This document shows positions 1 to 64,000 of a stretch of 64,000 bases of DNA, piece by piece (positions within the stretch are counted from its first letter, which is position 1; each line of letters begins with the position of its first letter). The notes below the pieces were generated by a model. It made no database searches. It saw only the letters and a list, made by a program, of their open reading frames with translations, and was not told the DNA's origin. The DNA is from Thermosynechococcus sp. (lineage in GTDB: Bacteria; Cyanobacteriota; Cyanobacteriia; Thermosynechococcales; Thermosynechococcaceae): positions 1,519,527 to 1,583,526 of the forward strand of contig NZ_AP024678.1 of NCBI RefSeq assembly GCF_025999095.1, read 5' to 3'. The position numbers and the translations under genes are program-made.

Positions 1-1786
1 CACTGGTGGCTTCATCTAAAATGGCGTAGGGGCGCTGATTGAGTAGGAGGCGAGCGATTGCCAGTCGTTGCTGCTCCCCAAGAGACAGCACATCATCCCA
101 GGCCAATTCCACATCGAGACCACCCACGCGATCGGGCAAATGGGCCAAGTTCACTTCATCCAGGGCGTGCAAAAGCACATCGTCCGGGGTTTGGCGATCG
201 CCCCCAGGATAGAGGAGTTGGGTGCGCAGCGTGCCCAACACCATATAGGGACGCTGGGGCAAAAAGAGCACTTCATCCATGGGTGGACGAATAATGCGAC
301 CGCTGCCACTTTGCCAGAGGCCGGCGATCGCCCGCAGTAGCGAACTTTTACCGACGCCACTGGGCCCCATGATCACCACACTGTCCCCCGCCTCAAGGGC
401 AAAGGTGACATCTTCCACCAGCCGTCGTGCCAAATTGGGGGTATCCACGGTGACATGTTCTAGGGCAATGTAGGGTTTTTCCACCAATTCAATGTGCGAT
501 TGCGGTGGTAGCGTGGGAGTTGTTAGCGACTCATCAAACTCTGCCAAACGCTCAATGCCGGCAATAAAGCCCGTGAGGTTCGTAAACTGGTTCACAATGA
601 CTGAGAGGGCCCCCAGCACCTGAGAGAAGGCAAAGCTAGCTTGGCTAATAGAACCAAAATCAATCTCACCAGCAAAGTAGCGGGGAGCAACCACCGCTGC
701 CGGCACAATAATCACAAAATAGTTATAGGCTGTCGTGAAAAAATCAAGATTTCGCTGCCAGCCAATCAAAAGGTTAAAGTTCCGCAGCACTTCAAGAAAG
801 CGTTGACGCACTTGCACCGACTCTTGGGCTTCACCGCGATAAAAGGCAATAGACTCGGCATGATCGCGCACATGGACAAGGCCATAACGAAAGTCTGCCT
901 CCCGCCGCAGTTGGTTAAAATTCAGCCAAATCAGCCGTTGCCCAATTAAAACCGTGACGATGGTGCCGACAATGGCATAGCCAATCAATGTCAGTGTCAG
1001 GGTTTGCGAGATACTCCAGAGAATGCCACTAAAGGCAATGAGGTCAATAATTTCGCCAAGAATGATCAACAAAAACTGGAGCGAGGTTTGCGTAAATGAG
1101 CGGACATCCTCAGTAATCCGTTGATCAGGGTTATCAATCTCCCCTTGGTTTTCGATGGTGTAGTAGGCCCGATTCTGGAAATAGCGATCCAAAAAATGGC
1201 GGGTGAGCCAATCCCGCCAGCGCAGCCCTAAATACTCCCGCACATAGCGATAAATGACGACAATGGGTGTCCCCACCACAAAAACTGCGGCATAAACCCA
1301 GAGAAAGCGCCAGTAGGTTTCGGCATTTTTTTCCGCCAGTGCCGTTTGGAAGAAGCGCCCGACAAAGCTAATGATCACGTTTAGGCCACTCACCGACAGG
1401 GAGAGCATCAGCAGCAAGCCCAGGAGTGCCCATGCTTGCCACCGCGGCAATAGGTCTTGCCGTAGCAAGACAAAAACCCCCAAGGGCACAATCACTGTGC
1501 CTAGGATGAGACTACGACTGAGGGGCTGTGCCCACAGGGAGTGCATCATCTCCATGAGGCCCCCGGCAATTTGTCCCATCAGTTCGGGGGCAAGGGCATT
1601 CAGGCCAAAGGTGATAGCTGCCGTGAGGCCAAAGAGGAAGCCAAACATGAGGGCAATGACCAGAAAAAGCAGCAGGATAAAGATCACACTGCTGCCCCCG
1701 CGATCGCGGGGGAAAAAGTAGGGTTGGGCAATCCGCAGAAACTGCCCCCAGACACGGGCATCAAAACGATGGGTCGGCTGTGACAT
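1..1786 (-). CDS. ABC transporter, fused permease/ATPase (YddA/SbmA-BacA-like), 3' end cut by window
   Basis: Translating the minus strand from the ATG at 1786 gives an open frame to the window edge (about 595 codons, incomplete). The first ~330 residues hold about six hydrophobic segments. The family-typical stretches NPDQRI, EADFRY and AESIAFYRGE follow. The ATPase domain has Walker A GPSGVGKSS (about 340-366), signature SLGEQQRLA (about 57-85) and Walker B AILDEATS (about 1-28). This order matches the ABCD/YddA family (COG4178), inner-membrane half-transporters that dimerise. Relatives include the B12/peptide transporter BacA, but the substrate cannot be read from sequence. It diverges from plsC across 72 bp that carries overlapping palindromes. 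The last residues lie outside the window. Confidence 0.88.
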   Translation of the reverse strand, partial: MSQPTHRFDARVWGQFLRIAQPYFFPRDRGGSSVIFILLLFLVIALMFGFLFGLTAAITFGLNALAPELMGQIAGGLMEMMHSLWAQPLSRSLILGTVIVPLGVFVLLRQDLLPRWQAWALLGLLLMLSLSVSGLNVIISFVGRFFQTALAEKNAETYWRFLWVYAAVFVVGTPIVVIYRYVREYLGLRWRDWLTRHFLDRYFQNRAYYTIENQGEIDNPDQRITEDVRSFTQTSLQFLLIILGEIIDLIAFSGILWSISQTLTLTLIGYAIVGTIVTVLIGQRLIWLNFNQLRREADFRYGLVHVRDHAESIAFYRGEAQESVQVRQRFLEVLRNFNLLIGWQRNLDFFTTAYNYFVIIVPAAVVAPRYFAGEIDFGSISQASFAFSQVLGALSVIVNQFTNLTGFIAGIERLAEFDESLTTPTLPPQSHIELVEKPYIALEHVTVDTPNLARRLVEDVTFALEAGDSVVIMGPSGVGKSSLLRAIAGLWQSGSGRIIRPPMDEVLFLPQRPYMVLGTLRTQLLYPGGDRQTPDDVLLHALDEVNLAHLPDRVGGLDVELAWDDVLSLGEQQRLAIARLLLNQRPYAILDEATS

Positions 1787-1814
1787 TGGCTGATTCCTCG
1801 ACAGTGGCAAGGGG

Positions 1815-1837
1815 CTACAAGGCTACTATTGTAGTAG
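1815..1837. promoter_or_regulatory. Overlapping palindromes in divergent promoter region
   Basis: CTACAA (1815-1820) pairs with TTGTAG (1829-1834), and CTACTA (1823-1828) pairs with TAGTAG (1832-1837). Both are perfect inverted repeats and they interlock. They lie in the 72-bp gap between the divergent ABC transporter and plsC, where an operator for both genes would be expected. The regulatory role is inferred from position only. Confidence 0.4.
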
Positions 1838-1858
1838 GGTGGCTAGGGAGACGCACGG

Positions 1859-2515
1859 ATGCATCGTCAAAAAATAGCACCCACCACATCTCATATCTCG
1901 CCCTGGCTTTACTGGGGACTCTGGCCTCTTCACCGTCTATTTCTGCCCCTATATTTTTCGCGAATAACGATTGTGGGTCGCGAGCATTTACCCAAGGAGG
2001 GCCAGTTTGTCCTCGCTCCCAAGCACTATAGTCGCTGGGATCCCGTCATCTTGCCCTTGGTGTGGCCCTATCCCCTGCGCTTTATGACCAATGCCATTGA
2101 GTTTGGCGGTGTGCAGGGCTGGTTTATCCGTCGCCTGGGGGCCTTTGCTGTCAATCTGAAATGCCCCCAACCCAGCAGTTTGCGCCATGTCTTGGCGATT
2201 CTCAACGCGGGCCAGCCCTTGGTGATCTTTCCGGAAGGGGGGATTGTTCCCAATCAAGTGGTTCGTCCCCTCAAGCCAGGCCTTGCCCGTCTGGTCTTGC
2301 AGATCGATCGCCCGCTACCGATTTTTCCCGTCGGTATTGCCTATCATCCGCAGCCACAGTTCCGTGCTCGGGTGGCGCTGTGGATTGGATCACCCCTGTG
2401 GACAGCCCCTGGGCAAGAGGGCAACCGCAAGCAACAGGCTCAAGACTTCACCCAGCAGTTGCAAGCAGCTTTGCATGCAGCCGTGCTTGAGGCTCGCAAA
2501 TGTGCCCAATCCTAG
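1859..2515 (+). CDS. plsC: 1-acyl-sn-glycerol-3-phosphate acyltransferase family protein
   Basis: This 218-residue protein should transfer an acyl chain to lysophosphatidate at the inner face of the membrane, giving phosphatidate for membrane lipids. The family HX4D catalytic motif appears as H56-YSRW-D61, and the substrate-binding block as FPEGG near residue 125. A hydrophobic stretch at residues 16-33 fits membrane association. The ATG at 1859 follows AGGGAG (1845-1850) at good spacing. Cyanobacteria carry several PlsC paralogues, so the exact acyl preference, or a role as another lipid acyltransferase, is open. Confidence 0.8.
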   Translation: MHRQKIAPTTSHISPWLYWGLWPLHRLFLPLYFSRITIVGREHLPKEGQFVLAPKHYSRWDPVILPLVWPYPLRFMTNAIEFGGVQGWFIRRLGAFAVNLKCPQPSSLRHVLAILNAGQPLVIFPEGGIVPNQVVRPLKPGLARLVLQIDRPLPIFPVGIAYHPQPQFRARVALWIGSPLWTAPGQEGNRKQQAQDFTQQLQAALHAAVLEARKCAQS

Positions 2516-3009
2516 GGCTAATTGGTAACCCATTGCACAATTGGCCTAAGTCAAGGGAATTTTGTAGAATAAAGGCAAGATTGAATTAAATCATCCCAAG
2601 CCTCAATCGCGATATCTTCCAACCCTGGAGGGAGCGATCGCCCACCCGCATTATCCACTTAAAAATTCTTCATTAAGTTAGAAAAAGTTGCAAAACAGCC
2701 ACCAATCCTAAAAGTTAATTAAGACAGCGGGCAAATTGTTCTTCTGCCTTTATGCTGAAATTATAGTTTTACTGAAGTTCAGCACTTCACCACTTTTTGC
2801 CCAAGGATGGAAGACACCCATAGAGCCTGTAGGACAGACGTGCTCCCTAGGCCGTAGGCCAGACGTCGAGAGCCATTTAACATTGAGTTTTTGTTAACTG
2901 GGATACTTTCTTAAGAGCGATCAAAATTTTAATTTTAAGGAATCTTTTGGCCGGTTCTTGGCAACTCCGTAAAAGCTAGCTAAAGTCATCTGTTTTTACC
3001 GAGGTTCTA
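2516..3009. other. Long AT-rich intergenic region upstream of pflA
   Basis: No convincing gene was seen in these 494 bases. It contains one HIP1 octamer (about 2635), a short palindrome CTGAAGTTCAG (about 2772), the direct-repeat/structured element at 2801-2874, and a TTAAC/GTTAA inverted repeat just after it. The length and AT-rich blocks near 2650-2780 and 2925-2945 suggest a regulated promoter for the downstream fermentation genes. Confidence 0.55.
2801..2874 (+). promoter_or_regulatory. Element with AAGGATGGAA box and 25-bp-spaced direct repeats
   Basis: A box AAGGATGGAA (about 2803-2812) is followed by GTAGGACAGACGT (2829-2841) and GTAGGCCAGACGT (2854-2866). These two 13-mers differ at one base and start exactly 25 bp apart. 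GGCC-GTA-GGCC and GCTC/GAGAGC can also pair into a hairpin. The box recurs in the intergenic regions near 45551 and 47298. A regulator site or an untranslated RNA structure is possible; neither is shown. Confidence 0.4.
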
Positions 3010-3774
3010 ATGATGGTTTCGACACTCCCTGAAAAACAACCCAAAAAACAAAAGGTGACAGGCTATATTCATTCGGTTGAAACCTGTGGCACGGTTGATG
3101 GTCCCGGTATCCGCTATGTCATTTTCACCCAAGGTTGTCCGCTGCGCTGCCTGTACTGCCACAATCCTGACTGCCGTGAACCCCATCAGGGGAAGCTCGT
3201 CACCGTGGATGAACTGATTGCCGACATTCAACACTATCAGTCCTATTTGCGCCAAGGGGGCGTGACGGCCAGTGGCGGGGAACCCCTGATGCAGCCGGAA
3301 TTTGTCCGCGAAATTTTTGAGCGTTGCCACGAGTTGGGATTGCACACTGCCCTAGATACCTCAGGTTATGTCGTTCTTGAGGCGGCAAAGCCAGTTGTGG
3401 CGGTCACCGATTTAGTCTTGCTAGACATCAAATCCTTCCTGCCAGAGACTTATCGGCGGGTCACCGGTGTCACGATTACCCCCACCTTGGAGTTGGCCAA
3501 GTACCTTGATGAGATTCATAAACCGACCTGGGTCCGCTTTGTCTTGGTACCGGGGCTGACGGATGATCCCGAAAATATGCGGGGGTTGGCGCAATTTGTG
3601 GCTGGTCTCAGCAATGTTGAGAAGGTGGAGGTGTTGCCGTTTCACAAGATGGGGGAATACAAGTGGCGGCAGTTAGGGTTGCCCTATGAACTCTTTGATA
3701 CTCCAGCCGCTAGTCCAGAGGAGGTGCAGCGGGCGATCGCCCTCTTTCGGGAATATGACCTCAACGTCCAATAA
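3010..3774 (+). CDS. pflA: Pyruvate formate-lyase activating enzyme
   Basis: A radical-SAM enzyme of 254 residues that installs the glycyl radical on pyruvate formate-lyase under anoxia. It has the family N-terminus GTVDGPGIRYV, the cluster motif C43-PLR-C47-LY-C50 binding [4Fe-4S], and the SAM-binding GGE in TASGGEPLMQP near residue 90. The length is close to that of E. coli PflA. ATG codons at 3010 and 3013 both follow GAGG at 3001, so the start may shift by one codon. adhE follows after a short gap, which fits a dark-fermentation operon. The partner pyruvate formate-lyase (pflB) is not in this window. Confidence 0.93.
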   Translation: MMVSTLPEKQPKKQKVTGYIHSVETCGTVDGPGIRYVIFTQGCPLRCLYCHNPDCREPHQGKLVTVDELIADIQHYQSYLRQGGVTASGGEPLMQPEFVREIFERCHELGLHTALDTSGYVVLEAAKPVVAVTDLVLLDIKSFLPETYRRVTGVTITPTLELAKYLDEIHKPTWVRFVLVPGLTDDPENMRGLAQFVAGLSNVEKVEVLPFHKMGEYKWRQLGLPYELFDTPAASPEEVQRAIALFREYDLNVQ

Positions 3775-3813
3775 CTTGCCAATTTGAAAAATTCCTTTTC
3801 TAAGGAGTCGTCC

Positions 3814-6471
3814 ATGAATGCCCCAACCTTGAACAGTTACCCACCCGTTCAAAGCCTTGCCGATCTGGAAGGGCTGATTGAGCGCGTCCAACGGGCGCAG
3901 CGTCAGTACGCCCAATTTACCCAAGAGCAAGTGGATCACATTTTCCACCAAGCAGCCATGGCGGCCAACCAAGCACGGATTCCCCTGGCCAAACACGCCG
4001 TAGCCGAAACTGGCATGGGGGTTGTCGAAGATAAAGTCATTAAAAATCACTTTGCTTCGGAATACATCTACAACAAGTACAAAAATGAGAAAACCTGCGG
4101 CGTCATTGAGGATGATCCCATTTTTGGTATCCAAAAAATTGCCGAACCGGTGGGGATCATTGCTGGTGTGGTCCCGGTCACGAACCCCACTTCAACGACC
4201 ATCTTCAAGGCACTGATTACCCTGAAAACTCGCAATGGCATTATCTTTTCGCCCCACCCCCGCGCAAAGGGCTGTACGGTTGCAGCAGCCAAGGTGGTGT
4301 TGGATGCAGCGGTCGCTGCCGGCGCGCCCCCCGATATTATTGGCTGGATTGATGAGCCGACGATTGAACTCTCTCAAGCCCTGATGCAGCACCCGCAGAT
4401 CAAGCTGATTTTGGCCACGGGGGGGTCGAGTATGGTCAAGGCAGCCTATTCCTCTGGCCATCCGGCGATCGGGGTCGGGGCGGGGAATACCCCCGTGCTC
4501 ATTGATGCCACAGCCGACATTCCCACGGCGGTGAGTTCGATTCTCCTCAGTAAGGCCTTTGACAATGGCATGATCTGTGCCTCGGAGCAGGCAGTGATTG
4601 TTGTTGATGAGATTTATGACGCGGTCAAAGCTGAGTTTCAACGGCGAGGTGCCTACATTCTCTCCCCCGAGGAACGGCAGCAGGTGGCCCAACTACTGCT
4701 GAAGGAGGGTCGCCTCAATGCCGCCATTGTTGGTCAATCGGCAGCCACCATTGCAGCAATGGCCAATATCCAAGTGCCGCCAGAGACGCGGGTACTCATC
4801 GGCGAAGTGAGTGAAGTGGGGCCGCAGGAGCCATTTTCCTATGAGAAACTCTGTCCGGTATTGGCCTTATATCGGGCACCCCAGTTCCATAAGGGGGTGG
4901 AGATGGCGGCCCAGTTGGTGAATTTTGGGGGCAAGGGGCATACCTCGGTGCTCTATACCGATCCCCGCAATCAAGATGATATTGCCTATTTCAAATACCG
5001 CATGCAAACGGCGCGGGTTCTGATTAACACCCCTTCTTCCCAGGGGGCAATTGGAGATCTCTACAACTTCAAGTTAGATCCGTCGCTGACCCTTGGTTGT
5101 GGCACCTGGGGCGGCAACGTCACATCGGAAAATGTTGGTCCCCGTCACTTGCTGAATATCAAAACGGTGAGCGATCGCCGGGAAAATATGCTTTGGTTCC
5201 GGGTGCCGCCCAAAATCTACTTCAAACCCGGCTGTTTGCCCATTGCCCTGCGTGAGCTGGCAGGGAAAAAACGCGCCTTCCTCGTGACTGATAAACCCCT
5301 CTTTGACTTGGGCATCACTGAACCAATTGTGCACACCCTTGAAGAACTGGACATCAAGCACGACATCTTCCATGAGGTGGAGCCAGATCCAACCCTCAGT
5401 ACTGTCAACCGCGGCCTAGAGTTGCTGCGGCAATATCAGCCCGATGTAATTATTGCCGTGGGGGGTGGCTCACCTATGGATGCGGCCAAGGTGATGTGGC
5501 TGTTGTACGAACACCCAGAGGTGGAGTTTGACGGCCTTGCCATGCGCTTCATGGATATTCGCAAGCGGGTGTATCAACTGCCTCCCTTGGGTCAAAAGGC
5601 AATCCTGGTGGCAATTCCCACCACCTCAGGGACAGGTTCGGAAGTGACCCCCTTTGCCGTGGTTACCGACGATCGCGTGGGGATTAAATACCCCTTGGCG
5701 GACTATGCCCTTACCCCAACGATGGCGATTGTGGATCCCGACTTGGTGCTGCACATGCCCAAGAAACTGACGGCCTATGGTGGCATTGATGCGCTGACCC
5801 ACGCCCTGGAGGCCTATGTGTCGGTGCTCTCGACGGAGTTTACGGAGGGACTGGCTCTAGAGGCGATCAAACTGCTCTTTACCTACCTACCCCGGGCCTA
5901 TCGCTTGGGGGCTGCCGATCCAGAGGCGCGGGAAAAGGTCCACTACGCCGCTACGATCGCCGGCATGGCCTTTGCTAATGCTTTCTTGGGGGTTTGCCAC
6001 TCGATGGCCCACAAACTGGGCTCTACCTTCCATGTGCCCCACGGCCTGGCGAATGCACTCATGATTTGCCATGTGATTCGCTACAATGCCACCGATGCTC
6101 CCCTGAAACAGGCGATCTTCCCGCAGTACAAGTATCCCCAAGCCAAGGAGCGCTATGCCCAAATTGCCGACTTCCTTGAATTGGGCGGCACAACTCCAGA
6201 GGAAAAAGTGGAGCGTCTCATTGCGGCAATTGAGGATTTGAAAGCCCAGTTAGAGATTCCCGCCACGATTAAGGAGGCCCTCAACAGTGAGGATCAAGCT
6301 TTCTATGAGCAGGTGGAGAGCATGGCCGAACTGGCCTTTGACGATCAGTGCACGGGGGCCAATCCCCGCTATCCGCTGATCCAAGACCTCAAGGAGTTGT
6401 ATATCCTTGCCTATATGGGGTGTCGGCGGGAGGCGGCAGCCTACCATCCCGAGGAAGCACCTGCGAGTTGA
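3814..6471 (+). CDS. adhE: Bifunctional aldehyde/alcohol dehydrogenase AdhE
   Basis: About 885 residues, close to E. coli AdhE (891). The N-terminal half is a CoA-acylating acetaldehyde dehydrogenase with its catalytic cysteine in DNGMICASEQ. The C-terminal half is an iron-type alcohol dehydrogenase with GGGSPMDAAK and the metal ligand region HALEAYVS...HSMAHKLG. Together they reduce acetyl-CoA to ethanol with two NADH. I chose the ATG at 3814 because AAGGAG at 3802-3807 precedes it; an in-frame TTG at 3784 is less likely. The gene sits directly after pflA and its stop overlaps the next start (TGATG), so the three genes are probably co-transcribed. Confidence 0.95.
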   Translation: MNAPTLNSYPPVQSLADLEGLIERVQRAQRQYAQFTQEQVDHIFHQAAMAANQARIPLAKHAVAETGMGVVEDKVIKNHFASEYIYNKYKNEKTCGVIEDDPIFGIQKIAEPVGIIAGVVPVTNPTSTTIFKALITLKTRNGIIFSPHPRAKGCTVAAAKVVLDAAVAAGAPPDIIGWIDEPTIELSQALMQHPQIKLILATGGSSMVKAAYSSGHPAIGVGAGNTPVLIDATADIPTAVSSILLSKAFDNGMICASEQAVIVVDEIYDAVKAEFQRRGAYILSPEERQQVAQLLLKEGRLNAAIVGQSAATIAAMANIQVPPETRVLIGEVSEVGPQEPFSYEKLCPVLALYRAPQFHKGVEMAAQLVNFGGKGHTSVLYTDPRNQDDIAYFKYRMQTARVLINTPSSQGAIGDLYNFKLDPSLTLGCGTWGGNVTSENVGPRHLLNIKTVSDRRENMLWFRVPPKIYFKPGCLPIALRELAGKKRAFLVTDKPLFDLGITEPIVHTLEELDIKHDIFHEVEPDPTLSTVNRGLELLRQYQPDVIIAVGGGSPMDAAKVMWLLYEHPEVEFDGLAMRFMDIRKRVYQLPPLGQKAILVAIPTTSGTGSEVTPFAVVTDDRVGIKYPLADYALTPTMAIVDPDLVLHMPKKLTAYGGIDALTHALEAYVSVLSTEFTEGLALEAIKLLFTYLPRAYRLGAADPEAREKVHYAATIAGMAFANAFLGVCHSMAHKLGSTFHVPHGLANALMICHVIRYNATDAPLKQAIFPQYKYPQAKERYAQIADFLELGGTTPEEKVERLIAAIEDLKAQLEIPATIKEALNSEDQAFYEQVESMAELAFDDQCTGANPRYPLIQDLKELYILAYMGCRREAAAYHPEEAPAS

Positions 6472-7160
6472 TGTGGCGTTATATTCCCCCCTTGGCAGCG
6501 CCGGGGAAGGTACAAATGGCGGTGGATTGCTGGCTCTGGCAGGGGAGCGATCGCCCCTGTCTGCGGTTTTACACCTGGTCACCGCCAGCCATTTCCCTTG
6601 GCTACCGTCAACGGCAAATTCCGCAGCAGTGGCAACACCAGCACTGGCAAGGGCAACCTGTAGAGCTGGTGCGGCGACCCACCGGTGGGCGAGCTGTTTT
6701 ACATCAAGGGGACCTCACCTACAGTTTGGTGGTGTGGGGGTTAGGGCAACGGCGGCAGCAGGTCTATGCCGATTTGTGTCAATTTCTAAAGGTGGGATTT
6801 GAGCGCCTAGGGTGGCCACTGCAGTTGGGACAGGAACGCTATCGCGCCAACGCTCCCATCAATTGCTTTGCACGGGCAACTGTGGCCGATTTAGTTTTAC
6901 CGACTGGCGAGAAGGTCATTGGCAGTGCCCAAGCCTGGCGGGGCGATCGCGTCCTTCAGCACGGTTCGATTGTCCTTACCCCTGACCCCAATCTATGGCA
7001 GCAGGTCTTTGGCAGTGTTCCGCATCGGCAGTCCCTTCCCCCTTTGCCGGTGGTGCAAAGGGCTCTCTTGGACGCCTTTGAGGCGCAGTGGCAGGTGAGC
7101 CTGACCCCAGAACCCTTGAGCGATCGCGAGTGGCAAGACATTAACAGAATTTTGAACTGA
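6471..7160 (+). CDS. Lipoate-protein ligase / octanoyltransferase family protein
   Basis: A 229-residue member of the biotin/lipoate A/B transferase fold. The hallmark RRPTGGRAVLHQGDLTYSLV matches the ligand-binding loop of LplA and LipM, and a lysine-containing KVIGSAQAWRGDRVLQHGS follows. It lacks the extra C-terminal domain of E. coli LplA, so octanoyl transfer (LipM-like) or scavenged-lipoate attachment are both possible. The ATG at 6471 shares one base with the adhE stop, indicating translational coupling. An open frame continues upstream inside adhE but has no reason to be used. Confidence 0.82.
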   Translation: MWRYIPPLAAPGKVQMAVDCWLWQGSDRPCLRFYTWSPPAISLGYRQRQIPQQWQHQHWQGQPVELVRRPTGGRAVLHQGDLTYSLVVWGLGQRRQQVYADLCQFLKVGFERLGWPLQLGQERYRANAPINCFARATVADLVLPTGEKVIGSAQAWRGDRVLQHGSIVLTPDPNLWQQVFGSVPHRQSLPPLPVVQRALLDAFEAQWQVSLTPEPLSDREWQDINRILN

Positions 7161-7213
7161 GCCTGGGGCTGCCCCGCCTAGGCTATGATTGGCTTATTGT
7201 CTTGAGTATTGCC

Positions 7214-7714
7214 ATGGTTCGCTGGCTGAGTGCACTTGTTTTAGCCCTTACGCTTTTGATCACGGGTTGTGCCTCCACCCCCCCCTCGCCCTACGAGCAG
7301 GTGCAACAGCAGAGCACCCAGCGCAATGCCCCAGCGGCAGTAAGTCGCCAAGCCACCCAAGGCAGCGAATTTAATCGCTTCTTTCCGCCGGCGGGGAATG
7401 GCTTTGAGCGCATCTTTGTCCAAGAGAAAAAGGGCTTTGCCGAGGCTAAGCTGAAAAAAGATGGCAAAGAGTTGGCGATGCTGGCCATCGCCGATACCAT
7501 TAGCACCCCTGAGGCGGCAGCCAAGTTCCAAAACACTACGATGCAGATTGCCGGCTATCCAGCCGTAGAGGTGGGGACAACGCAAACGGCAATTCTGGTG
7601 GCTAACCGCTATCAGGTGAAGGTGCTCTCCCGCGATCCCAGTTTTACCGCCAGCGATCGCAAGGAATGGATTGAAAAATTTGATCTGGCTGGTTTAGACC
7701 AACTTGCCCCCTAA
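7214..7714 (+). CDS. Putative lipoprotein of unknown function
   Basis: A 166-residue protein with a clear lipoprotein signal: basic start, hydrophobic stretch and lipobox LITGC near residue 20. The mature part begins with a Pro/Ser/Gln-rich linker, then a compact domain containing FFPPAGNGFERIFVQEKKGF. I know similar cyanobacterial proteins only as conserved hypotheticals. An upstream TTG at 7202 is possible but the ATG at 7214 is preferred. The next gene begins 11 bases after the stop with its own Shine-Dalgarno, so the two are probably one transcript. Confidence 0.7.
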   Translation: MVRWLSALVLALTLLITGCASTPPSPYEQVQQQSTQRNAPAAVSRQATQGSEFNRFFPPAGNGFERIFVQEKKGFAEAKLKKDGKELAMLAIADTISTPEAAAKFQNTTMQIAGYPAVEVGTTQTAILVANRYQVKVLSRDPSFTASDRKEWIEKFDLAGLDQLAP

Positions 7715-7724
7715 GGAGACAACC

Positions 7725-8612
7725 GTGAGCGAACCTATCTACAAAATCGTTGATCAACTCCCCACCGGGGGTCTTACTGTTATGGCTCTCAAGTCCTTGG
7801 ATTTCATCATCCCGGGGCAGTGGCAAAATATCGTTGGTTTTGATAACACGATCCGCCATGTGACGGGGGAAACGGATCCTGCCCTGATCCGCCAAATTGG
7901 CGATCGCGCCGTGCGGCTCTTTAATGACAAATCCCAAGGCTATCAGCGGGCACTGTGGCTCTATCAAACCGTGGACAATACCGATGCCCTCCTAGGGGCG
8001 GCTGCCCTTGCCAACAAAGTGGGTGAGAAAATTTCATTCTTCGGTTTCCTAGACAAAATCACCCCCAAGCCAGAGCGGGCGCAGTCCCTTGACCTCAGCC
8101 TTAAGCTGATTGTAGAAATTCTCGCTTTTTGTCAAATCAATGGCATTCCCGGTGATAGCCTCGGTGACTTCCTGCGGGCCCTTGCCGACTACAGTGGTGA
8201 ATCCCTCATGCGGATGGCCGCCCTCATCTGCTTTGATGGTCTGATTCCCCTAGGGCCTGACTTTCTCCTCAAATGCTTGGGCACACTGCAAAGCTTGCAA
8301 CCCAACGACTTGCAGGAAAACCCCACCTTCAAAGCCATTAGTGCTGTGGTGCCGGGGGGCAATCCCAGCGGTCAATTGGGCTTTATTATTCAGAGCTTTA
8401 ATGCTGTGCAGGGGTGGATGAGCCAATTTGTGAGCAGCCACGAGTTAACACCGCAAAAGGTGATCAATCGTCTGCAAAGCTTTATTGAACTCTCGAAAGA
8501 TAACCTCGACTACTTGGGTGCTTTTTTAGACATGAGCACCAACTACTACTACCACACTGGGGTGCAAACCTTGGCGCGGCGCCTGATTGAGCGAGCAGTT
8601 GCCGAGATCTAA
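7725..8612 (+). CDS. Conserved hypothetical protein, helix-rich, unknown function
   Basis: About 295 residues. The GTG at 7725 is chosen because AAGGAG (7713-7718) sits at ideal spacing; an in-frame TTG at 7704 would overlap the lipoprotein gene. I do not recognise a family. There is no signal peptide or clear membrane segment. The protein looks largely alpha-helical, with hydrophobic helices such as LKLIVEILAFCQ and RMAALICFDGLIPLG and a C-terminal RRLIERAVAEI. It follows the lipoprotein closely and converges on nadA with a 2-bp gap. Confidence 0.65.
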   Translation: MSEPIYKIVDQLPTGGLTVMALKSLDFIIPGQWQNIVGFDNTIRHVTGETDPALIRQIGDRAVRLFNDKSQGYQRALWLYQTVDNTDALLGAAALANKVGEKISFFGFLDKITPKPERAQSLDLSLKLIVEILAFCQINGIPGDSLGDFLRALADYSGESLMRMAALICFDGLIPLGPDFLLKCLGTLQSLQPNDLQENPTFKAISAVVPGGNPSGQLGFIIQSFNAVQGWMSQFVSSHELTPQKVINRLQSFIELSKDNLDYLGAFLDMSTNYYYHTGVQTLARRLIERAVAEI

Positions 8613-8614
8613 CC

Positions 8615-9571
8615 TTAGGACATTTCCAGCATGCGTTGGATGGGCTTGAGGGCAGCAAGGCGCACGTCCTCGGGCAGCTGAATTTGGGGCTGGCGATCGC
8701 GCATACACAAATAGAGCTTTTCTAGGGTATTCAGACGCATAAAGGGGCACTCGTTACAATTGCAGGTCTGATCCTGAGGCGGTGCAGGAATAAAGGTTTT
8801 CTGAGGGTTGCGCCGCTGCATCTGGTGGAGAATCCCGGGCTCGGTGACAACGATAAACGTGTCGCAATCTTCGGTTTGGCTGTAGTTAAGCAGGGCGGTT
8901 GTTGAACCAATGAAATTGGCATGGCGGAGCACCGCCTCTTCGCATTCGGGATGGGCAATGACCTGAGCGGTGGGGTAGGCAGCCTTGAGTTCGAGGATAC
9001 GTCGCTCTGAGAAGGTTTCATGGACAATACAACTGCCCTGCCAAAGCACCATTTGCCGACCCGTTTGCGCCATCACGTAGCGGCCAAGGTTGCGATCGGG
9101 GGCAAAAATCAAGGGTTGATTCGCCGGCAACTGCTGGACAATTTTCACCGCGTTGGAACTGGTGCAGATGATGTCACTGAGGGCCTTAATTTCGGCAGAG
9201 CAGTTAATGTAGGAAATCACCAAATGGTCAGGGTACTGCGCCTTAAAAGCAGCAAAGGCGTCTGCAGGGCAACTATCTGCTAAAGAACAGCCCGCCGCCA
9301 AATCGGGCAGCAGCACCAACTTATCGGGGTTGAGGATCTTGGCGGTTTCGGCCATGAAATGCACCCCCGCAAAGACAATGACATCGGCATTGGTACTGGC
9401 CGCCTGCCGTGACAGCCCCAAGGAATCACCAATATAATCGGCCACATCTTGAATGGCCGGGTCTTGGTAGTAGTGCGCCAGAATGACTGCATTCAGTTCC
9501 CGCTTCCGGTCTTGGATAGCGGCAACCAGATCAAGGGGGAGGGGGGGGGTGGGGGGCAGCAAGGGTGGCAA
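8615..9571 (-). CDS. nadA: Quinolinate synthase
   Basis: Condenses iminoaspartate with dihydroxyacetone phosphate to quinolinate for NAD synthesis. Visible family features are [21 protein letters not shown] near the N-terminus, [17 protein letters not shown], and the cysteine cluster [10 protein letters not shown] near the C-terminus that helps hold the [4Fe-4S] cluster. The start is uncertain. The frame stays open to an ATG at 9685, but that would overlap crtD by 92 bp; TTG at 9571 (318 residues) or CTG at 9577 give a normal length and a short gap after crtD. A run of nine C in the coding strand (9541-9549) lies in the Pro-rich N-terminus. Probably co-transcribed with crtD. Confidence 0.92.
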
Positions 9572-9593
9572 ACACAGCGTGTCCGTTTCCTCA

Positions 9594-11138
9594 TCAATTG
9601 ATTGGCCTCGGTGTTCCTCTATTATAGTGATTTTTACCAAAATTGGTATCACTGGCAACCACCTGTTGGACGAGGGCACGGGCACCGTAGCTGACGCCGG
9701 CAGTGCCTTCCCCTGGATGTACAGAATCTCCCACTAACCACAGGTGGGGAATTGGGGTGCGGCTTGCCAAGCCAAAGGGGCCAAAGGTGCTCAGGCGTTG
9801 ACTAATGCCACCGACAATGCCATCTATCCGTGCCGTGTAGCGCCAGAAGGTGCGGGGAGTGGCTGCTTCGCAGTGGACAATGTGCTCGGGCCGCAGATCA
9901 AAGAATTCCCCGAGGCGTTCCAGAGCCGTTTGGGTATATTGTGCCTTGGTGGCGGCGTAATCTAAGTGGGGCTGCCGCCAGAAATTCGGTTCGGTAAAAC
10001 TAGAAGCAATCAGGGTGCGATAGCCGTCGGGAGCACGGCCATCCTGGGGCTGACTCACAGAAACAAAGAGGGAGTTGTTTTCGCCAATTGGCCCCTGCGG
10101 ATCGTAGAGAAATTGCAGGTGCGGTGGACACGCTTCCGGAATGGCGGACTCCTTCACTCCCAGGTAGAGGACGAAGGCACCGGCGGCCGGCGGCAGCCTT
10201 TTTAAGCGGCGGGCATAGCCAGGGGGAAGGGCATCGCCAAGGAGCTGGGGCAGGTTTTGGGCAGGGACATTGGCCACAATGTGATCGGCGGCAACGCGCT
10301 CCAAGGTTTTTGTTTTTAGGTTTTCCACCTGTACGGCGACGGCACGCCCTCCCTCGACTTCAATGTAATGGACCCGATGACGGGTGTAGATTTGGCCGCG
10401 ATCCCGCCGCAGGGCATTGGCTAGCAAATCACTGAGCACCTGCATACTGCCGTGGAGATGGTAAAGACCGTGGGGCTCCTGGGCAAGGCAGAGAGCGGTG
10501 GCACCATAGAGCAATGCCGTTTCACTGGCATCCACTTGGGAGTAGAGCTTGAGCTGGAGATCTAGAAATTGCCGCAGCCGGCGATCGCTCCCCAGACCAC
10601 AGAGATTCAGCCAATCGGTTACCGTCATCAGACTAAAGGGCACCGTGAGGAGGGTGTCGGGACGCAGGGCTTGCACCAGTTTCCACAGATCAAAGCCATT
10701 GCGGGGGGGCAAAATTGGCTGCCGCTGCTGAAATCGCCAACTAATGGCAAATAGTTGTTCAAGGCCTTGCCAAAATCGCTCACTGCCCAGAAAGTGGCGT
10801 TGACGTTCTAGTCGCCAGCGATCGCGATGGCGCCAAACATTAATGGGCGTTGTTTCCTGCGGCAGATACACCGCACAGGCGGGGTCACAGGGGGTTGCTG
10901 CTGGCAGAGGCATCTCTAATTCAGCCAAAATCTGGGCATGGATCCCCCCCGGCTCCAGACCCGCCACTTGGGTGGCACCCACATCAAAGGTAAAGCCGCG
11001 TCGCTGAAAGGTTGAAGCACAGCCCCCTAATTGGGCGGCCTGTTCAAATAGTTGGACGCGGTAGCCCCGTCGTGCCAACAAGGCTGCTGTCGTCAGACCA
11101 CCAATGCCGCCGCCAATGACGACCACGTGCTTTGCCAT
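9594..11138 (-). CDS. crtD: CrtD-like carotenoid 3',4'-desaturase (FAD-dependent CrtI/CrtISO family)
   Basis: A 514-residue flavoprotein with the N-terminal dinucleotide fold [20 protein letters not shown] and an acidic residue in LFEQ. The C-terminal FAD-contact motif is [19 protein letters not shown]. Within phytoene-desaturase relatives this C-terminus resembles cyanobacterial CrtD (slr1293 type), which desaturates the end group in myxol/myxoxanthophyll synthesis. CrtISO-like isomerases are the main alternative. It starts at an ATG at 11138 and lies upstream of nadA on the same strand. Confidence 0.78.
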
Positions 11139-11216
11139 TGTTATTCCTAAGTCAGTGAGCAGTACTTAGCACTTTAGCCACGGGCAGCCAGGGCTGACAA
11201 GGCAAAAGGCGATCAC

Positions 11217-11861
11217 CTAGCGCCGCCGCAACTGCAGCTGCTCATAGACCTGCCGCAAAGACACCCGATGATAGGCCAAGGCAACAAGGGTGTGGTAAAA
11301 CAAGTCTGCTACCTCGCTGGCGATCGCCTCTGGATCATCGTCTTTGCAGGCCATGACCACTTCTGCGGTTTCTTCCCCCAGCTTCTTGAGAATTTTGTTA
11401 TCCCCGGCAGTGAATAGGCTAGACGTGTAGGACTGCAACTGCGGGAAATCCCGCCGCTGGCAAACAATGCTATATACCTGTGAGAGGGTATCGGCGGGAG
11501 GGGGCTCAATGTATTCTCCCTTGGCTCCATGGCGGTGAAAACAACTACGCTCGCCTGTGTGGCAGGCAATGTGCCCCACCTGTTCTACAGTGAGCAATAG
11601 AGCATCACTATCGCAGTCATAGCGGATACTTTTTACCCACTGCACATGGCCAGAGGTTTCCCCCTTCGGCCACAATTCTTGGCGCGATCGACTCCAAAAC
11701 CATGTGCGACCCGTCTCAAGGGTTTTCTGGAGCGATTCCCGATTCATCCATGCCAGCATCAGCACGGTTCCGTCCAAATAGTCTTGGACAATCGCTGGCA
11801 CTAAACCCCGTTCATCGTAGCGAATCTCATCTAGGGGGAGGCTAAGGGCAGTGGCGGGCAT
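11217..11861 (-). CDS. hisIE: Histidine biosynthesis bifunctional protein HisIE
   Basis: A 214-residue fusion for two early histidine steps. The N-terminal phosphoribosyl-AMP cyclohydrolase (HisI) shows [12 protein letters not shown], the zinc/Mg site DCDSDALL and HTGERSCF. The C-terminal phosphoribosyl-ATP pyrophosphohydrolase (HisE) shows [13 protein letters not shown] and [11 protein letters not shown] place the start at the ATG at 11861. The frame is open further upstream to 11984, but that extension translates the SRP RNA gene and must be an artefact. Confidence 0.93.
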
Positions 11862-11884
11862 CAATTCGTTGGCAGTTCTCCAGA

Positions 11885-11986
11885 GGGTGACCCGGAGATC
11901 ACGCCTATCGCAAGCATCCCGTATTGCTGCTTCCTTCCGGACCTGACAAGGTTTAGGCGTTGCGATCGCATGATTCCGAGCCAACC
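11885..11986 (-). ncRNA. ffs: Signal recognition particle RNA (4.5S-like)
   Basis: The minus strand carries GTCAGGTCCGGAAGGAAGCA (within 11928-11957), the near-invariant domain IV loop bound by Ffh. The flanks fold into a long rod: ACGCCTA pairs with TAGGCGT, and GGTTGGCTCGGAATCA pairs imperfectly with TGATCTCCGGGTCACC. The RNA is about 100 nt, the usual small bacterial form. A TATGAT -10 box lies at 11995-11990, placing the 5' end near 11983-11986. A HIP1-like octamer lies inside the stem. It sits just upstream of hisIE on the same strand, so some read-through is possible. Ends are approximate. Confidence 0.93.
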
Positions 11987-12096
11987 TATATCATAGCACA
12001 TGTCATCCAACCCCATAAATTGCCCTATTAGGAATTTTTATCCCTAGTTTCTTAAAGAAAGTTTATATTAAAAGGGTAACAGCGTAAGATTTGGTA

Positions 12097-12774
12097 ATGC
12101 CTATGACCCTTGCTGCACTGATGGTGACGCAGGCTGAGACTCTCCGGGGTCTCTTTCGGACGTTGACGGCAACCAGTTGTCCCTATCGTTATAACTTTCA
12201 TCTCCACACGATTTGTTCAGATGGCCAGCTAACACCGCAGCAAGTGGCGCAACAGGCAATGATCCACGGTCTCAAGGGCTTTGCCATTACCGATCACCAT
12301 GCTTTAGAGGGCTATTTTCAGGCTCGGACATACGTCGAAGCCTATCCAGGGACGGATCGTCCCAAAGTTTACACCGGTATTGAAATTACTGCCCAACTGC
12401 TTGACACAGAAGTGCATATCCTGGGCTATGGCTTTGACCCCCATGCCCCAATCCTGCATCCCTATACCCTGGGCAGCACCCCTGAAGGAGAATGGGCCCA
12501 GGCGGAGCGTGTGATTGCGGCTCTCCATGAGGCGGGTGGCTTGGCGATTTTGGCGCACCCGGCTCGCTATCGGCTGCCTGCGGAACAACTGATTCCCGCT
12601 GCGGTGGCACGGGGAATTGATGGTGTGGAGACCTACTATTGCTACGGTAACCCCGATCCCTGGGAATCTACGCCAGAAACAACGGCCTTGGTGCATGCCT
12701 TGGCGGCAGAGCATCAACTCCTAGAGACCTGTGGGACCGATACCCACGGCCAAAGCATTCTGGTGCGGCGATGA
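12097..12774 (+). CDS. PHP-domain metal-dependent phosphoesterase
   Basis: About 225 residues with the PHP motifs in order: FHLHTICSDGQL (motif I), FAITDHHALEGY (motif II), GIEITAQ (motif III), LAILAHPARYR, and a final GTDTHG. These histidines and aspartates bind the catalytic metals. Stand-alone PHP proteins of this kind (TrpH/YciV-like) hydrolyse small phosphoesters such as 3',5'-nucleoside bisphosphates or short oligonucleotides; the true substrate here is unknown. Starts are possible at ATG 12097 or 12103. Its stop overlaps the next gene's ATG by four bases. Confidence 0.85.
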   Translation: MPMTLAALMVTQAETLRGLFRTLTATSCPYRYNFHLHTICSDGQLTPQQVAQQAMIHGLKGFAITDHHALEGYFQARTYVEAYPGTDRPKVYTGIEITAQLLDTEVHILGYGFDPHAPILHPYTLGSTPEGEWAQAERVIAALHEAGGLAILAHPARYRLPAEQLIPAAVARGIDGVETYYCYGNPDPWESTPETTALVHALAAEHQLLETCGTDTHGQSILVRR

Positions 12775-13022
12775 CAGGAACTGAACTTCTGATCACCGTG
12801 GGGGCGATCGTCATCAGCTGGTTTGTGCTCCGCTGGCTCATCACTGTGCTCAAGGTCACTCTCGGTACGGCGATTAAAATTGCCCTGGTTGTCTTCCTAT
12901 TGCAAATCTTTTTTGGTATCGGTCCCGATCGCCTAGGGGAGCAGCTACAGCTTCTATGGTCACAAGTTACGTCACACGTTACTCGTTATCTGCCCAGACC
13001 TGCTTTGCCATCCTCCCAATAG
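12771..13022 (+). CDS. Small membrane protein, unknown function
   Basis: An 83-residue protein with two hydrophobic segments (about residues 5-27 and 34-50) and a short polar C-terminus. The ATGA overlap with the PHP gene indicates translational coupling, which is the main support that it is real. No family was recognised. Confidence 0.6.
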   Translation: MTGTELLITVGAIVISWFVLRWLITVLKVTLGTAIKIALVVFLLQIFFGIGPDRLGEQLQLLWSQVTSHVTRYLPRPALPSSQ

Positions 13023-13141
13023 GAACAACCTGCAGCTGCTGATGCTGGGGGGCGATCGCGAGCCTTTTTGTGATTGCAGTCAGAATCCAGCCGTCCCTAT
13101 GAAAGTGATCTTCAATTACCAAGAAGAGAAATCTTGGCATT

Positions 13142-15139
13142 CTAGGCAGCCAGCCACGCCTCCCACATCAACACATTCCACAAATGGTATGCCCAGTTCC
13201 GCCGACCCAAAAGATGCTCCTGCCACTTTTGCCGCACTAGCTCTGGATTGAGAAAAGCTTTGCGCTTGAGGCGCGCTTCCGACAGCAAATCCTCCGCCCA
13301 CTCCCGCAGCGGGCCGCGCAGCCATTGATCCAGCGGCACGCCGAACCCCATCTTAGGCCGCTCGATCAATTCCTTGGGCACGTATCGGTAGAGCACCTGG
13401 CGCAGCAGCCACTTGGACTGCCCCTCCCTGATCTTGAAGTGATAGGGCAGCCGCCAAGTAAATTCCACCACGCGGTGATCCAGGAGCGGCACGCGGGTTT
13501 CCAGGCTCACCCCCATCGCCGCGCGATCCACCTTGACCAGGATGTCATCCGGCAGATAGCTGAGCTGGTCGAGGAACATCATCACTTCCTCGAAGGGCCG
13601 CTGGCCCTGGGCCAGGCTCGCCGGCCACGCATCGCGGCGGGAAAGAATCGTCTCGGGCTCCGTGCAACCGATGACCAACTCCTCCGCCGGATGCTTCCAG
13701 TGGGAGACCAGGTAGCGATACACTGCCTCCAGGGAATCGAGCGCCAGCAACTCGGCGAGCTTGTGCATCTTGTCGCCGGCGAGCTTTACCCTAAGCCGGC
13801 GCGGCAGCAGCGGGCCCAGCAACCGAAACACGCGATTCCACGCGGCGGGTGAGGGCCCGGTCAAAGCTGCCGCCAACGCCCGGCGCAGCGGCATGGGTAC
13901 CACACCCAGCCGCTTCCACAGCGCGCGCGTCCAGAAATAGCGGGTGTACCCCCCAAAGAGTTCGTCGCCCCCATCGCCCGAGAGGCTCACCGTCACCTGC
14001 CGGCGCGCGAGCCCAGCTACCAGAAAGGTAGGAATCTGGGACGAATCGGCGAAGGGCTCGTCGTAGAGCGCGGGCAGCCGGGGAATGACCGCCATCGCGT
14101 CGTCCGGTGTCACATAGAGATCGGTATGCGCCGTGCCCAGATGCCGCGCCACGGCCTTGGCGTGCTCGGCCTCATTGTAGTCGCCCTCGTGAAAACCGAT
14201 GGTGAAGGTCTGCACCGGCCGCGCAGATTGCGCCTGCATCAGCGCCACCACGGTGGAAGAATCCACCCCGCCCGACAAAAACGCCCCCAGGGGCACATCG
14301 GCCACCATTTGCCCAGTGATGGCTTGCCTGAGCAGGCGTTCGAGTTCCTGGGCGGCCTCCGCTTCCGTGCACGCAAGCGGCTCTCTGAACCCCGCCTCTG
14401 CCACCTCGCGCACCGACCAATAGGCTTTGATCTCCCCTTTCCCGGCAGGAGAGGCGCCGGGGCTGAGGGACTGCTCCCCAAACTGCACAAAGCAACCCGG
14501 GGGCAGCTTCCAAATGTTTTCGTAGATGCTCCACGGTGCGGGTATGTAGTCGTACCGCATGAAAAGCGCTAGCGCCTGGCGCTCGATAGCATTGTCAAAC
14601 CCTGGATATGCCCGCAATGCCTTGAGCTCGGAGCCAAATACTAGTGTGCCGTGCACCCAGCCATAGTAGAGCGGTTTTTCACCCATGCGATCGCGCGCCA
14701 GTGTGAGCATACGCCTTTTCCGATCCCAGAGGGCAATGGCGAACATCCCCACGACGCGCTCGAGGGTCTTTTCAATACCCCAAGCTTCAAATGCCGCGAG
14801 CAATGTCTCCGTATCGGAATGGCCGCGCCATGGGGGAACCATCCCGGTAGGGTTGACTTTGGTAAGCTTTTCGCGCAACTCGAGATAGTTGTAGATCTCG
14901 CCGTTGAAGACGATCACGTACCGTCCAGAGGCCGACACCATGGGCTGGTGGCCAGCAGGAGATAGATCGAGGATAGCGAGCCGACGGTGACCCAGTGCAA
15001 TGCCCACTTCTGCATCTACCCATACTCCCGCATCATCCGGCCCGCGGTGGATGAGAGTGTCGGCCATGCGTTGCACAGTGGCGCGAGCATCATCACCAGG
15101 GCAACCGCCAAACTGCCAGAAACCAGTTAAACCGCACAT
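13142..15139 (-). CDS. asnB: Asparagine synthetase (glutamine-hydrolysing), horizontally acquired
   Basis: A complete 665-residue class II amidotransferase fused to an ATP-dependent synthetase. The nucleophile Cys2 opens MCGLTGFWQ. HRRLAILDLSPAGHQPM and FNGEIYNY follow. The synthetase PP-loop is LSGGVDSSTVVALM, then LSGDGGDELFGGY. It makes asparagine, or amidates a sugar or peptide precursor, from glutamine and ATP. The frame is intact. Base composition is clearly GC-richer than the surroundings and HIP1 octamers are sparse, suggesting transfer. A broken methyltransferase of the same composition sits directly upstream (stop three bases before this ATG), as in exopolysaccharide clusters of proteobacteria. 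Confidence 0.93.
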   Translation of the reverse strand: MCGLTGFWQFGGCPGDDARATVQRMADTLIHRGPDDAGVWVDAEVGIALGHRRLAILDLSPAGHQPMVSASGRYVIVFNGEIYNYLELREKLTKVNPTGMVPPWRGHSDTETLLAAFEAWGIEKTLERVVGMFAIALWDRKRRMLTLARDRMGEKPLYYGWVHGTLVFGSELKALRAYPGFDNAIERQALALFMRYDYIPAPWSIYENIWKLPPGCFVQFGEQSLSPGASPAGKGEIKAYWSVREVAEAGFREPLACTEAEAAQELERLLRQAITGQMVADVPLGAFLSGGVDSSTVVALMQAQSARPVQTFTIGFHEGDYNEAEHAKAVARHLGTAHTDLYVTPDDAMAVIPRLPALYDEPFADSSQIPTFLVAGLARRQVTVSLSGDGGDELFGGYTRYFWTRALWKRLGVVPMPLRRALAAALTGPSPAAWNRVFRLLGPLLPRRLRVKLAGDKMHKLAELLALDSLEAVYRYLVSHWKHPAEELVIGCTEPETILSRRDAWPASLAQGQRPFEEVMMFLDQLSYLPDDILVKVDRAAMGVSLETRVPLLDHRVVEFTWRLPYHFKIREGQSKWLLRQVLYRYVPKELIERPKMGFGVPLDQWLRGPLREWAEDLLSEARLKRKAFLNPELVRQKWQEHLLGRRNWAYHLWNVLMWEAWLAA

Positions 15140-15142
15140 AGC

Positions 15143-15990
15143 TCAGCTCTGCACCAATTGTTTATAGAGTCTATAGACGTAGTCATTGCATCCCGAACCG
15201 ACAATATCCGAAAACCTTCCCTAGCGTGCGAAAATCGGAACTGGTGTAAAGTTAGCCCGATCATTCGGGCGGACACTTCATCGGGCCTGATGGACTCATA
15301 CGGCCAGCCACCCAGTCCATCATGGATATCGTGGTAGTAATCCATTGCGCGGTTACCACGATAGGCGGTCACATAGTCTGCAAACCGCCGGCCAGTTAAC
15401 CGAAGGCCAAGGCGCAAAAGGGTCACATACACCCATCGCATCCGAGCCTGAGCCGCAGGAGAAGCCTGCGCATACCAGTACAATTGTTTTCCCAACTGTT
15501 TTCCCAACGCCAGAACAGCTCCATCCAGATGCGCCGATAAAGTGCCAACACAAGGAGACCCTCGAGTGTCACCATCCGCGCGGCACAAGCCAAAGCGCAG
15601 TCGAGGTCGCCGGTGTGGTGCAGTCCCCCAGGAATAAACCACATCGAAAGTTCCCCATTCGGTGGGTGCGAGCTTGAAGATACTTTCTTGCTTGATGCGG
15701 TAAGCGCCGCCGGACACGAAATGAGAAAGCACAGCATGGGTGGTTGCCACCGAATCGGCGTTGCTGTTCACCGCCACCACCTCCCGCGCCCCAAGTCGAA
15801 GGGCCGCGAGATTGTGCAGATCTGAACCACCTCCGATATTGAGAAAGCGCTTGCCATCAAGCCCCTCTCCACCCAGAAGCTACAAAAGCCCCGCTTCCGT
15901 CTCACGCACTTCAACCTCTGTGATCTTCCAGCCAGTTGCGCCCGAAGGCAAGGTGAGCCTCCGCTTGGGTTAGTTTTTTGGGGGGGCATT
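15143..15990 (-). pseudogene. Class I SAM-dependent methyltransferase, frameshifted relic
   Basis: Homology-like blocks occur in order but in changing frames. An FGRNWLE-like start is followed by an in-frame TAG just before LDGKRFLNIGGGSDLHNLAA (degraded SAM-binding loop). FDVVYSWG ends near 15637, then GLHHTGDLDCALACAARM continues in another frame. The frame changes again near 15500 to YWYAQASPAAQA...GNRAMDYYHDIHD, and finally to GSGCNDYVYRLYKQLVQS ending at TGA (15145-15143). At least three frameshifts plus a stop were needed. A 12-bp tandem duplication (about 15484-15508) lies at one junction. The longest open piece is 15127-15780. It was probably coupled to asnB originally. Confidence 0.8.
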
Positions 15991-16106
15991 AGTCTCATTT
16001 CCTCTAAAGAGTTTGCTCAATAAGTTGTTCCGCGAGCAGAGGCTCTCGGTCAGTCAGTTGTGTTCATTATAGTCATTCCAATAAACTATTCCAATAAATA
16101 ATGAGA
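15991..16106. mobile_element. MITE-like 116-bp element with terminal inverted repeats
   Basis: GTCTCATT (15991-15998) is inverted as AATGAGAC (16100-16107), and CATTA occurs immediately outside on both sides (15986-15990 and 16107-16111), like a 5-bp target duplication. The interior is AT-rich and non-coding, with direct repeats ATTCCAATAAA at 16075-16085 and 16088-16098. It sits between the methyltransferase relic and the IS481 relic. No transposase belongs to it here. One base is shared between repeat and flank, so borders may shift by one. Confidence 0.45.
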
Positions 16107-16224
16107 CATTACGCACCACAATAATTCCGAATCACCTCATCAATAGAACCGTTGGAGCCTGCATCCATCGGTGCTCGCTTCAGCGCAGGTCAAGACCCGG
16201 GACATGACCTACCTTTGAAACAAC

Positions 16225-17185
16225 AACTCTGGTCGCTCCATTGGCCATGTTCAGAGTTTCTCGATGGGTGTCATGTGGTCCCAAGCGCGTTGGGGAATTC
16301 GGTGATTGTGCGTCCAAAGGTAGCCTGTGAGCGTCTCTTGCAGATCAGCGGCGGAGACAAACGCTCAGCGCCCAGAATCTCGGCAATGCGACCGTTGAGG
16401 CGCTCGACGATGCCATTGGTTTGCGGGTGGCGAGGTTGGATGAGCCGATACTCAATTCTCTTGTTCGCACAGAGCTGATCGAACGGATGGCGTCCGGTGG
16501 GTTGGCGATCGCCCGTGGTGCAGAAGCGGTCGGTGAACTCCTTGCCGTTATCTGGAGAAAGAGTATGTACCCCAAAGGGGTGTTGGCAAGCACGTGCGCA
16601 AAAAAGTGCGTCGCAAATTCAGCGTTCTGATCCTCGTGGATTGCCAGATAGACCCAACGCGTTGCCCGGTCAATTGCGACGCAGAGCTAAGGGCACTTCT
16701 CTTCTTGAGACATTGCGGCAGGTACTTGAGTTGATGCGAATAAACCTTGGCTCGTCGTCTTTGAACTGCCGCGTGGTCGTTTTGTCCCTCCTTCTGCGCT
16801 TGCGCGCTCCTTTTGCAGTGCGCGTAGGTTCGAGATCCTGTGGCGGCGCAGACAGGGATCTAGCGCTGAGCGGCTGAGGTTGGAGTTGAGGAAGGTTCAG
16901 GCAAGAACCAGCAGGTCATCAAGGGGCAGCAAAAGGAGCTTACGCACCTCAACGATCGCAAGCTCTTGCGCTGCAGTAAGCATAGTGTTCAAGCGATGAG
17001 GGCGGGTGCTCTTGTCTGCAACACCTCTGCGGCACCCCGGCGCTTTCGCCATTTCGCGACCGTATGGCGGTGGATACCGTAGCGTCTGGCAAGGTCGCGG
17101 TGACTTACCGAAGCGGGTGCTTGTCGGGCCTCGCGGCGAATCCGAGGTGTGGTTCGGGCTTAGCGTGAATCCGGGGCATGGCTAC
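16225..17185 (-). pseudogene. IS481-family transposase, decayed
   Basis: Reading the minus strand in changing frames gives an IS481-type transposase in order: RDLARRYGIHRHTVAKWRKR (helix-turn-helix), RPHRLNTMLTAAQELAIVEV, LLLLPLDDLLVLA, LDPCLRRHRISNLRALQKE, the catalytic-core pieces VAIDRATRWVYLAIH (first D), SPDNGKEFTDRF (second D) and PQTNGIVERLNGRI (E), and HNHRIPQRAWDHMTPIEKL near the end. At least four frameshifts break it, so it is inactive. Terminal repeats were not confidently located. It sits just downstream of dnaX. Confidence 0.82.
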
Positions 17186-17310
17186 GCTCCTTCCTTGCAT
17201 GCTTTTCGGTCTGGTAACAGGCGTTCGAAGAGCCGGTCTGCTTCGAGGAGTTGAGCACAACTTCTGGGAATATAACGATGCAGGACCGGACAACTAAACC
17301 CTCAGAGGCC

Positions 17311-19137
17311 TTAAAACTCCAGCTCATCCTCTTCAGCAGCTTCAGGAATTGGGGTGTCCGGACTTTCGCCCTCATCGGGTAGGCGAATAACCACACCGTT
17401 AAAGAATCGTGCCAGTTTTTCGGCAGATTCACGCACAGGATCGGCAGCGGTGGTGAGGGGTGGTGGGGGTGGAACAGGGGTTGGCTCTCCAGCGGGGGGG
17501 TGGTGGGGCTTCTCTTGGCTGCTGGGGGATGACGACAGAGGATTGCGGCGGCTCCTTGGCTTCGGGTGCAGGTGTGGTGTTGTGGGGCAGCGGCGCAACC
17601 TCAAGAGTGCAACTTTGGTGCGGCGGCCTAGAACTTGGGAAAAGGCAGCTTCAATTTTGGCTTGGTTATTTTTCGTCAGATTTAACAGAGTTTGGTTGAC
17701 AATACCAATCTGTACCTCGCGATCGTCCAAGTGCCGTAGGTGACCATGTTGTGAAAGCAGCGCATAGGTACTCATTTGCATCTGCTGCAAGACCTGTAGT
17801 GCCTGTTGCCACACCTGTTCGGGATTGGCTACGGGATTGGCTACGGGTTCAGGAGATGCCGCTGGTTCAGGTGCCGCAGCAGCGGTTTCTTTAATTTGCA
17901 GGTGTTTAACTGACAATTCCGAGTTCTGAGGGAGGGGTTCTGCGGGCTTGGCGGCAACAGCAACTTCGGGTTTAATCCTAGGCGGCGCCCCAGTGGTCGG
18001 TTGTGGACTGGCAGCAGGCATGACCGTAGCTGGGGGCGGTTGGGGAACCCTCTCTGTCATCAGTCCTAAAATGCTAATTTCCAGCCAGAGGCGGGGTTGA
18101 TTGCTCTGTTTGATTTGGCTTTCACAGGTGCGCAGATGTTGTTGGGCGTGCAGAATCTCCTCAACTGACCATGCCTCAGCAAGGGCAATCAAGGCCTGCC
18201 AAGTTTCTGCGGTGAGGGCTACCAAGTCCTGCCGTTGAGGGACAGTTTTTGCCAAGAGCAAATCACGATAGAGACTGGCCAGATTTTGCAGAATTGTCAG
18301 CGGATCGCGACCCCGCTCCAGTAATTGGCGGGTCTGCTCGAGAACTGCCACTGCATCCCGACGGGCGATCGCCCCCAACAATTGCCGCAAATCTTGTTCT
18401 GGCACCGCTCCGGCCAGTTGCCATACGTGTTCTACCGTGATCCGTTCAGGATATAAGCTCAACTGATCCAGCAAGCTTTCAGCATCCCGCAGTCCCCCTT
18501 GGGCTAATTGGGCCACAAGGGTCAAGGCTTCAGGCTCAATATCAATTTGCTCTTTATCAGCAATGTCCTGAAGGTGGGCAACCATCTCCCCTAGGGGAAT
18601 CCGCCGAAAATCAAAGCGCTGGCAGCGGGAAATAATGGTGGGCAGCACCCGCTGTGGATCCGTTGTCGCTAGGATGAAGACCACATGGGGCGGCGGCTCC
18701 TCTAGGGTTTTGAGGAGGGCATTGAAGGCCGACACACTCAGCATGTGACATTCGTCAATCACATAAACCTTGTAGCGACACTGCACTGGGGCAAATTGTG
18801 CCTTCTCAATCAGTTCGCGGATATTATCCACCCCAGTGTGGCTGGCTGCATCAATTTCAATGACATCCAAACTGGTGCCATTAGCGACCTGCCGACAGAC
18901 TTCGCACTGGCCACAGGGGTCAGGAGTTGGTTTCCGACTCTTCAGGCAGTTGAGAGACTTTGCCAAAATACGGGCACTAGAGGTTTTGCCTGTGCCACGG
19001 GGACCGCAAAAGAGATAGGCGGGTGCAATGCGCTCCTTGAGCAAAGCCTGGGTGAGGGTGGTGGCGATCGCCCCCTGACCCACTAGGTCTGCAAAGCGTT
19101 GGGGGCGGTATTTGTGATGCAGGGGTTCGTAGGTCAC
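17311..19137 (-). CDS. dnaX: DNA polymerase III subunit gamma/tau
   Basis: A 608-residue clamp-loader ATPase. It has Walker A GPRGTGKTS near residue 46, a zinc-binding CGQCEVC region, Walker B VYVIDECHMLS, and sensor 1 ATTDPQRVLPTIISRCQRFD. Domain III and a Pro/Ala-rich linker (about residues 370-440 and 530-580) lead to an acidic C-terminus EEDELEF. The protein opens and closes the beta clamp and holds the replisome together. Some cyanobacterial dnaX genes carry an intein; this frame is continuous and has none. The IS481 relic begins just after its stop. A 12-bp palindrome TTAAAGCTTTAA (19190-19201) lies upstream. Confidence 0.96.
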   Translation of the reverse strand: MTYEPLHHKYRPQRFADLVGQGAIATTLTQALLKERIAPAYLFCGPRGTGKTSSARILAKSLNCLKSRKPTPDPCGQCEVCRQVANGTSLDVIEIDAASHTGVDNIRELIEKAQFAPVQCRYKVYVIDECHMLSVSAFNALLKTLEEPPPHVVFILATTDPQRVLPTIISRCQRFDFRRIPLGEMVAHLQDIADKEQIDIEPEALTLVAQLAQGGLRDAESLLDQLSLYPERITVEHVWQLAGAVPEQDLRQLLGAIARRDAVAVLEQTRQLLERGRDPLTILQNLASLYRDLLLAKTVPQRQDLVALTAETWQALIALAEAWSVEEILHAQQHLRTCESQIKQSNQPRLWLEISILGLMTERVPQPPPATVMPAASPQPTTGAPPRIKPEVAVAAKPAEPLPQNSELSVKHLQIKETAAAAPEPAASPEPVANPVANPEQVWQQALQVLQQMQMSTYALLSQHGHLRHLDDREVQIGIVNQTLLNLTKNNQAKIEAAFSQVLGRRTKVALLRLRRCPTTPHLHPKPRSRRNPLSSSPSSQEKPHHPPAGEPTPVPPPPPLTTAADPVRESAEKLARFFNGVVIRLPDEGESPDTPIPEAAEEDELEF

Positions 19138-19275
19138 CGCTGGGCTGCAATGGATAGGCCAAAGAAATCCTGTGGTTAACTTCCTGAACTTAAAGCTTTA
19201 AACTTGAGTGTGCGCCTGTTATTCTAGCAGGCCAGCAATTGCCGCCATCTCCCCGGATGGAATAAATCCGAGACC

Positions 19276-19536
19276 TTAGAACCACCCCTTTTTAGCAGCG
19301 ATGTAGGTATTGTAAAACTCCTGGTCACTTTTGCTGAGGTACATAATTCCCTCAATTAAGCCAATAATACCCATGACCGGGGCGGCCAAGCCGCAGGTCA
19401 ACAAGCTTAGCAGCAACATGATCAAGCCCTCGGTGTTGTAACCAAGGACAAATTTGTCAATGCCAAGGGCACCCAAGAGGATACCACAGATGCCAGCGGC
19501 AAGTTTTTTCCCTGAGATGTCGGAATTTGAAGTCAT
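19276..19536 (-). CDS. TM2 domain membrane protein
   Basis: 86 residues matching the TM2 domain: a charged N-terminus, a first hydrophobic helix LAAGICGILLGALGIDKFVLG ending in the family's GxxxFYLG-like turn, then a second helix with the conserved GIIGLIEGI. TM2 proteins are small two-helix membrane proteins of unknown biochemical role. It lies between dnaX and ndhN, with its own 129-bp upstream region. Confidence 0.8.
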   Translation of the reverse strand: MTSNSDISGKKLAAGICGILLGALGIDKFVLGYNTEGLIMLLLSLLTCGLAAPVMGIIGLIEGIMYLSKSDQEFYNTYIAAKKGWF

Positions 19537-19665
19537 CGTCCCTTTCCCAATGGTTATTTTTGATACAGGGAGACCAAGCCCCTCTGGCCTATATCCTTCA
19601 GAGTTGAAGGAAGACTGTCAAGGGGCAAGTAGGCAGTTTGTGGATTGACGCAGCAGTGTTAGAGC

Positions 19666-20118
19666 CTAGGCAGCAGCAACCCAATCCGCAAGGGGTTCCC
19701 AGCGCACAACGCGATCGCCCCCCACTTCCACCACGACTTTGAACTTCGGTAGGGTTTGGGTCAACTGTGCCAAGTAGGCAAATTCTTGCCTTGAGAGCCG
19801 CTTACCATCAATCAGCCAGAGCACCAGTCCCTTAGCATTGGGGGGTAGGTTTTCCAAATGGTACGTCACTAAGGGCGGCTGAAAATAAACGCGAATGTCT
19901 TCTTTGCCCGTGTGAGCCGGACGAATTCCGTGCTCTTGGGTCAGGTAGGCTGCTAAATCCCCCAAGCCCGGTGCGCTCATGGGCAAAGTGGTATAGCCCT
20001 TGGAACGCAGTCGCCGTTGATAGCGACCCTCAAAACCGCCCTCTGGGGGAACAAAGAGTGCCAATGCCCCAGCGGATTCTAAATCTTTGACAAATTGATA
20101 GCCAGCCAGCAGACCCAT
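19666..20118 (-). CDS. ndhN: NAD(P)H-quinone oxidoreductase subunit N
   Basis: 150 residues matching NdhN of cyanobacterial and chloroplast NDH-1: GYQFVKDLESAGALALFVPP, EGGFEGRYQRRLRSKGYTT, LPPNAKGLVLWLIDGK and VVVEVGGDRVVRWEPL. NdhN sits in the stroma/cytoplasm-facing arm of the thylakoid NDH-1 complex, which drives cyclic electron flow, respiration and CO2 uptake. The subunit is specific to oxygenic phototrophs and supports the organism assignment. It is a single gene here, not clustered with other ndh genes. Confidence 0.92.
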   Translation of the reverse strand: MGLLAGYQFVKDLESAGALALFVPPEGGFEGRYQRRLRSKGYTTLPMSAPGLGDLAAYLTQEHGIRPAHTGKEDIRVYFQPPLVTYHLENLPPNAKGLVLWLIDGKRLSRQEFAYLAQLTQTLPKFKVVVEVGGDRVVRWEPLADWVAAA

Positions 20119-20187
20119 AGATCTTTTCTCAGAGGTTTTAGCATTTCATCCAGCACTTTATCATGGTTATTCTTACTGCGGGTATGC

Positions 20188-20859
20188 CTAAGTTAATAGC
20201 AGTGCAAATAACCCACATAAGGCAATGCCATCAAAGACACCCGCACCACCAATACTGAGCACCCCCGCCGACATTCGCTCAATTTCCCGCAGGTGTAGTA
20301 AATCCGCACCAATCAGCGTTCCCAACACGCCCCCGGCAAAGGCAATAGGTGCTGCCGCTATGCCCCCAGAAATTAAAATGGCTGTCATTGCTGCCGTGAG
20401 GGGGGCAACCAAAGCATTCATTTGAATCCCAATGCCAGGTACCACTTGGGCAGAATAGTAGCTCACCACAGCCACGATCAAGGTCACCAAAAGAATCGCT
20501 AGGGGACTCACACGGGTAAATTGATAGAGTGCCAGCAGTGTGGGGATTAGGCCACCGCCCACATTCAGGGCCACAATAGTTTTTTGCTGAATTTTGCGCA
20601 GGGGAATTCCCCAAAACCGACTTAACCAGAGTTCTTCAAAATCGGGAACAATCGCCACCGTAGAGACCCGCTCGTAGAGGGGAATGTTAATTGTACTGCC
20701 GAGAATCACCATCAGCAGTAAGACCGAGGCAGCAGTCGGTGAAAAGCCCAACTTGGCAACGGCCACCTGTACGGCATCGAAGGCGATCGCCAGCCAGAAG
20801 AAAGGCAGCGACAGGAGCAGCAGCACAAACAGCAGGGCAGTAACGGGCAGATAAATCAT
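20188..20859 (-). CDS. DUF1614 family integral membrane protein
   Basis: 223 residues, mostly hydrophobic, with about seven membrane segments. The family blocks are LGSTINIPLYER, IALNVGGGLIPTLLALY, and the C-terminal GGAGVFDGIALCGLFALLL, matching DUF1614. The function is unknown. It lies downstream of the FHA-kinase gene on the same strand with a 30-bp gap, so the two may share a transcript. Confidence 0.8.
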   Translation of the reverse strand: MIYLPVTALLFVLLLLSLPFFWLAIAFDAVQVAVAKLGFSPTAASVLLLMVILGSTINIPLYERVSTVAIVPDFEELWLSRFWGIPLRKIQQKTIVALNVGGGLIPTLLALYQFTRVSPLAILLVTLIVAVVSYYSAQVVPGIGIQMNALVAPLTAAMTAILISGGIAAAPIAFAGGVLGTLIGADLLHLREIERMSAGVLSIGGAGVFDGIALCGLFALLLT

Positions 20860-20889
20860 AGAAACCTACAACTCGTTCAAACTGGAGCA

Positions 20890-22128
20890 TCAAACTTTGG
20901 ACGATTCTTGGGAGAGTTCTGCCAGGGTCTGCCTAAGTGCTTTGGCCAAAGCAATAGCAGAAGGATAGCGCTCAGATAGCAAAGGTGCGGTGGCGCGGTG
21001 GATCACGTCCTTCAAAGGATTGGGAATTTCTGGGCGATCCGATACATCAAGCCGATGGTAGCCCTGACGGTGATGATAGAAGCGCATTGGATTATCTCCC
21101 AAAAGTAGAAAGGCTAAGGTTGCGCCCACTGCAAACAGATCGGACTGAATGGTGGGTTTGCCCATCATCTGTTCCGGGGCGCTGTAGCCCTCCACAGCAA
21201 CGCGGGTGGGGGAATGCCCCAGTTCTTTGACCGCCCCAAAGTCAATCAAAACAATTTGGTTATCCCGCGATCGTACCAACAGGTTACTAGGTTTCAAGTC
21301 ACGGTGAATCACTGGTGGATCCTGATTGTGCAAGTAGTCTAAGACACCACAGGTTTGAATCATCCACTGCAGCGCCTGAGGAATCAGCACCGGGCCATTG
21401 CGCAGTACCCAGCGCTCTAGGTCAATACCATGAATGAGTTCCATGACCAAATAGCTTTTCCCATTTTCCACAAAAAAATCATAAAAGCGGGGAATCCCTG
21501 CATGCTCAAGGAGTTGCAGGATACGAGCTTCCCGTTCAAAAAGTTCCTGCGCCTTCTCATTATCCGCCATCTCAGACCGCAGTTCCTTGAGAACCCGCAC
21601 CTCTGGAACCTTGCCAGTCCATCCCCCAGGGGGGTGAGCTTCACAGGCCAAGTAGGTCCTGCCAATCCCACCTTGGCCTAAAAGGCGCAGGATGTGATAG
21701 TTGCGTACGGTGCGCTGCACATTGAGGGGTTGACCGCAGTGAATGCAAAACAGATTCCCGGGCATATTACCGGCATGGGTACACTCACCAAGAGTGGGGG
21801 CACTGCGGCGAAAGGTTTGCTCATGGAATTCCAGAATCGGGCCTGTGGGTCCTAGCTGGATGAGGCTGCCACTGGCAAGTTTGCTCTCATCAACAAGGCG
21901 ACCATCGACAAACGTACCGATCGCCCCCAAACTTTTGAGAAACCAACGACCGAGATTCTCTGGATCCCGGTAGCACGAGAGTTCCGCGTGATAGCGGCTA
22001 ACCAGAATATCGTTGAGAATCACATCATTGTCGGCAGCGCGACCAATGCGGATGGTTGTTTTTATGGGAAAACGCCAGGTTCTAACCGGAGTGCGTTTCC
22101 AAGGGTCCAACAGGTGCAGGATAATCAC
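20890..22128 (-). CDS. Ser/Thr protein kinase with N-terminal FHA domain and zinc ribbon
   Basis: 412 residues in three parts. An FHA phosphothreonine-binding domain covers about 20-105 (IRIGRAADNDVILND, VSRYHAEL). A short four-cysteine ribbon follows: CTHAGNMPGNLFCIHCGQP. The Hanks-type kinase runs from about 148 to the end, with glycine loop LLGQGGIGRTYLA, the ATP lysine in RVLKEL, catalytic VIHRDLKPSN, metal-binding LIDFGAVKELG and SAPEQM. All key catalytic residues are present. No membrane segment is seen, so it should be soluble. Substrates are unknown. A related kinase lies on the other strand 430 bp away, across tRNA-Thr. Confidence 0.9.
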   Translation of the reverse strand: MIILHLLDPWKRTPVRTWRFPIKTTIRIGRAADNDVILNDILVSRYHAELSCYRDPENLGRWFLKSLGAIGTFVDGRLVDESKLASGSLIQLGPTGPILEFHEQTFRRSAPTLGECTHAGNMPGNLFCIHCGQPLNVQRTVRNYHILRLLGQGGIGRTYLACEAHPPGGWTGKVPEVRVLKELRSEMADNEKAQELFEREARILQLLEHAGIPRFYDFFVENGKSYLVMELIHGIDLERWVLRNGPVLIPQALQWMIQTCGVLDYLHNQDPPVIHRDLKPSNLLVRSRDNQIVLIDFGAVKELGHSPTRVAVEGYSAPEQMMGKPTIQSDLFAVGATLAFLLLGDNPMRFYHHRQGYHRLDVSDRPEIPNPLKDVIHRATAPLLSERYPSAIALAKALRQTLAELSQESSKV

Positions 22129-22160
22129 GGTAGTGCAACTGCCACAGGAAGCTAATCAAA

Positions 22161-22192
22161 ACTTAGATCATTTTCTTTAGATCATTTTCTAG
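22161..22192. repeat. Short tandem repeat
   Basis: TAGATCATTTTCTT is repeated almost perfectly twice in tandem (unit about 14 bp) just upstream of the FHA-kinase gene. It may reflect slippage or a paired binding site; nothing more can be said. Confidence 0.4.
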
Positions 22193-22388
22193 GCGTTGCT
22201 GATGGCTGCTGGGGTTTGCAATGAATCATTAACAACTCAAGCCCGATTGCTGCGATCTTCAACTTGGCATCCCCTTAGCAGGCCGCCTTGCCCTTGCATC
22301 TTTGCGGCGCTGGGACTGCGCAATGCCCAAAAAAGATTGATAGGTAAGGTTCCCCACTGTTGCTAAGACGTAGTATGCTAGAAATAGT

Positions 22389-22461
<73 letters not shown>

Positions 22462-22473
22462 TGGCGAGAGGTT

Positions 22474-22489
22474 ACTCTTCCTAAAGAGT
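22474..22489 (+). terminator. Hairpin downstream of tRNA-Thr
   Basis: ACTCTT and AAGAGT form a perfect 6-bp stem with a CCTA loop, 12 bases after the tRNA. It is not followed by a strong T run, so it may be a processing or pausing structure rather than a classic terminator. Confidence 0.4.
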
Positions 22490-22560
22490 CTTGCCCTGCC
22501 GCAAGGGTGGCAGATATTCTGGGGGCATTATTATAGAGGAAACCTTGGATCAGCAGGTCC

Positions 22561-24072
22561 ATGTTGGCTTATTGTACTCGTCCCCATTGCCCGCGTCCGC
22601 AAAACGCTCTTCCCGAATTGGATCAACCTAACCAGAGCTACAGTCGCATTCGTGACCGATTTTGCATCACCTGTGGCATGCCCCTCATTTTGCGGGGTCG
22701 CTATGTGGCAGAGCGGGTCTTGGGGCGGGGGGGCTTTGGGGCTGCCTACTTAGCACGGGATTTGGATACGCCAGGGTGGCGATACTGTGTTATTAAACAA
22801 TTTTTGCCCAACGTCTCAGACCCCCGCAGCTTGCAAAAGGCTCAAGAACTCTTTGAGCGGGAAGCAAAAGTTCTCGAAGAACTGGGTCAACATGCTCAAA
22901 TTCCTGATTTACTGGCGTTTTTTCGCGAGGAAGTCCCCAGCTTTAACGGCTCCGGTGAAGAAAGCTACTTTTACTTGGTTCAGGAGTTTATTGATGGCGA
23001 AACCCTAGAAGACGAGTTGGCCCAGCAGGGCTGCTTTAGCGAAGAGCAGGTACGACAAGTGCTGCGGGAGCTGCTGCCTGTCCTGCAATATGTCCATGAG
23101 CGCGGTTCTATTCACCGCGATATTAAGCTCTCGAATATCATGCGCCAGCACCCCAGTAAAACCAAGTTTCCCGGCCAAGGGCGGCTCTACTTGCTGGATT
23201 TTGGGGCGGTGAAACAAGTTTCCCAAACGTCTATCCAAAGCCGCAGTACCGGTATTTATACCGCTCACTATGCGCCTCCAGAACAGATACGCGGTGAACG
23301 GGTCTTTCCTAACTCAGATCTCTATGCTTTGGCGGTCACTTGTATTGTGCTGCTGACGGGCAAAGACCCCGAAGAGCTATTTGATGCCTATAACAACCGC
23401 TGGAATTGGCACTCCTATGTTCCCTCTGTCAGTCAGCAGCTCCAGCACATTCTAGACCGCATGTTGCAGTCGGCGCCGAGCGATCGCTACCAATCGGCGG
23501 CAGAGGTCTTAGCAGACTTAAATGCTTCGCCTACCCCCGCCCCAGCACCCCCCCCCTCGCCACAATCAGTAACACCGCTCCCCTCGCCACAGCCAGTGAC
23601 GGCGCCCCGCCCGCCCTCCCAAGTGAGCTCACTACCGTCACCTTCGGCGCCGATACCGTCCCCCAAAGGGGCACCCCCTGCAAAGGCGAGACCACCGCGG
23701 CGGCCTCCTCCACCCTTACCCGCCTTCAAAATTCTCATGGGGGCGGGCTTTACAGGCTTTGAAATGGCGGCGTTGGGGGTGATGGTTTCCAGCTTAATGA
23801 CCAGTTGGCAATTACCCCTTGGGGTCAGTGCTGGTGTGATTGGGGGGGTGTTTGCCCTCTTGGTATTTATGCAGCTCAAAGGCTGGATTGAACACTGGGA
23901 ACAATTGATCATTGCGACATTGTCAGGGGCGGCTCTTTTCTTTTTTCCTTCCTTGCAGGCGGGATTGGGGGGACTGACGGCCCTGCTCATGTGTGGTTTA
24001 GTCGGCTTAGGTTGCGTTGTTGTCGGTAACATCTTTTTGTTGATTTACAACGTTTTGGCGCAGTTCTTGTAG
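22561..24072 (+). CDS. Ser/Thr protein kinase with zinc ribbon and C-terminal membrane domain
   Basis: 503 residues. The N-terminus has a four-cysteine ribbon (CTRPHC ... CITCG), then a Hanks kinase at about 45-320: VLGRGGFGAAYLA, ATP lysine in VIKQFLP, SIHRDIKLSN, LLDFGAVKQVS and YAPPEQI. A Pro/Ser-rich linker with PSPQ-type repeats covers about 320-395. Four hydrophobic helices end the protein. The layout is a cytoplasmic kinase tethered to the membrane by its C-terminus. All catalytic motifs are intact. An MBL-fold gene starts 10 bp after the stop, so the genes are probably co-transcribed. Confidence 0.9.
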   Translation: MLAYCTRPHCPRPQNALPELDQPNQSYSRIRDRFCITCGMPLILRGRYVAERVLGRGGFGAAYLARDLDTPGWRYCVIKQFLPNVSDPRSLQKAQELFEREAKVLEELGQHAQIPDLLAFFREEVPSFNGSGEESYFYLVQEFIDGETLEDELAQQGCFSEEQVRQVLRELLPVLQYVHERGSIHRDIKLSNIMRQHPSKTKFPGQGRLYLLDFGAVKQVSQTSIQSRSTGIYTAHYAPPEQIRGERVFPNSDLYALAVTCIVLLTGKDPEELFDAYNNRWNWHSYVPSVSQQLQHILDRMLQSAPSDRYQSAAEVLADLNASPTPAPAPPPSPQSVTPLPSPQPVTAPRPPSQVSSLPSPSAPIPSPKGAPPAKARPPRRPPPPLPAFKILMGAGFTGFEMAALGVMVSSLMTSWQLPLGVSAGVIGGVFALLVFMQLKGWIEHWEQLIIATLSGAALFFFPSLQAGLGGLTALLMCGLVGLGCVVVGNIFLLIYNVLAQFL

Positions 24073-24082
24073 GAGCGGAGCG

Positions 24083-24838
24083 ATGCAGTTAATGTGGCTG
24101 GAGAGCAATACGTGGTTGTGGAAGCTGGGTTCTACAAGGGTTCTGGTTGATCCGTGGTTGGTGGGCCCGCTCACCTTTGGCAATACCCCCTGGCTATTTC
24201 AGGCGGAGCGATCGCGCCCCTGTGCCATGCCGAGCGATGTGGATATCATTTTGCTCTCCCAAGGACTACCGGATCACTGCCATGAGCCTACCCTCCGTGC
24301 CTGCGATCGCGCCCTACCAGTCATTGCCTCCCCCAGTGCCGCCAACGTTGCCCAGAGTCTTGGCTTTGAAACGGTGATTTCCCTTAGCCCCCACCAAACC
24401 CATACCTACCGCGATCTGGTCATCCAAGCCACCCAGGGTGCCAGTATCGGCCCCACGCAACAGGAAAATGGGTACATTCTGCGCTGGGGTACTCAAAGTC
24501 TCTACTATGAACCCCATGGCTGTCATGATCCGTGGCTGCGCAGCTATGGCAAGGTGGATGTGGTGATTACCCCCCTATTGGATGTGTGTTTACCCCTGGT
24601 GGGGGCGATTCTCAAGGGGGGCAAAACGGCCTTGACCCTGGGGCAATGGCTACAACCGAAGGTCATGATCACGACAGCGGGCAATGGCACCCTCCGCCTT
24701 CAGGGATGGCTACCGCGACTACTCTCGGTTCAAGGAACCCTTGAGGAATTGCAAGGGTCGTTTCAGCGGCTTGGACTCAGCACGCGTTTGGTGGAACCAG
24801 TGGCCTACACTCCCCTTGTTCTGCTGGCTGAGGCATAG
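24083..24838 (+). CDS. MBL-fold hydrolase-like protein with variant metal motif
   Basis: 251 residues with the UlaG-like beta-lactamase fold: an N-terminal LWKLGSTRVLVDPWLVG, then the motif-II position reading SQGLPDHCHEPTL. Classic enzymes have HxHxDH there; here the first two histidines are Q and L. The same substitution is known in a cyanobacterial/plant branch of the family, so this is probably a lineage trait and not decay. Hydrolytic activity is doubtful. Start ATG follows GGAGCGGAGCG. It lies between the kinase and the psiE-like gene in one tight run. Confidence 0.78.
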   Translation: MQLMWLESNTWLWKLGSTRVLVDPWLVGPLTFGNTPWLFQAERSRPCAMPSDVDIILLSQGLPDHCHEPTLRACDRALPVIASPSAANVAQSLGFETVISLSPHQTHTYRDLVIQATQGASIGPTQQENGYILRWGTQSLYYEPHGCHDPWLRSYGKVDVVITPLLDVCLPLVGAILKGGKTALTLGQWLQPKVMITTAGNGTLRLQGWLPRLLSVQGTLEELQGSFQRLGLSTRLVEPVAYTPLVLLAEA

Positions 24839-24840
24839 GA

Positions 24841-25332
24841 ATGCGAGGCTGGTTGCGGTCTTTAATTGGCCTTGGGCAACAGGTCGTCATGCTGCTGCAG
24901 GACAATCAGCGATTTTTGCACCTTCTCAGCCAGATTGAAGGCATAGCAACGCGGGTGCTGGCGATCGGGATGCTGCTGGTGGTCATCGTCGCCATTGTTG
25001 ATTTGGGGCGGATTTTGACCGTAGAGCTACTCTCACCCCCCGTGGGGCAGTTTAGCTTGGAACTGGTGAAAATCTTTGGCCTCTTTCTCAATGTTCTGGT
25101 GGCATTGGAAATTCTCGAAAACATCACGGCCTACCTGAAAACCCATGTCTCCTCCCAGATTGTTGAGCTGGTGATTGTTACCTCCCTGATTGCCATTGCC
25201 CGTAAAATCATCATTCTGGATATTAGCCAACCAGAAACGGTGGCAAAGCTCCTGGGGCTGGCGATCGCCATCTTGGCCTTGTCTGCCAGTTACTGGATTG
25301 TGCGTCGTCTAAACTATCGGCGGCGTCCCTGA
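24841..25332 (+). CDS. PsiE-like (phosphate-starvation-inducible E) membrane protein
   Basis: 163 residues with about four hydrophobic helices. The sequence VELVIVTSLIAIARKIIILD with following helices matches the PsiE/DUF2495-type membrane family. The function in cyanobacteria is unknown; the E. coli namesake responds to phosphate starvation and cAMP-CRP. ATG begins 2 bp after the MBL-fold stop. Its 3' end overlaps the convergent tyrA by 24 bp. Confidence 0.8.
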   Translation: MRGWLRSLIGLGQQVVMLLQDNQRFLHLLSQIEGIATRVLAIGMLLVVIVAIVDLGRILTVELLSPPVGQFSLELVKIFGLFLNVLVALEILENITAYLKTHVSSQIVELVIVTSLIAIARKIIILDISQPETVAKLLGLAIAILALSASYWIVRRLNYRRRP

Positions 25333-26172
25333 GGGATAGACCTGCTCACGGTAAGCTTTGGCCTGCTCCAAGGTTGTTTGCAGGCGCTCCCAGTCCTGCT
25401 GCTCCACTTGGCGAATCAGATCATCAAGGGTGGCACGGTAGTGAATCAGGCAGTGGCGCAGGGCGGCGCGGTTATATTCCGCCATCATCCGTCCCAACTC
25501 TGGGTTACCACCCCCAACGCGGCTGGTATCGCGAAAGCCAGAGCTAGCCAACTGCTGGGCAAGCGTCCGAATTGGCTCATTGGCTTCTTGGGCATTAGCA
25601 AGAATCAGGGCTGCACTCACCAGTACGGGGAGGTGGGATATCCAAGCAACGGCGCGATCGTGATCCGATGGGGTGGCATAGAGCAGCTTTGCCCCGAGAT
25701 CATTGACCACGCCAGCGACACAGTCAATGGCAGCACTTTGGGTGTGCAGGGTGGGGGTGAGAACATAGGGAGCATTCTCAAAGAGATGGGCCTGGGCCGC
25801 TTCAATGCCGGATTCTGCCGTACCGGCCATCGGGTGACCACCGACATAACGTGGCCAGAGTTTTTCGAGGGCGGGGACGATCTCTCCCTTGACGGATCCC
25901 ACATCCGTCAGCACGGTTTCCGGACTGAGATAGGGGATGATCTCAAGTGCGACAGGAAGGATGCTGCCGATGGGGGGGCAGAGAAACACCAGATCAAGGG
26001 CACGCAAAATTTGCGGCTCCGTACCGCCCCAGTCAATGGCTCCCCTGGCGATCGCCCGCTCGCAGGTTTCAGGGCGCCGACTCAGCCCCACCACATAGTG
26101 CCCCCTGGCCCGCAGATCAATGCCCAGCGACCCACCAATCAGTCCCAATCCGACAATGCCAATGCGCAGCAT
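25309..26172 (-). CDS. tyrA: Prephenate/arogenate dehydrogenase
   Basis: 287 residues from the ATG at 26172. The N-terminal Rossmann motif is GIVGLGLIGGSLGIDL. Family blocks follow: FLCPPIGSILP, DVGSVKGEIVP, HPMAGTAESG and HDRAVAWISHLP. In cyanobacteria TyrA oxidises arogenate (with NADP) to tyrosine. The open frame extends to 26406 but nothing resembles TyrA upstream of MLRIGI, so the internal ATG is used. It stands alone and overlaps the psiE-like gene tail-to-tail. Confidence 0.93.
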   Translation of the reverse strand: MLRIGIVGLGLIGGSLGIDLRARGHYVVGLSRRPETCERAIARGAIDWGGTEPQILRALDLVFLCPPIGSILPVALEIIPYLSPETVLTDVGSVKGEIVPALEKLWPRYVGGHPMAGTAESGIEAAQAHLFENAPYVLTPTLHTQSAAIDCVAGVVNDLGAKLLYATPSDHDRAVAWISHLPVLVSAALILANAQEANEPIRTLAQQLASSGFRDTSRVGGGNPELGRMMAEYNRAALRHCLIHYRATLDDLIRQVEQQDWERLQTTLEQAKAYREQVYPSGTPPIV

Positions 26173-26323
26173 CCCGCCTCTAACCTGAACATCTTTCCAA
26201 TTGTGACCTGATTCTTGTTCTGAGGGATATTCTCCGCCGCTGCAGATTTGTGCTTTGGCTTCACAGCCAGCGGAGATAGCTTCGATACAATCAGAAATAA
26301 ATCTGTTGCGCTCTAGGCCATCC

Positions 26324-27451
26324 ATGATGAAACGCCTTGCCCATTTACTTGAGCAGACTCTCAAATTCTGCCTTGGCCTTACCCTGGTTTGGTATCTGAA
26401 TAGCAATACACCGGTCTGGGCCGCCGCAGCTCACCATAGTTTTGTCGCAGCTGCAGTAGAGCGGGTTGGCGATGCGGTTGTTCGCATTGATACTGAACGC
26501 ACAATTGTGCACACCCCCGATCCCCTCTTGAGTGATCCCTTCTTTCGCCAATTTTTCCCCGGTTTAGCCTTGCCCCCCCAAGAGGATCGGCTGCGGGGTC
26601 AAGGGTCAGGGTTCATCATTGATCCTAGTGGCATTGTCATGACCAACGCCCATGTGGTGAGTCAAGCCGATACGGTGACAGTGCGCCTCAAGGATGGCCG
26701 AGTCTTTGAGGGGGAAGTGCGCGGCGTGGATGAGGTGTCTGATCTAGCGATTGTCAAACTCAAAGGGGTCACCGAACCATTGCCCACGGCGCCCCTTGGT
26801 GATTCCAGTGAGGTGAAAGTGGGGGATTGGGCGATCGCTGTCGGCAATCCCCTTGGCCTTGATAACACGGTAACATTGGGGATTGTTAGTACACTCCACC
26901 GCTCCAGCGCTCAAGTGGGTATCCCCGATAAGCGCCTTGATTTTATTCAAACGGATGCGGCCATCAACCCCGGCAACTCGGGGGGACCTTTGCTCAATGA
27001 AGCGGGGGAAGTAATTGGCATTAATACCGCCATTCGTGCCGATGCCATGGGGATTGGCTTCGCCATTCCCATCAACAAAGCCAAAGCCCTGCAAGCCCGC
27101 CTGATTCGGGGTGAGAAAATTCAACACGCCTACATTGGCATTCAAATGACCACCTTTACGCCGGCAATGGCTAAGGAAAACAATGCTAACCCCAACTCAC
27201 CGGTGATTCTGCCGGAAGTCAATGGCGTTCTTGTTCTACAGGTGTTGCCCAATACGCCTGCGGCCAAAGCCGGTCTGCGCTGGGGGGATGTGATTACGGC
27301 AGTAGATGGGGAACCCATTACCAGTGCCGAGCAGTTGCAGACTATTGTGGATAGTGCCAGTGTTGGGCAAGTGTTGAATCTCACGATTCAGCGGGGCGAT
27401 CGCGCCCAACGGATTGCAGTGCGGACAGCGGCGTTGCAGGGAGCGGCCTAG
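26324..27451 (+). CDS. HtrA/Deg-family serine protease with PDZ domain
   Basis: 375 residues from ATG 26324 (or 26327); an in-frame TTG at 26255 is unlikely. A basic start and a hydrophobic stretch ([11 protein letters not shown]) form a signal peptide or anchor. The trypsin-like domain has the triad His in TNAHVVSQA, Asp in SDLAIVKL and Ser in [10 protein letters not shown]. One PDZ domain follows with [22 protein letters not shown]. HtrA proteins degrade damaged periplasmic or lumenal proteins; cyanobacteria have HtrA, HhoA and HhoB and I cannot tell which this is. The next gene starts 1 base after the stop. Confidence 0.93.
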
Positions 27452-27452
27452 G

Positions 27453-28715
27453 ATGCGCGCAGGGCTACTGCTGCTCTGGCTCTTTGCCCTTGCTACCCGC
27501 TTTTGGGGGCTGAACCGCTTTCCCACCCTAGTGTTTGATGAGGTCTATTTTGCCCGCTTTGGCCGCCACTATCTTGCAGGTGTGCCTTTCTTTGATGCCC
27601 ATCCCCCTCTGGGAAAATACCTGATTGCCCTGAGCATCTGGCTGGGGGGCGGCTTTCACCCTTGGGGCTATCGCTGGTTGAATGCACTAATGGGATCACT
27701 GATTCCCGTGGCCGTGGCGGTGTTGGCCTATCTCCTGACGCGGCGATCGCGCCTGGCGCTGTTATCGGGAGTTTTCGTTGCCCTCGATGGCCTCTTTTTG
27801 GTGGAATCCCGCTATGCCCTCATCAACATCCCCCTTGTCCTTTTTGGCGTGGTGGCACAGATTCTGTGGCTGTGGGGGTTGCGCCACCAGGGAAAGGCGC
27901 GATCGCTCTGGCTGATGGCCGCAGCTATTGCCTTTGGGGCCTGTGGGGCTGTCAAGTGGAGTGGCTGGGGATTCCTGCTGGGGGTGGGGCTTTTCTGGAT
28001 TGTGCAGCAGAGGTGGCCCCTGGCTGCTGAGGGGCAGACGACCTACCGGTGGTGGCAGATGTGCCTGCTTCTACCCCTGGTCGCCTTTGTGGTTTATACC
28101 CTGCTCTGGCTGCCCCATCTCCAGTTTCATCCCCACCAGGGCCTGCTTGACCTCCATCGCCAAATGTTTAACTTTCACCGCAGTGTTGCCAGTACCGCCC
28201 ATCCCTACTGCTCCCCGTGGTGGTCTTGGCCGCTGTTGCTGCGCCCCATGAGCTACTTTTTTCAGCGAGTGCAAACCCTCAGCGAACCCGTGCCCGTCAT
28301 TGGCCCGCCCCTACCCATGGCAGATACGCCGTGGGTTTATGCCGTTTATGCCCTCTTCAATCCCCCCCTGCTATGGCTAGGTACCCTAGCCACCCTTGCA
28401 CTTTTACCCCTTGGGCTGACCACAACGGCAGGCCGTTTTGTGCTCTTAAACTATGCTGCCAATCTCTTACCGTGGGCAGTTGTAACCCGCTGTGTCTTTC
28501 TTTATCACTACCTCCCCGCTGCCCTCTACAGCTTTATGGCTTTGGCCTTGGTCTGGGCAGCCAGCCACCACTGGGGAAATTGGGCACACTGGGCACGTAT
28601 TGCTGTGTTAGGGGCGGTAGTCGGGGGATTCCTCTACTGGCTTCCCCTCTACTTAGGACTGCCCTTGACGCCTCAAGGCTTTTTCAGGCGGATGTGGTTA
28701 CCGTCTTGGATTTAG
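27453..28715 (+). CDS. Glycosyltransferase family 39 (protein O-mannosyltransferase-like)
   Basis: 420 residues with about ten membrane segments. The first loop has FDEVYFARFGRHYLAGVPFF followed by HPPLGKYLIAL, the PMT/GT39 signature with its catalytic acidic residue. LDGLFLVESRYALINIPL is another family block. GT39 enzymes move a sugar from a polyprenyl carrier to Ser/Thr of exported proteins or to envelope glycans. The ATG at 27453 comes one base after the htrA stop, indicating coupling. The C-terminus ends just before a convergent regulator gene. Acceptor and sugar are unknown. Confidence 0.85.
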   Translation: MRAGLLLLWLFALATRFWGLNRFPTLVFDEVYFARFGRHYLAGVPFFDAHPPLGKYLIALSIWLGGGFHPWGYRWLNALMGSLIPVAVAVLAYLLTRRSRLALLSGVFVALDGLFLVESRYALINIPLVLFGVVAQILWLWGLRHQGKARSLWLMAAAIAFGACGAVKWSGWGFLLGVGLFWIVQQRWPLAAEGQTTYRWWQMCLLLPLVAFVVYTLLWLPHLQFHPHQGLLDLHRQMFNFHRSVASTAHPYCSPWWSWPLLLRPMSYFFQRVQTLSEPVPVIGPPLPMADTPWVYAVYALFNPPLLWLGTLATLALLPLGLTTTAGRFVLLNYAANLLPWAVVTRCVFLYHYLPAALYSFMALALVWAASHHWGNWAHWARIAVLGAVVGGFLYWLPLYLGLPLTPQGFFRRMWLPSWI

Positions 28716-28717
28716 AG

Positions 28718-29080
28718 CTATCCCAAGAGCTGTTTGACGGTGGCAACCAGTTCTGCAGGATCAAAGGGCTTAGTGATGTAGGCATCTACACCCTGTTTTT
28801 TGCCCCAGTGAATATCAAATTCTTCACTTTTGGTAGTACACATAATCACTGGCACCTTTTGGGAAGCCGCTTCTCCCTTAATCCAGCGGCAGAGTTCGTA
28901 ACCATTCATGCGCGGCATCACCACATCGAGAATCACTAAGTCGGGACATTGAGCTTTAATTTTTTCCTGAGCTTCGATGCCATCCTCTGCTTCCACAACA
29001 TCGTAGCTCTGCGCCTTCATCAGCTCAACAATCATTGCCCGCAGGGTGGGACTGTCATCAACAACCATAATTGTGGCCAT
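28718..29080 (-). CDS. CheY-like single-domain response regulator
   Basis: 120 residues, only a receiver domain: the acidic pair in VVDDSPTLR, the phosphorylated Asp in LVILDVVMPRMNGYELC, conserved Thr in IMCTTKSEE, and Lys in DAYITKPFDP. No output domain. The start is the ATG at 29080; the frame extends upstream to 29161 without family resemblance. It resembles PilH/TaxP-type regulators of phototaxis and type IV pili, but no chemotaxis genes are nearby, so its pathway is unassigned. The 9-mer GCAAACAAC-type repeat lies just upstream. Confidence 0.88.
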   Translation of the reverse strand: MATIMVVDDSPTLRAMIVELMKAQSYDVVEAEDGIEAQEKIKAQCPDLVILDVVMPRMNGYELCRWIKGEAASQKVPVIMCTTKSEEFDIHWGKKQGVDAYITKPFDPAELVATVKQLLG

Positions 29081-29206
29081 AGAAGTTTTGCCTGATGCCG
29101 CAAACAACGCAAACAATATGCTGACTATTATGCATGAGTATTGGGCAATAGAACAGCCCATGATACTGCCTATGCTCTAAGCTACCCATTTCAGGTCTGA
29201 AACTTA

Positions 29207-30046
29207 TCAGGGTTGGAAAAGTGCCCGCAGTTCTCGGCCAAAGTCCGCCACTGTGCGGGGCAGGGGGCGCCCTTGTCGCCAGGGGGCGGGCAATTGTTGC
29301 CAAAGAGCAAGGAGGGTGGGGGTTCCCAGTTCAGGCGCAAGGTCAGACCACTGTTGAAAGACCTGCTGGGCGCGATCGCTCACCGCCACACGACCATTGA
29401 CGAGAATCATAATCGAGTCTGCCCAGTCGTAGGCAAAATCCAGATCATGGGTGGCAATCATAATGGTTGTCCCCTGTTGGTGAATTTTCCCTAGGACTTC
29501 TCGCAACTGCTGCCGCTGCTGATAGTCGAGGTAGGTGGTGGGTTCATCCAGGAGCAACAGCCTGGGTGCCAAGGCCATCACCCCTGCCAGAGCTACCCGT
29601 CGTTTTTGCCCCAAGCTCAAATGATGCAATGGACGATCAGCGAGATCGACTAAATCAAACTCCTGCAAGGTTTGGTAGAGGCGAGCTTCCACGGCGGGGG
29701 GGCTAAGACCCAAATTGCACAGCCCATAGGAGATGTCCTCGGCTACGGTTGCTGCCACCAACTGTTGTTCCGGATCTTGAAAGGCTAAGCCAATCCGTTG
29801 CCGCCACTGCCGCAGTTTTTCCGGTTGATGAACCAGGCGTTGTCCCTGCCAGTAAATTTCGCCGCGATCGCGCCGGTAGAGGGCCGCAGCCAAATAAAAG
29901 AGGGTGGATTTCCCTGAGCCATTCAGGCCCAAAAGGGCAACTTTCCGTCCTGCCTCTAGGGTAAAGGAGCAGTCCCGCAGAACCGGTTCAGGGGTATTGG
30001 GATAGCGAAACTCAACCTGATGAAATTCCAATAGGGGGACAGACAT
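29207..30046 (-). CDS. cbiO: Cobalt ECF transporter ATP-binding protein
   Basis: 279 residues. Walker A GLNGSGKST, Q-loop LAFQDPEQQLVAATV, signature LSLGQKRRVAL, Walker B LLLLDEPTTYL and the switch histidine in IATHDLDF are all present. The QDPxxQ sequence is typical of energy-coupling-factor ATPases. It powers the CbiMNQ cobalt importer. Last gene of the minus-strand run cbiM-cbiN-cbiQ-cbiO, one base after cbiQ's stop. Confidence 0.95.
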   Translation of the reverse strand: MSVPLLEFHQVEFRYPNTPEPVLRDCSFTLEAGRKVALLGLNGSGKSTLFYLAAALYRRDRGEIYWQGQRLVHQPEKLRQWRQRIGLAFQDPEQQLVAATVAEDISYGLCNLGLSPPAVEARLYQTLQEFDLVDLADRPLHHLSLGQKRRVALAGVMALAPRLLLLDEPTTYLDYQQRQQLREVLGKIHQQGTTIMIATHDLDFAYDWADSIMILVNGRVAVSDRAQQVFQQWSDLAPELGTPTLLALWQQLPAPWRQGRPLPRTVADFGRELRALFQP

Positions 30047-30047
30047 C

Positions 30048-30839
30048 TTAGACCATCACGGTGTTTAGCAGGAGCAGGGCACTGCCACCAATGAGGGCTT
30101 CGAGGCCATACCGCTGGGAATAGGTATAGGTGCAGGGGCGCAACACTCGAAACTGCCCTTGAAAGCCCCGACTGACCAAAGCAAGCTGAATGGCTTGATA
30201 GCGATGCAGCGATTGTTGCAGAAGCTGAGCTGCTAAGAGACTGACACTGAACAGCCAGCGCGATCGCCGTTGATAGCCTCCCCGCGCCCGCTGCGCCAAC
30301 TGCAGCGTGAAGGCAGTTTCGAGCAGGGTGAAGATATAGCGGTACATCAGCATCAAGACATCGAGGACGAAAGCGGGAACGCCCCAGCGCTCAGCCACTG
30401 CCAACAGTGCTGGGAAGGGAGTCGTCAATAAAATCAATAGTAAACAGGTGCTGGCAACAATTGTCCGCAGTCCTACCGTTAAGCCTTGGTGCAATTTCTC
30501 GGCACTAATAAAAAGCGACCAGCCCATTAGGGAGATGTCACTAAGCACCACTTGCCCCGAAGCCCTTAAAGTCTCCGTCGGGATGATTTGCACCACTAAC
30601 CCTGGCAAACTCACTAGCCAAAACACAGCCACTGGAGCTAAGAGGGTGAAGTAAACCCGCCACGGAATGCGGGCATAGCCAAGAATCCAAAGGCTAAGCC
30701 ATAGCCAAAGCAAGCTCTGGATAAGGGGGCGAGCAAAAAATGTAAATAACAGGCTGGCGATCGCAAAAATCAGCTTTTGTTCGGGGTGCAGATGCCGCAG
30801 ACCATTGGTGTAGGCGTAGGTATCGAGGTGATGGTGCAT
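30048..30839 (-). CDS. cbiQ: Cobalt ECF transporter transmembrane component
   Basis: 263 residues with about five membrane helices and the T-component coupling motifs, seen as LQLAQRARGGYQ and LALVSRGFQGQFR, which dock on the ATPase. The gene immediately follows cbiN and precedes cbiO. The family transfers energy from CbiO to the substrate-capture unit CbiMN. Confidence 0.95.
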   Translation of the reverse strand: MHHHLDTYAYTNGLRHLHPEQKLIFAIASLLFTFFARPLIQSLLWLWLSLWILGYARIPWRVYFTLLAPVAVFWLVSLPGLVVQIIPTETLRASGQVVLSDISLMGWSLFISAEKLHQGLTVGLRTIVASTCLLLILLTTPFPALLAVAERWGVPAFVLDVLMLMYRYIFTLLETAFTLQLAQRARGGYQRRSRWLFSVSLLAAQLLQQSLHRYQAIQLALVSRGFQGQFRVLRPCTYTYSQRYGLEALIGGSALLLLNTVMV

Positions 30840-31145
30840 TCACGCCCTAGGATCCTTAGAATGTCGAGGGGTTGCTGAACGGGCGTGGTACTGACCGGCA
30901 ATAAAGCCGATGACCCCCGCCCCTAGGGCTGCTTGTACCGCAAATAGGAGCGATTCCACTTCACTACTGGGCGGCTCAAAAAGGGGTTTTGCCCACGGCT
31001 GAAAGTCTGGCGCCACCTCCTGAATCAAGTCCTGCGCTTGGGCATCGGCACCTTCAAAATTCCCCTTGACGAAAAGTAAAGGAAAGATGCCCAGGGCAAC
31101 GGTTCCTGCTCCGAGTAGGAGGGCCGCTATTTTTTTATTCATCAA
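30840..31145 (-). CDS. cbiN: Cobalt ECF transporter accessory protein
   Basis: 101 residues with an N-terminal and a C-terminal hydrophobic helix flanking a periplasmic loop carrying GNFEGADAQAQDLIQEVAPD, the CbiN hallmark. CbiN loads cobalt into CbiM. Its presence supports cobalt over nickel as the substrate. cbiQ starts on the base after this stop. Confidence 0.95.
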   Translation of the reverse strand: MMNKKIAALLLGAGTVALGIFPLLFVKGNFEGADAQAQDLIQEVAPDFQPWAKPLFEPPSSEVESLLFAVQAALGAGVIGFIAGQYHARSATPRHSKDPRA

Positions 31146-31251
31146 AAACCTCCACCATCTTTCTGCTGCACAGCCTCGAGTGCCAGTTTTTACCAGTTTT
31201 TAAGATCAAACGTCCCAGAAATAACCATCCTTCAGTAGCCAGTAGAGTCCT

Positions 31252-32046
31252 TTAGGGCAACTCTTCCTCAGGCAAGAGTCTTAAGGCCTGCAGTTCTGCA
31301 ACACAGTAGGTCGTCAACCAGTGCCACACCAAGACCGTCAGCAGCCCTTCACTGATGGCGAGGGGAATCTGTGTGACTGCAAAGAGGGTGCCAAATTTGG
31401 CAAAGGAAGTGGCCACGCCACCCCCGCTGTCGGGAAAGGCCAAGGCCAATTGGAAAGACGTCAAGGTGTAGCTACCTACATTGCTAATGAAGCTAGCCCA
31501 AAACAGAGCGATCGCCGGCTTTGCTTTCAAACGAGACGCGCCGCAGTAGGTAAGCCAAGCCAACCACGGTCCTACGACAGCCATCGAAAAGGCATTGGCT
31601 CCCAGTGTCGTCAATCCACCATGGGCAATGAGGAGGGCTTGAAAGAGCAACACCAGTGTCCCCAATACTGCCATCAAGGGAGGCCGAAAAAGAACCGCCC
31701 CAAGGGCAATCCCCATGGGATGGGAACAGCTGCCAGTCACCGAGGGAATCTTCAAAGAAGAGACAACAAAGGCATAGGCGCCTGCCAAGGCAACCAGTAG
31801 GGTGGATTCGGGGTGTTGTTTGATCTGTTGCTGCAATGACCACAGTCCCCATGCCAAGAAGGGGAGAAAGGCCAGCCACCAACCCACAGCCCACCCTAAG
31901 GGCAAAAAGCCCTCGCTGATGTGCATGGCCAAGGCGGGATTAGGACTCGCTACCACGAGGTATGTAGTCAGAAGGGCGATCGCCCCCAGGGACGCATATC
32001 GCTTTGCTTGACTACGTTGGACCATATTACTAGACATAGCCTCCAA
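31252..32046 (-). CDS. cbiM: Cobalt ECF transporter substrate-capture protein
   Basis: 264 residues. After about 40 residues with a signal-like hydrophobic stretch ending NPALA comes MHISEGFLP. In CbiM/NikM the Met-His at the mature N-terminus binds the metal, so cleavage after ALA is expected. The rest has about seven helices and GSCSHPMGIALGAVLF. Starts at codons 1, 4 or 8 are all possible. It heads the operon. I looked for a cobalamin riboswitch upstream (32047-32260) and did not see its core sequences. Confidence 0.94.
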   Translation of the reverse strand: MEAMSSNMVQRSQAKRYASLGAIALLTTYLVVASPNPALAMHISEGFLPLGWAVGWWLAFLPFLAWGLWSLQQQIKQHPESTLLVALAGAYAFVVSSLKIPSVTGSCSHPMGIALGAVLFRPPLMAVLGTLVLLFQALLIAHGGLTTLGANAFSMAVVGPWLAWLTYCGASRLKAKPAIALFWASFISNVGSYTLTSFQLALAFPDSGGGVATSFAKFGTLFAVTQIPLAISEGLLTVLVWHWLTTYCVAELQALRLLPEEELP

Positions 32047-32176
32047 TCCAAGTAGCTCCCATCTTAGGGGTCAACCGATTGCCTGACTATCCCTAGTGGG
32101 GGCTTCAACGGATAAGGAAAACAGCCACCCATAGCTCAAGAATTGATTGGTAGCCAGATCTCAAAGCTGAAATATG

Positions 32177-32236
32177 CATAGACTTTGATGTAGTCGGTAT
32201 AACAAAATAGAAGTCTAATGGGATTATTAAATCCAT
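32177..32236 (+). promoter_or_regulatory. Cluster of inverted repeats upstream of the SepF-like gene
   Basis: GACTT (32181-32185) pairs with AAGTC (32211-32215). GGATT and AATCC flank ATTA at 32221-32234. TCAAAG (32161-32166) is inverted as CTTTGA (about 32183-32188). The area lies between divergent cbiM and the SepF-like gene and could serve either. Individual repeats are short and partly expected by chance. Confidence 0.3.
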
Positions 32237-32269
32237 AGGTACAGTTGCTATGTTCCCAAGGGGGGTGTC

Positions 32270-32575
32270 ATGAGTGAACTAACTGCCTTTAGTCATTCCT
32301 TGAGCAGCGGTTATGAAGTAGTGGTGATCAAGCCGCAGTCCCTCAGTGATACCACCTTGATTGTGCAAGCGCTGCGGGCGGACAAGGCAGTGATTCTCAA
32401 TCTGGAGCACCTTGATGTGGCTGAGGCACAGCGCATTTCCGATTTTGCCGCGGGTAGCACCTATGCCATCAATGGCCATCAATCGCGCCTTGGGGATGGC
32501 GTCTTTCTCTTTACCCCCAACGTGATTAATATCCAGGAACGCACAGCAACACCGACACCCGCCGGACTGGTCTGA
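32270..32575 (+). CDS. Minimal SepF-like protein
   Basis: Only 101 residues, but nearly all match the SepF core (DUF552): VVVIKPQSLSDTTLIVQAL, KAVILNLEHLDVAEAQRISD, AAGSTYAINGHQSRLGDGVF and LFTPNVINI. SepF tethers FtsZ to the membrane. Normal SepF is 150-200 residues with an N-terminal membrane-binding helix and linker; both are absent here. A full-length SepF (cdv2) should exist elsewhere in a cyanobacterium, so this is probably a paralogue that could pair with it. ATG follows AAGGGGGG. The next gene starts 9 bases after the stop. Confidence 0.82.
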   Translation: MSELTAFSHSLSSGYEVVVIKPQSLSDTTLIVQALRADKAVILNLEHLDVAEAQRISDFAAGSTYAINGHQSRLGDGVFLFTPNVINIQERTATPTPAGLV

Positions 32576-32584
32576 GCAAAGCTG

Positions 32585-32974
32585 TTGATGAACCCTGAGG
32601 ATCTGCTCACCGTCAGCGAGTGTCAAGAGATTGATCAACTGCTTTTGCCCGCAGCAGATCGCTTTGCGATTCGAGTGGCGGTCTATGCCCAGCGCTATCT
32701 GCGTACCAAGGCTGAAGGGAAACCCCTCGAAGACCTGACAGAAGCTCAAGTGTATGAACTCATTGCCGCCGATCCGCGGTTGCAAGTGGAGGAAGCACGC
32801 CAGGGGGGATTTATGACCTGGTATGGCCAAATTCTCGTCAGTGCCCTCAAGCAACTACGGCAAATAGCTGAAAGGGAGAAGGTGCCTATTGCCGAGCTAA
32901 CCATTCCCCAGATTAGTCGCTGGTTTGAGCAGCAGTGTCAGGCACGCTTGCGATCGTCCCCGCCGTTACCTTAA
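32585..32974 (+). CDS. Conserved hypothetical protein
   Basis: 129 residues, helix-rich and polar, without membrane segments or signal peptide. No family recognised. It appears to follow the SepF-like gene in one transcript. ATG codons at 32585 and 32588 are both possible. Its C-terminus overlaps the convergent recF end by 62 bp. Confidence 0.6.
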   Translation: MMNPEDLLTVSECQEIDQLLLPAADRFAIRVAVYAQRYLRTKAEGKPLEDLTEAQVYELIAADPRLQVEEARQGGFMTWYGQILVSALKQLRQIAEREKVPIAELTIPQISRWFEQQCQARLRSSPPLP

Positions 32975-34052
32975 GAATTTGCGCCTGCTTGCGCCAAGGG
33001 GTTGCGAACGGGGCAAGGTGGGTGGTGGTAATCAGGGTTTGGTGGCGATCGCCCATCACCTCCAGCAAGATTCCCTGTCGCTGCAAATCCAGTTCGGCAA
33101 GAACATCGTCCAGGAGCAAGAGGGGCACATCCCCCACTACCCGTTCCAGCAGTTCCAGTTCTGCCAACTTCAGTGCCAATACCAGTGTGCGCTGTTGACC
33201 TTGGGAAGTAAATTGGCGAGCCTGTTGCCCGTTGAGCCAAAAGCCGACATCGTCACGGTGGGGACCCACAAGGCTGGTTTTTTGCAATCGTTCAATCGGA
33301 CGTCGCATCGCCAAAGCCTCATAAAAGGCGGCAGCAATGGCTTCAGAGGTGCCAGCGCCAAGGGGCACATGGCTTTCATAGGTCAAGGTCAAAACCTCGC
33401 GATCGCCACTCAGCACACCCTGCCAATGGTGTGCCAAGGGCCCTAAGCGCTCAATCAGTCGCTGTCGGCGTCGGATGATGCGGGTGCCATAGATCACCAA
33501 CTGCTGATTCCAGGCTTGCCAGAGGGCTTCATCCCACGGTTGACTGTCAGCCTGTTTGAGGAGCGCATTCCGTTGGCGCAGGGCTTTTTGGTAGGTTTGC
33601 AGGAGCTGGCTATAGAGGGGTTCTAGTTGTACCAAAATCCGATCTAACCAGTGGCGGCGAATGGCCGGTGTGCCCCGCACCAGTTCCAAATCCAAGCAGG
33701 AAAATTCCACGACATTGAGTTGACCCAGAAATTCCGCAGTGCGCTTGACCGTACAGCCGTTGACCCGTAGGACACGACCTGAGAGGGGGCGCAAGCTCAC
33801 CGCCAGATCAACGGGGATGCCTTGGCGCTCAAGGGTGGCTTCAATTTGGGCGCTCTCTTGTCCCTGCTGAATCAGGTCGCGATCCCGATGGGTGCGATGG
33901 GATTGCAATGTGGCCAGCCACTCCACAGCCTCCAGCAGATTAGACTTGCCCTGGGCATTGTCCCCCACGACGATGGTTTTCGGCGCAGCAAACCTGATCC
34001 ATGCATCACTGTAGTTACGGAAGTGGCGCAGATGGAGTGATTGAAGAAACAC
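32913..34052 (-). CDS. recF: DNA replication and repair protein RecF
   Basis: 379 residues. Start LQSLHLRHFRNYSDA is typical, Walker A is GDNAQGKSNLLEA, the signature region is SQGQQRTLVLALKLAELELL, and Walker B is LLLLDDVLAELDL. RecF is an SMC/ABC-like ATPase that loads RecA at single-stranded gaps with RecO and RecR. It is not next to dnaN or gyrB as in many bacteria; instead a DUF427 gene lies 10 bp upstream on the same strand. Confidence 0.95.
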   Translation of the reverse strand: MFLQSLHLRHFRNYSDAWIRFAAPKTIVVGDNAQGKSNLLEAVEWLATLQSHRTHRDRDLIQQGQESAQIEATLERQGIPVDLAVSLRPLSGRVLRVNGCTVKRTAEFLGQLNVVEFSCLDLELVRGTPAIRRHWLDRILVQLEPLYSQLLQTYQKALRQRNALLKQADSQPWDEALWQAWNQQLVIYGTRIIRRRQRLIERLGPLAHHWQGVLSGDREVLTLTYESHVPLGAGTSEAIAAAFYEALAMRRPIERLQKTSLVGPHRDDVGFWLNGQQARQFTSQGQQRTLVLALKLAELELLERVVGDVPLLLLDDVLAELDLQRQGILLEVMGDRHQTLITTTHLAPFATPWRKQAQILKVTAGTIASVPDTAAQTSD

Positions 34053-34062
34053 TTAGCAGCCC

Positions 34063-34545
34063 TTACCAAGCCCACGTTCCCGGTGCCCCCTTAAATGGGC
34101 CAACAATCTCCGGAGTGATCCAGCCACCATAGAAGGCCCCCGGCTGCGGAATCACCACCACACCATCCACGGTGCATTCATCCATCAAAGCAGCATAGAA
34201 GGCAATGTAGTGGCGGATCGGCGCAAAGGCAGGGGTGGGTTTCGGGTAGAACCAGGCCGCATTAGCCGCCTGGCGATCGCCCACCTTGACGTGGTAGTAG
34301 GCTCCTTGTCCTTTCCATTCACAAAAAGTTTGCCGTGCCGAGGGCACCAGATACTGCAACTGTACATCCTCTGGCGGAAAGTAATACACCGGGGGGTGAC
34401 TGGTTTCAAGGACCCGCTGTCCCCGCCGGGTGTCGGCAATCACCACGCCATTAAAGACCACCCGCAGGTGTTTTGCCGTGGGTTCCACACGGGGTGGACG
34501 GGGATAGTCCCAAACTGATTCTTGGCCAGGGGGAATCCGTTGCAT
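34063..34545 (-). CDS. DUF427 domain protein
   Basis: 160 residues with the DUF427 pattern: VVFNGVVIADTRRGQRVLETSHPPVYYFP, CEWKGQGAYYHV and the C-terminal IVGPFKGAPGTWAW (fragments). The family is small, beta-rich and biochemically uncharacterised. recF starts 10 bp after its stop, so co-transcription is likely. The start ATG at 34545 has no in-frame competitor. Confidence 0.85.
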   Translation of the reverse strand: MQRIPPGQESVWDYPRPPRVEPTAKHLRVVFNGVVIADTRRGQRVLETSHPPVYYFPPEDVQLQYLVPSARQTFCEWKGQGAYYHVKVGDRQAANAAWFYPKPTPAFAPIRHYIAFYAALMDECTVDGVVVIPQPGAFYGGWITPEIVGPFKGAPGTWAW

Positions 34546-34603
34546 GGGGTCTCAGCTCCTGAACATCCTGCTTTGACAGTAACCGTTATCGCTCAAATAT
34601 CGC

Positions 34604-35257
34604 TCAAAGCTGGGAACTGGTTTGTTGCTCCACCAAGCCCTGTTCAATTGCCAGGCGCACCAGCTCAGCCCGATTGTGAACTGCTGTTTTTTGAAAAAGG
34701 CTACTGACGTGCTTTTCAATCGTTCGCGCGCTCAAGTGCAGGCGATCGCCAATCTGGGCATTGGAGAGTCCCGCCACCAGCAAAGCCAAAACGTCCTTTT
34801 CCCGCGGCGTCAGATCCACCCTAACGCGTTGGCTTTTCGGGACAGAGAAAGGCTGCTGTCGCCGCTGCCACTCCATTTGTACCAGTTGGGCCCGATCGAG
34901 TAGGTTGCGCACCACCGCTGCCAACTCATTGAGGTCAAAGGGCTTGGCCAGATAGACATCGCCGCCGGTACGATAGGCACGAATTCGCTCCTCCAGTTCC
35001 GTGCGCGCCGTTAGGTAAATCACTGGCAGTAAGCGTAATGCGGGATGCTGGCGGACCTGCCGCACCAACTCATAGCCATTCATATTGGGCATGGCAATAT
35101 CCGTAATCAGCAGGTGAGGTTGATAGCGATGGATCATTTCCAACGCTTGGGCACCCTCTCCCGCCGTCAGGCAACAGTACCCTTCGGATTCCAAAAAGCG
35201 ACTCACCGACAAGCGGATGCCGGGATCATCGTCGGCAATGAGTACCGTAAGGGACAT
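34604..35257 (-). CDS. NarL/LuxR-type two-component response regulator
   Basis: 217 residues: a receiver domain (IADDDPGI, phospho-Asp in LLITDIAMPNMNGYEL, Lys in VYLAKPFD) and a LuxR-type helix-turn-helix (LTPREKDVLALLVAGLSNAQIG, LSARTIEKHVSSLF). It should bind DNA after phosphorylation. It resembles the Ycf29-type regulators of cyanobacteria and red-algal plastids, but I assign that only tentatively. No partner histidine kinase is adjacent. Confidence 0.9.
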   Translation of the reverse strand: MSLTVLIADDDPGIRLSVSRFLESEGYCCLTAGEGAQALEMIHRYQPHLLITDIAMPNMNGYELVRQVRQHPALRLLPVIYLTARTELEERIRAYRTGGDVYLAKPFDLNELAAVVRNLLDRAQLVQMEWQRRQQPFSVPKSQRVRVDLTPREKDVLALLVAGLSNAQIGDRLHLSARTIEKHVSSLFQKTAVHNRAELVRLAIEQGLVEQQTSSQL

Positions 35258-35264
35258 AGGAAAT

Positions 35265-36473
35265 TTATGTCTCCACTAGACCACAGTATTTCTCCACACA
35301 GCGGACAAACAGCTCAACCCCAATACTTAAAACGGTTTCATCAAAGTCAAAGCGGGGATGGTGGTGGGGAAAATCTAACCCCAGTGTGCCATTGGCTGAC
35401 CCCAAAAAGAAGTAGCAGCCTGGAACAGCTTTCAGAAAAAATGACATATCCTCCGCCGCCATCGTTTGACAATGGGACGTGACTCCAGCCGGCACCTCGA
35501 CGACCGATTCCGCAACAGAGCGCACTAATTTCGCCATTTTGGCATCGTTGACCGTGGGGGGATACATCCGCTCATAGTGAAAGCGATAGGTGGCACCATG
35601 ACTCTGGCAGATACCAGCAATCACCTGTTCAATGCGCTGGGGTAGCCAGTCCCCCAACTGTGGCTTAAAGTATCGAACTGTGCCCCGAAACGTTGCCGTA
35701 TCGGCAATCACGTTTTTTGCGGCGCCCGCGTGCACTGCCCCCACGGAGATCACGGCCGTCTCTAGGGGATCCACATTGCGCGAGACGATGGTGTGCAACG
35801 CTGTAATGATTTGAGCCACAACGAGCACAGTATCCACCGTAAACTGGGGTAAAGCCGCGTGTCCTCCCTTGCCGTGCACCTCACACTCAAAGAATTCCGC
35901 TGCCGCCATCAAGGGCCCACTACGCACGCCCACCGTGCCAACGGGCAGAAAATTCCAGAGGTGCAGGCCAATAATGCCATCCACTTTTGGGGCATCGAGA
36001 ACCCCGGCTTCAATCATTGGTTTGGCACCACCGGGACCTTCTTCGGCCGGCTGAAAGATGATTTTGACCGCACCAGCAAAATCGCGGTGAGTCGCCAGAT
36101 ATTTCGCAGTGCCGAGGGCGATCGCCGTATGACCATCGTGCCCGCAGGCGTGCATTTTCCCCTCATGGAGAGAGCGATAGGGCTTATCGTTTTCCTCCTG
36201 GACTGGCAGGGCATCCATATCAGCGCGAATTGCCAGCACAGGCCCCGGTCGAGATCCCGGAATGACCGCCACAATGCCCGTTTCGGCAATGCCAGTGCGA
36301 TGCTGAATGCCCCATTGCCGCAGTTTTTCACTGACAAAGGCCGCTGTCAGGTGTTCCTGAAAGCCCAATTCCGGTCGTTGGTGCAAATAGCGTCGCCACT
36401 GCACAAGTTCAGGTTGGAGGGCAGCGACCTCCGGACGCAGTTGGCAGTTCACTTGGGGAAGATGGAAGGCCAT
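35265..36473 (-). CDS. M20-family amidohydrolase (amino-acid amide hydrolase)
   Basis: About 402 residues from ATG 36473; an ATG at 36506 is also in frame. The metal-binding HACGHDGHTAIALG, catalytic QPAEEGPGGAKPM, and HLWNFLPVGTVG blocks mark the M20D group (hippurate/IAA-amino-acid hydrolases). These release amino acids from N-acyl conjugates; the natural substrate is unknown. It lies just upstream of the LuxR regulator gene on the same strand (7-bp gap), so one transcript is possible. Confidence 0.88.
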   Translation of the reverse strand: MAFHLPQVNCQLRPEVAALQPELVQWRRYLHQRPELGFQEHLTAAFVSEKLRQWGIQHRTGIAETGIVAVIPGSRPGPVLAIRADMDALPVQEENDKPYRSLHEGKMHACGHDGHTAIALGTAKYLATHRDFAGAVKIIFQPAEEGPGGAKPMIEAGVLDAPKVDGIIGLHLWNFLPVGTVGVRSGPLMAAAEFFECEVHGKGGHAALPQFTVDTVLVVAQIITALHTIVSRNVDPLETAVISVGAVHAGAAKNVIADTATFRGTVRYFKPQLGDWLPQRIEQVIAGICQSHGATYRFHYERMYPPTVNDAKMAKLVRSVAESVVEVPAGVTSHCQTMAAEDMSFFLKAVPGCYFFLGSANGTLGLDFPHHHPRFDFDETVLSIGVELFVRCVEKYCGLVET

Positions 36474-36745
36474 GGAACAGTCTTTAAGATTTTGTTTAGG
36501 ATGCACTTCTAGGATAAGGCATGCCCTTAGCTAGCGGCTTGATATGGTATTCAGCCCTCAAGGCAACTTGGGTGCCACTTACTTCCACCAGTCCTAGGAT
36601 TTTCTTCGTCAGCACCCCCTGACTTAGGAAACATTTGTTATTATGGCAGGTAGCTCTCTAGGGCAAAAATTAAAATAGTTCAGTATTGGATATTACAATT
36701 TGCCAATTCTGACTCCTAGGGTCTCTTCAGCCAAACGAGGATGTT

Positions 36746-36967
36746 ATGGTTCAATCCCTTCAGTACTCCATTGAACTCGTCAAAGATGAGGCACGACGAC
36801 TGGTGGCCAAAGGTGTGGTAAGTCGGCAGCAGCCCATTTATACCCTTTGCCAGTTTGTGCCCGTTCGGGAGTGGCCCCTCATTGAGGCAGAGTTAGAGCG
36901 CTGTGATTTTATGCTGCGCGATCGCATTGGTGACCTCATTGGTCGTGAATGCTGGGACAACGACTAA
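36746..36967 (+). CDS. DUF4327 family small protein
   Basis: 73 residues typical of the cyanobacterial DUF4327 family, with SIELVKDEARRLVAKGVVSR and QPIYTLCQFVPVREWP. Function unknown. The start is supported by GAGG eight bases upstream. It has its own ~270-bp upstream region (36474-36745), with nothing else recognised in it. Confidence 0.8.
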   Translation: MVQSLQYSIELVKDEARRLVAKGVVSRQQPIYTLCQFVPVREWPLIEAELERCDFMLRDRIGDLIGRECWDND

Positions 36968-37020
36968 AGAGCAATAAAGAGCAATCCGTAAGGGCACCTA
37001 CTTCCCCCACTGGGCAAATC

Positions 37021-37383
37021 CTAGGACGTGGGTGCCTCTAAATCCTGCTGTAGGTCTTGGCGAAGAGCTCGCAGCGTTTCCAGAAGCGTCTGAATATCTG
37101 CGGCCAAGTCGGCACTTTCGCGGGGAGCAGGCTCAGGGGTGGAAGGGGATGGCGGCTCCTGAGCAATAAAGGCTTGAATCAGTTCCCGGGCCTGGGCTTC
37201 AGTGAGTCGGCCTTTCTCAGCGCAGACCGTGGCCAGTTGCCGGGCATCCACTCGCAGTTGCATCAGGTATTCTTGGCGCTTGGCTTCATCCTGTAGCGAT
37301 TCAATGGCAGCGGCCGCAGCTCCAATACCGGTGTAGTAGAGTTGCTGTACAATTTCCAGGGGATTGCGATCCATAGAGTTCAT
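37021..37383 (-). CDS. Conserved hypothetical, coiled-coil-like protein
   Basis: 120 residues, alpha-helical. The N-terminal half (NPLEIVQQLYYTGIGAAAAA) resembles short phasin-like proteins; a Pro/Ser-rich linker then leads to a heptad-like C-terminal helix (TLLETLRALRQDLQQDLE). Starts at 37383 or 37374. The phasin resemblance is weak, and no function is assigned. Confidence 0.6.
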   Translation of the reverse strand: MNSMDRNPLEIVQQLYYTGIGAAAAAIESLQDEAKRQEYLMQLRVDARQLATVCAEKGRLTEAQARELIQAFIAQEPPSPSTPEPAPRESADLAADIQTLLETLRALRQDLQQDLEAPTS

Positions 37384-37431
37384 CCCGAAGCAGACTATCC
37401 CTTTTACTCTACGGGAAATCTCTCGTCCTCA

Positions 37432-38973
37432 TCAAGGTTGAGGAAAGCGGCTGCGGTAGAGATGGACAATTTTACTCACTACCTCATCGATCCCCAAGTT
37501 GTCAGTACAGACTTCTATCGCATCGGCCGCTTTACGAAAGGGGGCGTAGGCGCGTTGCTGATCCGCTGTGTCGCGAGCGGTCATCTGAGCGAGTAATTCC
37601 TCATAGGAGAGGTCGCATTGTCCCTGCTGTTGTAATTCCTGCCAGCGGCGCTGGGCACGCTCTTCGGGGGAGGCCGTTAGGAAAATTTTCAAGCCCGCCT
37701 CTGGAAAGACATGGGTGCCAATATCACGCCCTTCAGCAGCGATTCCGCCATTGGCCCCGATCGCCCGCTGCTGTTGTACCATTAGCCGCCGCACACCGCG
37801 CAGGGCGGCAATCTGGGATACCCGCTGCGTCACCTCTAGGGAGCGAATCGCTTGGCTGACCTCGCGATCATTGATCCACACTCGCGTTGGTTGATGGGGA
37901 TCATTGCTTTCAAGACGCAATTGGCAGTGGGCGATCGCCTCTACGATCGCTGGCTCATCCTGGAGATCAATGTTATTTTCCAAGCACCACCAGGTTACCG
38001 CCCGATACATGGCACCGGTGTCAAGGTACTGCAACCCTAGGGCTTGGGCAGCCAGTCGCGTCACGGTTGACTTCCCGGCACCGGCAGGGCCATCCACGGC
38101 CAGAATCGGCAGGCGGCGATCCAGTAGACAATTGTCAATGAGGCGCGTTTGCCCCACCCAGCCAGCGATCGCCAACAGACCGACGGTCTCAATGCGTTCC
38201 AAGGGCACAAGGGTCTGGGGATGCACCAATTCGGCATAGTCGAGGCGCAACTGGGGAAACTGGCGCAGATGATCTTGAACCTGGGCTAGAAGCAGACTCG
38301 CTTCCAAGCAGCCCTGACGGAATGCCGCCTGAGCCACCTCCAGGCTTTGGCTTAAGGCAAGGGCAGTGGCGCGCTCCTTAGGACTCAGGTATTGATTGCG
38401 GGAACTGAGGGCAAGGCCATCGGCAGCGCGGACAATGGGGCAGCCAATGATCTCCACGTCCAGATTCAAGTCCGCTACACAGCGGCGAATAATCGCTAAC
38501 TGCTGGGCATCCTTTTGCCCAAAGTAGGCGCGATCGGGCTGTACCAGATGCAACAGCTTCAGCACAATTGTTGCTACCCCGCGAAAATGGCCGGGGCGCG
38601 ATCGCCCACAGAGGTGTTCCGTTAACTCCCTTGGCGGCTCCACCACGGTCAACTGCTCCATCCCCGTTGGGTAAAGCTCAGCCACACTGGGCACAAAGAG
38701 CAGATCCACCCCTAACTGCTGACAGAGGGCAGTATCGGCCTCAAGGGCACGGGGATAGCGTTCCAGATCCTCTTGGGGACCAAACTGCAGTGGATTGACA
38801 AAAATACTGACAACAACCACATCACACTCTTGCCGTGCCCGCTGAATCAAGGCAGCATGCCCCCCATGGAGGGCCCCCATTGTTGGCACAAAACCAACCG
38901 TGGTTGCGGCAGAGAATGTGCCAAGGGCAGTCTGTAAACCCGCCGTGGTGGTTAAACGGTAAAACTTACCCAT
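37432..38973 (-). CDS. panC-cmk: Bifunctional pantoate-beta-alanine ligase / cytidylate kinase
   Basis: 513 residues. The PanC half (about 1-280) joins pantoate and beta-alanine: GFVPTMGALHGGHAALI, FVNPLQFGPQEDLERYPR, RSRPGHFRGVATIVLKL. The Cmk half starts near residue 285 with P-loop VDGPAGAGKSTVTRLAA, LDTGAMYRAVT and EGRDIGTHVFPEA, and phosphorylates CMP/dCMP. This fusion is characteristic of cyanobacteria. panB, the preceding pantothenate step, lies 19 kb away in this window. Confidence 0.96.
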   Translation of the reverse strand: MGKFYRLTTTAGLQTALGTFSAATTVGFVPTMGALHGGHAALIQRARQECDVVVVSIFVNPLQFGPQEDLERYPRALEADTALCQQLGVDLLFVPSVAELYPTGMEQLTVVEPPRELTEHLCGRSRPGHFRGVATIVLKLLHLVQPDRAYFGQKDAQQLAIIRRCVADLNLDVEIIGCPIVRAADGLALSSRNQYLSPKERATALALSQSLEVAQAAFRQGCLEASLLLAQVQDHLRQFPQLRLDYAELVHPQTLVPLERIETVGLLAIAGWVGQTRLIDNCLLDRRLPILAVDGPAGAGKSTVTRLAAQALGLQYLDTGAMYRAVTWWCLENNIDLQDEPAIVEAIAHCQLRLESNDPHQPTRVWINDREVSQAIRSLEVTQRVSQIAALRGVRRLMVQQQRAIGANGGIAAEGRDIGTHVFPEAGLKIFLTASPEERAQRRWQELQQQGQCDLSYEELLAQMTARDTADQQRAYAPFRKAADAIEVCTDNLGIDEVVSKIVHLYRSRFPQP

Positions 38974-39325
38974 AGAGTGCTTCGGGGGCGATCGATGGAG
39001 TTTTGATACAATCTGTCATATTACAGCCCTTTTCCCACACAGAGAAGCCACGCAAGCTGGTGAAAACTACGATCCGATCAGAGAGGCTTTTTAGGGTATC
39101 CCGATTGTAGAAAGGGTCTGTTCAATGCCCGGGCCTGCTTTTTTGACCAAAGTTTGTACATTTGTTGCAAGGGCTTTAATCTTGCGGGCAGGTTTTCTAA
39201 AATTCAGGTACTTTCGTTTTTCTATACTTGCAAACCCTGTAACACGACGCCAAGTTTCACCCCCCCTAGTCAAAAGCTTGTTTTTTAACTGGAACCGTTA
39301 AGGATACGCCGCGAGGATAGCCCCT
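38974..39325. other. Intergenic region, promoters of panC-cmk and the flotillin run
   Basis: Divergent 352-bp gap. A 60-codon minus-strand frame (39091-39273) lacks any support and is not called. A run AGCCTGCTTTTTT near 39143 and CTTTTTAGGG near 39090 are T-rich. No RNA gene recognised. Confidence 0.5.
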
Positions 39326-39646
39326 ATGGCCAACGAACTACAAAACAGCTTACAAAAATACCGTTTCGTCTGCACCCTCACCTTCGGGGATATTTATGGC
39401 CAAGTCATTGTTTGGCTGATTGTGATCTTTATTGGTTTGGCTGCCTCCCTCACCCTCTACAACAATCCAGTGCAGGCGTTTCTGGTCGGGGGACTAATTT
39501 TGGTCTTAACCTTGCCCTTTTTACTTTTTGCCTTTGTCACGACTCTGCTCAACCATATTGAAATGCGACCTGTGACAGTGACAGAGAAGAAAAAACGTAA
39601 AGATGCCGCCGTGGCCTCAACCACCGAAGTGGCTGCTGCAAATTAA
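39326..39646 (+). CDS. Small membrane protein upstream of flotillin
   Basis: 106 residues: a cytoplasmic N-terminus, two hydrophobic helices (about 27-44 and 50-74) and a basic then Ala-rich tail (EKKKRKDAAVAS). No family recognised; it lacks the soluble OB-fold of NfeD/YuaF, the usual flotillin partner. The flotillin gene starts 57 bp downstream on the same strand, so it may be a functional partner by position. Confidence 0.65.
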   Translation: MANELQNSLQKYRFVCTLTFGDIYGQVIVWLIVIFIGLAASLTLYNNPVQAFLVGGLILVLTLPFLLFAFVTTLLNHIEMRPVTVTEKKKRKDAAVASTTEVAAAN

Positions 39647-39703
39647 AAACCCGTAAAAACAGCGGGCGATCGCTCCCCACACTGAAATTACCCCTGCAGG
39701 CCT

Positions 39704-41542
39704 ATGATGCTTTACTGGCTGACATTTTTGCAGGCATTACCGACACCAGAACTGTCAGCACGACCCCGAGCGCAAACCCAAGCCACGCTACTGGCGGAGC
39801 CTCCCCCCATGGTCATGGGTAATCTGGGCGGGCTGCTCTTCTTTCCCGGTGTTATTGCCGGCATTGTAATTTTGCTGCTCCTGAGTATTTGGGCCTACAC
39901 GCGCGTCTATGTCATTACCCCCAACAATGAAGCCTTTGTGCGCACGGGGGGGATTTTTGTTAAGAAAAAAACCGTGATCCTCAATGGTGGTTGCATCGCC
40001 CTGCCAGGGTTCCATGAATTGACACGGGTACCACTGCGGGAGATTTCCATTGATGTAGAGCGAACTGGCAAATTGGCGGTGCGTACCCGAGATTATCTAC
40101 GGGCTGATATGCGGGTCACCTTCTATGTCTGCATCAACCCCACTGAAGAGGATGTCCTTACCGCTGCCGCTCGCCTTTCCCAAAATAACCGCATTACCCC
40201 CGAAGACATTAAAAATGCCCTCGAAAAACGGGCGGACGATGCCATTCGCGCAGCAGCAAAACACAAATCCCTTGCTGAAATTGACTCCGACAAACTGGGG
40301 TTTGCCCAAGAGGTGCTCAACTTGATGCAGCAAGATCTGCAAAAAGTCGGACTCACCCTCAATAACATTGCCATCTCAGAAGTCCAAGAGAGCGACACCT
40401 ACGACGAAAATAACTTTTTTGATGCTCAGGGGGTGCGGCTGCGCACAGAAACTATTCAACGCTCGATTCAGCAAAAGCGGGAAGTCGAACTCTCAACGCG
40501 GGTGGCGATCGAACAGAAGGAGCTGGATGCCCAAAAACGCTCCCTGCAAATTGAAGAGGAAAAAGAAGCGGCACTGTTGAGCCAACGCTTGAAGCTGGAA
40601 GCCCTGAAAGCGCAGCGGGAGCGGGAAATTGAGGAGGCCAAAGCAGCGGAGGCCGCCGCGATTCAGCGGGCAAAGTTGCTCCAGGCCCAAGTGGTCGAGG
40701 AAGAAGCAATCCGCAAAAAACTGGCCATCCAACAAAAGGAAATTGAGGCCAGCATTGAACTGGAGGAAAAAAATAAACTCCTGAAAGTGACGCAAGCCCA
40801 GCAACAACAGGAGGCAGAAATCGCCGAGATCAGTCGCCAGCAGCAGGTGCAGGCCAACCGTTTACAAGCGCAGGTGGCCATTGCAGAGTCCGAACGTCAA
40901 GCGCGCCTTGCCCAAGAGGACGTGGCGATCGCCGTTGCCACCAAGAAAAAAGAAAGTCTGATGGCCGAAGCCGAGCGGGCACGGGCAGAATCTGCGGTCA
41001 CCACCGCCATCGAAGTGGAGAAAGCTAATCGCCACAAGAACCTAGCCATCATTGCCGCAGAACGGGAAGCAGCTGAAAAACGGGTACTGGAGCAAAACGT
41101 TGTGGAAATTGATGCTTTTCGGCGGCGGCGGCAAGCGGAAATTGCCCAACAGGCAGCACAACTGGAGGCGGAAGCGATTCGCACCCTTGCTGCGGCCAAC
41201 CGCGATAAAGCCCTTGCTGAGGCCGAAGGAATAGAGGCCATGCTCGCGGCCAAAAATGTCATTAGCAACGCTAACTTGACAGCTCAAGTGATTACAGCCC
41301 TCTGGCCAGAACTGGCACCCCAACTACCGCAAGTTCTCCAAGCCCTTGCCCCCCAACCGGGGGTGATTGGCGATGCCAAAATTTATACCTTTGCCAATGG
41401 CGGCGGCACCGCTGATTTTAATAACCTGCTCCTGTCTGCTAGTGGGTTGGCCCTGATCAATGCCCTTTTTGAGGAGGGGAAACTTGGCCAATTGTTAGCA
41501 CAAATTAAATCCCTTCTCCAAGACAGTACGGCCAATTCCTAA
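39704..41542 (+). CDS. Flotillin-family (SPFH) membrane scaffold protein
   Basis: 612 residues: a hydrophobic segment near residues 44-66 anchors it; the SPFH/band-7 domain follows (about 70-250, with VYVITPNNEAFVRTGG, VALPG-like GCIALPGFHEL, KNALEKRADDAIRAAA); then a long coiled coil (about 255-530) of Glu/Ala/Lys/Gln-rich repeats (EEAKAAEAAAIQRAK); the C-terminus is less ordered. Flotillins form oligomeric cages that organise membrane microdomains. ATG 39704 or 39707. A HIP1 octamer lies in the short gap to the upstream gene. Confidence 0.93.
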   Translation: MMLYWLTFLQALPTPELSARPRAQTQATLLAEPPPMVMGNLGGLLFFPGVIAGIVILLLLSIWAYTRVYVITPNNEAFVRTGGIFVKKKTVILNGGCIALPGFHELTRVPLREISIDVERTGKLAVRTRDYLRADMRVTFYVCINPTEEDVLTAAARLSQNNRITPEDIKNALEKRADDAIRAAAKHKSLAEIDSDKLGFAQEVLNLMQQDLQKVGLTLNNIAISEVQESDTYDENNFFDAQGVRLRTETIQRSIQQKREVELSTRVAIEQKELDAQKRSLQIEEEKEAALLSQRLKLEALKAQREREIEEAKAAEAAAIQRAKLLQAQVVEEEAIRKKLAIQQKEIEASIELEEKNKLLKVTQAQQQQEAEIAEISRQQQVQANRLQAQVAIAESERQARLAQEDVAIAVATKKKESLMAEAERARAESAVTTAIEVEKANRHKNLAIIAAEREAAEKRVLEQNVVEIDAFRRRRQAEIAQQAAQLEAEAIRTLAAANRDKALAEAEGIEAMLAAKNVISNANLTAQVITALWPELAPQLPQVLQALAPQPGVIGDAKIYTFANGGGTADFNNLLLSASGLALINALFEEGKLGQLLAQIKSLLQDSTANS

Positions 41543-41905
41543 AACGTGACTGCATACCCCTAGCTGCAGGAGTGGATAACTCTTCAGTCGGGCTGGGGGG
41601 CAGAGGCATGCATAAAGGATTTATTGAATTCATCTCTATTTTCAAAATTCATAGAGCCTTATCAATAGAGAAAATATAAAAGAAAGATTAAGAACCGCCA
41701 AAGGTCAGTGTTAGTATTCTCACGAACAGATTTAGAAATGTTAAGATTCTTAATATATGTAACATATCCAGGAAAACGCTGTTAAAGCACCGTTGGCTTG
41801 GCCGCGCTCTTTAGCAGAGGCGATCGCCCATCCTATAGAGAAAACGATATTCCTAGGCCTTGAACGAATCACTGCTGTCAACCTTGAGAACGAGCGAGAG
41901 GGACT
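41543..41905. other. AT-rich intergenic region upstream of sigma factor
   Basis: 363 bp without a gene. It holds two adjacent perfect palindromes (41741-41767), one HIP1 octamer (about 41820) and AT-rich blocks near 41620-41700. It probably contains the promoter of the sigma factor-cobO pair. Confidence 0.5.
41741..41767. promoter_or_regulatory. Two adjacent palindromes upstream of sigma factor gene
   Basis: TTAAGA-T-TCTTAA (41741-41753) and ATATGT-A-ACATAT (41755-41767) are both perfect with a one-base centre and are separated by one base. Two such dyads in a row are unusual and look like a double operator or a cruciform. They lie about 140 bp before the start codon at 41906. Confidence 0.45.
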
Positions 41906-42853
41906 ATGGATACCTCAAAAGATTTAGTGCGCACTTACCTACGGGAGATTGGCCGTGTGCCATTGCTCACCCACGAACAGGAAGTGATCTATGGCAAACA
42001 GGTGCAGCAGCTTGCCGCCATGAACGAGATTCGCGAAAAGCTGGCGGCAGAACTGAACCGTGAACCCACCCGAGCTGAATGGGCTGCCGCCGCCAACATA
42101 AGTGAAGCGGAGTTGCAGACAATTATCGAGAATGGCGAGCGCGCCAAACGGAAAATGGTGGAAGCCAACCTACGGCTGGTGGTTTCAGTGGCCAAAAAGT
42201 ACATCAAGCGCAATGTGGATCTGCTCGATCTCATCCAAGAGGGAACCATCGGGATGCAGCGCGGGGTAGAGAAATTCGACCCCACCAAGGGGTATCGCTT
42301 CTCGACTTACGCCTACTGGTGGATTCGCCAAGCCATCACACGGGCGATCGCTGAAAAGGGGCGGACAATTCGCCTGCCTATCCACATCACCGAAAAGCTG
42401 AACAAAATTAAAAAAGCCCAGCGACAACTGTCCCAGCGCCTGGGTCGCGCCCCCACGATTAATGAACTGGCAGCAGAACTGGAATTGACCCCTGCCCAAG
42501 TGCGGGAATACCTCGAACGGGCACGGCAGCCCCTCTCCCTTGACGTCCGTGTCGGCGATAATCAGGATACGGAGTTAGGGGAATTGCTGGAGGATTCCGC
42601 CATTTCACCCGAGGAGTTTGCAACTCAATCCTCATTGCGCAGCGACCTCGAACGGCTGATGGCGGATCTCACGCCCCAGCAACGCCACGTCCTCTCCCTC
42701 CGCTTTGGTCTAGAGAATGGTCAACCCCTCACCCTTGCCAAGGTGGGAGAACTGCTCAACATTAGTCGTGAGCGGGTACGGCAAATTGAGCGGGAAGCCC
42801 TCAGCAAACTCCGCAAACGCCGGGGCGATATTCACGAGTACCTTGCCAGCTAG
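41906..42853 (+). CDS. Group 2 RNA polymerase sigma-70 factor
   Basis: 315 residues with region 1.2 ([21 protein letters not shown]), region 2 ([46 protein letters not shown] in parts), region 3 and region 4 ([29 protein letters not shown]). It lacks the long acidic 1.1 region, so it is a non-essential group 2 factor (SigB-SigE type), not the housekeeping SigA. The exact letter cannot be assigned. Start ATG 41906 follows GAGAGGG. cobO begins 3 bp after the stop. Confidence 0.92.
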
Positions 42854-42856
42854 CCC

Positions 42857-43459
42857 ATGCTCACTGACGAACAGCACCGCCAAAAAATGCAGCAGCGCAA
42901 AGCCGTGCAGGCCCAACGCCTCGCGGAGCGCACCCGTGAAAAAGGTCTGATTATTGTCCATACGGGCAACGGCAAGGGCAAAACCACAGCGGCCCTTGGC
43001 ATGGTGCTGCGTTCCCTAGGGCATGGCTACCGAGTAGCAATTATTCAGTTCATTAAGGGGGCATGGGAGCCAGCGGAAAAAACCGTCCTTAGCCATTGGT
43101 CAGACCAATTGGCCTTCCATGCGATGGGAGAAGGCTTTACGTGGGAAACCCAAGACCGGCAGCGGGATATCGCCTGTGCCCAAGCCGCTTGGCAGCTGGC
43201 CCTCAGTTACATCACAAACCCCGAGTACCGCCTGGTGCTGCTGGATGAAATTAACGTTGCCCTCAAGCTAGAGTACTTAAATGTGGCAGAGGTGCTCGAG
43301 GGGCTTGCCCGCAAGCCCGAAATGACCCATGTGATTCTCACGGGGCGCGGTGCTCCCCAAGCCCTGATTGACACCGCGGATTTGGTGACCGAAATGACCC
43401 TTGTCAAGCATCCCTTTCGGGAGCAGGGGGTCAAGGCCCAGCCGGGGATCGAATTCTAA
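42857..43459 (+). CDS. cobO: Cob(I)alamin adenosyltransferase, CobO/BtuR type
   Basis: 200 residues. P-loop HTGNGKGKTTAALGMVLR, then IIQFIKGAWEPAE, the Walker B-like LVLLDEINVALK and HVILTGRGAP. It adds the 5'-deoxyadenosyl group to corrinoids to give coenzyme B12 forms. It starts 3 bp after the sigma-factor stop, indicating a shared transcript. It overlaps the convergent phzF-like gene by 4 bases. Confidence 0.94.
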   Translation: MLTDEQHRQKMQQRKAVQAQRLAERTREKGLIIVHTGNGKGKTTAALGMVLRSLGHGYRVAIIQFIKGAWEPAEKTVLSHWSDQLAFHAMGEGFTWETQDRQRDIACAQAAWQLALSYITNPEYRLVLLDEINVALKLEYLNVAEVLEGLARKPEMTHVILTGRGAPQALIDTADLVTEMTLVKHPFREQGVKAQPGIEF

Positions 43460-44253
43460 AGCAGGAGTTCCCCGGAAAAGATGGTAACCGCCTGACCCAA
43501 TAGCAGCAGGCGATCGCCCCCTTGGGGTCGCATTTTAATCACGCCGCCCCGTACTGAAGCTTGATAGGCCACCAGTTCCCGTTGACCGAGCTTGGCCTGC
43601 CAGTAGGGATAAAGACTACAGTGGGCAGAACCAGTGACAGGATCCTCTGGGATGCCCAATTGGGGGGCAAAAAAGCGAGAGATAATGTCATATTCATATT
43701 TCTCGCCACGGGCGGTCACAATCAGTCCCCGGCAGGGCAGGCGGGCAATCTGGTCAAAATCGGGTTTTACCTGTGCTACCGCATCGGCATCGGCCAGTTC
43801 CACCAGCAGATCACTCCCTGCTTGTCCCATAAACAGGGGCGTTGTTCCCAGGGCTGTCATGATTGCAGCTTGCACCTGCTGATCCTCAAGGGGGGTTACG
43901 GGCTGCTGCGGAAAATCAAGGGCGATCCAATCCCCAAGGCGCTGGGCACGCAGGAGACCACTGTGGGTGTGAAATTCTAGGTCCTCCACCACCCCCTGAT
44001 GCTGCCAGAGGACGTGGGCCGTTGCGAGGGTGGCATGACCACAGAGAGCCACTTCCGCCACAGGGGTAAACCAGCGCAGGTGAAAGCCACTGGTCAGCGG
44101 TACGACAAAAGCCGTTTCTGAAAGGTTCATTTCACGGGCGATCGCCCCCAAGGTCCCATCATCAAAAAACGTCCCTAGGACACATACGGCGGCCGGGTTC
44201 CCCCGAAAGGGTTCTTGGGTAAAGGCATCAACTTGGTACAGTGGTAGCGGCAT
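43456..44253 (-). CDS. PhzF-family isomerase/epimerase-like protein
   Basis: 265 residues from ATG 44253. The family start LYQVDAFTQEPFRGNPAAVC, the catalytic Glu in MNLSETAFV, LRWFTPVAEVALCGHATLA and EDPVTGSAHCSLYPYW are all visible. PhzF folds like diaminopimelate epimerase; outside phenazine producers its substrate is unknown, and no phenazine genes are here. The frame runs upstream to 44331, which would reach into the ndk gene; the internal ATG is preferred. Confidence 0.88.
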   Translation of the reverse strand: MPLPLYQVDAFTQEPFRGNPAAVCVLGTFFDDGTLGAIAREMNLSETAFVVPLTSGFHLRWFTPVAEVALCGHATLATAHVLWQHQGVVEDLEFHTHSGLLRAQRLGDWIALDFPQQPVTPLEDQQVQAAIMTALGTTPLFMGQAGSDLLVELADADAVAQVKPDFDQIARLPCRGLIVTARGEKYEYDIISRFFAPQLGIPEDPVTGSAHCSLYPYWQAKLGQRELVAYQASVRGGVIKMRPQGGDRLLLLGQAVTIFSGELLL

Positions 44254-44308
44254 CCGACCCCCGAAAACCGTAAGATCAATCCTGTAGATCGAGCAGAGGA
44301 CATACTGC

Positions 44309-44761
44309 GTGGAACGGACATTTGTAGCCATTAAGCCCGATGGCGTACAGCGTGGGCTAGTGGGGACGATTATCCAACGATTTGAACAAAAAGGCTACAC
44401 CCTGGTCGGCCTCAAACTCATGCGCGTCAGCCGCGAACTTGCGGAGCAGCACTACGGCGAACACAAAGATAAGCCCTTCTTTCCGGGGCTTGTGAATTTC
44501 ATTACCTCTGGGCCAGTGGTGGCCATGGTCTGGGAAGGACGGGGGGTGATTGCGAATGCCCGCAAACTCATTGGTGCCACCAACCCCCTCAATGCTGAAC
44601 CCGGAACGCTACGGGGCGATTTTGCCGTGGATGTGGGACGGAATGTGATTCACGGCTCTGATAGTCCCGAAAACGCGGAGCGGGAAATCAATCTCTGGTT
44701 CCAAACCCAGGAACTCGTGCCCTGGGAGCCGGCCCTTACCGCTTGGGTGTATGAGATGTAG
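44309..44761 (+). CDS. ndk: Nucleoside diphosphate kinase
   Basis: 150 residues, with start [17 protein letters not shown] and the active-site histidine in [13 protein letters not shown]. It equalises nucleoside triphosphate pools by a phosphohistidine ping-pong. The start is a GTG at 44309, since no ATG fits the family N-terminus. It diverges from the phzF-like gene (55 bp) and overlaps the terC-like gene tail-to-tail by 26 bp. Confidence 0.95.
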
Positions 44762-45476
44762 GCTCATGGGTTGATTTAGAAAGACTTGGGGGAGTTTCTG
44801 GCTCCCCCACCTGCCGCTTGGAAAAGCCCCACGTAAAGCAAAGGGCAATTAGGCTAATCATCACCCAGTCAGAGGGGACCAGTTGCGGATTGATGACACG
44901 AATCAGCAGCCGCAGGCCCACTAGCGTCACCGTGAAATAGCCCGCATCCTCAAGGCGAGGAAATTCTTGGAGCCAACGAATAAATAGCTCCGCCATAAAG
45001 CGCAGCATAATCACCCCAATCGTGCCGCCGAGTAATACCAGCCAACGCTCATCCGACAGGGCGATCGCTGTGGTCACGCTATCGAGGGAAAAGGCCAAAT
45101 CCGCTAAGGCCAGCAGGGGGACTGCCTGCCAAAAAGAACGAATCACCCGCTCGTGCTCATGCTCTGGCTCAGTCGTAAAGAAAAAGTACTTTGCCGATAA
45201 CCACAGTAGATAAAGGGCCCCCGCCAACTCAAACTGCCAGAACTGCAAGACCCAAGTTGCTGTGAGGATGAGCCCAATCCGAAAAACATAGGAAATGCTG
45301 AGTCCCAGATTGAGTGCCCGCCGCTGTTGATCTAAATCTTCGATGCCTCGCACCAAAGCTGCTAGGGCGATCGCATTGTCCGCTGAGAGAACTGCTTCCA
45401 ATGCCAACAACACCACAAGTAACAACAGGGTATCTAGTCCCCAATTGGGCGAGAGTTCCAATAGTTCATCAATCAT
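44736..45476 (-). CDS. TerC-family integral membrane protein
   Basis: 246 residues with about seven hydrophobic helices. The paired acidic motifs of the family are [17 protein letters not shown] and [18 protein letters not shown]. TerC/Alx proteins are linked to manganese or other metal efflux, and a plant homologue aids thylakoid formation. The start ATG at 45476 is used. The 148-bp region upstream contains a structured element. Confidence 0.88.
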
Positions 45477-45550
45477 CGGGCGAGGGAAGTTCTCCAGATT
45501 TTTGGCTGCTTATCCTTATCGTCGCACACTAGCGGCACAGCCTTTTTCCC

Positions 45551-45620
45551 AGGATGGAACCCCTCACGTCAGTACTGGCTTCAGTCTTGGAACCCCAAGG
45601 AGTTCCTTTGTCGGAGCCAG
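45551..45620 (-). promoter_or_regulatory. Structured element between TPR and terC-like genes
   Basis: On the minus strand CTGGCT (45620-45615) pairs with AGCCAG (45580-45575), enclosing an 8-bp hairpin GGAACTCC-TT-GGGGTTCC (45606-45589, one G-U). It lies just after the TPR stop and 75-140 bp before the TerC start, so it would be in a terC leader. The box AGGATGGAA (45551-45559, plus strand) also occurs near pflA and chlH. I could not match it to the Mn2+ yybP-ykoY riboswitch. Confidence 0.45.
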
Positions 45621-45624
45621 GACC

Positions 45625-46536
45625 CTAGCCCTGCGGTAGGATGCGGCGGCTAAACTGCTGAATCTCCTCGCGAATGCCTCGTGGCAATTGGTTTTGTTTG
45701 GCAAGGGCCTGCTGGAAGTATTGCTGCGCCTGCGATCGCTTGCCACTGGCGGCTAAAATTTGCGCTTTCAGATAAAGCAGTTCTGGATTGTTGGGCGCAA
45801 GGGCCAAGGCTTGATCAACAGCGTTTAAGGCTTGGGGCCATTGCTTGCGATCGCGATAGGCCAAGGCTAACCCCCGATATCTCAGGTAATCAGGAGCAGC
45901 GTAGACTTGCAGGGTTTGAATCGCCCGATCCATGCTGACAAAGCTGACATTACTAGCAATGCCCCACTCCATAAAGCCACGGATAAGATTCAATTCCGGA
46001 TCGCGAGGATTGACAGCTTCGGCGCGGCCCACATGATCGAGAACCCGCTGTACCCGCAACAGAGCAGCTGGTGTACCCATTACAGGACCGGATCCTGCAT
46101 CGGAGATTTCATAGCCAGCCATCAAGAAGTGACCGACTGCTTGGTAAAGGTTACCCCGCAGGGGATCGCGGCGCGTGAGGGCTTGGGCAGCGCGGAGGGT
46201 TTCCTCAGCATAGCGTTTATACCCTGCCCAGTCTTCATTGAGGTAGGCAATGGCGGCAGCCAAGGTCAGCGTTAGGGGTTCTTGGCGATCGCGCTCGAGG
46301 GCAGCGGGCAGTAGCTCCTTACCTTTGACATAGTTACCATCGCGAAAGAGGGCAACAAAGACGGCTTCCGTTGCATCCGAAATGGGTCGCGCCTGGGAGC
46401 CGTTCCGGAAAGGATCGCCAGCAAGGGCCGCGCTACTCAGTACCCAGGGCGCGATCGCTCCACTAAGATAGAGAGCAAAGTATTGCCATAGGCGCCATTG
46501 ACGTCTTTGCACGGTCGTTACCTCCGGAGTCTGCAT
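45625..46536 (-). CDS. Exported TPR-repeat protein
   Basis: 303 residues with an N-terminal hydrophobic stretch and AALAGDP, a probable signal peptide. Helical repeats follow, including a clear TPR pair near the C-terminus (WPQALNAVDQALALAPNNPE, LLYLKAQILAASGKRSQAQQ). Similar to conserved cyanobacterial Sll0314-like proteins; exact function unknown. It diverges from the ABC ATPase with overlapping start regions (start codons one base apart). Confidence 0.78.
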   Translation of the reverse strand: MQTPEVTTVQRRQWRLWQYFALYLSGAIAPWVLSSAALAGDPFRNGSQARPISDATEAVFVALFRDGNYVKGKELLPAALERDRQEPLTLTLAAAIAYLNEDWAGYKRYAEETLRAAQALTRRDPLRGNLYQAVGHFLMAGYEISDAGSGPVMGTPAALLRVQRVLDHVGRAEAVNPRDPELNLIRGFMEWGIASNVSFVSMDRAIQTLQVYAAPDYLRYRGLALAYRDRKQWPQALNAVDQALALAPNNPELLYLKAQILAASGKRSQAQQYFQQALAKQNQLPRGIREEIQQFSRRILPQG

Positions 46537-46537
46537 C

Positions 46538-47203
46538 TTGTTTTCGGTTCGCCATCTCAGCTACCATCCCGCCGCCACCCCTCAACCCATTTTGCGGGAC
46601 ATTAATTTAGATTTGGGTATGGCTGAACTGGGATTGATTATCGGACCCAGTGGATCCGGCAAGACCACCCTACTAGAGATTTTAGCGGGCTTGGCCACCC
46701 CTAGTCGGGGAATCATTCGATGGCAGGATCAGGTTCTCACACCAGATCATTTACAACAGTTGGCCGGATTGGTCTTTCAGTTCCCAGATCGCTACTTCTG
46801 CGGCAGCACCATTCTTGAAGAGTTGCGCTTTGGCCACCCAGAAATTCCCTACGAGAATTTTTACCGTGCTCTTGCCGATGTTGGCCTCGAGCACTTGCCT
46901 TTGCACACCCGCCCTGAATCCCTCAGTGGTGGGCAGCAGCGTCGCCTTGCTCTCGCTGTGCAACTGGTGCGCCAACCCTATCTGCTCTTGCTCGATGAAC
47001 CCACGGCGGGTCTGGATTGGTCCATGCGCCGCCAATTGGTACAGGTCCTGGGCCGCCTCAAGGAACACTGGAGTCTTCTTGTGGTGACCCATGAGGCCAC
47101 CGAACTGTGGGAGATTAGCGATCGCAGGTGGCGATTGGAAAATGGTTGTCTAGTGCCACTGACTTCCCATCAGTCAAGTCCTGTAATAAGTTTTAATACT
47201 TAG
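46538..47203 (+). CDS. ECF-type ABC transporter ATP-binding protein (orphan)
   Basis: 221 residues with Walker A GPSGSGKTTLLEIL, Q-loop VFQFPDRYFCGSTI, signature LSGGQQRRLAL, Walker B LLLLDEPTAGLD and the switch His in VVTHEATEL. The QFPxxxF form is typical of energy-coupling-factor ATPases. No T or S component is adjacent; an unlinked T component lies at 62078 and may be its partner. The start is TTG 46538, supported by CGGAG at about 46525. Confidence 0.85.
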   Translation: MFSVRHLSYHPAATPQPILRDINLDLGMAELGLIIGPSGSGKTTLLEILAGLATPSRGIIRWQDQVLTPDHLQQLAGLVFQFPDRYFCGSTILEELRFGHPEIPYENFYRALADVGLEHLPLHTRPESLSGGQQRRLALAVQLVRQPYLLLLDEPTAGLDWSMRRQLVQVLGRLKEHWSLLVVTHEATELWEISDRRWRLENGCLVPLTSHQSSPVISFNT

Positions 47204-47229
47204 GTAGCAAAACTTTGCAATTTGTTACC
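47203..47229 (+). terminator. Hairpin after ABC ATPase gene
   Basis: GGTAGCAAA (47203-47211) pairs with TTTGTTACC (47221-47229), one G-U, with a 9-base loop. It starts at the last base of the stop codon. No T run follows, so it could be a weak terminator, a 3'-end stabiliser or part of the chlH upstream control region. Confidence 0.4.
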
Positions 47230-47297
47230 ACAGGGGCGCAAAGTCGCTCTACAGCTTGATTTTCTGCTACAACCACAAGAGGTACAGCCCTTCTTGC

Positions 47298-47350
47298 AAG
47301 GATGGAAAACCGGCAGCACTGTGCAGGCCTGAGGGAGATAGTACTTCCTC
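47298..47350 (+). promoter_or_regulatory. Putative structured leader of chlH with AAGGATGGAA box
   Basis: The box AAGGATGGAA (47298-47307) is followed by a GCACTGTGC palindrome and a 6-bp hairpin GAGGGA/TTCCTC (47331-47350), ending 80 bp before the chlH start. The same box occurs near 2803 and 45551. Its role as a leader RNA or regulator site is conjecture. Confidence 0.4.
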
Positions 47351-47429
47351 GATGTCCGCTATCGTTTTAGCAAAAGGGCGTATATCCCACTTGGGGTTTG
47401 GTCTCGATCGTTACAAGGAGTTTGAACGC

Positions 47430-50400
47430 ATGTTCACCCACGTCAAGTCCACGATTCGGCATATCGCACCAGTGGCGTTAAATGGGCGATCGCTGTTGCG
47501 AGTGGTGTATGTGGTACTTGAAGCCCAATACCAGAGCGCGCTGTCGGCAGCGGTTCGGCGCATTAACGATACCCATCCACAGGTGGCCATTGAAATCAGT
47601 GGCTATCTCCTTGAGGAACTGCGCAATCCTGAAAACTATGCCGCCTTCTGTGAAGACGTGGCGCGGGCGAATGTGTTTATTGCCTCCCTCATTTTTATTG
47701 AGGACTTGGCGGATAAGGTGGTCGCGGCCGTTCAGCCCTATCGCGATCGCCTCGATGTAGCGGTTGTCTTCCCCTCACTGCCGCAGGTGATGCGCCTCAA
47801 CAAAATGGGCAGCTTTTCCTTGGCGCAGATTGGCCAATCTAAGAGCGTGATTGCCAATTTCATGAAAAAGCGCAAGGAGAAGTCAGGGGCCGGCTTCCAA
47901 GATGCCATGCTCAAACTCCTGCGAACCCTGCCCCAAGTCCTGAAGTACCTCCCCATTGACAAGGCACAAGATGCCCGCAACTTCATGCTCAGCTTCCAGT
48001 ACTGGCTGGGGGGCTCGCCGGAGAACCTAGAAAACTTTCTCCTGATGCTGGCCGATCGCTATGTCTTCAAGGGGCAATACAGCAGCCATCTCAACTACCA
48101 AGAACCCATCACCTACCCCGACACGGGCATCTGGCATCCCCTAGCACCCCAAATGTTTGAGGATCTCAAAGAGTACCTCAACTGGTTCAACAGTCGTCGC
48201 GATATTGGCGCCGATCTCAAAGATCCCCTGGTGCCGACCATTGGCTTGCTGTTGCAGCGCACCCACCTTGTCACAGGTGACGATGCCCACTACGTGGCAA
48301 TTGTGCAAGAGTTTGAATCCCAAGGGGCGCGCGTGATTCCCGTCTTCTCCGGCGGCCTGGACTTCTCAACGCCCCTAGAAAAATTTTTCTACGATCCGCT
48401 GCACACCGATAAACCCCTTGTGGATGTGGTGGTTTCCCTAACAGGCTTTGCCCTCGTGGGAGGCCCCGCCAAGCAGGATCATCCCAAAGCTGTAGCGGCA
48501 CTGAAAAAGCTCAACCGTCCCTACATGGTGGCACTGCCCTTGGTGTTTCAAACCACCGAGGAATGGGAGGACAGTGATCTGGGGTTGCACCCGATTCAAG
48601 TGGCACTGCAAATTGCCCTACCGGAACTGGATGGCGCCATTGAGCCAATTATTCTTTCGGGTCGCGATGGCATGACTGGTAAGGCGATCGCCCTCCAAGA
48701 CCGCGTCGAAATGATTGTGCAGCGAGCCTTGAAGTGGGCCAATCTGCGCCGCAAACCCAAGGTACAAAAGAAAGTTGCCATCACCATCTTTAGCTTCCCA
48801 CCCGACAAGGGCAACATTGGTACGGCTGCCTACTTGGATGTCTTTGGCTCCATCTACAAAGTCATGGAAGCCCTGAAAAACAATGGCTATGATGTGCAGG
48901 ACATGCCGGCGAGTCCTGAAGCCCTGATGCAGGAAATTCTCCACGACGCCCGCGCCCAAGTGGGCAGTCCTGAACTCAACATTGCCTACCGCATGAGCGT
49001 GCCCGAATACGAGCGCCTCACCCCCTATGCCAAGCGCCTTGAAGAAAACTGGGGCAAACCGCCGGGACACCTCAACAGCGACGGCCAAAACCTGCTGATC
49101 TACGGCAAAATCTACGGCAACGTCTTTATTGGCGTGCAGCCCACCTTTGGCTACGAGGGGGATCCGATGCGGCTGCTCTTTTCTCGCTCCGCCAGTCCCC
49201 ACCATGGCTTTGCTGCCTACTACACCTTCCTCAACCACATTTGGCAGGCGGACGCCGTCCTTCACTTTGGCACCCATGGCTCCTTGGAGTTTATGCCCGG
49301 CAAACAGATGGGGATGTCCGGCGATTGTTATCCCGATAATCTCATTGGTTGTATTCCCAACCTCTACTACTACGCCGCCAACAACCCCTCCGAGGCCACT
49401 ATTGCCAAGCGCCGCAGCTATGCCAACACAATTAGCTACCTCACACCGCCGGCGGAAAATGCCGGTCTCTACAAAGGGCTACGGGAACTCAGCGATCTCA
49501 TTGGTTCCTACCAAAGCCTCAAAGATAGCGGTCGAGGGGTCCAGATTGTCAACACGATCATGGACAAGTGCCGGATGGTGAATCTCGATCAGGATGTCGC
49601 TCTCCCCGACAAGGACGCTGCCGAACTCACGGCTGAGGAGCGCGATACCCTCGTGGGCAAGGTCTATATCAAGCTGATGGAGATTGAAAGCCGCCTTCTG
49701 CCCTGTGGTCTGCACGTGATTGGTAAACCACCAACAACGGAAGAAGCAGTGGCCACCTTGGTGAATATTGCCAGCTTGGATCGCGCTGAGGACGGCATTA
49801 AGAGTCTGCCCCGCCTGATTGCCGAAAGTTTAGGCCGGGATATTGACGACATTTATCAGCAGAGCGATCGCGGCGTACTGGCGGATGTCGAATTGCTGCG
49901 CCAGATTAACGCAGCCACCCGCGCCGCCGTCAGTGCCCTTGTCCAAGCTCAAGCTGATGCCGATGGTCGGGTGTCGCGGGTCTCGAAGCTGAATTTCTTT
50001 AACATGGGGCGCAAAGAGCCGTGGATTGAATCTCTCCATGGTGCAGGCTATACCCAAGTGGATGCCGCCGCTCTCAAGCCCCTCATGGAATATCTCGAAT
50101 TCTGTTTGCAGCAAATTGTCGCTGACAATGAACTGGGAGCACTGTTGCAAGCCCTTGAGGGCGAGTACATTCTCCCGGGTCCCGGTGGCGATCCAATTCG
50201 CAATCCTGAGGTCCTGCCGACCGGCAAAAATATCCACGCCCTGGATCCCCAAGCCATTCCTACGGCCGCGGCGGTGCAATCTGCCAAAATTGTTGTGGAT
50301 CGCCTCCTCGCACGGCAAAAAGCAGAAAATAACAACCAGTGGCCAGAAACCATTGCCATGGTGCTCTGGGGCACAGATAATATCAAAACCTATGGCGAGT

Positions 50401-51410
50401 CCCTTGCCCAAGTGCTGTGGCTAGTGGGGGCACGTCCTTTACCCGACTCCTTGGGGCGCGTCAACAAGGTGGAACTCATCCCCCTCCAGGAGCTGGGGCG
50501 GCCCCGCATTGATGTGGTTGTCAACTGTTCGGGCGTCTTCCGCGATCTCTTTATTAACCAGATGGCGCTGATTGACCGTGCCATCAAAATGGCTGCCGAA
50601 GCCGATGAGCCCCTTGAGCTAAACTTTATCCGCAAGCACGCCTTGCAACAGGCCTCAGAACTAGGGATTGACCTGCGCCAAGCGGCCACACGGGTCTTTA
50701 CCAATGCCTCTGGTTCCTACGCGGCCAATGTCAACCTAGCGGTGGAAAATAGCTCCTGGGAACAGGAGTCGGAACTTCAAGATATGTATCTCTCCCGTAA
50801 ATCCTTTGCCTTCTCGGCGGATTCGCCGGGGACGATGCAGCAGGCCCGGGAACTCTTTGAAACGGCGCTCAAAACTGTGGATGTGACATTCCAAAACCTC
50901 GACTCCTCAGAAATTAGCCTCACGGATGTCAGCCACTACTTTGACTCGGATCCGACCAAGCTGGTGGCAGCACTGCGGGGGGATGGCAAGCAACCCAAGG
51001 CCTATATTGCCGATACCACCACCGCCAATGCCCAAGTGCGAACCCTCTCGGAAACCGTTCGCCTCGACAGCCGTACCAAGCTCCTGAATCCCAAGTGGTA
51101 CGAAGGAATGCTCGCCCACGGCTACGAGGGGGTGCGCGAGATCTCGAAGCGGCTCGTGAACACAATGGGCTGGTCGGCTACCGCCGGGGCTGTGGATAAC
51201 TGGGTCTATGAAGAAGCGAATGCCACGTTTATTCTCGATGAGCAGATGCGGCAGCGGCTTTTGAATACCAACCCTCACTCGTTCCGTAAGATGGTCAGCA
51301 CCTTCCTAGAGCTCCACGGACGTGGCTACTGGGAGACCAGTGAGGCCAATCTGGAACTGCTACGGCAACTCTATCAAGAAGTGGAGGACAAGATTGAGGG
51401 AGTTGAGTAA
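47430..51410 (+). CDS. chlH: Magnesium chelatase subunit H
   Basis: 1,326 residues, the normal length of ChlH. It binds protoporphyrin IX and, with ChlI and ChlD, inserts Mg2+ in the first step committed to chlorophyll. The start [12 protein letters not shown] matches the known family start, and AAGGAG (47415-47420) lies 9 bases before this ATG. Two earlier in-frame codons (47256, 47352) are unlikely. Family blocks: [54 protein letters not shown] and [15 protein letters not shown]-like [20 protein letters not shown] rho-independent terminator follows. No other chlorophyll genes are adjacent. Confidence 0.97.
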
Positions 51411-51426
51411 ACAACGTTAACAAACT

Positions 51427-51448
51427 GGGGGAAACTCTCCCCCTTTTT
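51427..51448 (+). terminator. Rho-independent terminator after chlH
   Basis: GGGGGA and TCCCCC form a 6-bp GC-rich stem with loop AACTC (51427-51443), followed at once by TTTTT (51444-51448). It lies 16 bases after the chlH stop. Confidence 0.85.
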
Positions 51449-51552
51449 ATTTGATTTGGGTTTATTTGATTGGGGCGCAGGTGTGATCGGAGCCCTCCCT
51501 ATAGATTGCGCATCAGACCCCGCAGGATGTTTTTTCTGGGGAGGAGTTGCGG

Positions 51553-51636
51553 ATGTTGACAACGCTCCAAGTAGTTGGCCTATCCTCCTTGACTGGTTTG
51601 ACCATCCTTTCCTTTGCGGATACAACCACCGCTTAA
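51553..51636 (+). CDS. Tentative 27-residue hydrophobic peptide
   Basis: ATG at 51553 with a strong Shine-Dalgarno GGGGAGGAG ending 7 bases before it, then a hydrophobic stretch (LQVVGLSSLTGLTILSFA) and a polar end. Length and character suit a single-pass peptide, but I do not recognise it among the small photosystem or cytochrome subunits. It may be chance. Confidence 0.3.
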   Translation: MLTTLQVVGLSSLTGLTILSFADTTTA

Positions 51637-51860
51637 TTGAATGCCAATGTGGAGCTCGGTGGTTGCCGTCAGCCGGTGTATGGGGTGCCGCTAAGAGGGG
51701 TTAGTGTTCCGCCAGCCTCCTGGCGATCGCGCCATCACCGCAAAACGCCCCATCCCAATCAACCGCAATGAGTGATTCCCACCAATCCTAGACAGGTGCT
51801 GATCACGTTTTCAGCATTTCAGCTAGAATCACCACCCCTTCTGCTAAGATGGATTGGCAT

Positions 51861-51874
51861 ATCGGTATTCCGAT
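51861..51874. promoter_or_regulatory. Inverted repeat upstream of sulfate transporter genes
   Basis: ATCGG-TATT-CCGAT (51861-51874) is a perfect dyad 26 bases before the sbpA start. LysR-type regulators such as CysR/NtcB commonly control such operons, but the binding protein is not identifiable here. Confidence 0.4.
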
Positions 51875-51899
51875 CGATTTATCGTAGATTAACAGTAGA

Positions 51900-52958
51900 A
51901 TGGTGAGTTGGCGGCGTTTTAGGATTGGGTTAATCTTATTCTTACTAGCGGTCGGCCTCAGTGGTCTCACCGCTGCCTGTCAGTTTCAAGCCACCTTACC
52001 GGATGGTCGTCCTGCCCAGGTCAACTTGACCTTGGTGTCCTTCGCCCTGACTAGGAAAGCCCACGAGGCAATTATTCCCCTCTTTGCCGCTCAGTGGCAA
52101 CGGGAACATCAACAGGAAGTCCGCTTTCGCACTAGCTATGGTGCCTCTGGGAGTCAAGCCCGAGCAGTCATTGATGGCCTAGAGGCCGATATTGTGCATT
52201 TATCCCTTGGCTTAGATGTGGATCGCATTGCCCAGGCAGGTTTAATCCGCCCCGATTGGGCGCCTCAGGCCCCCCACAACAGTATTGTCACCACCTCTGT
52301 CTGTACCCTGATCACCCGTGAGGGTAACCCGAAAAATTTACACACCTGGCAGGATTTAACCCGTGAGGGCGTGACCTTTGTGACGGCCAATCCCAAAATC
52401 TCTGGAGCCGCCCGCTGGAACTTCCTTGCCCTCTGGGGATCAGTAACACAGACGGGGGGGACCCCTCAGGAAGCCGAAGCCTTTCTCACTGAGGTCTTTC
52501 GCCACGTAGCGGCTCTCCCCCGCGATGGCCGTGAGGCCACCGACGCCTTTTTGACGCAGGGACAGGGAGATGCCCTGATCAACTATGAAAGTGAAGTGAT
52601 TTTGGCCCGAAAGCAGGGGAAGCGCCTCTCCTACCAGATTCCTCAGGTAAATATCCTCATTGAAAACCCAGTGGCGATTGTGGACAAATACGCCGATAAG
52701 CACGGTACTCGTGAGGTTGCCCAAGCCTACATTCAGTTTCTCTACACACCTCAGGCTCAAGAAGTTTTTGCTCAATATGGCTTTCGGCCAGTGGATGGGA
52801 CAGTTCTGGCTGCCCATGCCCAAGAATTTCCACGGGTACCTACTCTGTTTACCGTTAGGGATCTCGGGGGATGGGAGAGGGTGCAGGCTCAATTTTTTGC
52901 CCAAGGTGCCCTGTTTGATCAAATTCAGCGGCAAATTCAGCGGGAGAACCAAGCCTGA
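51900..52958 (+). CDS. sbpA: Sulfate ABC transporter substrate-binding lipoprotein
   Basis: 352 residues. A signal sequence ends in lipobox LTAAC. The mature protein has TRKAHEAIIPLFAAQWQREH, the family block FRTSYGASGSQARAVIDGLEAD and VTANPKISGAARWNFLALWG, typical of sulfate/thiosulfate-binding proteins. It captures sulfate outside the membrane for CysT/CysW. Its TGA overlaps the cysT ATG by one base. Confidence 0.94.
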   Translation: MVSWRRFRIGLILFLLAVGLSGLTAACQFQATLPDGRPAQVNLTLVSFALTRKAHEAIIPLFAAQWQREHQQEVRFRTSYGASGSQARAVIDGLEADIVHLSLGLDVDRIAQAGLIRPDWAPQAPHNSIVTTSVCTLITREGNPKNLHTWQDLTREGVTFVTANPKISGAARWNFLALWGSVTQTGGTPQEAEAFLTEVFRHVAALPRDGREATDAFLTQGQGDALINYESEVILARKQGKRLSYQIPQVNILIENPVAIVDKYADKHGTREVAQAYIQFLYTPQAQEVFAQYGFRPVDGTVLAAHAQEFPRVPTLFTVRDLGGWERVQAQFFAQGALFDQIQRQIQRENQA

Positions 52959-53809
52959 TGAGTGCTACTCACCCCATTTCCCCCACATTCTCTCCTCAGA
53001 AACGGCGCTGGCGGTTCCCTTGGGTCTGGAAAATCACCGTCTTTTACTTGCTGGTGATGCTGGTTGTGCCCGTAGCTGCCCTCTTTAGCCGCGCGAGCAG
53101 TGCCGGGCCATTGCATTTTTGGCAGGTAGCAACGCGGCCGATCGCCCTCTCGGCCTATGAGGTAACTTTTGTCACTGCCCTAGTGACAGCCCTGATCAAT
53201 GGCGTTTTTGGCACCCTGATTGCTTGGGTGCTGGTGCGCTACTCCTTTCCAGGGAAGCGCTTTTTTGATGCCGTGGTGGATCTGCCCTTTGCGCTGCCAA
53301 CGGCGGTGGCAGGTCTGACCTTGGCAACGGTCTATAGTGAAAACGGCTGGATTGGCAGTGTACTGGCCCCCTGGGGAGTGAAAATTGCCTTTACCCGCTG
53401 GGGAGTTGCGGTGGCTATGCTCTTTATTTCCCTGCCCTTTGTCATTCGCACGGTTCAGCCTGTCCTCATGGAAATGGAAAAAGATGTAGAGGAGGCTGCG
53501 TGGTCCCTGGGGGCCACCCATGGGCAGACCTTTTGGCGAGTCATTTTGCCGCCTTTGATGCCCGCGATTCTCACAGGCGTTGCCCTGGGCTTCTCACGGG
53601 CCGTAGGTGAATTTGGCTCAATTGTTATTATTTCCTCCAACACCTCGTTCCGGGACTTGACTGCCTCGGTGCTCATCTTTCAGAGCTTAGAGCAGTACGA
53701 CTATGAGGCGGCAACCATTATTGGTACGGTGATGCTCTTGGTCTCCTTAGGAATTTTATTTCTGATTAATCTGCTGCAAGCATGGGGACGGCGCTATGCG
53801 GAGCCTTAA
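52958..53809 (+). CDS. cysT: Sulfate ABC transporter permease CysT
   Basis: 283 residues with about six membrane helices. The ABC coupling loop EEAAWSLGATHGQTFWRVILPP and the family stretches DLPFALPTAVAGLTLA and GFSRAVGEFGSIVIIS identify CysT (CysU). It forms the channel with CysW. cysW starts 14 bp before its stop. Confidence 0.95.
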   Translation: MSATHPISPTFSPQKRRWRFPWVWKITVFYLLVMLVVPVAALFSRASSAGPLHFWQVATRPIALSAYEVTFVTALVTALINGVFGTLIAWVLVRYSFPGKRFFDAVVDLPFALPTAVAGLTLATVYSENGWIGSVLAPWGVKIAFTRWGVAVAMLFISLPFVIRTVQPVLMEMEKDVEEAAWSLGATHGQTFWRVILPPLMPAILTGVALGFSRAVGEFGSIVIISSNTSFRDLTASVLIFQSLEQYDYEAATIIGTVMLLVSLGILFLINLLQAWGRRYAEP

Positions 53810-54635
53810 ACCCTCTCCCACCCAAGCAAAGCCGTGGCTGCATGTCCTTTTAATTGGCATTGCCATCGGCTACCTAGCCCTTGTGCTGCTGATTCCAGCG
53901 GCCAATGTCCTTTTCCAAGCGTTTCACAAGGGAGTCATCCCCTTTGTCGAAAATTTGCTGGAGCCCGATTTTCTCCATGCCCTGTGGTTGACGTTTGCCC
54001 TTGCCTTGGTGGTGGTGCCCTTAAACACCGTCTTTGGCCTCTGTGCCGCTTGGGCGATCGCCCGCCATCGTTTTCCAGGACGCACCCTCTTGCTCAGCAT
54101 TATTGACTTACCTTTTTCCATCTCCCCCGTTGTTGCTGGACTGATGCTGGTACTGGTCTATGGCCGCAATGGCTGGTTCGGGGGCTGGCTGCAAGCGCTG
54201 GATATGCGCGTTATTTTCTCCTTTGCGGGGATGGTGCTAGCAACCGCCTTTGTTAGTTTGCCCTTTGTGGCGCGAGAAGTCATTCCTGTGCTGGAAGAAA
54301 TCGGCACCGAGCAGGAGGAGGCCGCAAAAACCCTTGGAGCCAATGAGTGGCAAACTTTTTGGCGAGTCACTTTACCCAATATCCGCTGGGGGCTGCTCTA
54401 CGGTGTCTTGTTAACCAATGCCCGCGCCATGGGGGAATTTGGTGCTGTGATAGTGGTCTCTGGCAATGTGGCTGGCCTTACCCAAACCCTGCCCCTCTTT
54501 GTGGAGGACGCCTATAAAAATTACAACACCGAGTCTGCCTATGCGGCAGCGGTCATCCTTGGCCTGCTGGCCTTGGTGACCCTGGTAGTGAAGGAAATTT
54601 TAGAGCGCAAGACAGGCATCAAGCCCAATCCCTAG
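53796..54635 (+). CDS. cysW: Sulfate ABC transporter permease CysW
   Basis: 279 residues, six-helix permease with IIDLPFSISPVVAGLMLVLV, coupling loop EEAAKTLGANEWQTFWRVTLP and RAMGEFGAVIVVSGN. Partner of CysT. The ATPase gene cysA is not downstream; the next gene is convergent (4-bp overlap), so the ATPase must be encoded elsewhere. Confidence 0.95.
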   Translation: MRSLKPSPTQAKPWLHVLLIGIAIGYLALVLLIPAANVLFQAFHKGVIPFVENLLEPDFLHALWLTFALALVVVPLNTVFGLCAAWAIARHRFPGRTLLLSIIDLPFSISPVVAGLMLVLVYGRNGWFGGWLQALDMRVIFSFAGMVLATAFVSLPFVAREVIPVLEEIGTEQEEAAKTLGANEWQTFWRVTLPNIRWGLLYGVLLTNARAMGEFGAVIVVSGNVAGLTQTLPLFVEDAYKNYNTESAYAAAVILGLLALVTLVVKEILERKTGIKPNP

Positions 54636-55918
54636 GACATGCCCAAAACCCGCAAAACGGAGGGCACTGCTTCAATGTCTGCCATTTGGGCAATCTCGGC
54701 CATCGCTTGGCGAAACTCGCCCTCGCGCACGTGGTGGGTGACAATCACAATTTCTGCCAGCTCGTTATGGCTGCCAATTTGAACTAGGGATTCCAAGCTA
54801 ACATGATGCTGACCAAAGCAGGTGCCCAGTTTTCCCAGCACCCCCGGATGATCTTGGGCATGGACACGAGCATAGAAGCGACTATCCACCTCTGCCATCG
54901 GTAGCAGCGGCATAAACTGATTGTGCTGGCAGGTGAGCAAAGGGTGGCTGGCGGGTCCCTGGGGTAGAAGAGCAGCAACGTTAATTAAATCTGCCACGAC
55001 GGCACTGGCGGTTGCCCCTGCCCCGGCACCGGGACCATAGAACATCACCTGTCCTAAGGGCTCTGCCTCTAGGAGAATGGCATTATAGACGCCATTGACA
55101 CCCGCAAGGGGATGATCGAGGGGCACGAGGGTGGGATGAACGCGCACCTCAAGGGGCTGACCACTGAGTTGGCGGGCGATCGCCAGCAGTTTAATGCGAA
55201 ACCCCAGTTTTTCAGCGTAGGCAATATCCACTGCTGTGATCCCACCAATGCCCTCGGCATAGACTTCTTCGCGGCGAATCCGTCCTCCAAAGGCAAGGCT
55301 GGCCAGAATGGCAATTTTATCCGCTGCATCCCAACCCTCAATGTCGGCACTGGGATCAGCTTCGGCATAGCCTAGGCGCTGGGCATCGGCAAGGATGGGG
55401 GCAAGATCCCCCTGCTCCTGCTGCATGCGGGTCAAAATGTAGTTGGTGGTGCCATTGAGAATGCCGCTGACACTGTGGATACGATTGGCCCCGAGGCTCT
55501 GTCGTAGCGCTTGAATGACGGGAATGCCACCGGCTACGGCAGCTTCGAGCATCACATAGACCCCTTGGGCATTGGCAGCATCAAAAATTTCGGCACCATG
55601 ACGGGCAATGACGGCCTTGTTGGCGGTCACAATGTGCTTGCCATGGGCAATGGCCTTGAGGATCAGCGATCGCGCCGGTTCAATACCGCCGAGGACTTCC
55701 ACCACAATGTCAATGGCTGGGTTGGTGACAATGCTTTCCAAATCCGTTGTCAAAAGTTGCCGATCAAGGGCAACGGCACGGGGCTTATGGGGATCCCGTA
55801 CCCCCACTTGGGCGATCGCCAGTTCCTTGAGCAGGGGATGGCGCCCCGCTGGATCTGCCAAAATTTGCGCCACAGCGCCACCGACCGTGCCCAATCCCAG
55901 TAAACCAATGTGATACAT
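54632..55918 (-). CDS. hom: Homoserine dehydrogenase
   Basis: 428 residues. NAD(P)-binding GLLGLGTVGGAVAQIL, VEVLGGIEPARSLILKA, VTANKAVIARHG, SGILNGTTNYILTRM, and the catalytic region EGWDAADKIAILASLAFG. A C-terminal ACT domain (about 345-428, FYARVHAQDHPGVLGKLG) suggests feedback control by threonine. It reduces aspartate semialdehyde on the way to threonine, methionine and isoleucine. The gene stands alone here. Confidence 0.95.
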   Translation of the reverse strand: MYHIGLLGLGTVGGAVAQILADPAGRHPLLKELAIAQVGVRDPHKPRAVALDRQLLTTDLESIVTNPAIDIVVEVLGGIEPARSLILKAIAHGKHIVTANKAVIARHGAEIFDAANAQGVYVMLEAAVAGGIPVIQALRQSLGANRIHSVSGILNGTTNYILTRMQQEQGDLAPILADAQRLGYAEADPSADIEGWDAADKIAILASLAFGGRIRREEVYAEGIGGITAVDIAYAEKLGFRIKLLAIARQLSGQPLEVRVHPTLVPLDHPLAGVNGVYNAILLEAEPLGQVMFYGPGAGAGATASAVVADLINVAALLPQGPASHPLLTCQHNQFMPLLPMAEVDSRFYARVHAQDHPGVLGKLGTCFGQHHVSLESLVQIGSHNELAEIVIVTHHVREGEFRQAMAEIAQMADIEAVPSVLRVLGMS

Positions 55919-55963
55919 CAGAGCCGTCCTATTGCACTGTTCCTATTATCAGTTGCCCTCGCC

Positions 55964-57487
55964 CTAGTCACACACATGGCGAACGTAGGGCTCCTCCTCC
56001 GGTAAAAAGGGTTCAAAATTGGCCATCTGGCTTTCTAGCAGTTCTGGAGTAGCCTCGGCAATATCCCCCTGGCGATCGCTCAAGCGGCGGCGCAGTTCCT
56101 CCGGCGGTGCATTGCAGAAATGGATCTCCAGGGGCGTGTGCAGTTTCTCGGCTAGGGCAATCACCGGTTGGCGCAGCGCCACGCGATCGTACTTCGCATC
56201 CAAAATCACCGTTTGTCCCTGACGCAGCAACAGTTCTGCATAAACCAAGAGTTGATCGTAGGTTTTTTGGGTCATGGCCTCAGAATAGAGATCTAGTTCG
56301 GGAAAATCTCTACTGTGGCGGTCTAGTGGCAAGCCTGCCAAGTGCTTGCGCACGGCATCGGAGCGAATTTGAACTGCTTGCTCCGCCTGGGCTAGTCGCC
56401 GTCCCCGCGTACTTTTGCCTGCCCCTGAAAGACCGCACATGACATAGAGTTTTGCCGAACGCGGCTGGGTATAGCGATAGGCGGCTGCATAGTAAGCAGA
56501 GGCGGTGGCTTGGATTTGGGCCTTTGCGGCGGTGCTAATGGCCGGGTCATTGAGGGCCAAGGCGTTCACATTGCCCCGAATATAGGCTCTCACACACAGG
56601 TACAGGGGCAAGAGCACCGCCCCCTCATAGTCACCACTCCATTCCAAGTAGGTGTTGAGGAAAAGATTGGCCAGGTCACCACGACCGCGAAACTCCAAAT
56701 CCATCAGCAAAAAGGCGGCGTCATAGATGCCATCAATATTGCGAAATTCTTCGTTGAACTCAATACAGTCAAAAATTTGGACCCTGCCCCTGTATAGACA
56801 GATATTATTCAGGTGCAGATCGCCGTGGCACTCGCGAATTTTGCCCCCTGCCTGCCGCTGCACAAACCACTCTTGATGACGGCTCAAAAAGTCATCGGTA
56901 AAGGCTTGAATGGCCGCGTACTGCGCTGGGGATTGACACCGACCGACAAACTGGGCAGCCAAGGCATGGCAGTTGTTAATCACTTGGGCGATCGCCCGCG
57001 GAGAGCCAAATTTACTAATGTGGGGACTCGTAGCAGCGCTGCGGTGGAAGCCGGCTAGTTCTTTGCCGAGGGATTCAATCAGGTGAGGGGTGACTTGGTT
57101 AGCCGCAAAGAGGTGAGAAAACAGTTGCGACTGATCAAATTGGCGCATTTGCACAGCATAGTCAATGACCTCAGCCCCCGCGGGTAAGTCTTGGGGATCC
57201 GCCACACAATAGCGATCGCCCACCGCCACAATGGGCAGCACCCCCAAGTAGAGATCTGGCGCCAAGCGGCGATTAAGCCGCAACTCCTCCTGACAGTAAA
57301 ACAGCCGCTTGTCTAGAGTTGTAAAGTTCAAAAAACCAAAGTCCGCTGGCTTTTTCACCTTATAGGCATACTCCCCCGTCAGAAACACATAGGAAATATG
57401 CGTTTGCAGCAATTCAATCGGCGCGGTGACCGCATGGGGGTAGGCAGCAGGGGTTAATAGGGCTTCAACAAAGGCAGGCAAAGACAT
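55964..57487 (-). CDS. Fusion of APH-like kinase domain and P-loop nucleotide kinase-like domain
   Basis: About 507 residues from ATG 57487; the frame runs to 57562 without support. The N-terminal ~340 residues fold like aminoglycoside phosphotransferases, with HGDLHLNNICLYR (catalytic base and Asn) and IFDCIEFNEEFRN (metal Asp). The C-terminal ~170 residues have P-loop CGLSGAGKSTRGRRLAQ and look like small-molecule kinases (COG0645). Such two-domain proteins are widespread in bacteria and not antibiotic-resistance genes as a rule; the substrate is unknown. It diverges from panB. Confidence 0.82.
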   Translation of the reverse strand: MSLPAFVEALLTPAAYPHAVTAPIELLQTHISYVFLTGEYAYKVKKPADFGFLNFTTLDKRLFYCQEELRLNRRLAPDLYLGVLPIVAVGDRYCVADPQDLPAGAEVIDYAVQMRQFDQSQLFSHLFAANQVTPHLIESLGKELAGFHRSAATSPHISKFGSPRAIAQVINNCHALAAQFVGRCQSPAQYAAIQAFTDDFLSRHQEWFVQRQAGGKIRECHGDLHLNNICLYRGRVQIFDCIEFNEEFRNIDGIYDAAFLLMDLEFRGRGDLANLFLNTYLEWSGDYEGAVLLPLYLCVRAYIRGNVNALALNDPAISTAAKAQIQATASAYYAAAYRYTQPRSAKLYVMCGLSGAGKSTRGRRLAQAEQAVQIRSDAVRKHLAGLPLDRHSRDFPELDLYSEAMTQKTYDQLLVYAELLLRQGQTVILDAKYDRVALRQPVIALAEKLHTPLEIHFCNAPPEELRRRLSDRQGDIAEATPELLESQMANFEPFLPEEEPYVRHVCD

Positions 57488-57818
57488 GTGTATTGTGAGT
57501 GAACGACCCCCGACGCTCCTCTTCCCTGAATAAACACATTTCAGAGGGGGATCGGGCTTCACGTTTTATGGATATCTTTATACACCGGTCTTAGGGTGCT
57601 GCCACCGTGGAATCCAGGGCGCAGACATATAAGACCTATCAAGGAAACTCTCCCGAGACCTCAGTTCTCTTTAATCAATCATACCCTATACAGCTGTGAC
57701 CTCGACACTGAATTTACTTTTGAGTGAACAGAATTCGCAATGGGCGGCTTCCTGCTGATAAAGCTCAATTGACGTTTTCTCTGTTCCTTTAGAGGATGGG
57801 GATACAACCCTTTTAGAT
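57488..57818. other. Divergent intergenic region upstream of panB
   Basis: 331 bp without a gene. It contains a stem-forming segment at 57587-57636 and an AGAGGATGGGGAT stretch about 30 bases before panB. Confidence 0.45.
57587..57636. ncRNA. Candidate structured RNA or cruciform
   Basis: GGTCTTA (57587-57593) pairs perfectly with TAAGACC (57630-57636). Inside, GGTG-CTGC-CACC makes a second hairpin. The 50-base segment could be a small RNA or the 5' leader of the minus-strand fusion gene or of panB. Strand is unknown and no known family matched. Confidence 0.3.
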
Positions 57819-58610
57819 ATGGCTATGGTGCGTCGCCCTGTAACATTACCCCAACTCCAAGAAAAAAAAGTGCTGGGAGAACCCATTACCATGCTCACGG
57901 CTTGGGATTACCTGTGGGCACGCCTGTTGGATGCGGCAGGGGTAGATGTGATCCTTGTGGGGGATTCCCTGGGGATGGTTGCCCTGGGATATCAAACCAC
58001 GTTGCCTGTGACCCTTGACCAGATGATTCACCATGCCCAAGCCGTGCGCCGAGGCGTTACCCATAGTTTCCTGGTGTGTGATCTGCCCTTTTTGAGCTAC
58101 CAAGAAAGCCCTGAACAGGCTCTGAGATCGGCGGGGCGCTTAATCAAAGAGGCAGAAGTGCAAGCGGTGAAAATGGAAGGCGCCTCCCCTGTGGTGCAGG
58201 CAGCCACGCGGCGCTTAGTGGAGGCGGGAATTCCAGTGCTGGGTCATGTGGGTCTATTGCCGCAGCGGGTGCATCAGTTGGGGGGATGGCGACAACAGGG
58301 GAATACTCCCCAGGGGGCAGCCGGGATTCTAGCGGATGCCCTTGCCCTTGCCGATGCCGGTGCCTTTGCCGTGATTTTGGAGCATATTCCTGCGGCTTTG
58401 GCGCAGCAGATTACTGCCCAGCTCAAGATTCCCACGATTGGGATTGGCGCCGGCCCCCACTGCGATGGTCAGGTACTGGTGACGGCTGATATCTTGGGTT
58501 TAAGCGACCAGGTGCCGCCCTTTGCCAAGGTATATGCCGACTTGGGAACACAGGCGATCGCCGCCATTGAAAATTACTGCCAAGCCGTCAAATCGCGGCA
58601 ATTTCCCTGA
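57819..58610 (+). CDS. panB: 3-methyl-2-oxobutanoate hydroxymethyltransferase
   Basis: 263 residues. Family blocks are [25 protein letters not shown] (parts), [37 protein letters not shown] and the catalytic [14 protein letters not shown]. It adds a hydroxymethyl group from methylene-THF to ketoisovalerate, the first step to pantothenate. ATG at 57819, or 57825 two codons later. It ends one base before the convergent dnaJ stop. Confidence 0.96.
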
Positions 58611-58611
58611 C

Positions 58612-59547
58612 TTAGATCGGCCAATGGGCACGGGGATTAAAGGTACGGAGCGATCGCAATTTTTCGTAGAGGTCTTTTTCTTGGGCACTCAGGGATTTGG
58701 GGGGGACAATTTGCACCTTGGCAAGGAGATCGCCAGCCATGCCGCCACTACTGCGCCAGCCTTTGCCCCGTAACCGCAGCGATTGCCCCGATCGCGTTCC
58801 CGCCGGCACATTCAAAACCACATTCCCCGAAGGTGTCGGCACCGTCACCTGCGCACCCAAAGCCGCCTCATCGGGAGTGATAGGCAAATCAATCACCAGT
58901 TGATCATCCTCAAAGCGGAAGAGGGGATGGGGCGCCACCTGTACCGTGAGATATAAATCTCCCCGCTGTTGACTATAGGGGTTATATTGACCTTTGCCCC
59001 GCAGCCGCAACTTTGTCCCTGGCTTAATGCCAGCGGGAATCGTCACGGTCACCTGTTCATTACCAATGGCAAATGATTTTTGGCAGCCCTGAAAGGCCTC
59101 CTGAAAGCTAATTTGGATCTCCGCTTCTGCATCGGCACTGCCAAATCCTGAGGTGTCAAACCCAACCGTGCTCCAAGTGCGGGTACGCCCTGTGCCTGTC
59201 GCAAATCGCCCCAGCAATTCATTGATAAACTCTTCAAAGTTGGCAAACTGACTAAAATCAGCGCCAAAGTCGCCCACATTGACATTAAAGCCACCCGCCT
59301 CCGCGGCACTGGCCTGCTGCCAATACTGACCAAATTGATCGTATTTGCGTCGTTTTTGCGGATCTGAAAGCACTTCGTGGGCTTCGTTAATTTCCTTAAA
59401 ACGAGCTTCTGCCTCTTTATCCCCCGGATTCAAGTCGGGGTGGTACTTGCGAGCAAGGCGGCGAAAGGCCTGCCGAATTTCGGCCTCCGTGGCATTTTTG
59501 CTGACCCCGAGGATTTGGTAGTAATCTTTGAAGTCGGTACGCGCCAT
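58612..59547 (-). CDS. DnaJ-type co-chaperone without zinc finger (CbpA-like)
   Basis: 311 residues. A J-domain at residues 6-70 (DYYQILGVSKNATEAEIRQA, HPD in KYHPDLNPGD), a Gly/Phe-poor linker with EEFINELLGRFATGTGRTRT, then two C-terminal substrate-binding domains (VTIPAGIKPGTKLRLRGKGQ and LNVPAGTRSGQSLRLRGKGW). The CxxCxGxG zinc finger is missing, so it is a type II/B J-protein. It stimulates DnaK. Single gene. Confidence 0.93.
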   Translation of the reverse strand: MARTDFKDYYQILGVSKNATEAEIRQAFRRLARKYHPDLNPGDKEAEARFKEINEAHEVLSDPQKRRKYDQFGQYWQQASAAEAGGFNVNVGDFGADFSQFANFEEFINELLGRFATGTGRTRTWSTVGFDTSGFGSADAEAEIQISFQEAFQGCQKSFAIGNEQVTVTIPAGIKPGTKLRLRGKGQYNPYSQQRGDLYLTVQVAPHPLFRFEDDQLVIDLPITPDEAALGAQVTVPTPSGNVVLNVPAGTRSGQSLRLRGKGWRSSGGMAGDLLAKVQIVPPKSLSAQEKDLYEKLRSLRTFNPRAHWPI

Positions 59548-59661
59548 AGGAACATTCGCCTCTACGTAATCAAAAGATAAAGGTTGAGTATCAGGGCTGG
59601 CAGCAAATTAGGGCAAAAAGCTCAGTGCTATTATAGTTGAATCCCTTTATACCGTCTTGGC

Positions 59662-60765
59662 ATGGCGACGTTTCTTCGTCCAGAACTGAGCAACTTCCGC
59701 GCCTACTCCACCCCCACGAGCGACTCCCTACCCCTAGAACTGGACTACCTCGATACCAATGAGTTTCCGTGGGATTTGCCCACTGCCCTTAAGGAGGCGT
59801 TAGCTCAGCAGTACGTCAGCACCCTAGCCAGTCATCGCTATCCCGATAGTCACCACTGGCCACTGCGGCAGGCGATCGCCCGCTACGTCAGTGAACACAG
59901 CCCAACTGAAATTTCCCCACACCAAATTGCGGTTGGCAACGGCTCCGATGAGCTGATTCGCTCCATACTGCTGGCCACGGCGATTGGGGGCTACGGTTCT
60001 ATCCTAGTGGCAGAACCGACATTTTCCATATACGGGATCCTCGCCCAAACCCTAGGGATTCCCGTCCATCGGGCACCCCGTGATCCTGACACGTTTGCAG
60101 TGCAAATTGCCGCCGCCAATACCCTCATTGCCCAAGCGGCTCCACCGGTGCGCGTTCTCTTTATGCTGCAACCCAACTCGCCGACCGGAAACCCCCTCAC
60201 TGCAGCTGAGGTGGACTGGCTACGGCAGCTTCCTGAGGATATTTTAGTGGTGATTGATGAGGCCTATTTTGAATTTTCCGGCAAGACACTAGTGGGGGAC
60301 TTGGCAGCCCATCCTAACTGGTTGATTCTACGGACGTTTTCCAAGGCCTTTCGACTGGCGGCACATCGGGTCGGCTATGCCATTGGCAATGCAGAGGTGA
60401 TTGCGGTTTTAGAAAAAGTTCGTCTGCCCTATAACCTGCCTACATTTTCGCAAGTGGCGGCGCAAGTTGTGCTTGACCATCGTCAGGCCCTGCTCGCAGA
60501 AATTCCCACGGTGCTAGCGCAGCGGGATCAGCTCTATGAACGGCTTCAGTCCTGCCCCCAACTGCGGGTGTGGCCGAGTGTGGCCAATTTCCTCTTTTTC
60601 CGCTTGCGGGAACCCCAACACACTTTGCCCCTGTGGGCTGCCTTCAGGAGTCAGGGGACCCTTGTGCGGGCGATCGCCGGCGGCATCCGGGTAACCATTG
60701 GCACGCCTGCGCAGATGGAGCGCTTTTGGCAACGGCTGCAAGCCTATTTGAACCAACACGATTAA
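59662..60765 (+). CDS. hisC: Histidinol-phosphate aminotransferase
   Basis: 367 residues, a PLP aminotransferase of fold type I: VGNGSDELIRSI, LQPNSPTGNPL, VVIDEAYFEF and the PLP lysine in RTFSKAFRLAAHRVGY. It converts imidazole-acetol phosphate to histidinol phosphate. ATG 59662. It is 48 kb from hisIE in this window, so the His genes are dispersed. It converges on the pentapeptide-repeat gene. Confidence 0.93.
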   Translation: MATFLRPELSNFRAYSTPTSDSLPLELDYLDTNEFPWDLPTALKEALAQQYVSTLASHRYPDSHHWPLRQAIARYVSEHSPTEISPHQIAVGNGSDELIRSILLATAIGGYGSILVAEPTFSIYGILAQTLGIPVHRAPRDPDTFAVQIAAANTLIAQAAPPVRVLFMLQPNSPTGNPLTAAEVDWLRQLPEDILVVIDEAYFEFSGKTLVGDLAAHPNWLILRTFSKAFRLAAHRVGYAIGNAEVIAVLEKVRLPYNLPTFSQVAAQVVLDHRQALLAEIPTVLAQRDQLYERLQSCPQLRVWPSVANFLFFRLREPQHTLPLWAAFRSQGTLVRAIAGGIRVTIGTPAQMERFWQRLQAYLNQHD

Positions 60766-60773
60766 TCCGACAC

Positions 60774-61190
60774 CTAATCCGACAACCGGCCATTGGGGAG
60801 AACTGTGCCCCGCAGGGTTGCCGCGGCCAAGGAAGTACGGGTGAGTTTAGCACCTCGCAGATTGGCTCGACTCAGATTCGCCTGGTGCAGTTGCACCTCC
60901 GTGAGTTCAGCATTGATCAGCTGAACCTCAATCAGCTTGGTATCAGTCAAATCTACATTGGTGAGTGTGGCATTGCTTAAATCCGAACCACTGAGGTCTG
61001 CCCCTGCTAAATTCACGTCTTCTAGGGTGATACCGCGCAAATCAAGCCGCCGAAAGTCACGCCGCCCTCTGCCATAATCCGCCAGCATTTGATTGGCTCT
61101 ATTTTGATTAATAATGGCTGGGGCGTAGCGACTGAGAAAACCATGTTTATCAAAGGAGTCTGAAGATCGCCCCGAAGAAGCAGACATCAC
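60774..61190 (-). CDS. Pentapeptide-repeat protein
   Basis: 138 residues. After a ~45-residue N-terminal segment come about 16 pentapeptide units of the A(D/N)LXX type (LAGADLSGSDLSNATLTNVD, LINAELTEVQLHQANLSRAN), which form a right-handed beta-helix. Function unknown; the class is abundant in cyanobacteria. ATG at 61190 or 61187. Confidence 0.85.
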   Translation of the reverse strand: MMSASSGRSSDSFDKHGFLSRYAPAIINQNRANQMLADYGRGRRDFRRLDLRGITLEDVNLAGADLSGSDLSNATLTNVDLTDTKLIEVQLINAELTEVQLHQANLSRANLRGAKLTRTSLAAATLRGTVLPNGRLSD

Positions 61191-61336
61191 TAAAGTTACG
61201 AAAGTTAGGATCAGGATTCGGATGATTTTACTATAGCCTAAGCCTAGGGCAGCAAGCGTTTTTGAGACTCGTGGCCACAGGATCTGAAGAAAGTGGCATA
61301 CTGCTATAGATAAGGAACCAATAGGGAGATAACGCT

Positions 61337-62068
61337 GTGGGACTCTTTGATCGCGTCAGCCGTGTGGTTCGCAGTTGGCTCAATGCGCTGGTGGGTGCTG
61401 CCGAAGATCCTGAACAAATTCTCGAGCAGACCATGATCGAAATGCAGGACAATCTGGTAACACTGCGGCAAGCCGTTGCCCAAGCGATCGCCTCCCAAAA
61501 GCGGTTAGAGCAACAGTTCAACCAAAATCAACAGCAGGCGGCTGAGTGGGAACGCCGGGCCAAAATTGCCCTACAACATGGGGATGAGCAACTGGCGCTG
61601 GAGGCCTTGAGTCGCAAAAAAACAGCACTCAATGCAGCCATGGCCCTCAAAGGGCAACTGGAGCAGTCTGTGACTCAAGTAGAAACGCTCAAAAAACAAA
61701 TGCAACAACTTGAAAGCAAGATTGCTGAAGCGAGAACCCGCAAAGAAATGCTAGTGGCACGGGCACGGGCAGCCAAGGCCTCAGAGCAACTGCAACAAAC
61801 CTTTAGCAGTATGAACATCAACGCCCCCATGGCCGCCTTTGAGCGCATGGAAGAGCGGGTTCAGGAACTGGAGGCTCGCTCCCAAGCGGTGGCTGAACTC
61901 AATAGCGATACCCTCGAGGCCAAGTTTGCTGCCCTCGAAGCGGGCAGTGTGGAGGAGGACTTAGCGCGGCTGAAGGCAGAGTTAGCCAATCCGCAACTGT
62001 CCCCCAGTAGCACCCCTGCCTACGATCCAGAGTTGGAAGCGCTGCGGCGGCAACTGGAGAAAAACTAA
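61337..62068 (+). CDS. vipp1: Vipp1/PspA (IM30) membrane-remodelling protein
   Basis: 243 residues, nearly all alpha-helical: an N-terminal amphipathic helix (GLFDRVSRVVRSWLNALVG), then long coiled coils (EQILEQTMIEMQDNLVTLRQ onward). A linker with Ser/Pro leads to a short C-terminal helix (YDPELEALRRQLEKN), the extension typical of Vipp1 as opposed to PspA. The protein forms ESCRT-III-like rings and supports thylakoid membranes. The start is GTG 61337 after AGGGAGA (61323-61329). The ECF T gene follows 9 bp after the stop. Confidence 0.92.
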   Translation: MGLFDRVSRVVRSWLNALVGAAEDPEQILEQTMIEMQDNLVTLRQAVAQAIASQKRLEQQFNQNQQQAAEWERRAKIALQHGDEQLALEALSRKKTALNAAMALKGQLEQSVTQVETLKKQMQQLESKIAEARTRKEMLVARARAAKASEQLQQTFSSMNINAPMAAFERMEERVQELEARSQAVAELNSDTLEAKFAALEAGSVEEDLARLKAELANPQLSPSSTPAYDPELEALRRQLEKN

Positions 62069-62077
62069 CTATTTTCC

Positions 62078-62980
62078 ATGGATTTGCTGCGATCGCTCCC
62101 CCTAGGGCTCTACCTTGAACAACCGATCACTTGGCTGCACCGCCTTGATCCACGGGTCAAGTTGGCATGGTTGATGACATTTCTGTTGGCCCCCATTTTA
62201 GCGGATGTCACTTGGCGGTTGGGGCTAGTGGTCAGCTTAATTCTGCTGACACTCGTAGGGGGAATTCCCGCACGGGTATGGCGGCGGCAACTGCTGTGGC
62301 TCCTCCTGGTGGGTAGTTTAATTCTAGTGATCACAGCTTTGATGCCCGATGGGATGGCTGTCACCTATCAACCCCGCCGTCCCTTGGCAGCGGCAGTTCC
62401 GGCCACGAGTTACCGCTATATCCTGTGGCAATTTCACGCCCAGGTGGGTCAGTTTCCCCTTCAGCTGCAAGTCTCCCAGCGATCGCTGGATTTAGGCATC
62501 CGCCTGAGTACCCTCCTGTTTACACTCCTGTACAGTACGCATTTGTTTTTGCTCACCACTGCTCCTGAGGAAGTGACCGCTGGCTTAGAAAATCTCATGC
62601 AGCCCCTGAAACGCTTTAAGCTGCCGGTGGCCGAAATTGCCCTGACGTTGACACTTTCACTGCGGTTTATTCCCTTGGTCTTGGAAGAAGTGCAAAACCT
62701 GAGCCGCTCGGTGCGGACTCGTGCCATCAATTGGCGACTCGTGGGCATTAAAGGCAGTATCAAGCTGTGGCTCACCTTAGCGGTACGGCTGTTGGAAAAT
62801 TTGCTCCTGCGGGCAGAACAGGTGGCCTGCGCAATGCACGTGCGGGGCTTTCAAGAACCGGGAACCTACGATAATCCGTGGCACCATCTGCGATTGCAGC
62901 GGCGAGATTGGTTGGCCTTGGGGGGTATGGGGCTATTTTGGTTAATTCGCTTGGGTTGGTTGGGGGTTGAGCACTCGTGA
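62078..62980 (+). CDS. ECF transporter T component (CbiQ/BioN-like), orphan
   Basis: 300 residues with about six hydrophobic helices. An N-terminal HRLDPRVKLAWLMTFLLAPI is the EcfT hallmark, and coupling helices show SLRFIPLVLEEVQNLSRSVRTRA and LLRAEQVACAMHVRGFQ. Not part of an operon with an ATPase or S component; the orphan ATPase at 46538 is a candidate partner. cbiQ (30048) is a separate paralogue. The vitamin or metal carried is unknown. Its stop overlaps the next ATG (TGATG). Confidence 0.88.
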   Translation: MDLLRSLPLGLYLEQPITWLHRLDPRVKLAWLMTFLLAPILADVTWRLGLVVSLILLTLVGGIPARVWRRQLLWLLLVGSLILVITALMPDGMAVTYQPRRPLAAAVPATSYRYILWQFHAQVGQFPLQLQVSQRSLDLGIRLSTLLFTLLYSTHLFLLTTAPEEVTAGLENLMQPLKRFKLPVAEIALTLTLSLRFIPLVLEEVQNLSRSVRTRAINWRLVGIKGSIKLWLTLAVRLLENLLLRAEQVACAMHVRGFQEPGTYDNPWHHLRLQRRDWLALGGMGLFWLIRLGWLGVEHS

Positions 62981-64000
62981 TGCGCCCCTGTGAGCCGTGG
63001 CTTTGGCGTTCGCTGCCCCTGTGGGGGCGCCCGGGTCGCGCTATTTTTCAGCAGTTGTTTTTGCGGGAGCCGATTGCTGTCCTACTGGAAAGTCCAGCCC
63101 AAGCCCCCACACCCCAAGCTCGCTATTCCATTTGTGCGGGGTCACCGCGGCGCGATCGCCAGTGGGTTTTATCCCTCGGTGAGGTGTTGCCAACCCTACA
63201 AACATTTCCCCAAGCAACCGCCGTGCCTGAAGAAGTCAGCCATCTGCCCTTTGCAGGCGGTTGGTTGGGATGGCTGGGATACGAATTGGCATGGGAAATT
63301 GAAGCGCTACCACCGCCCAAGCCCGATCCGCTCCCTTTTCCAGTGGCCTTTTGGTATGAGCCTCAAGCCTTTGCGGTCTTGGATCATCAGGCGGATCGCC
63401 TGTATCTGGCGGCTTCGAGCGCGAGTGAACTGGCGGCGCTGCAACAAACTCTTGAAGATCCCCCCCCTGAGCCGTCGCTTTTATTCCCGGATCGCCCCAG
63501 CCGCATTGAACTCGCGGCGGGCTGGCAGTCCGATACCTACCAAGCAGCCGTTGAGCAAATTCTCCACCATATCCGCGCCGGCGATATTTTTCAGGCCAAT
63601 CTGTCGGCGCGCTTTTGCCATAATGGCCGCGTTGATCCGTGGCAACAATACCTGCGGCTACAGCAGATTAACCCTTCTCCCTTTGCCAGCTTTTGGCAAA
63701 CCCCTTGGGGCTACATTGTCAGTTGCTCACCGGAACGCTTGGTGCAGGTGCAGGGAGATTGGGTGCAAACCCGACCCATTGCCGGTACCCGTCCCCGCGG
63801 CCAAACCCCTGCGGCCGATCGCGCCCATGCTGAGGAACTCCGCAGCAATACCAAGGAACAGGCAGAACACATTATGCTTGTGGATTTAGAGCGCAACGAC
63901 TTGGGGCGGATCTGCCAATGGGGCAGTGTGGTGGTGGATGAACTCCTAAGTTTGGAGTACTACAGCCATGTGATGCACCTCGTGAGCAATGTGCGCGGCA
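62980..64000 (+). CDS. pabB: Aminodeoxychorismate synthase component I, 3' end cut by window
   Basis: 340 codons are visible from ATG 62980, which overlaps the ECF T stop by one base. Family blocks are RAGDIFQANLSARF, INPSPFASFW, SCSPERLVQV, TRPIAGTRPRG and HIMLVDLERNDLGRI. This pattern fits PabB (4-amino-4-deoxychorismate for folate) better than TrpE, though the two are close. An alternative frame overlapping 62990-63889 is a shadow. The catalytic C-terminus lies beyond the window. Confidence 0.87.
   Translation, partial: MRPCEPWLWRSLPLWGRPGRAIFQQLFLREPIAVLLESPAQAPTPQARYSICAGSPRRDRQWVLSLGEVLPTLQTFPQATAVPEEVSHLPFAGGWLGWLGYELAWEIEALPPPKPDPLPFPVAFWYEPQAFAVLDHQADRLYLAASSASELAALQQTLEDPPPEPSLLFPDRPSRIELAAGWQSDTYQAAVEQILHHIRAGDIFQANLSARFCHNGRVDPWQQYLRLQQINPSPFASFWQTPWGYIVSCSPERLVQVQGDWVQTRPIAGTRPRGQTPAADRAHAEELRSNTKEQAEHIMLVDLERNDLGRICQWGSVVVDELLSLEYYSHVMHLVSNVRG

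Follow-up and report, generated by a model that had tools for sequence, protein, structure and literature searches.

A short, core-only SepF paralogue in Thermosynechococcus that may act on FtsZ

What could a cyanobacterium do with a second SepF that consists of little more than the core domain? The question arises from the window analysed here, a stretch of 64,000 nucleotides of the Thermosynechococcus sp. chromosome, in which a gene of 101 codons (short sepF, 32270..32575, plus strand, ATG start) encodes a SepF domain at residues 17-88 without N-terminal helix segment or linker. The match covers the Pfam SepF profile PF04472 end to end (positions 1-72 of 72; E 1.5e-24, 86.4 bits at a curated cut-off of 27) and thus places the protein in the SepF domain family; a scan with the NCBIfam models gave no match. 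Solved SepF structures are found by phmmer (best E 1.1e-10), and in an AlphaFold2 model based on an alignment of 23 relatives (mean pLDDT 79.3) the core is predicted with confidence. Reading upstream from the ATG, the frame runs into a stop at 32228-32230 and contains no ATG, GTG, or TTG in between. Thus, the usual N-terminal segment of SepF is not encoded in this gene. When both SepFs of the genome are aligned, the core starts at residue 16 in short SepF and at residue 87 in the full-length protein. The profile match, the upstream stop, and the early start of the core bear out the initial annotation, which had described a protein without the membrane helix and the linker of SepF. Judged by its sequence, short SepF is a member of the SepF domain family but departs from SepF as the membrane anchor of FtsZ in having neither the N-terminal membrane-binding helix segment nor the long linker from helix to core. 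On the minus strand, an ORF of 191 aa (32279-32854) lies opposite short sepF and the ORF following it, and is read as their antisense shadow. An Rfam scan of 30500-34500 gave no match, and viral relatives were not confirmed in one scan.

The initial annotation had proposed to look for a full-length SepF elsewhere in the genome, as the lack of any other would make the short protein the sole SepF of the divisome. In the 2.50-Mb chromosome, PF04472 exceeds its cut-off at two places, namely at the short copy and at C1:2164178-2164393; a third match is at chance level (E 0.6). The second match sits in an ORF of 188 aa starting with MLGKLRDLMG. A full-length SepF is therefore present on the same chromosome and short SepF is a second copy, which aligns to it without gaps over 73 core positions. 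FtsZ has one match on the chromosome, in an ORF of 418 aa that ends with KPKLDIPEFLQRRRPTP. Its C-terminal end, KLDIPEFLQRRRPTP, contains the motif DIPEF with the same D-x-P-x-F spacing as in the FtsZ tail of C. glutamicum. The search of this genome with the FtsA model gave nothing over the cut-off (best 59.3 bits versus 175.85), and a published survey lists cyanobacteria as having SepF without FtsA (PMC8178401).

K125 and F131 are contact residues of C. glutamicum SepF for the FtsZ tail, and their double mutant has no detectable binding (PMC7118173). In an ungapped alignment with the C. glutamicum SepF chain, K125 corresponds to R73 (codon 32486..32488, plus strand) and F131 to F79 (codon 32504..32506, plus strand) of short SepF. 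The contact residues are thus present, the arginine as a conservative exchange, and binding of FtsZ is a prediction from them. Among 13 distinct orthologues forming the window's clade, position 73 is arginine in 12 and lysine in one, and position 79 is phenylalanine in all. The 47 full-length ORFs (defined by a length of at least 160 aa, except for L127 and L142, which were reassigned manually to the non-full group) have arginine in 46 and phenylalanine in 47 cases. In 21 further ORFs classed as non-full, each of these residues is found in 13, and this group includes a fusion to an FGE-sulfatase domain (L142), ORFs of uncertain start, and proteins of 134-147 aa with a helix-like start (L038, L143, L144). 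Glutamine (6), glutamate (6), or lysine (5) occupies position 73 in most of the family's remaining 22 short SepFs, and only 10 of these have phenylalanine at position 79. From these residues, the window's clade looks FtsZ-competent, whereas several other short SepFs do not, so that FtsZ binding need not be a property of the entire short class. The conservation of R73 and F79 is, however, no proof of a working pocket, and both residues are common in full-length SepF by mere descent.

The explanation that we favour, and to which we give an even chance, is that short SepF is a soluble core-only SepF paralogue acting on FtsZ. Either as a homodimer or paired with full-length SepF in a mixed dimer, it would bind the DIPEF tail of FtsZ. 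Because the usual anchor is missing, it may bundle or occupy FtsZ away from the membrane, or dilute the tethering, and the outcome would be a tuning of Z-ring assembly for which the product of the following gene would not be needed. The suggestion of the initial annotation that the short protein could modulate full-length SepF or FtsZ assembly is plausible because the signature residues for FtsZ binding have been kept. C. glutamicum SepF without its membrane and linker parts still bound and bundled FtsZ and was lost from midcell (PMC7118173). SepF of Anabaena is described as essential and critical in its level, and as limiting FtsZ polymerisation (PMC12288457), and a paralogue that tunes dosage would fit to such a critical level.

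The gene is not young. The 101-aa frame starting with the ATG is present in all 11 genomes of the genus, with 82-99% identity to the window protein, and at least four of these genomes have an additional in-frame start 8-9 codons upstream. The median dN/dS within the genus is 0.065 (51 finite values of 55 pairs), compared with 0.148 for the neighbouring gene, counted as 128 codons (55 of 55 pairs), and 0.098 for full-length SepF, for which the value comes from 3 pairs of only three genomes. By this measure, short sepF is under strong purifying selection. Among the 29 genomes of the family, close orthologues are found in all 11 of the genus and also in those of three further genera (G278, G306, and G302), and 28 of the 29 have two or more SepF matches. 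The core-domain tree was built with a quick method from 73 columns of 103 distinct ORFs, taken from the fetched loci and not from all hits; the midpoint root is for drawing only, and 46 of the 90 inner branches are under the drawing threshold, so that the deeper forks are weak. In this tree, the 13 distinct proteins of the window's clade group together (SH-aLRT 95) and are nested in a set of 35 short SepFs from the family, which a branch (93) separates from the full-length SepFs and from the remaining short ones. The labels full and short each change three times. Accordingly dated by its sequences, short sepF is no recent truncation but old and strongly conserved, and its clade predates the genus.

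Core-only SepFs recur across the cyanobacteria. A SepF match is present in 287 of 291 sampled genomes of the phylum, and at least two are present in 32, of which the 28 outside the family were searched again. Their second copies are mostly short frames, in addition to two full-length copies in G011, frames of 138-145 aa in five genomes belonging to a single family, and frames of 349 aa in G111 and 374 aa in G123. A stop lies inside the SepF match in two short copies (G223 and G272) and in a third copy of G181. G266 encodes two short SepF ORFs on the same strand about 1 kb apart (L139:5162-5452 and 6411-6758), and in G111 an ORF of 345 aa (L142:4752-5789) is a fusion of the SepF core with an FGE-sulfatase domain. 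A common neighbourhood of short sepF was not seen across the genera, except that G306 and G302 have in common a divergent gene, about 505 aa long and without Pfam match. In G314 (L109:5594-6731) and G308 (L110:6525-7709), short sepF lies on the same strand 3' of two genes, one of the PAM68 family (Pfam DUF3464, scanned in G308 only) and one that we take to be rpsO-like.

Alternatively, the SepF core may have been repurposed, still dimerising and acting outside Z-ring assembly, with an N-terminal heptapeptide that docks to another partner. Most short SepFs of the family start with M-x-(N/D)-(L/I/V)-(L/I/V)-(P/S)-(L/F/I). A strict pattern is present in 20 of the family's remaining 22 short SepFs and in 2 of the 13 proteins of the window's clade, a looser one in 21 of 22 and 13 of 13, and neither in any of the 47 full-length and 21 other ORFs; these counts are descriptive only, as the patterns were composed after viewing the alignment and the sequences are related by descent. 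From its sequence the heptapeptide may have a docking or a membrane role. A repurposed core would be in agreement with the related short SepFs that have mostly Q, E, or K at position 73 and often no phenylalanine at position 79, with the fusion in G111, and with the varied contexts of six copies on Acaryochloris plasmids. It does not fit well to the window's clade itself, in which all 13 proteins keep R or K at position 73 and phenylalanine at position 79, and we regard it as unlikely for short SepF, though still a serious alternative.

The plasmid copies come from 12 plasmid records that matched the query, six of them from Acaryochloris, and the best place of each of these six was read. All six core-only SepFs of Acaryochloris, which were read after the patterns had been composed, start with the heptapeptide. 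At four of the six loci, the gene is convergent with genes for related Lys/Ala-rich proteins of 252-300 aa (L170:5300-6058, L171:5285-6070, L172:5282-6175, and L174:5282-6184), which have no Pfam match over the cut-off and leave the impression of histone H1. At two of the six, it is followed by a gene of the PBP1A type. Rather doubtful, in our view, is the more general proposal that the natural core-only SepFs of the family form a class of their own, with the conserved heptapeptide M-x-N-(L/I)-(L/I)-P-(L/F), which has degenerated in Thermosynechococcus, taking the place of the membrane helix. These proteins would be soluble Z-ring regulators that either compete with full-length SepF for the tails of FtsZ or bring in a new partner, and the large Acaryochloris plasmids would carry their own copies, possibly adjusting the division of the host.

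It is harder to imagine that short SepF is membrane-active through its short N-terminus and provides a second, redundant anchor of FtsZ. The N-terminal residues are hydrophobic, and three of six short N-termini tested singly, which are orthologous or related, have hydrophobic moments of 0.50-0.57. Within the genome of the window, the moments of the two SepFs are alike (0.34 for the short and 0.40 for the full-length protein), so that weak membrane binding of the short N-terminus would be possible. However, only 12-15 residues precede the core, residues 1-12 of short SepF are modelled with pLDDT under 50 and without a predicted helix, and the median moment is 0.34 for 56 short ORFs versus 0.54 for 47 full-length ones. 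We therefore consider such an anchor quite improbable.

The initial annotation also named the 129-residue protein encoded next to short SepF as a possible partner. This ORF (32585..32974, plus strand) starts with TTG 9 bases after short sepF, and an ATG at 32588 would give 128 aa. It overlaps at its 3' end with a convergent, presumably recF-like gene on the minus strand (32913..34052), and the divergent gene upstream of short sepF (31252..32046, minus strand) is presumably cbiM-like. The 128-aa frame is kept in all 11 genomes of the genus, although in two of them its first codon is not a start and the ORF starts upstream. A dedicated two-protein module would be suggested by the spacing of 7-12 bases between short sepF and the ATG of the 128-aa frame in 9 of the 11 genomes, which points to a single transcript there. 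In the other two (G308 and G314), however, contig coordinates place the genes about 92 kb and 1.7 Mb from each other, with the 128-aa gene still beside the recF-like gene. Nor do they adjoin in any of the three other genera: the distance is about 29 kb in G306, and the genes are on different contigs of the draft assemblies in G278 and G302. In addition, matches to the 128-aa protein (E up to 1e-8) occur in 21 sampled genomes outside the family, and none of these has a second, short SepF match at E 0.001, a threshold that more diverged copies could escape. Twenty of these have a single SepF match, in an open frame of 196 aa or more in 17 of the 20 (the 17 for which rows are listed), and the two matches of G011 are in frames of at least 192 aa each. 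Synteny and co-occurrence thus speak against a dedicated partner, and we think a two-protein module very improbable. By its distribution, the 128-aa gene is read as an independent gene that, in one branch of the genus, ended up next to short sepF.

The 128-aa protein is modelled as all-helical with six helices (pLDDT 91.9). The window protein has no match in Pfam or NCBIfam, and 26 aligned relatives give scattered weak matches to these collections, the best one to Pfam with 2.4e-4 in one member. Against the PDB sequences, the family profile found nothing below E 0.07, and a match of the single sequence to glutathione synthetase (E 0.012) was taken as chance. Against the PDB, Foldseek found nothing below E 1.8 for the model, and the VIA-align scores of Z 5.2 at most, to helices of Cre recombinase, are in a range that is common for helical models according to the tool. 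Elsewhere in cyanobacteria, relatives of about 84-93 aa are encoded (L029-L033), and the long form (window 32588-32971) has, by appearance, two similar halves; it is cyanobacterial and belongs to no named family.

That short sepF is a decaying, functionless fragment of sepF, as the missing helix and linker and the lack of any sigma-70-like promoter in 31900-33100 (0 versus 1.0 expected from shuffles) might suggest, is hardly credible given the low dN/dS, the frame kept in 11 of 11 genomes, and a clade older than the genus. In the same region, one terminator-like site lies within the gene, at or below the shuffled expectation.

Short SepF shares the domain family with the known cyanobacterial SepF (Cdv2; Slr2073, Synpcc7942_2059, and Alr0487). 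The latter is full-length and essential in Synechococcus and Synechocystis (PMC7766704), whereas the window protein is present in addition to such a SepF and has neither helix segment nor linker. It shares its core-only architecture with the engineered C. glutamicum SepF, which is no longer targeted to membrane and midcell, but that form is man-made and non-complementing, while short SepF is natural and coexists with a full-length SepF; the C-terminal helix of the C. glutamicum structure is not evident in the short SepF model (PMC7118173). A SepF domain is present also in archaeal SepF, which binds the FtsZ tail, as is predicted for short SepF, but has a different dimer interface and is the FtsZ anchor in archaea (PMC8178401); the archaeal structure 7al1 matches short SepF only weakly in sequence (E 0.24). 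Streptomyces SepF2 and SepF3 are SepF-like paralogues in addition to a SepF, as is the case here, and SepF2 is linked to the Z-ring via DynB (PMC8748795). Although Streptomyces belongs to a different phylum and the likeness is drawn from the published description, additional SepF copies are thus not without precedent. Prior work reportedly exists also on SflA and SflB of Streptomyces. In the literature, which was covered in part, we found no published account of a core-only SepF in cyanobacteria.

If this explanation is true, a natural SepF without anchor beside the full-length one would be one way to tune the tethering of the Z-ring without FtsA, and short SepF would be a ready separation-of-function protein. 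The genes annotated as 'cell division protein SepF' would then comprise several different things.
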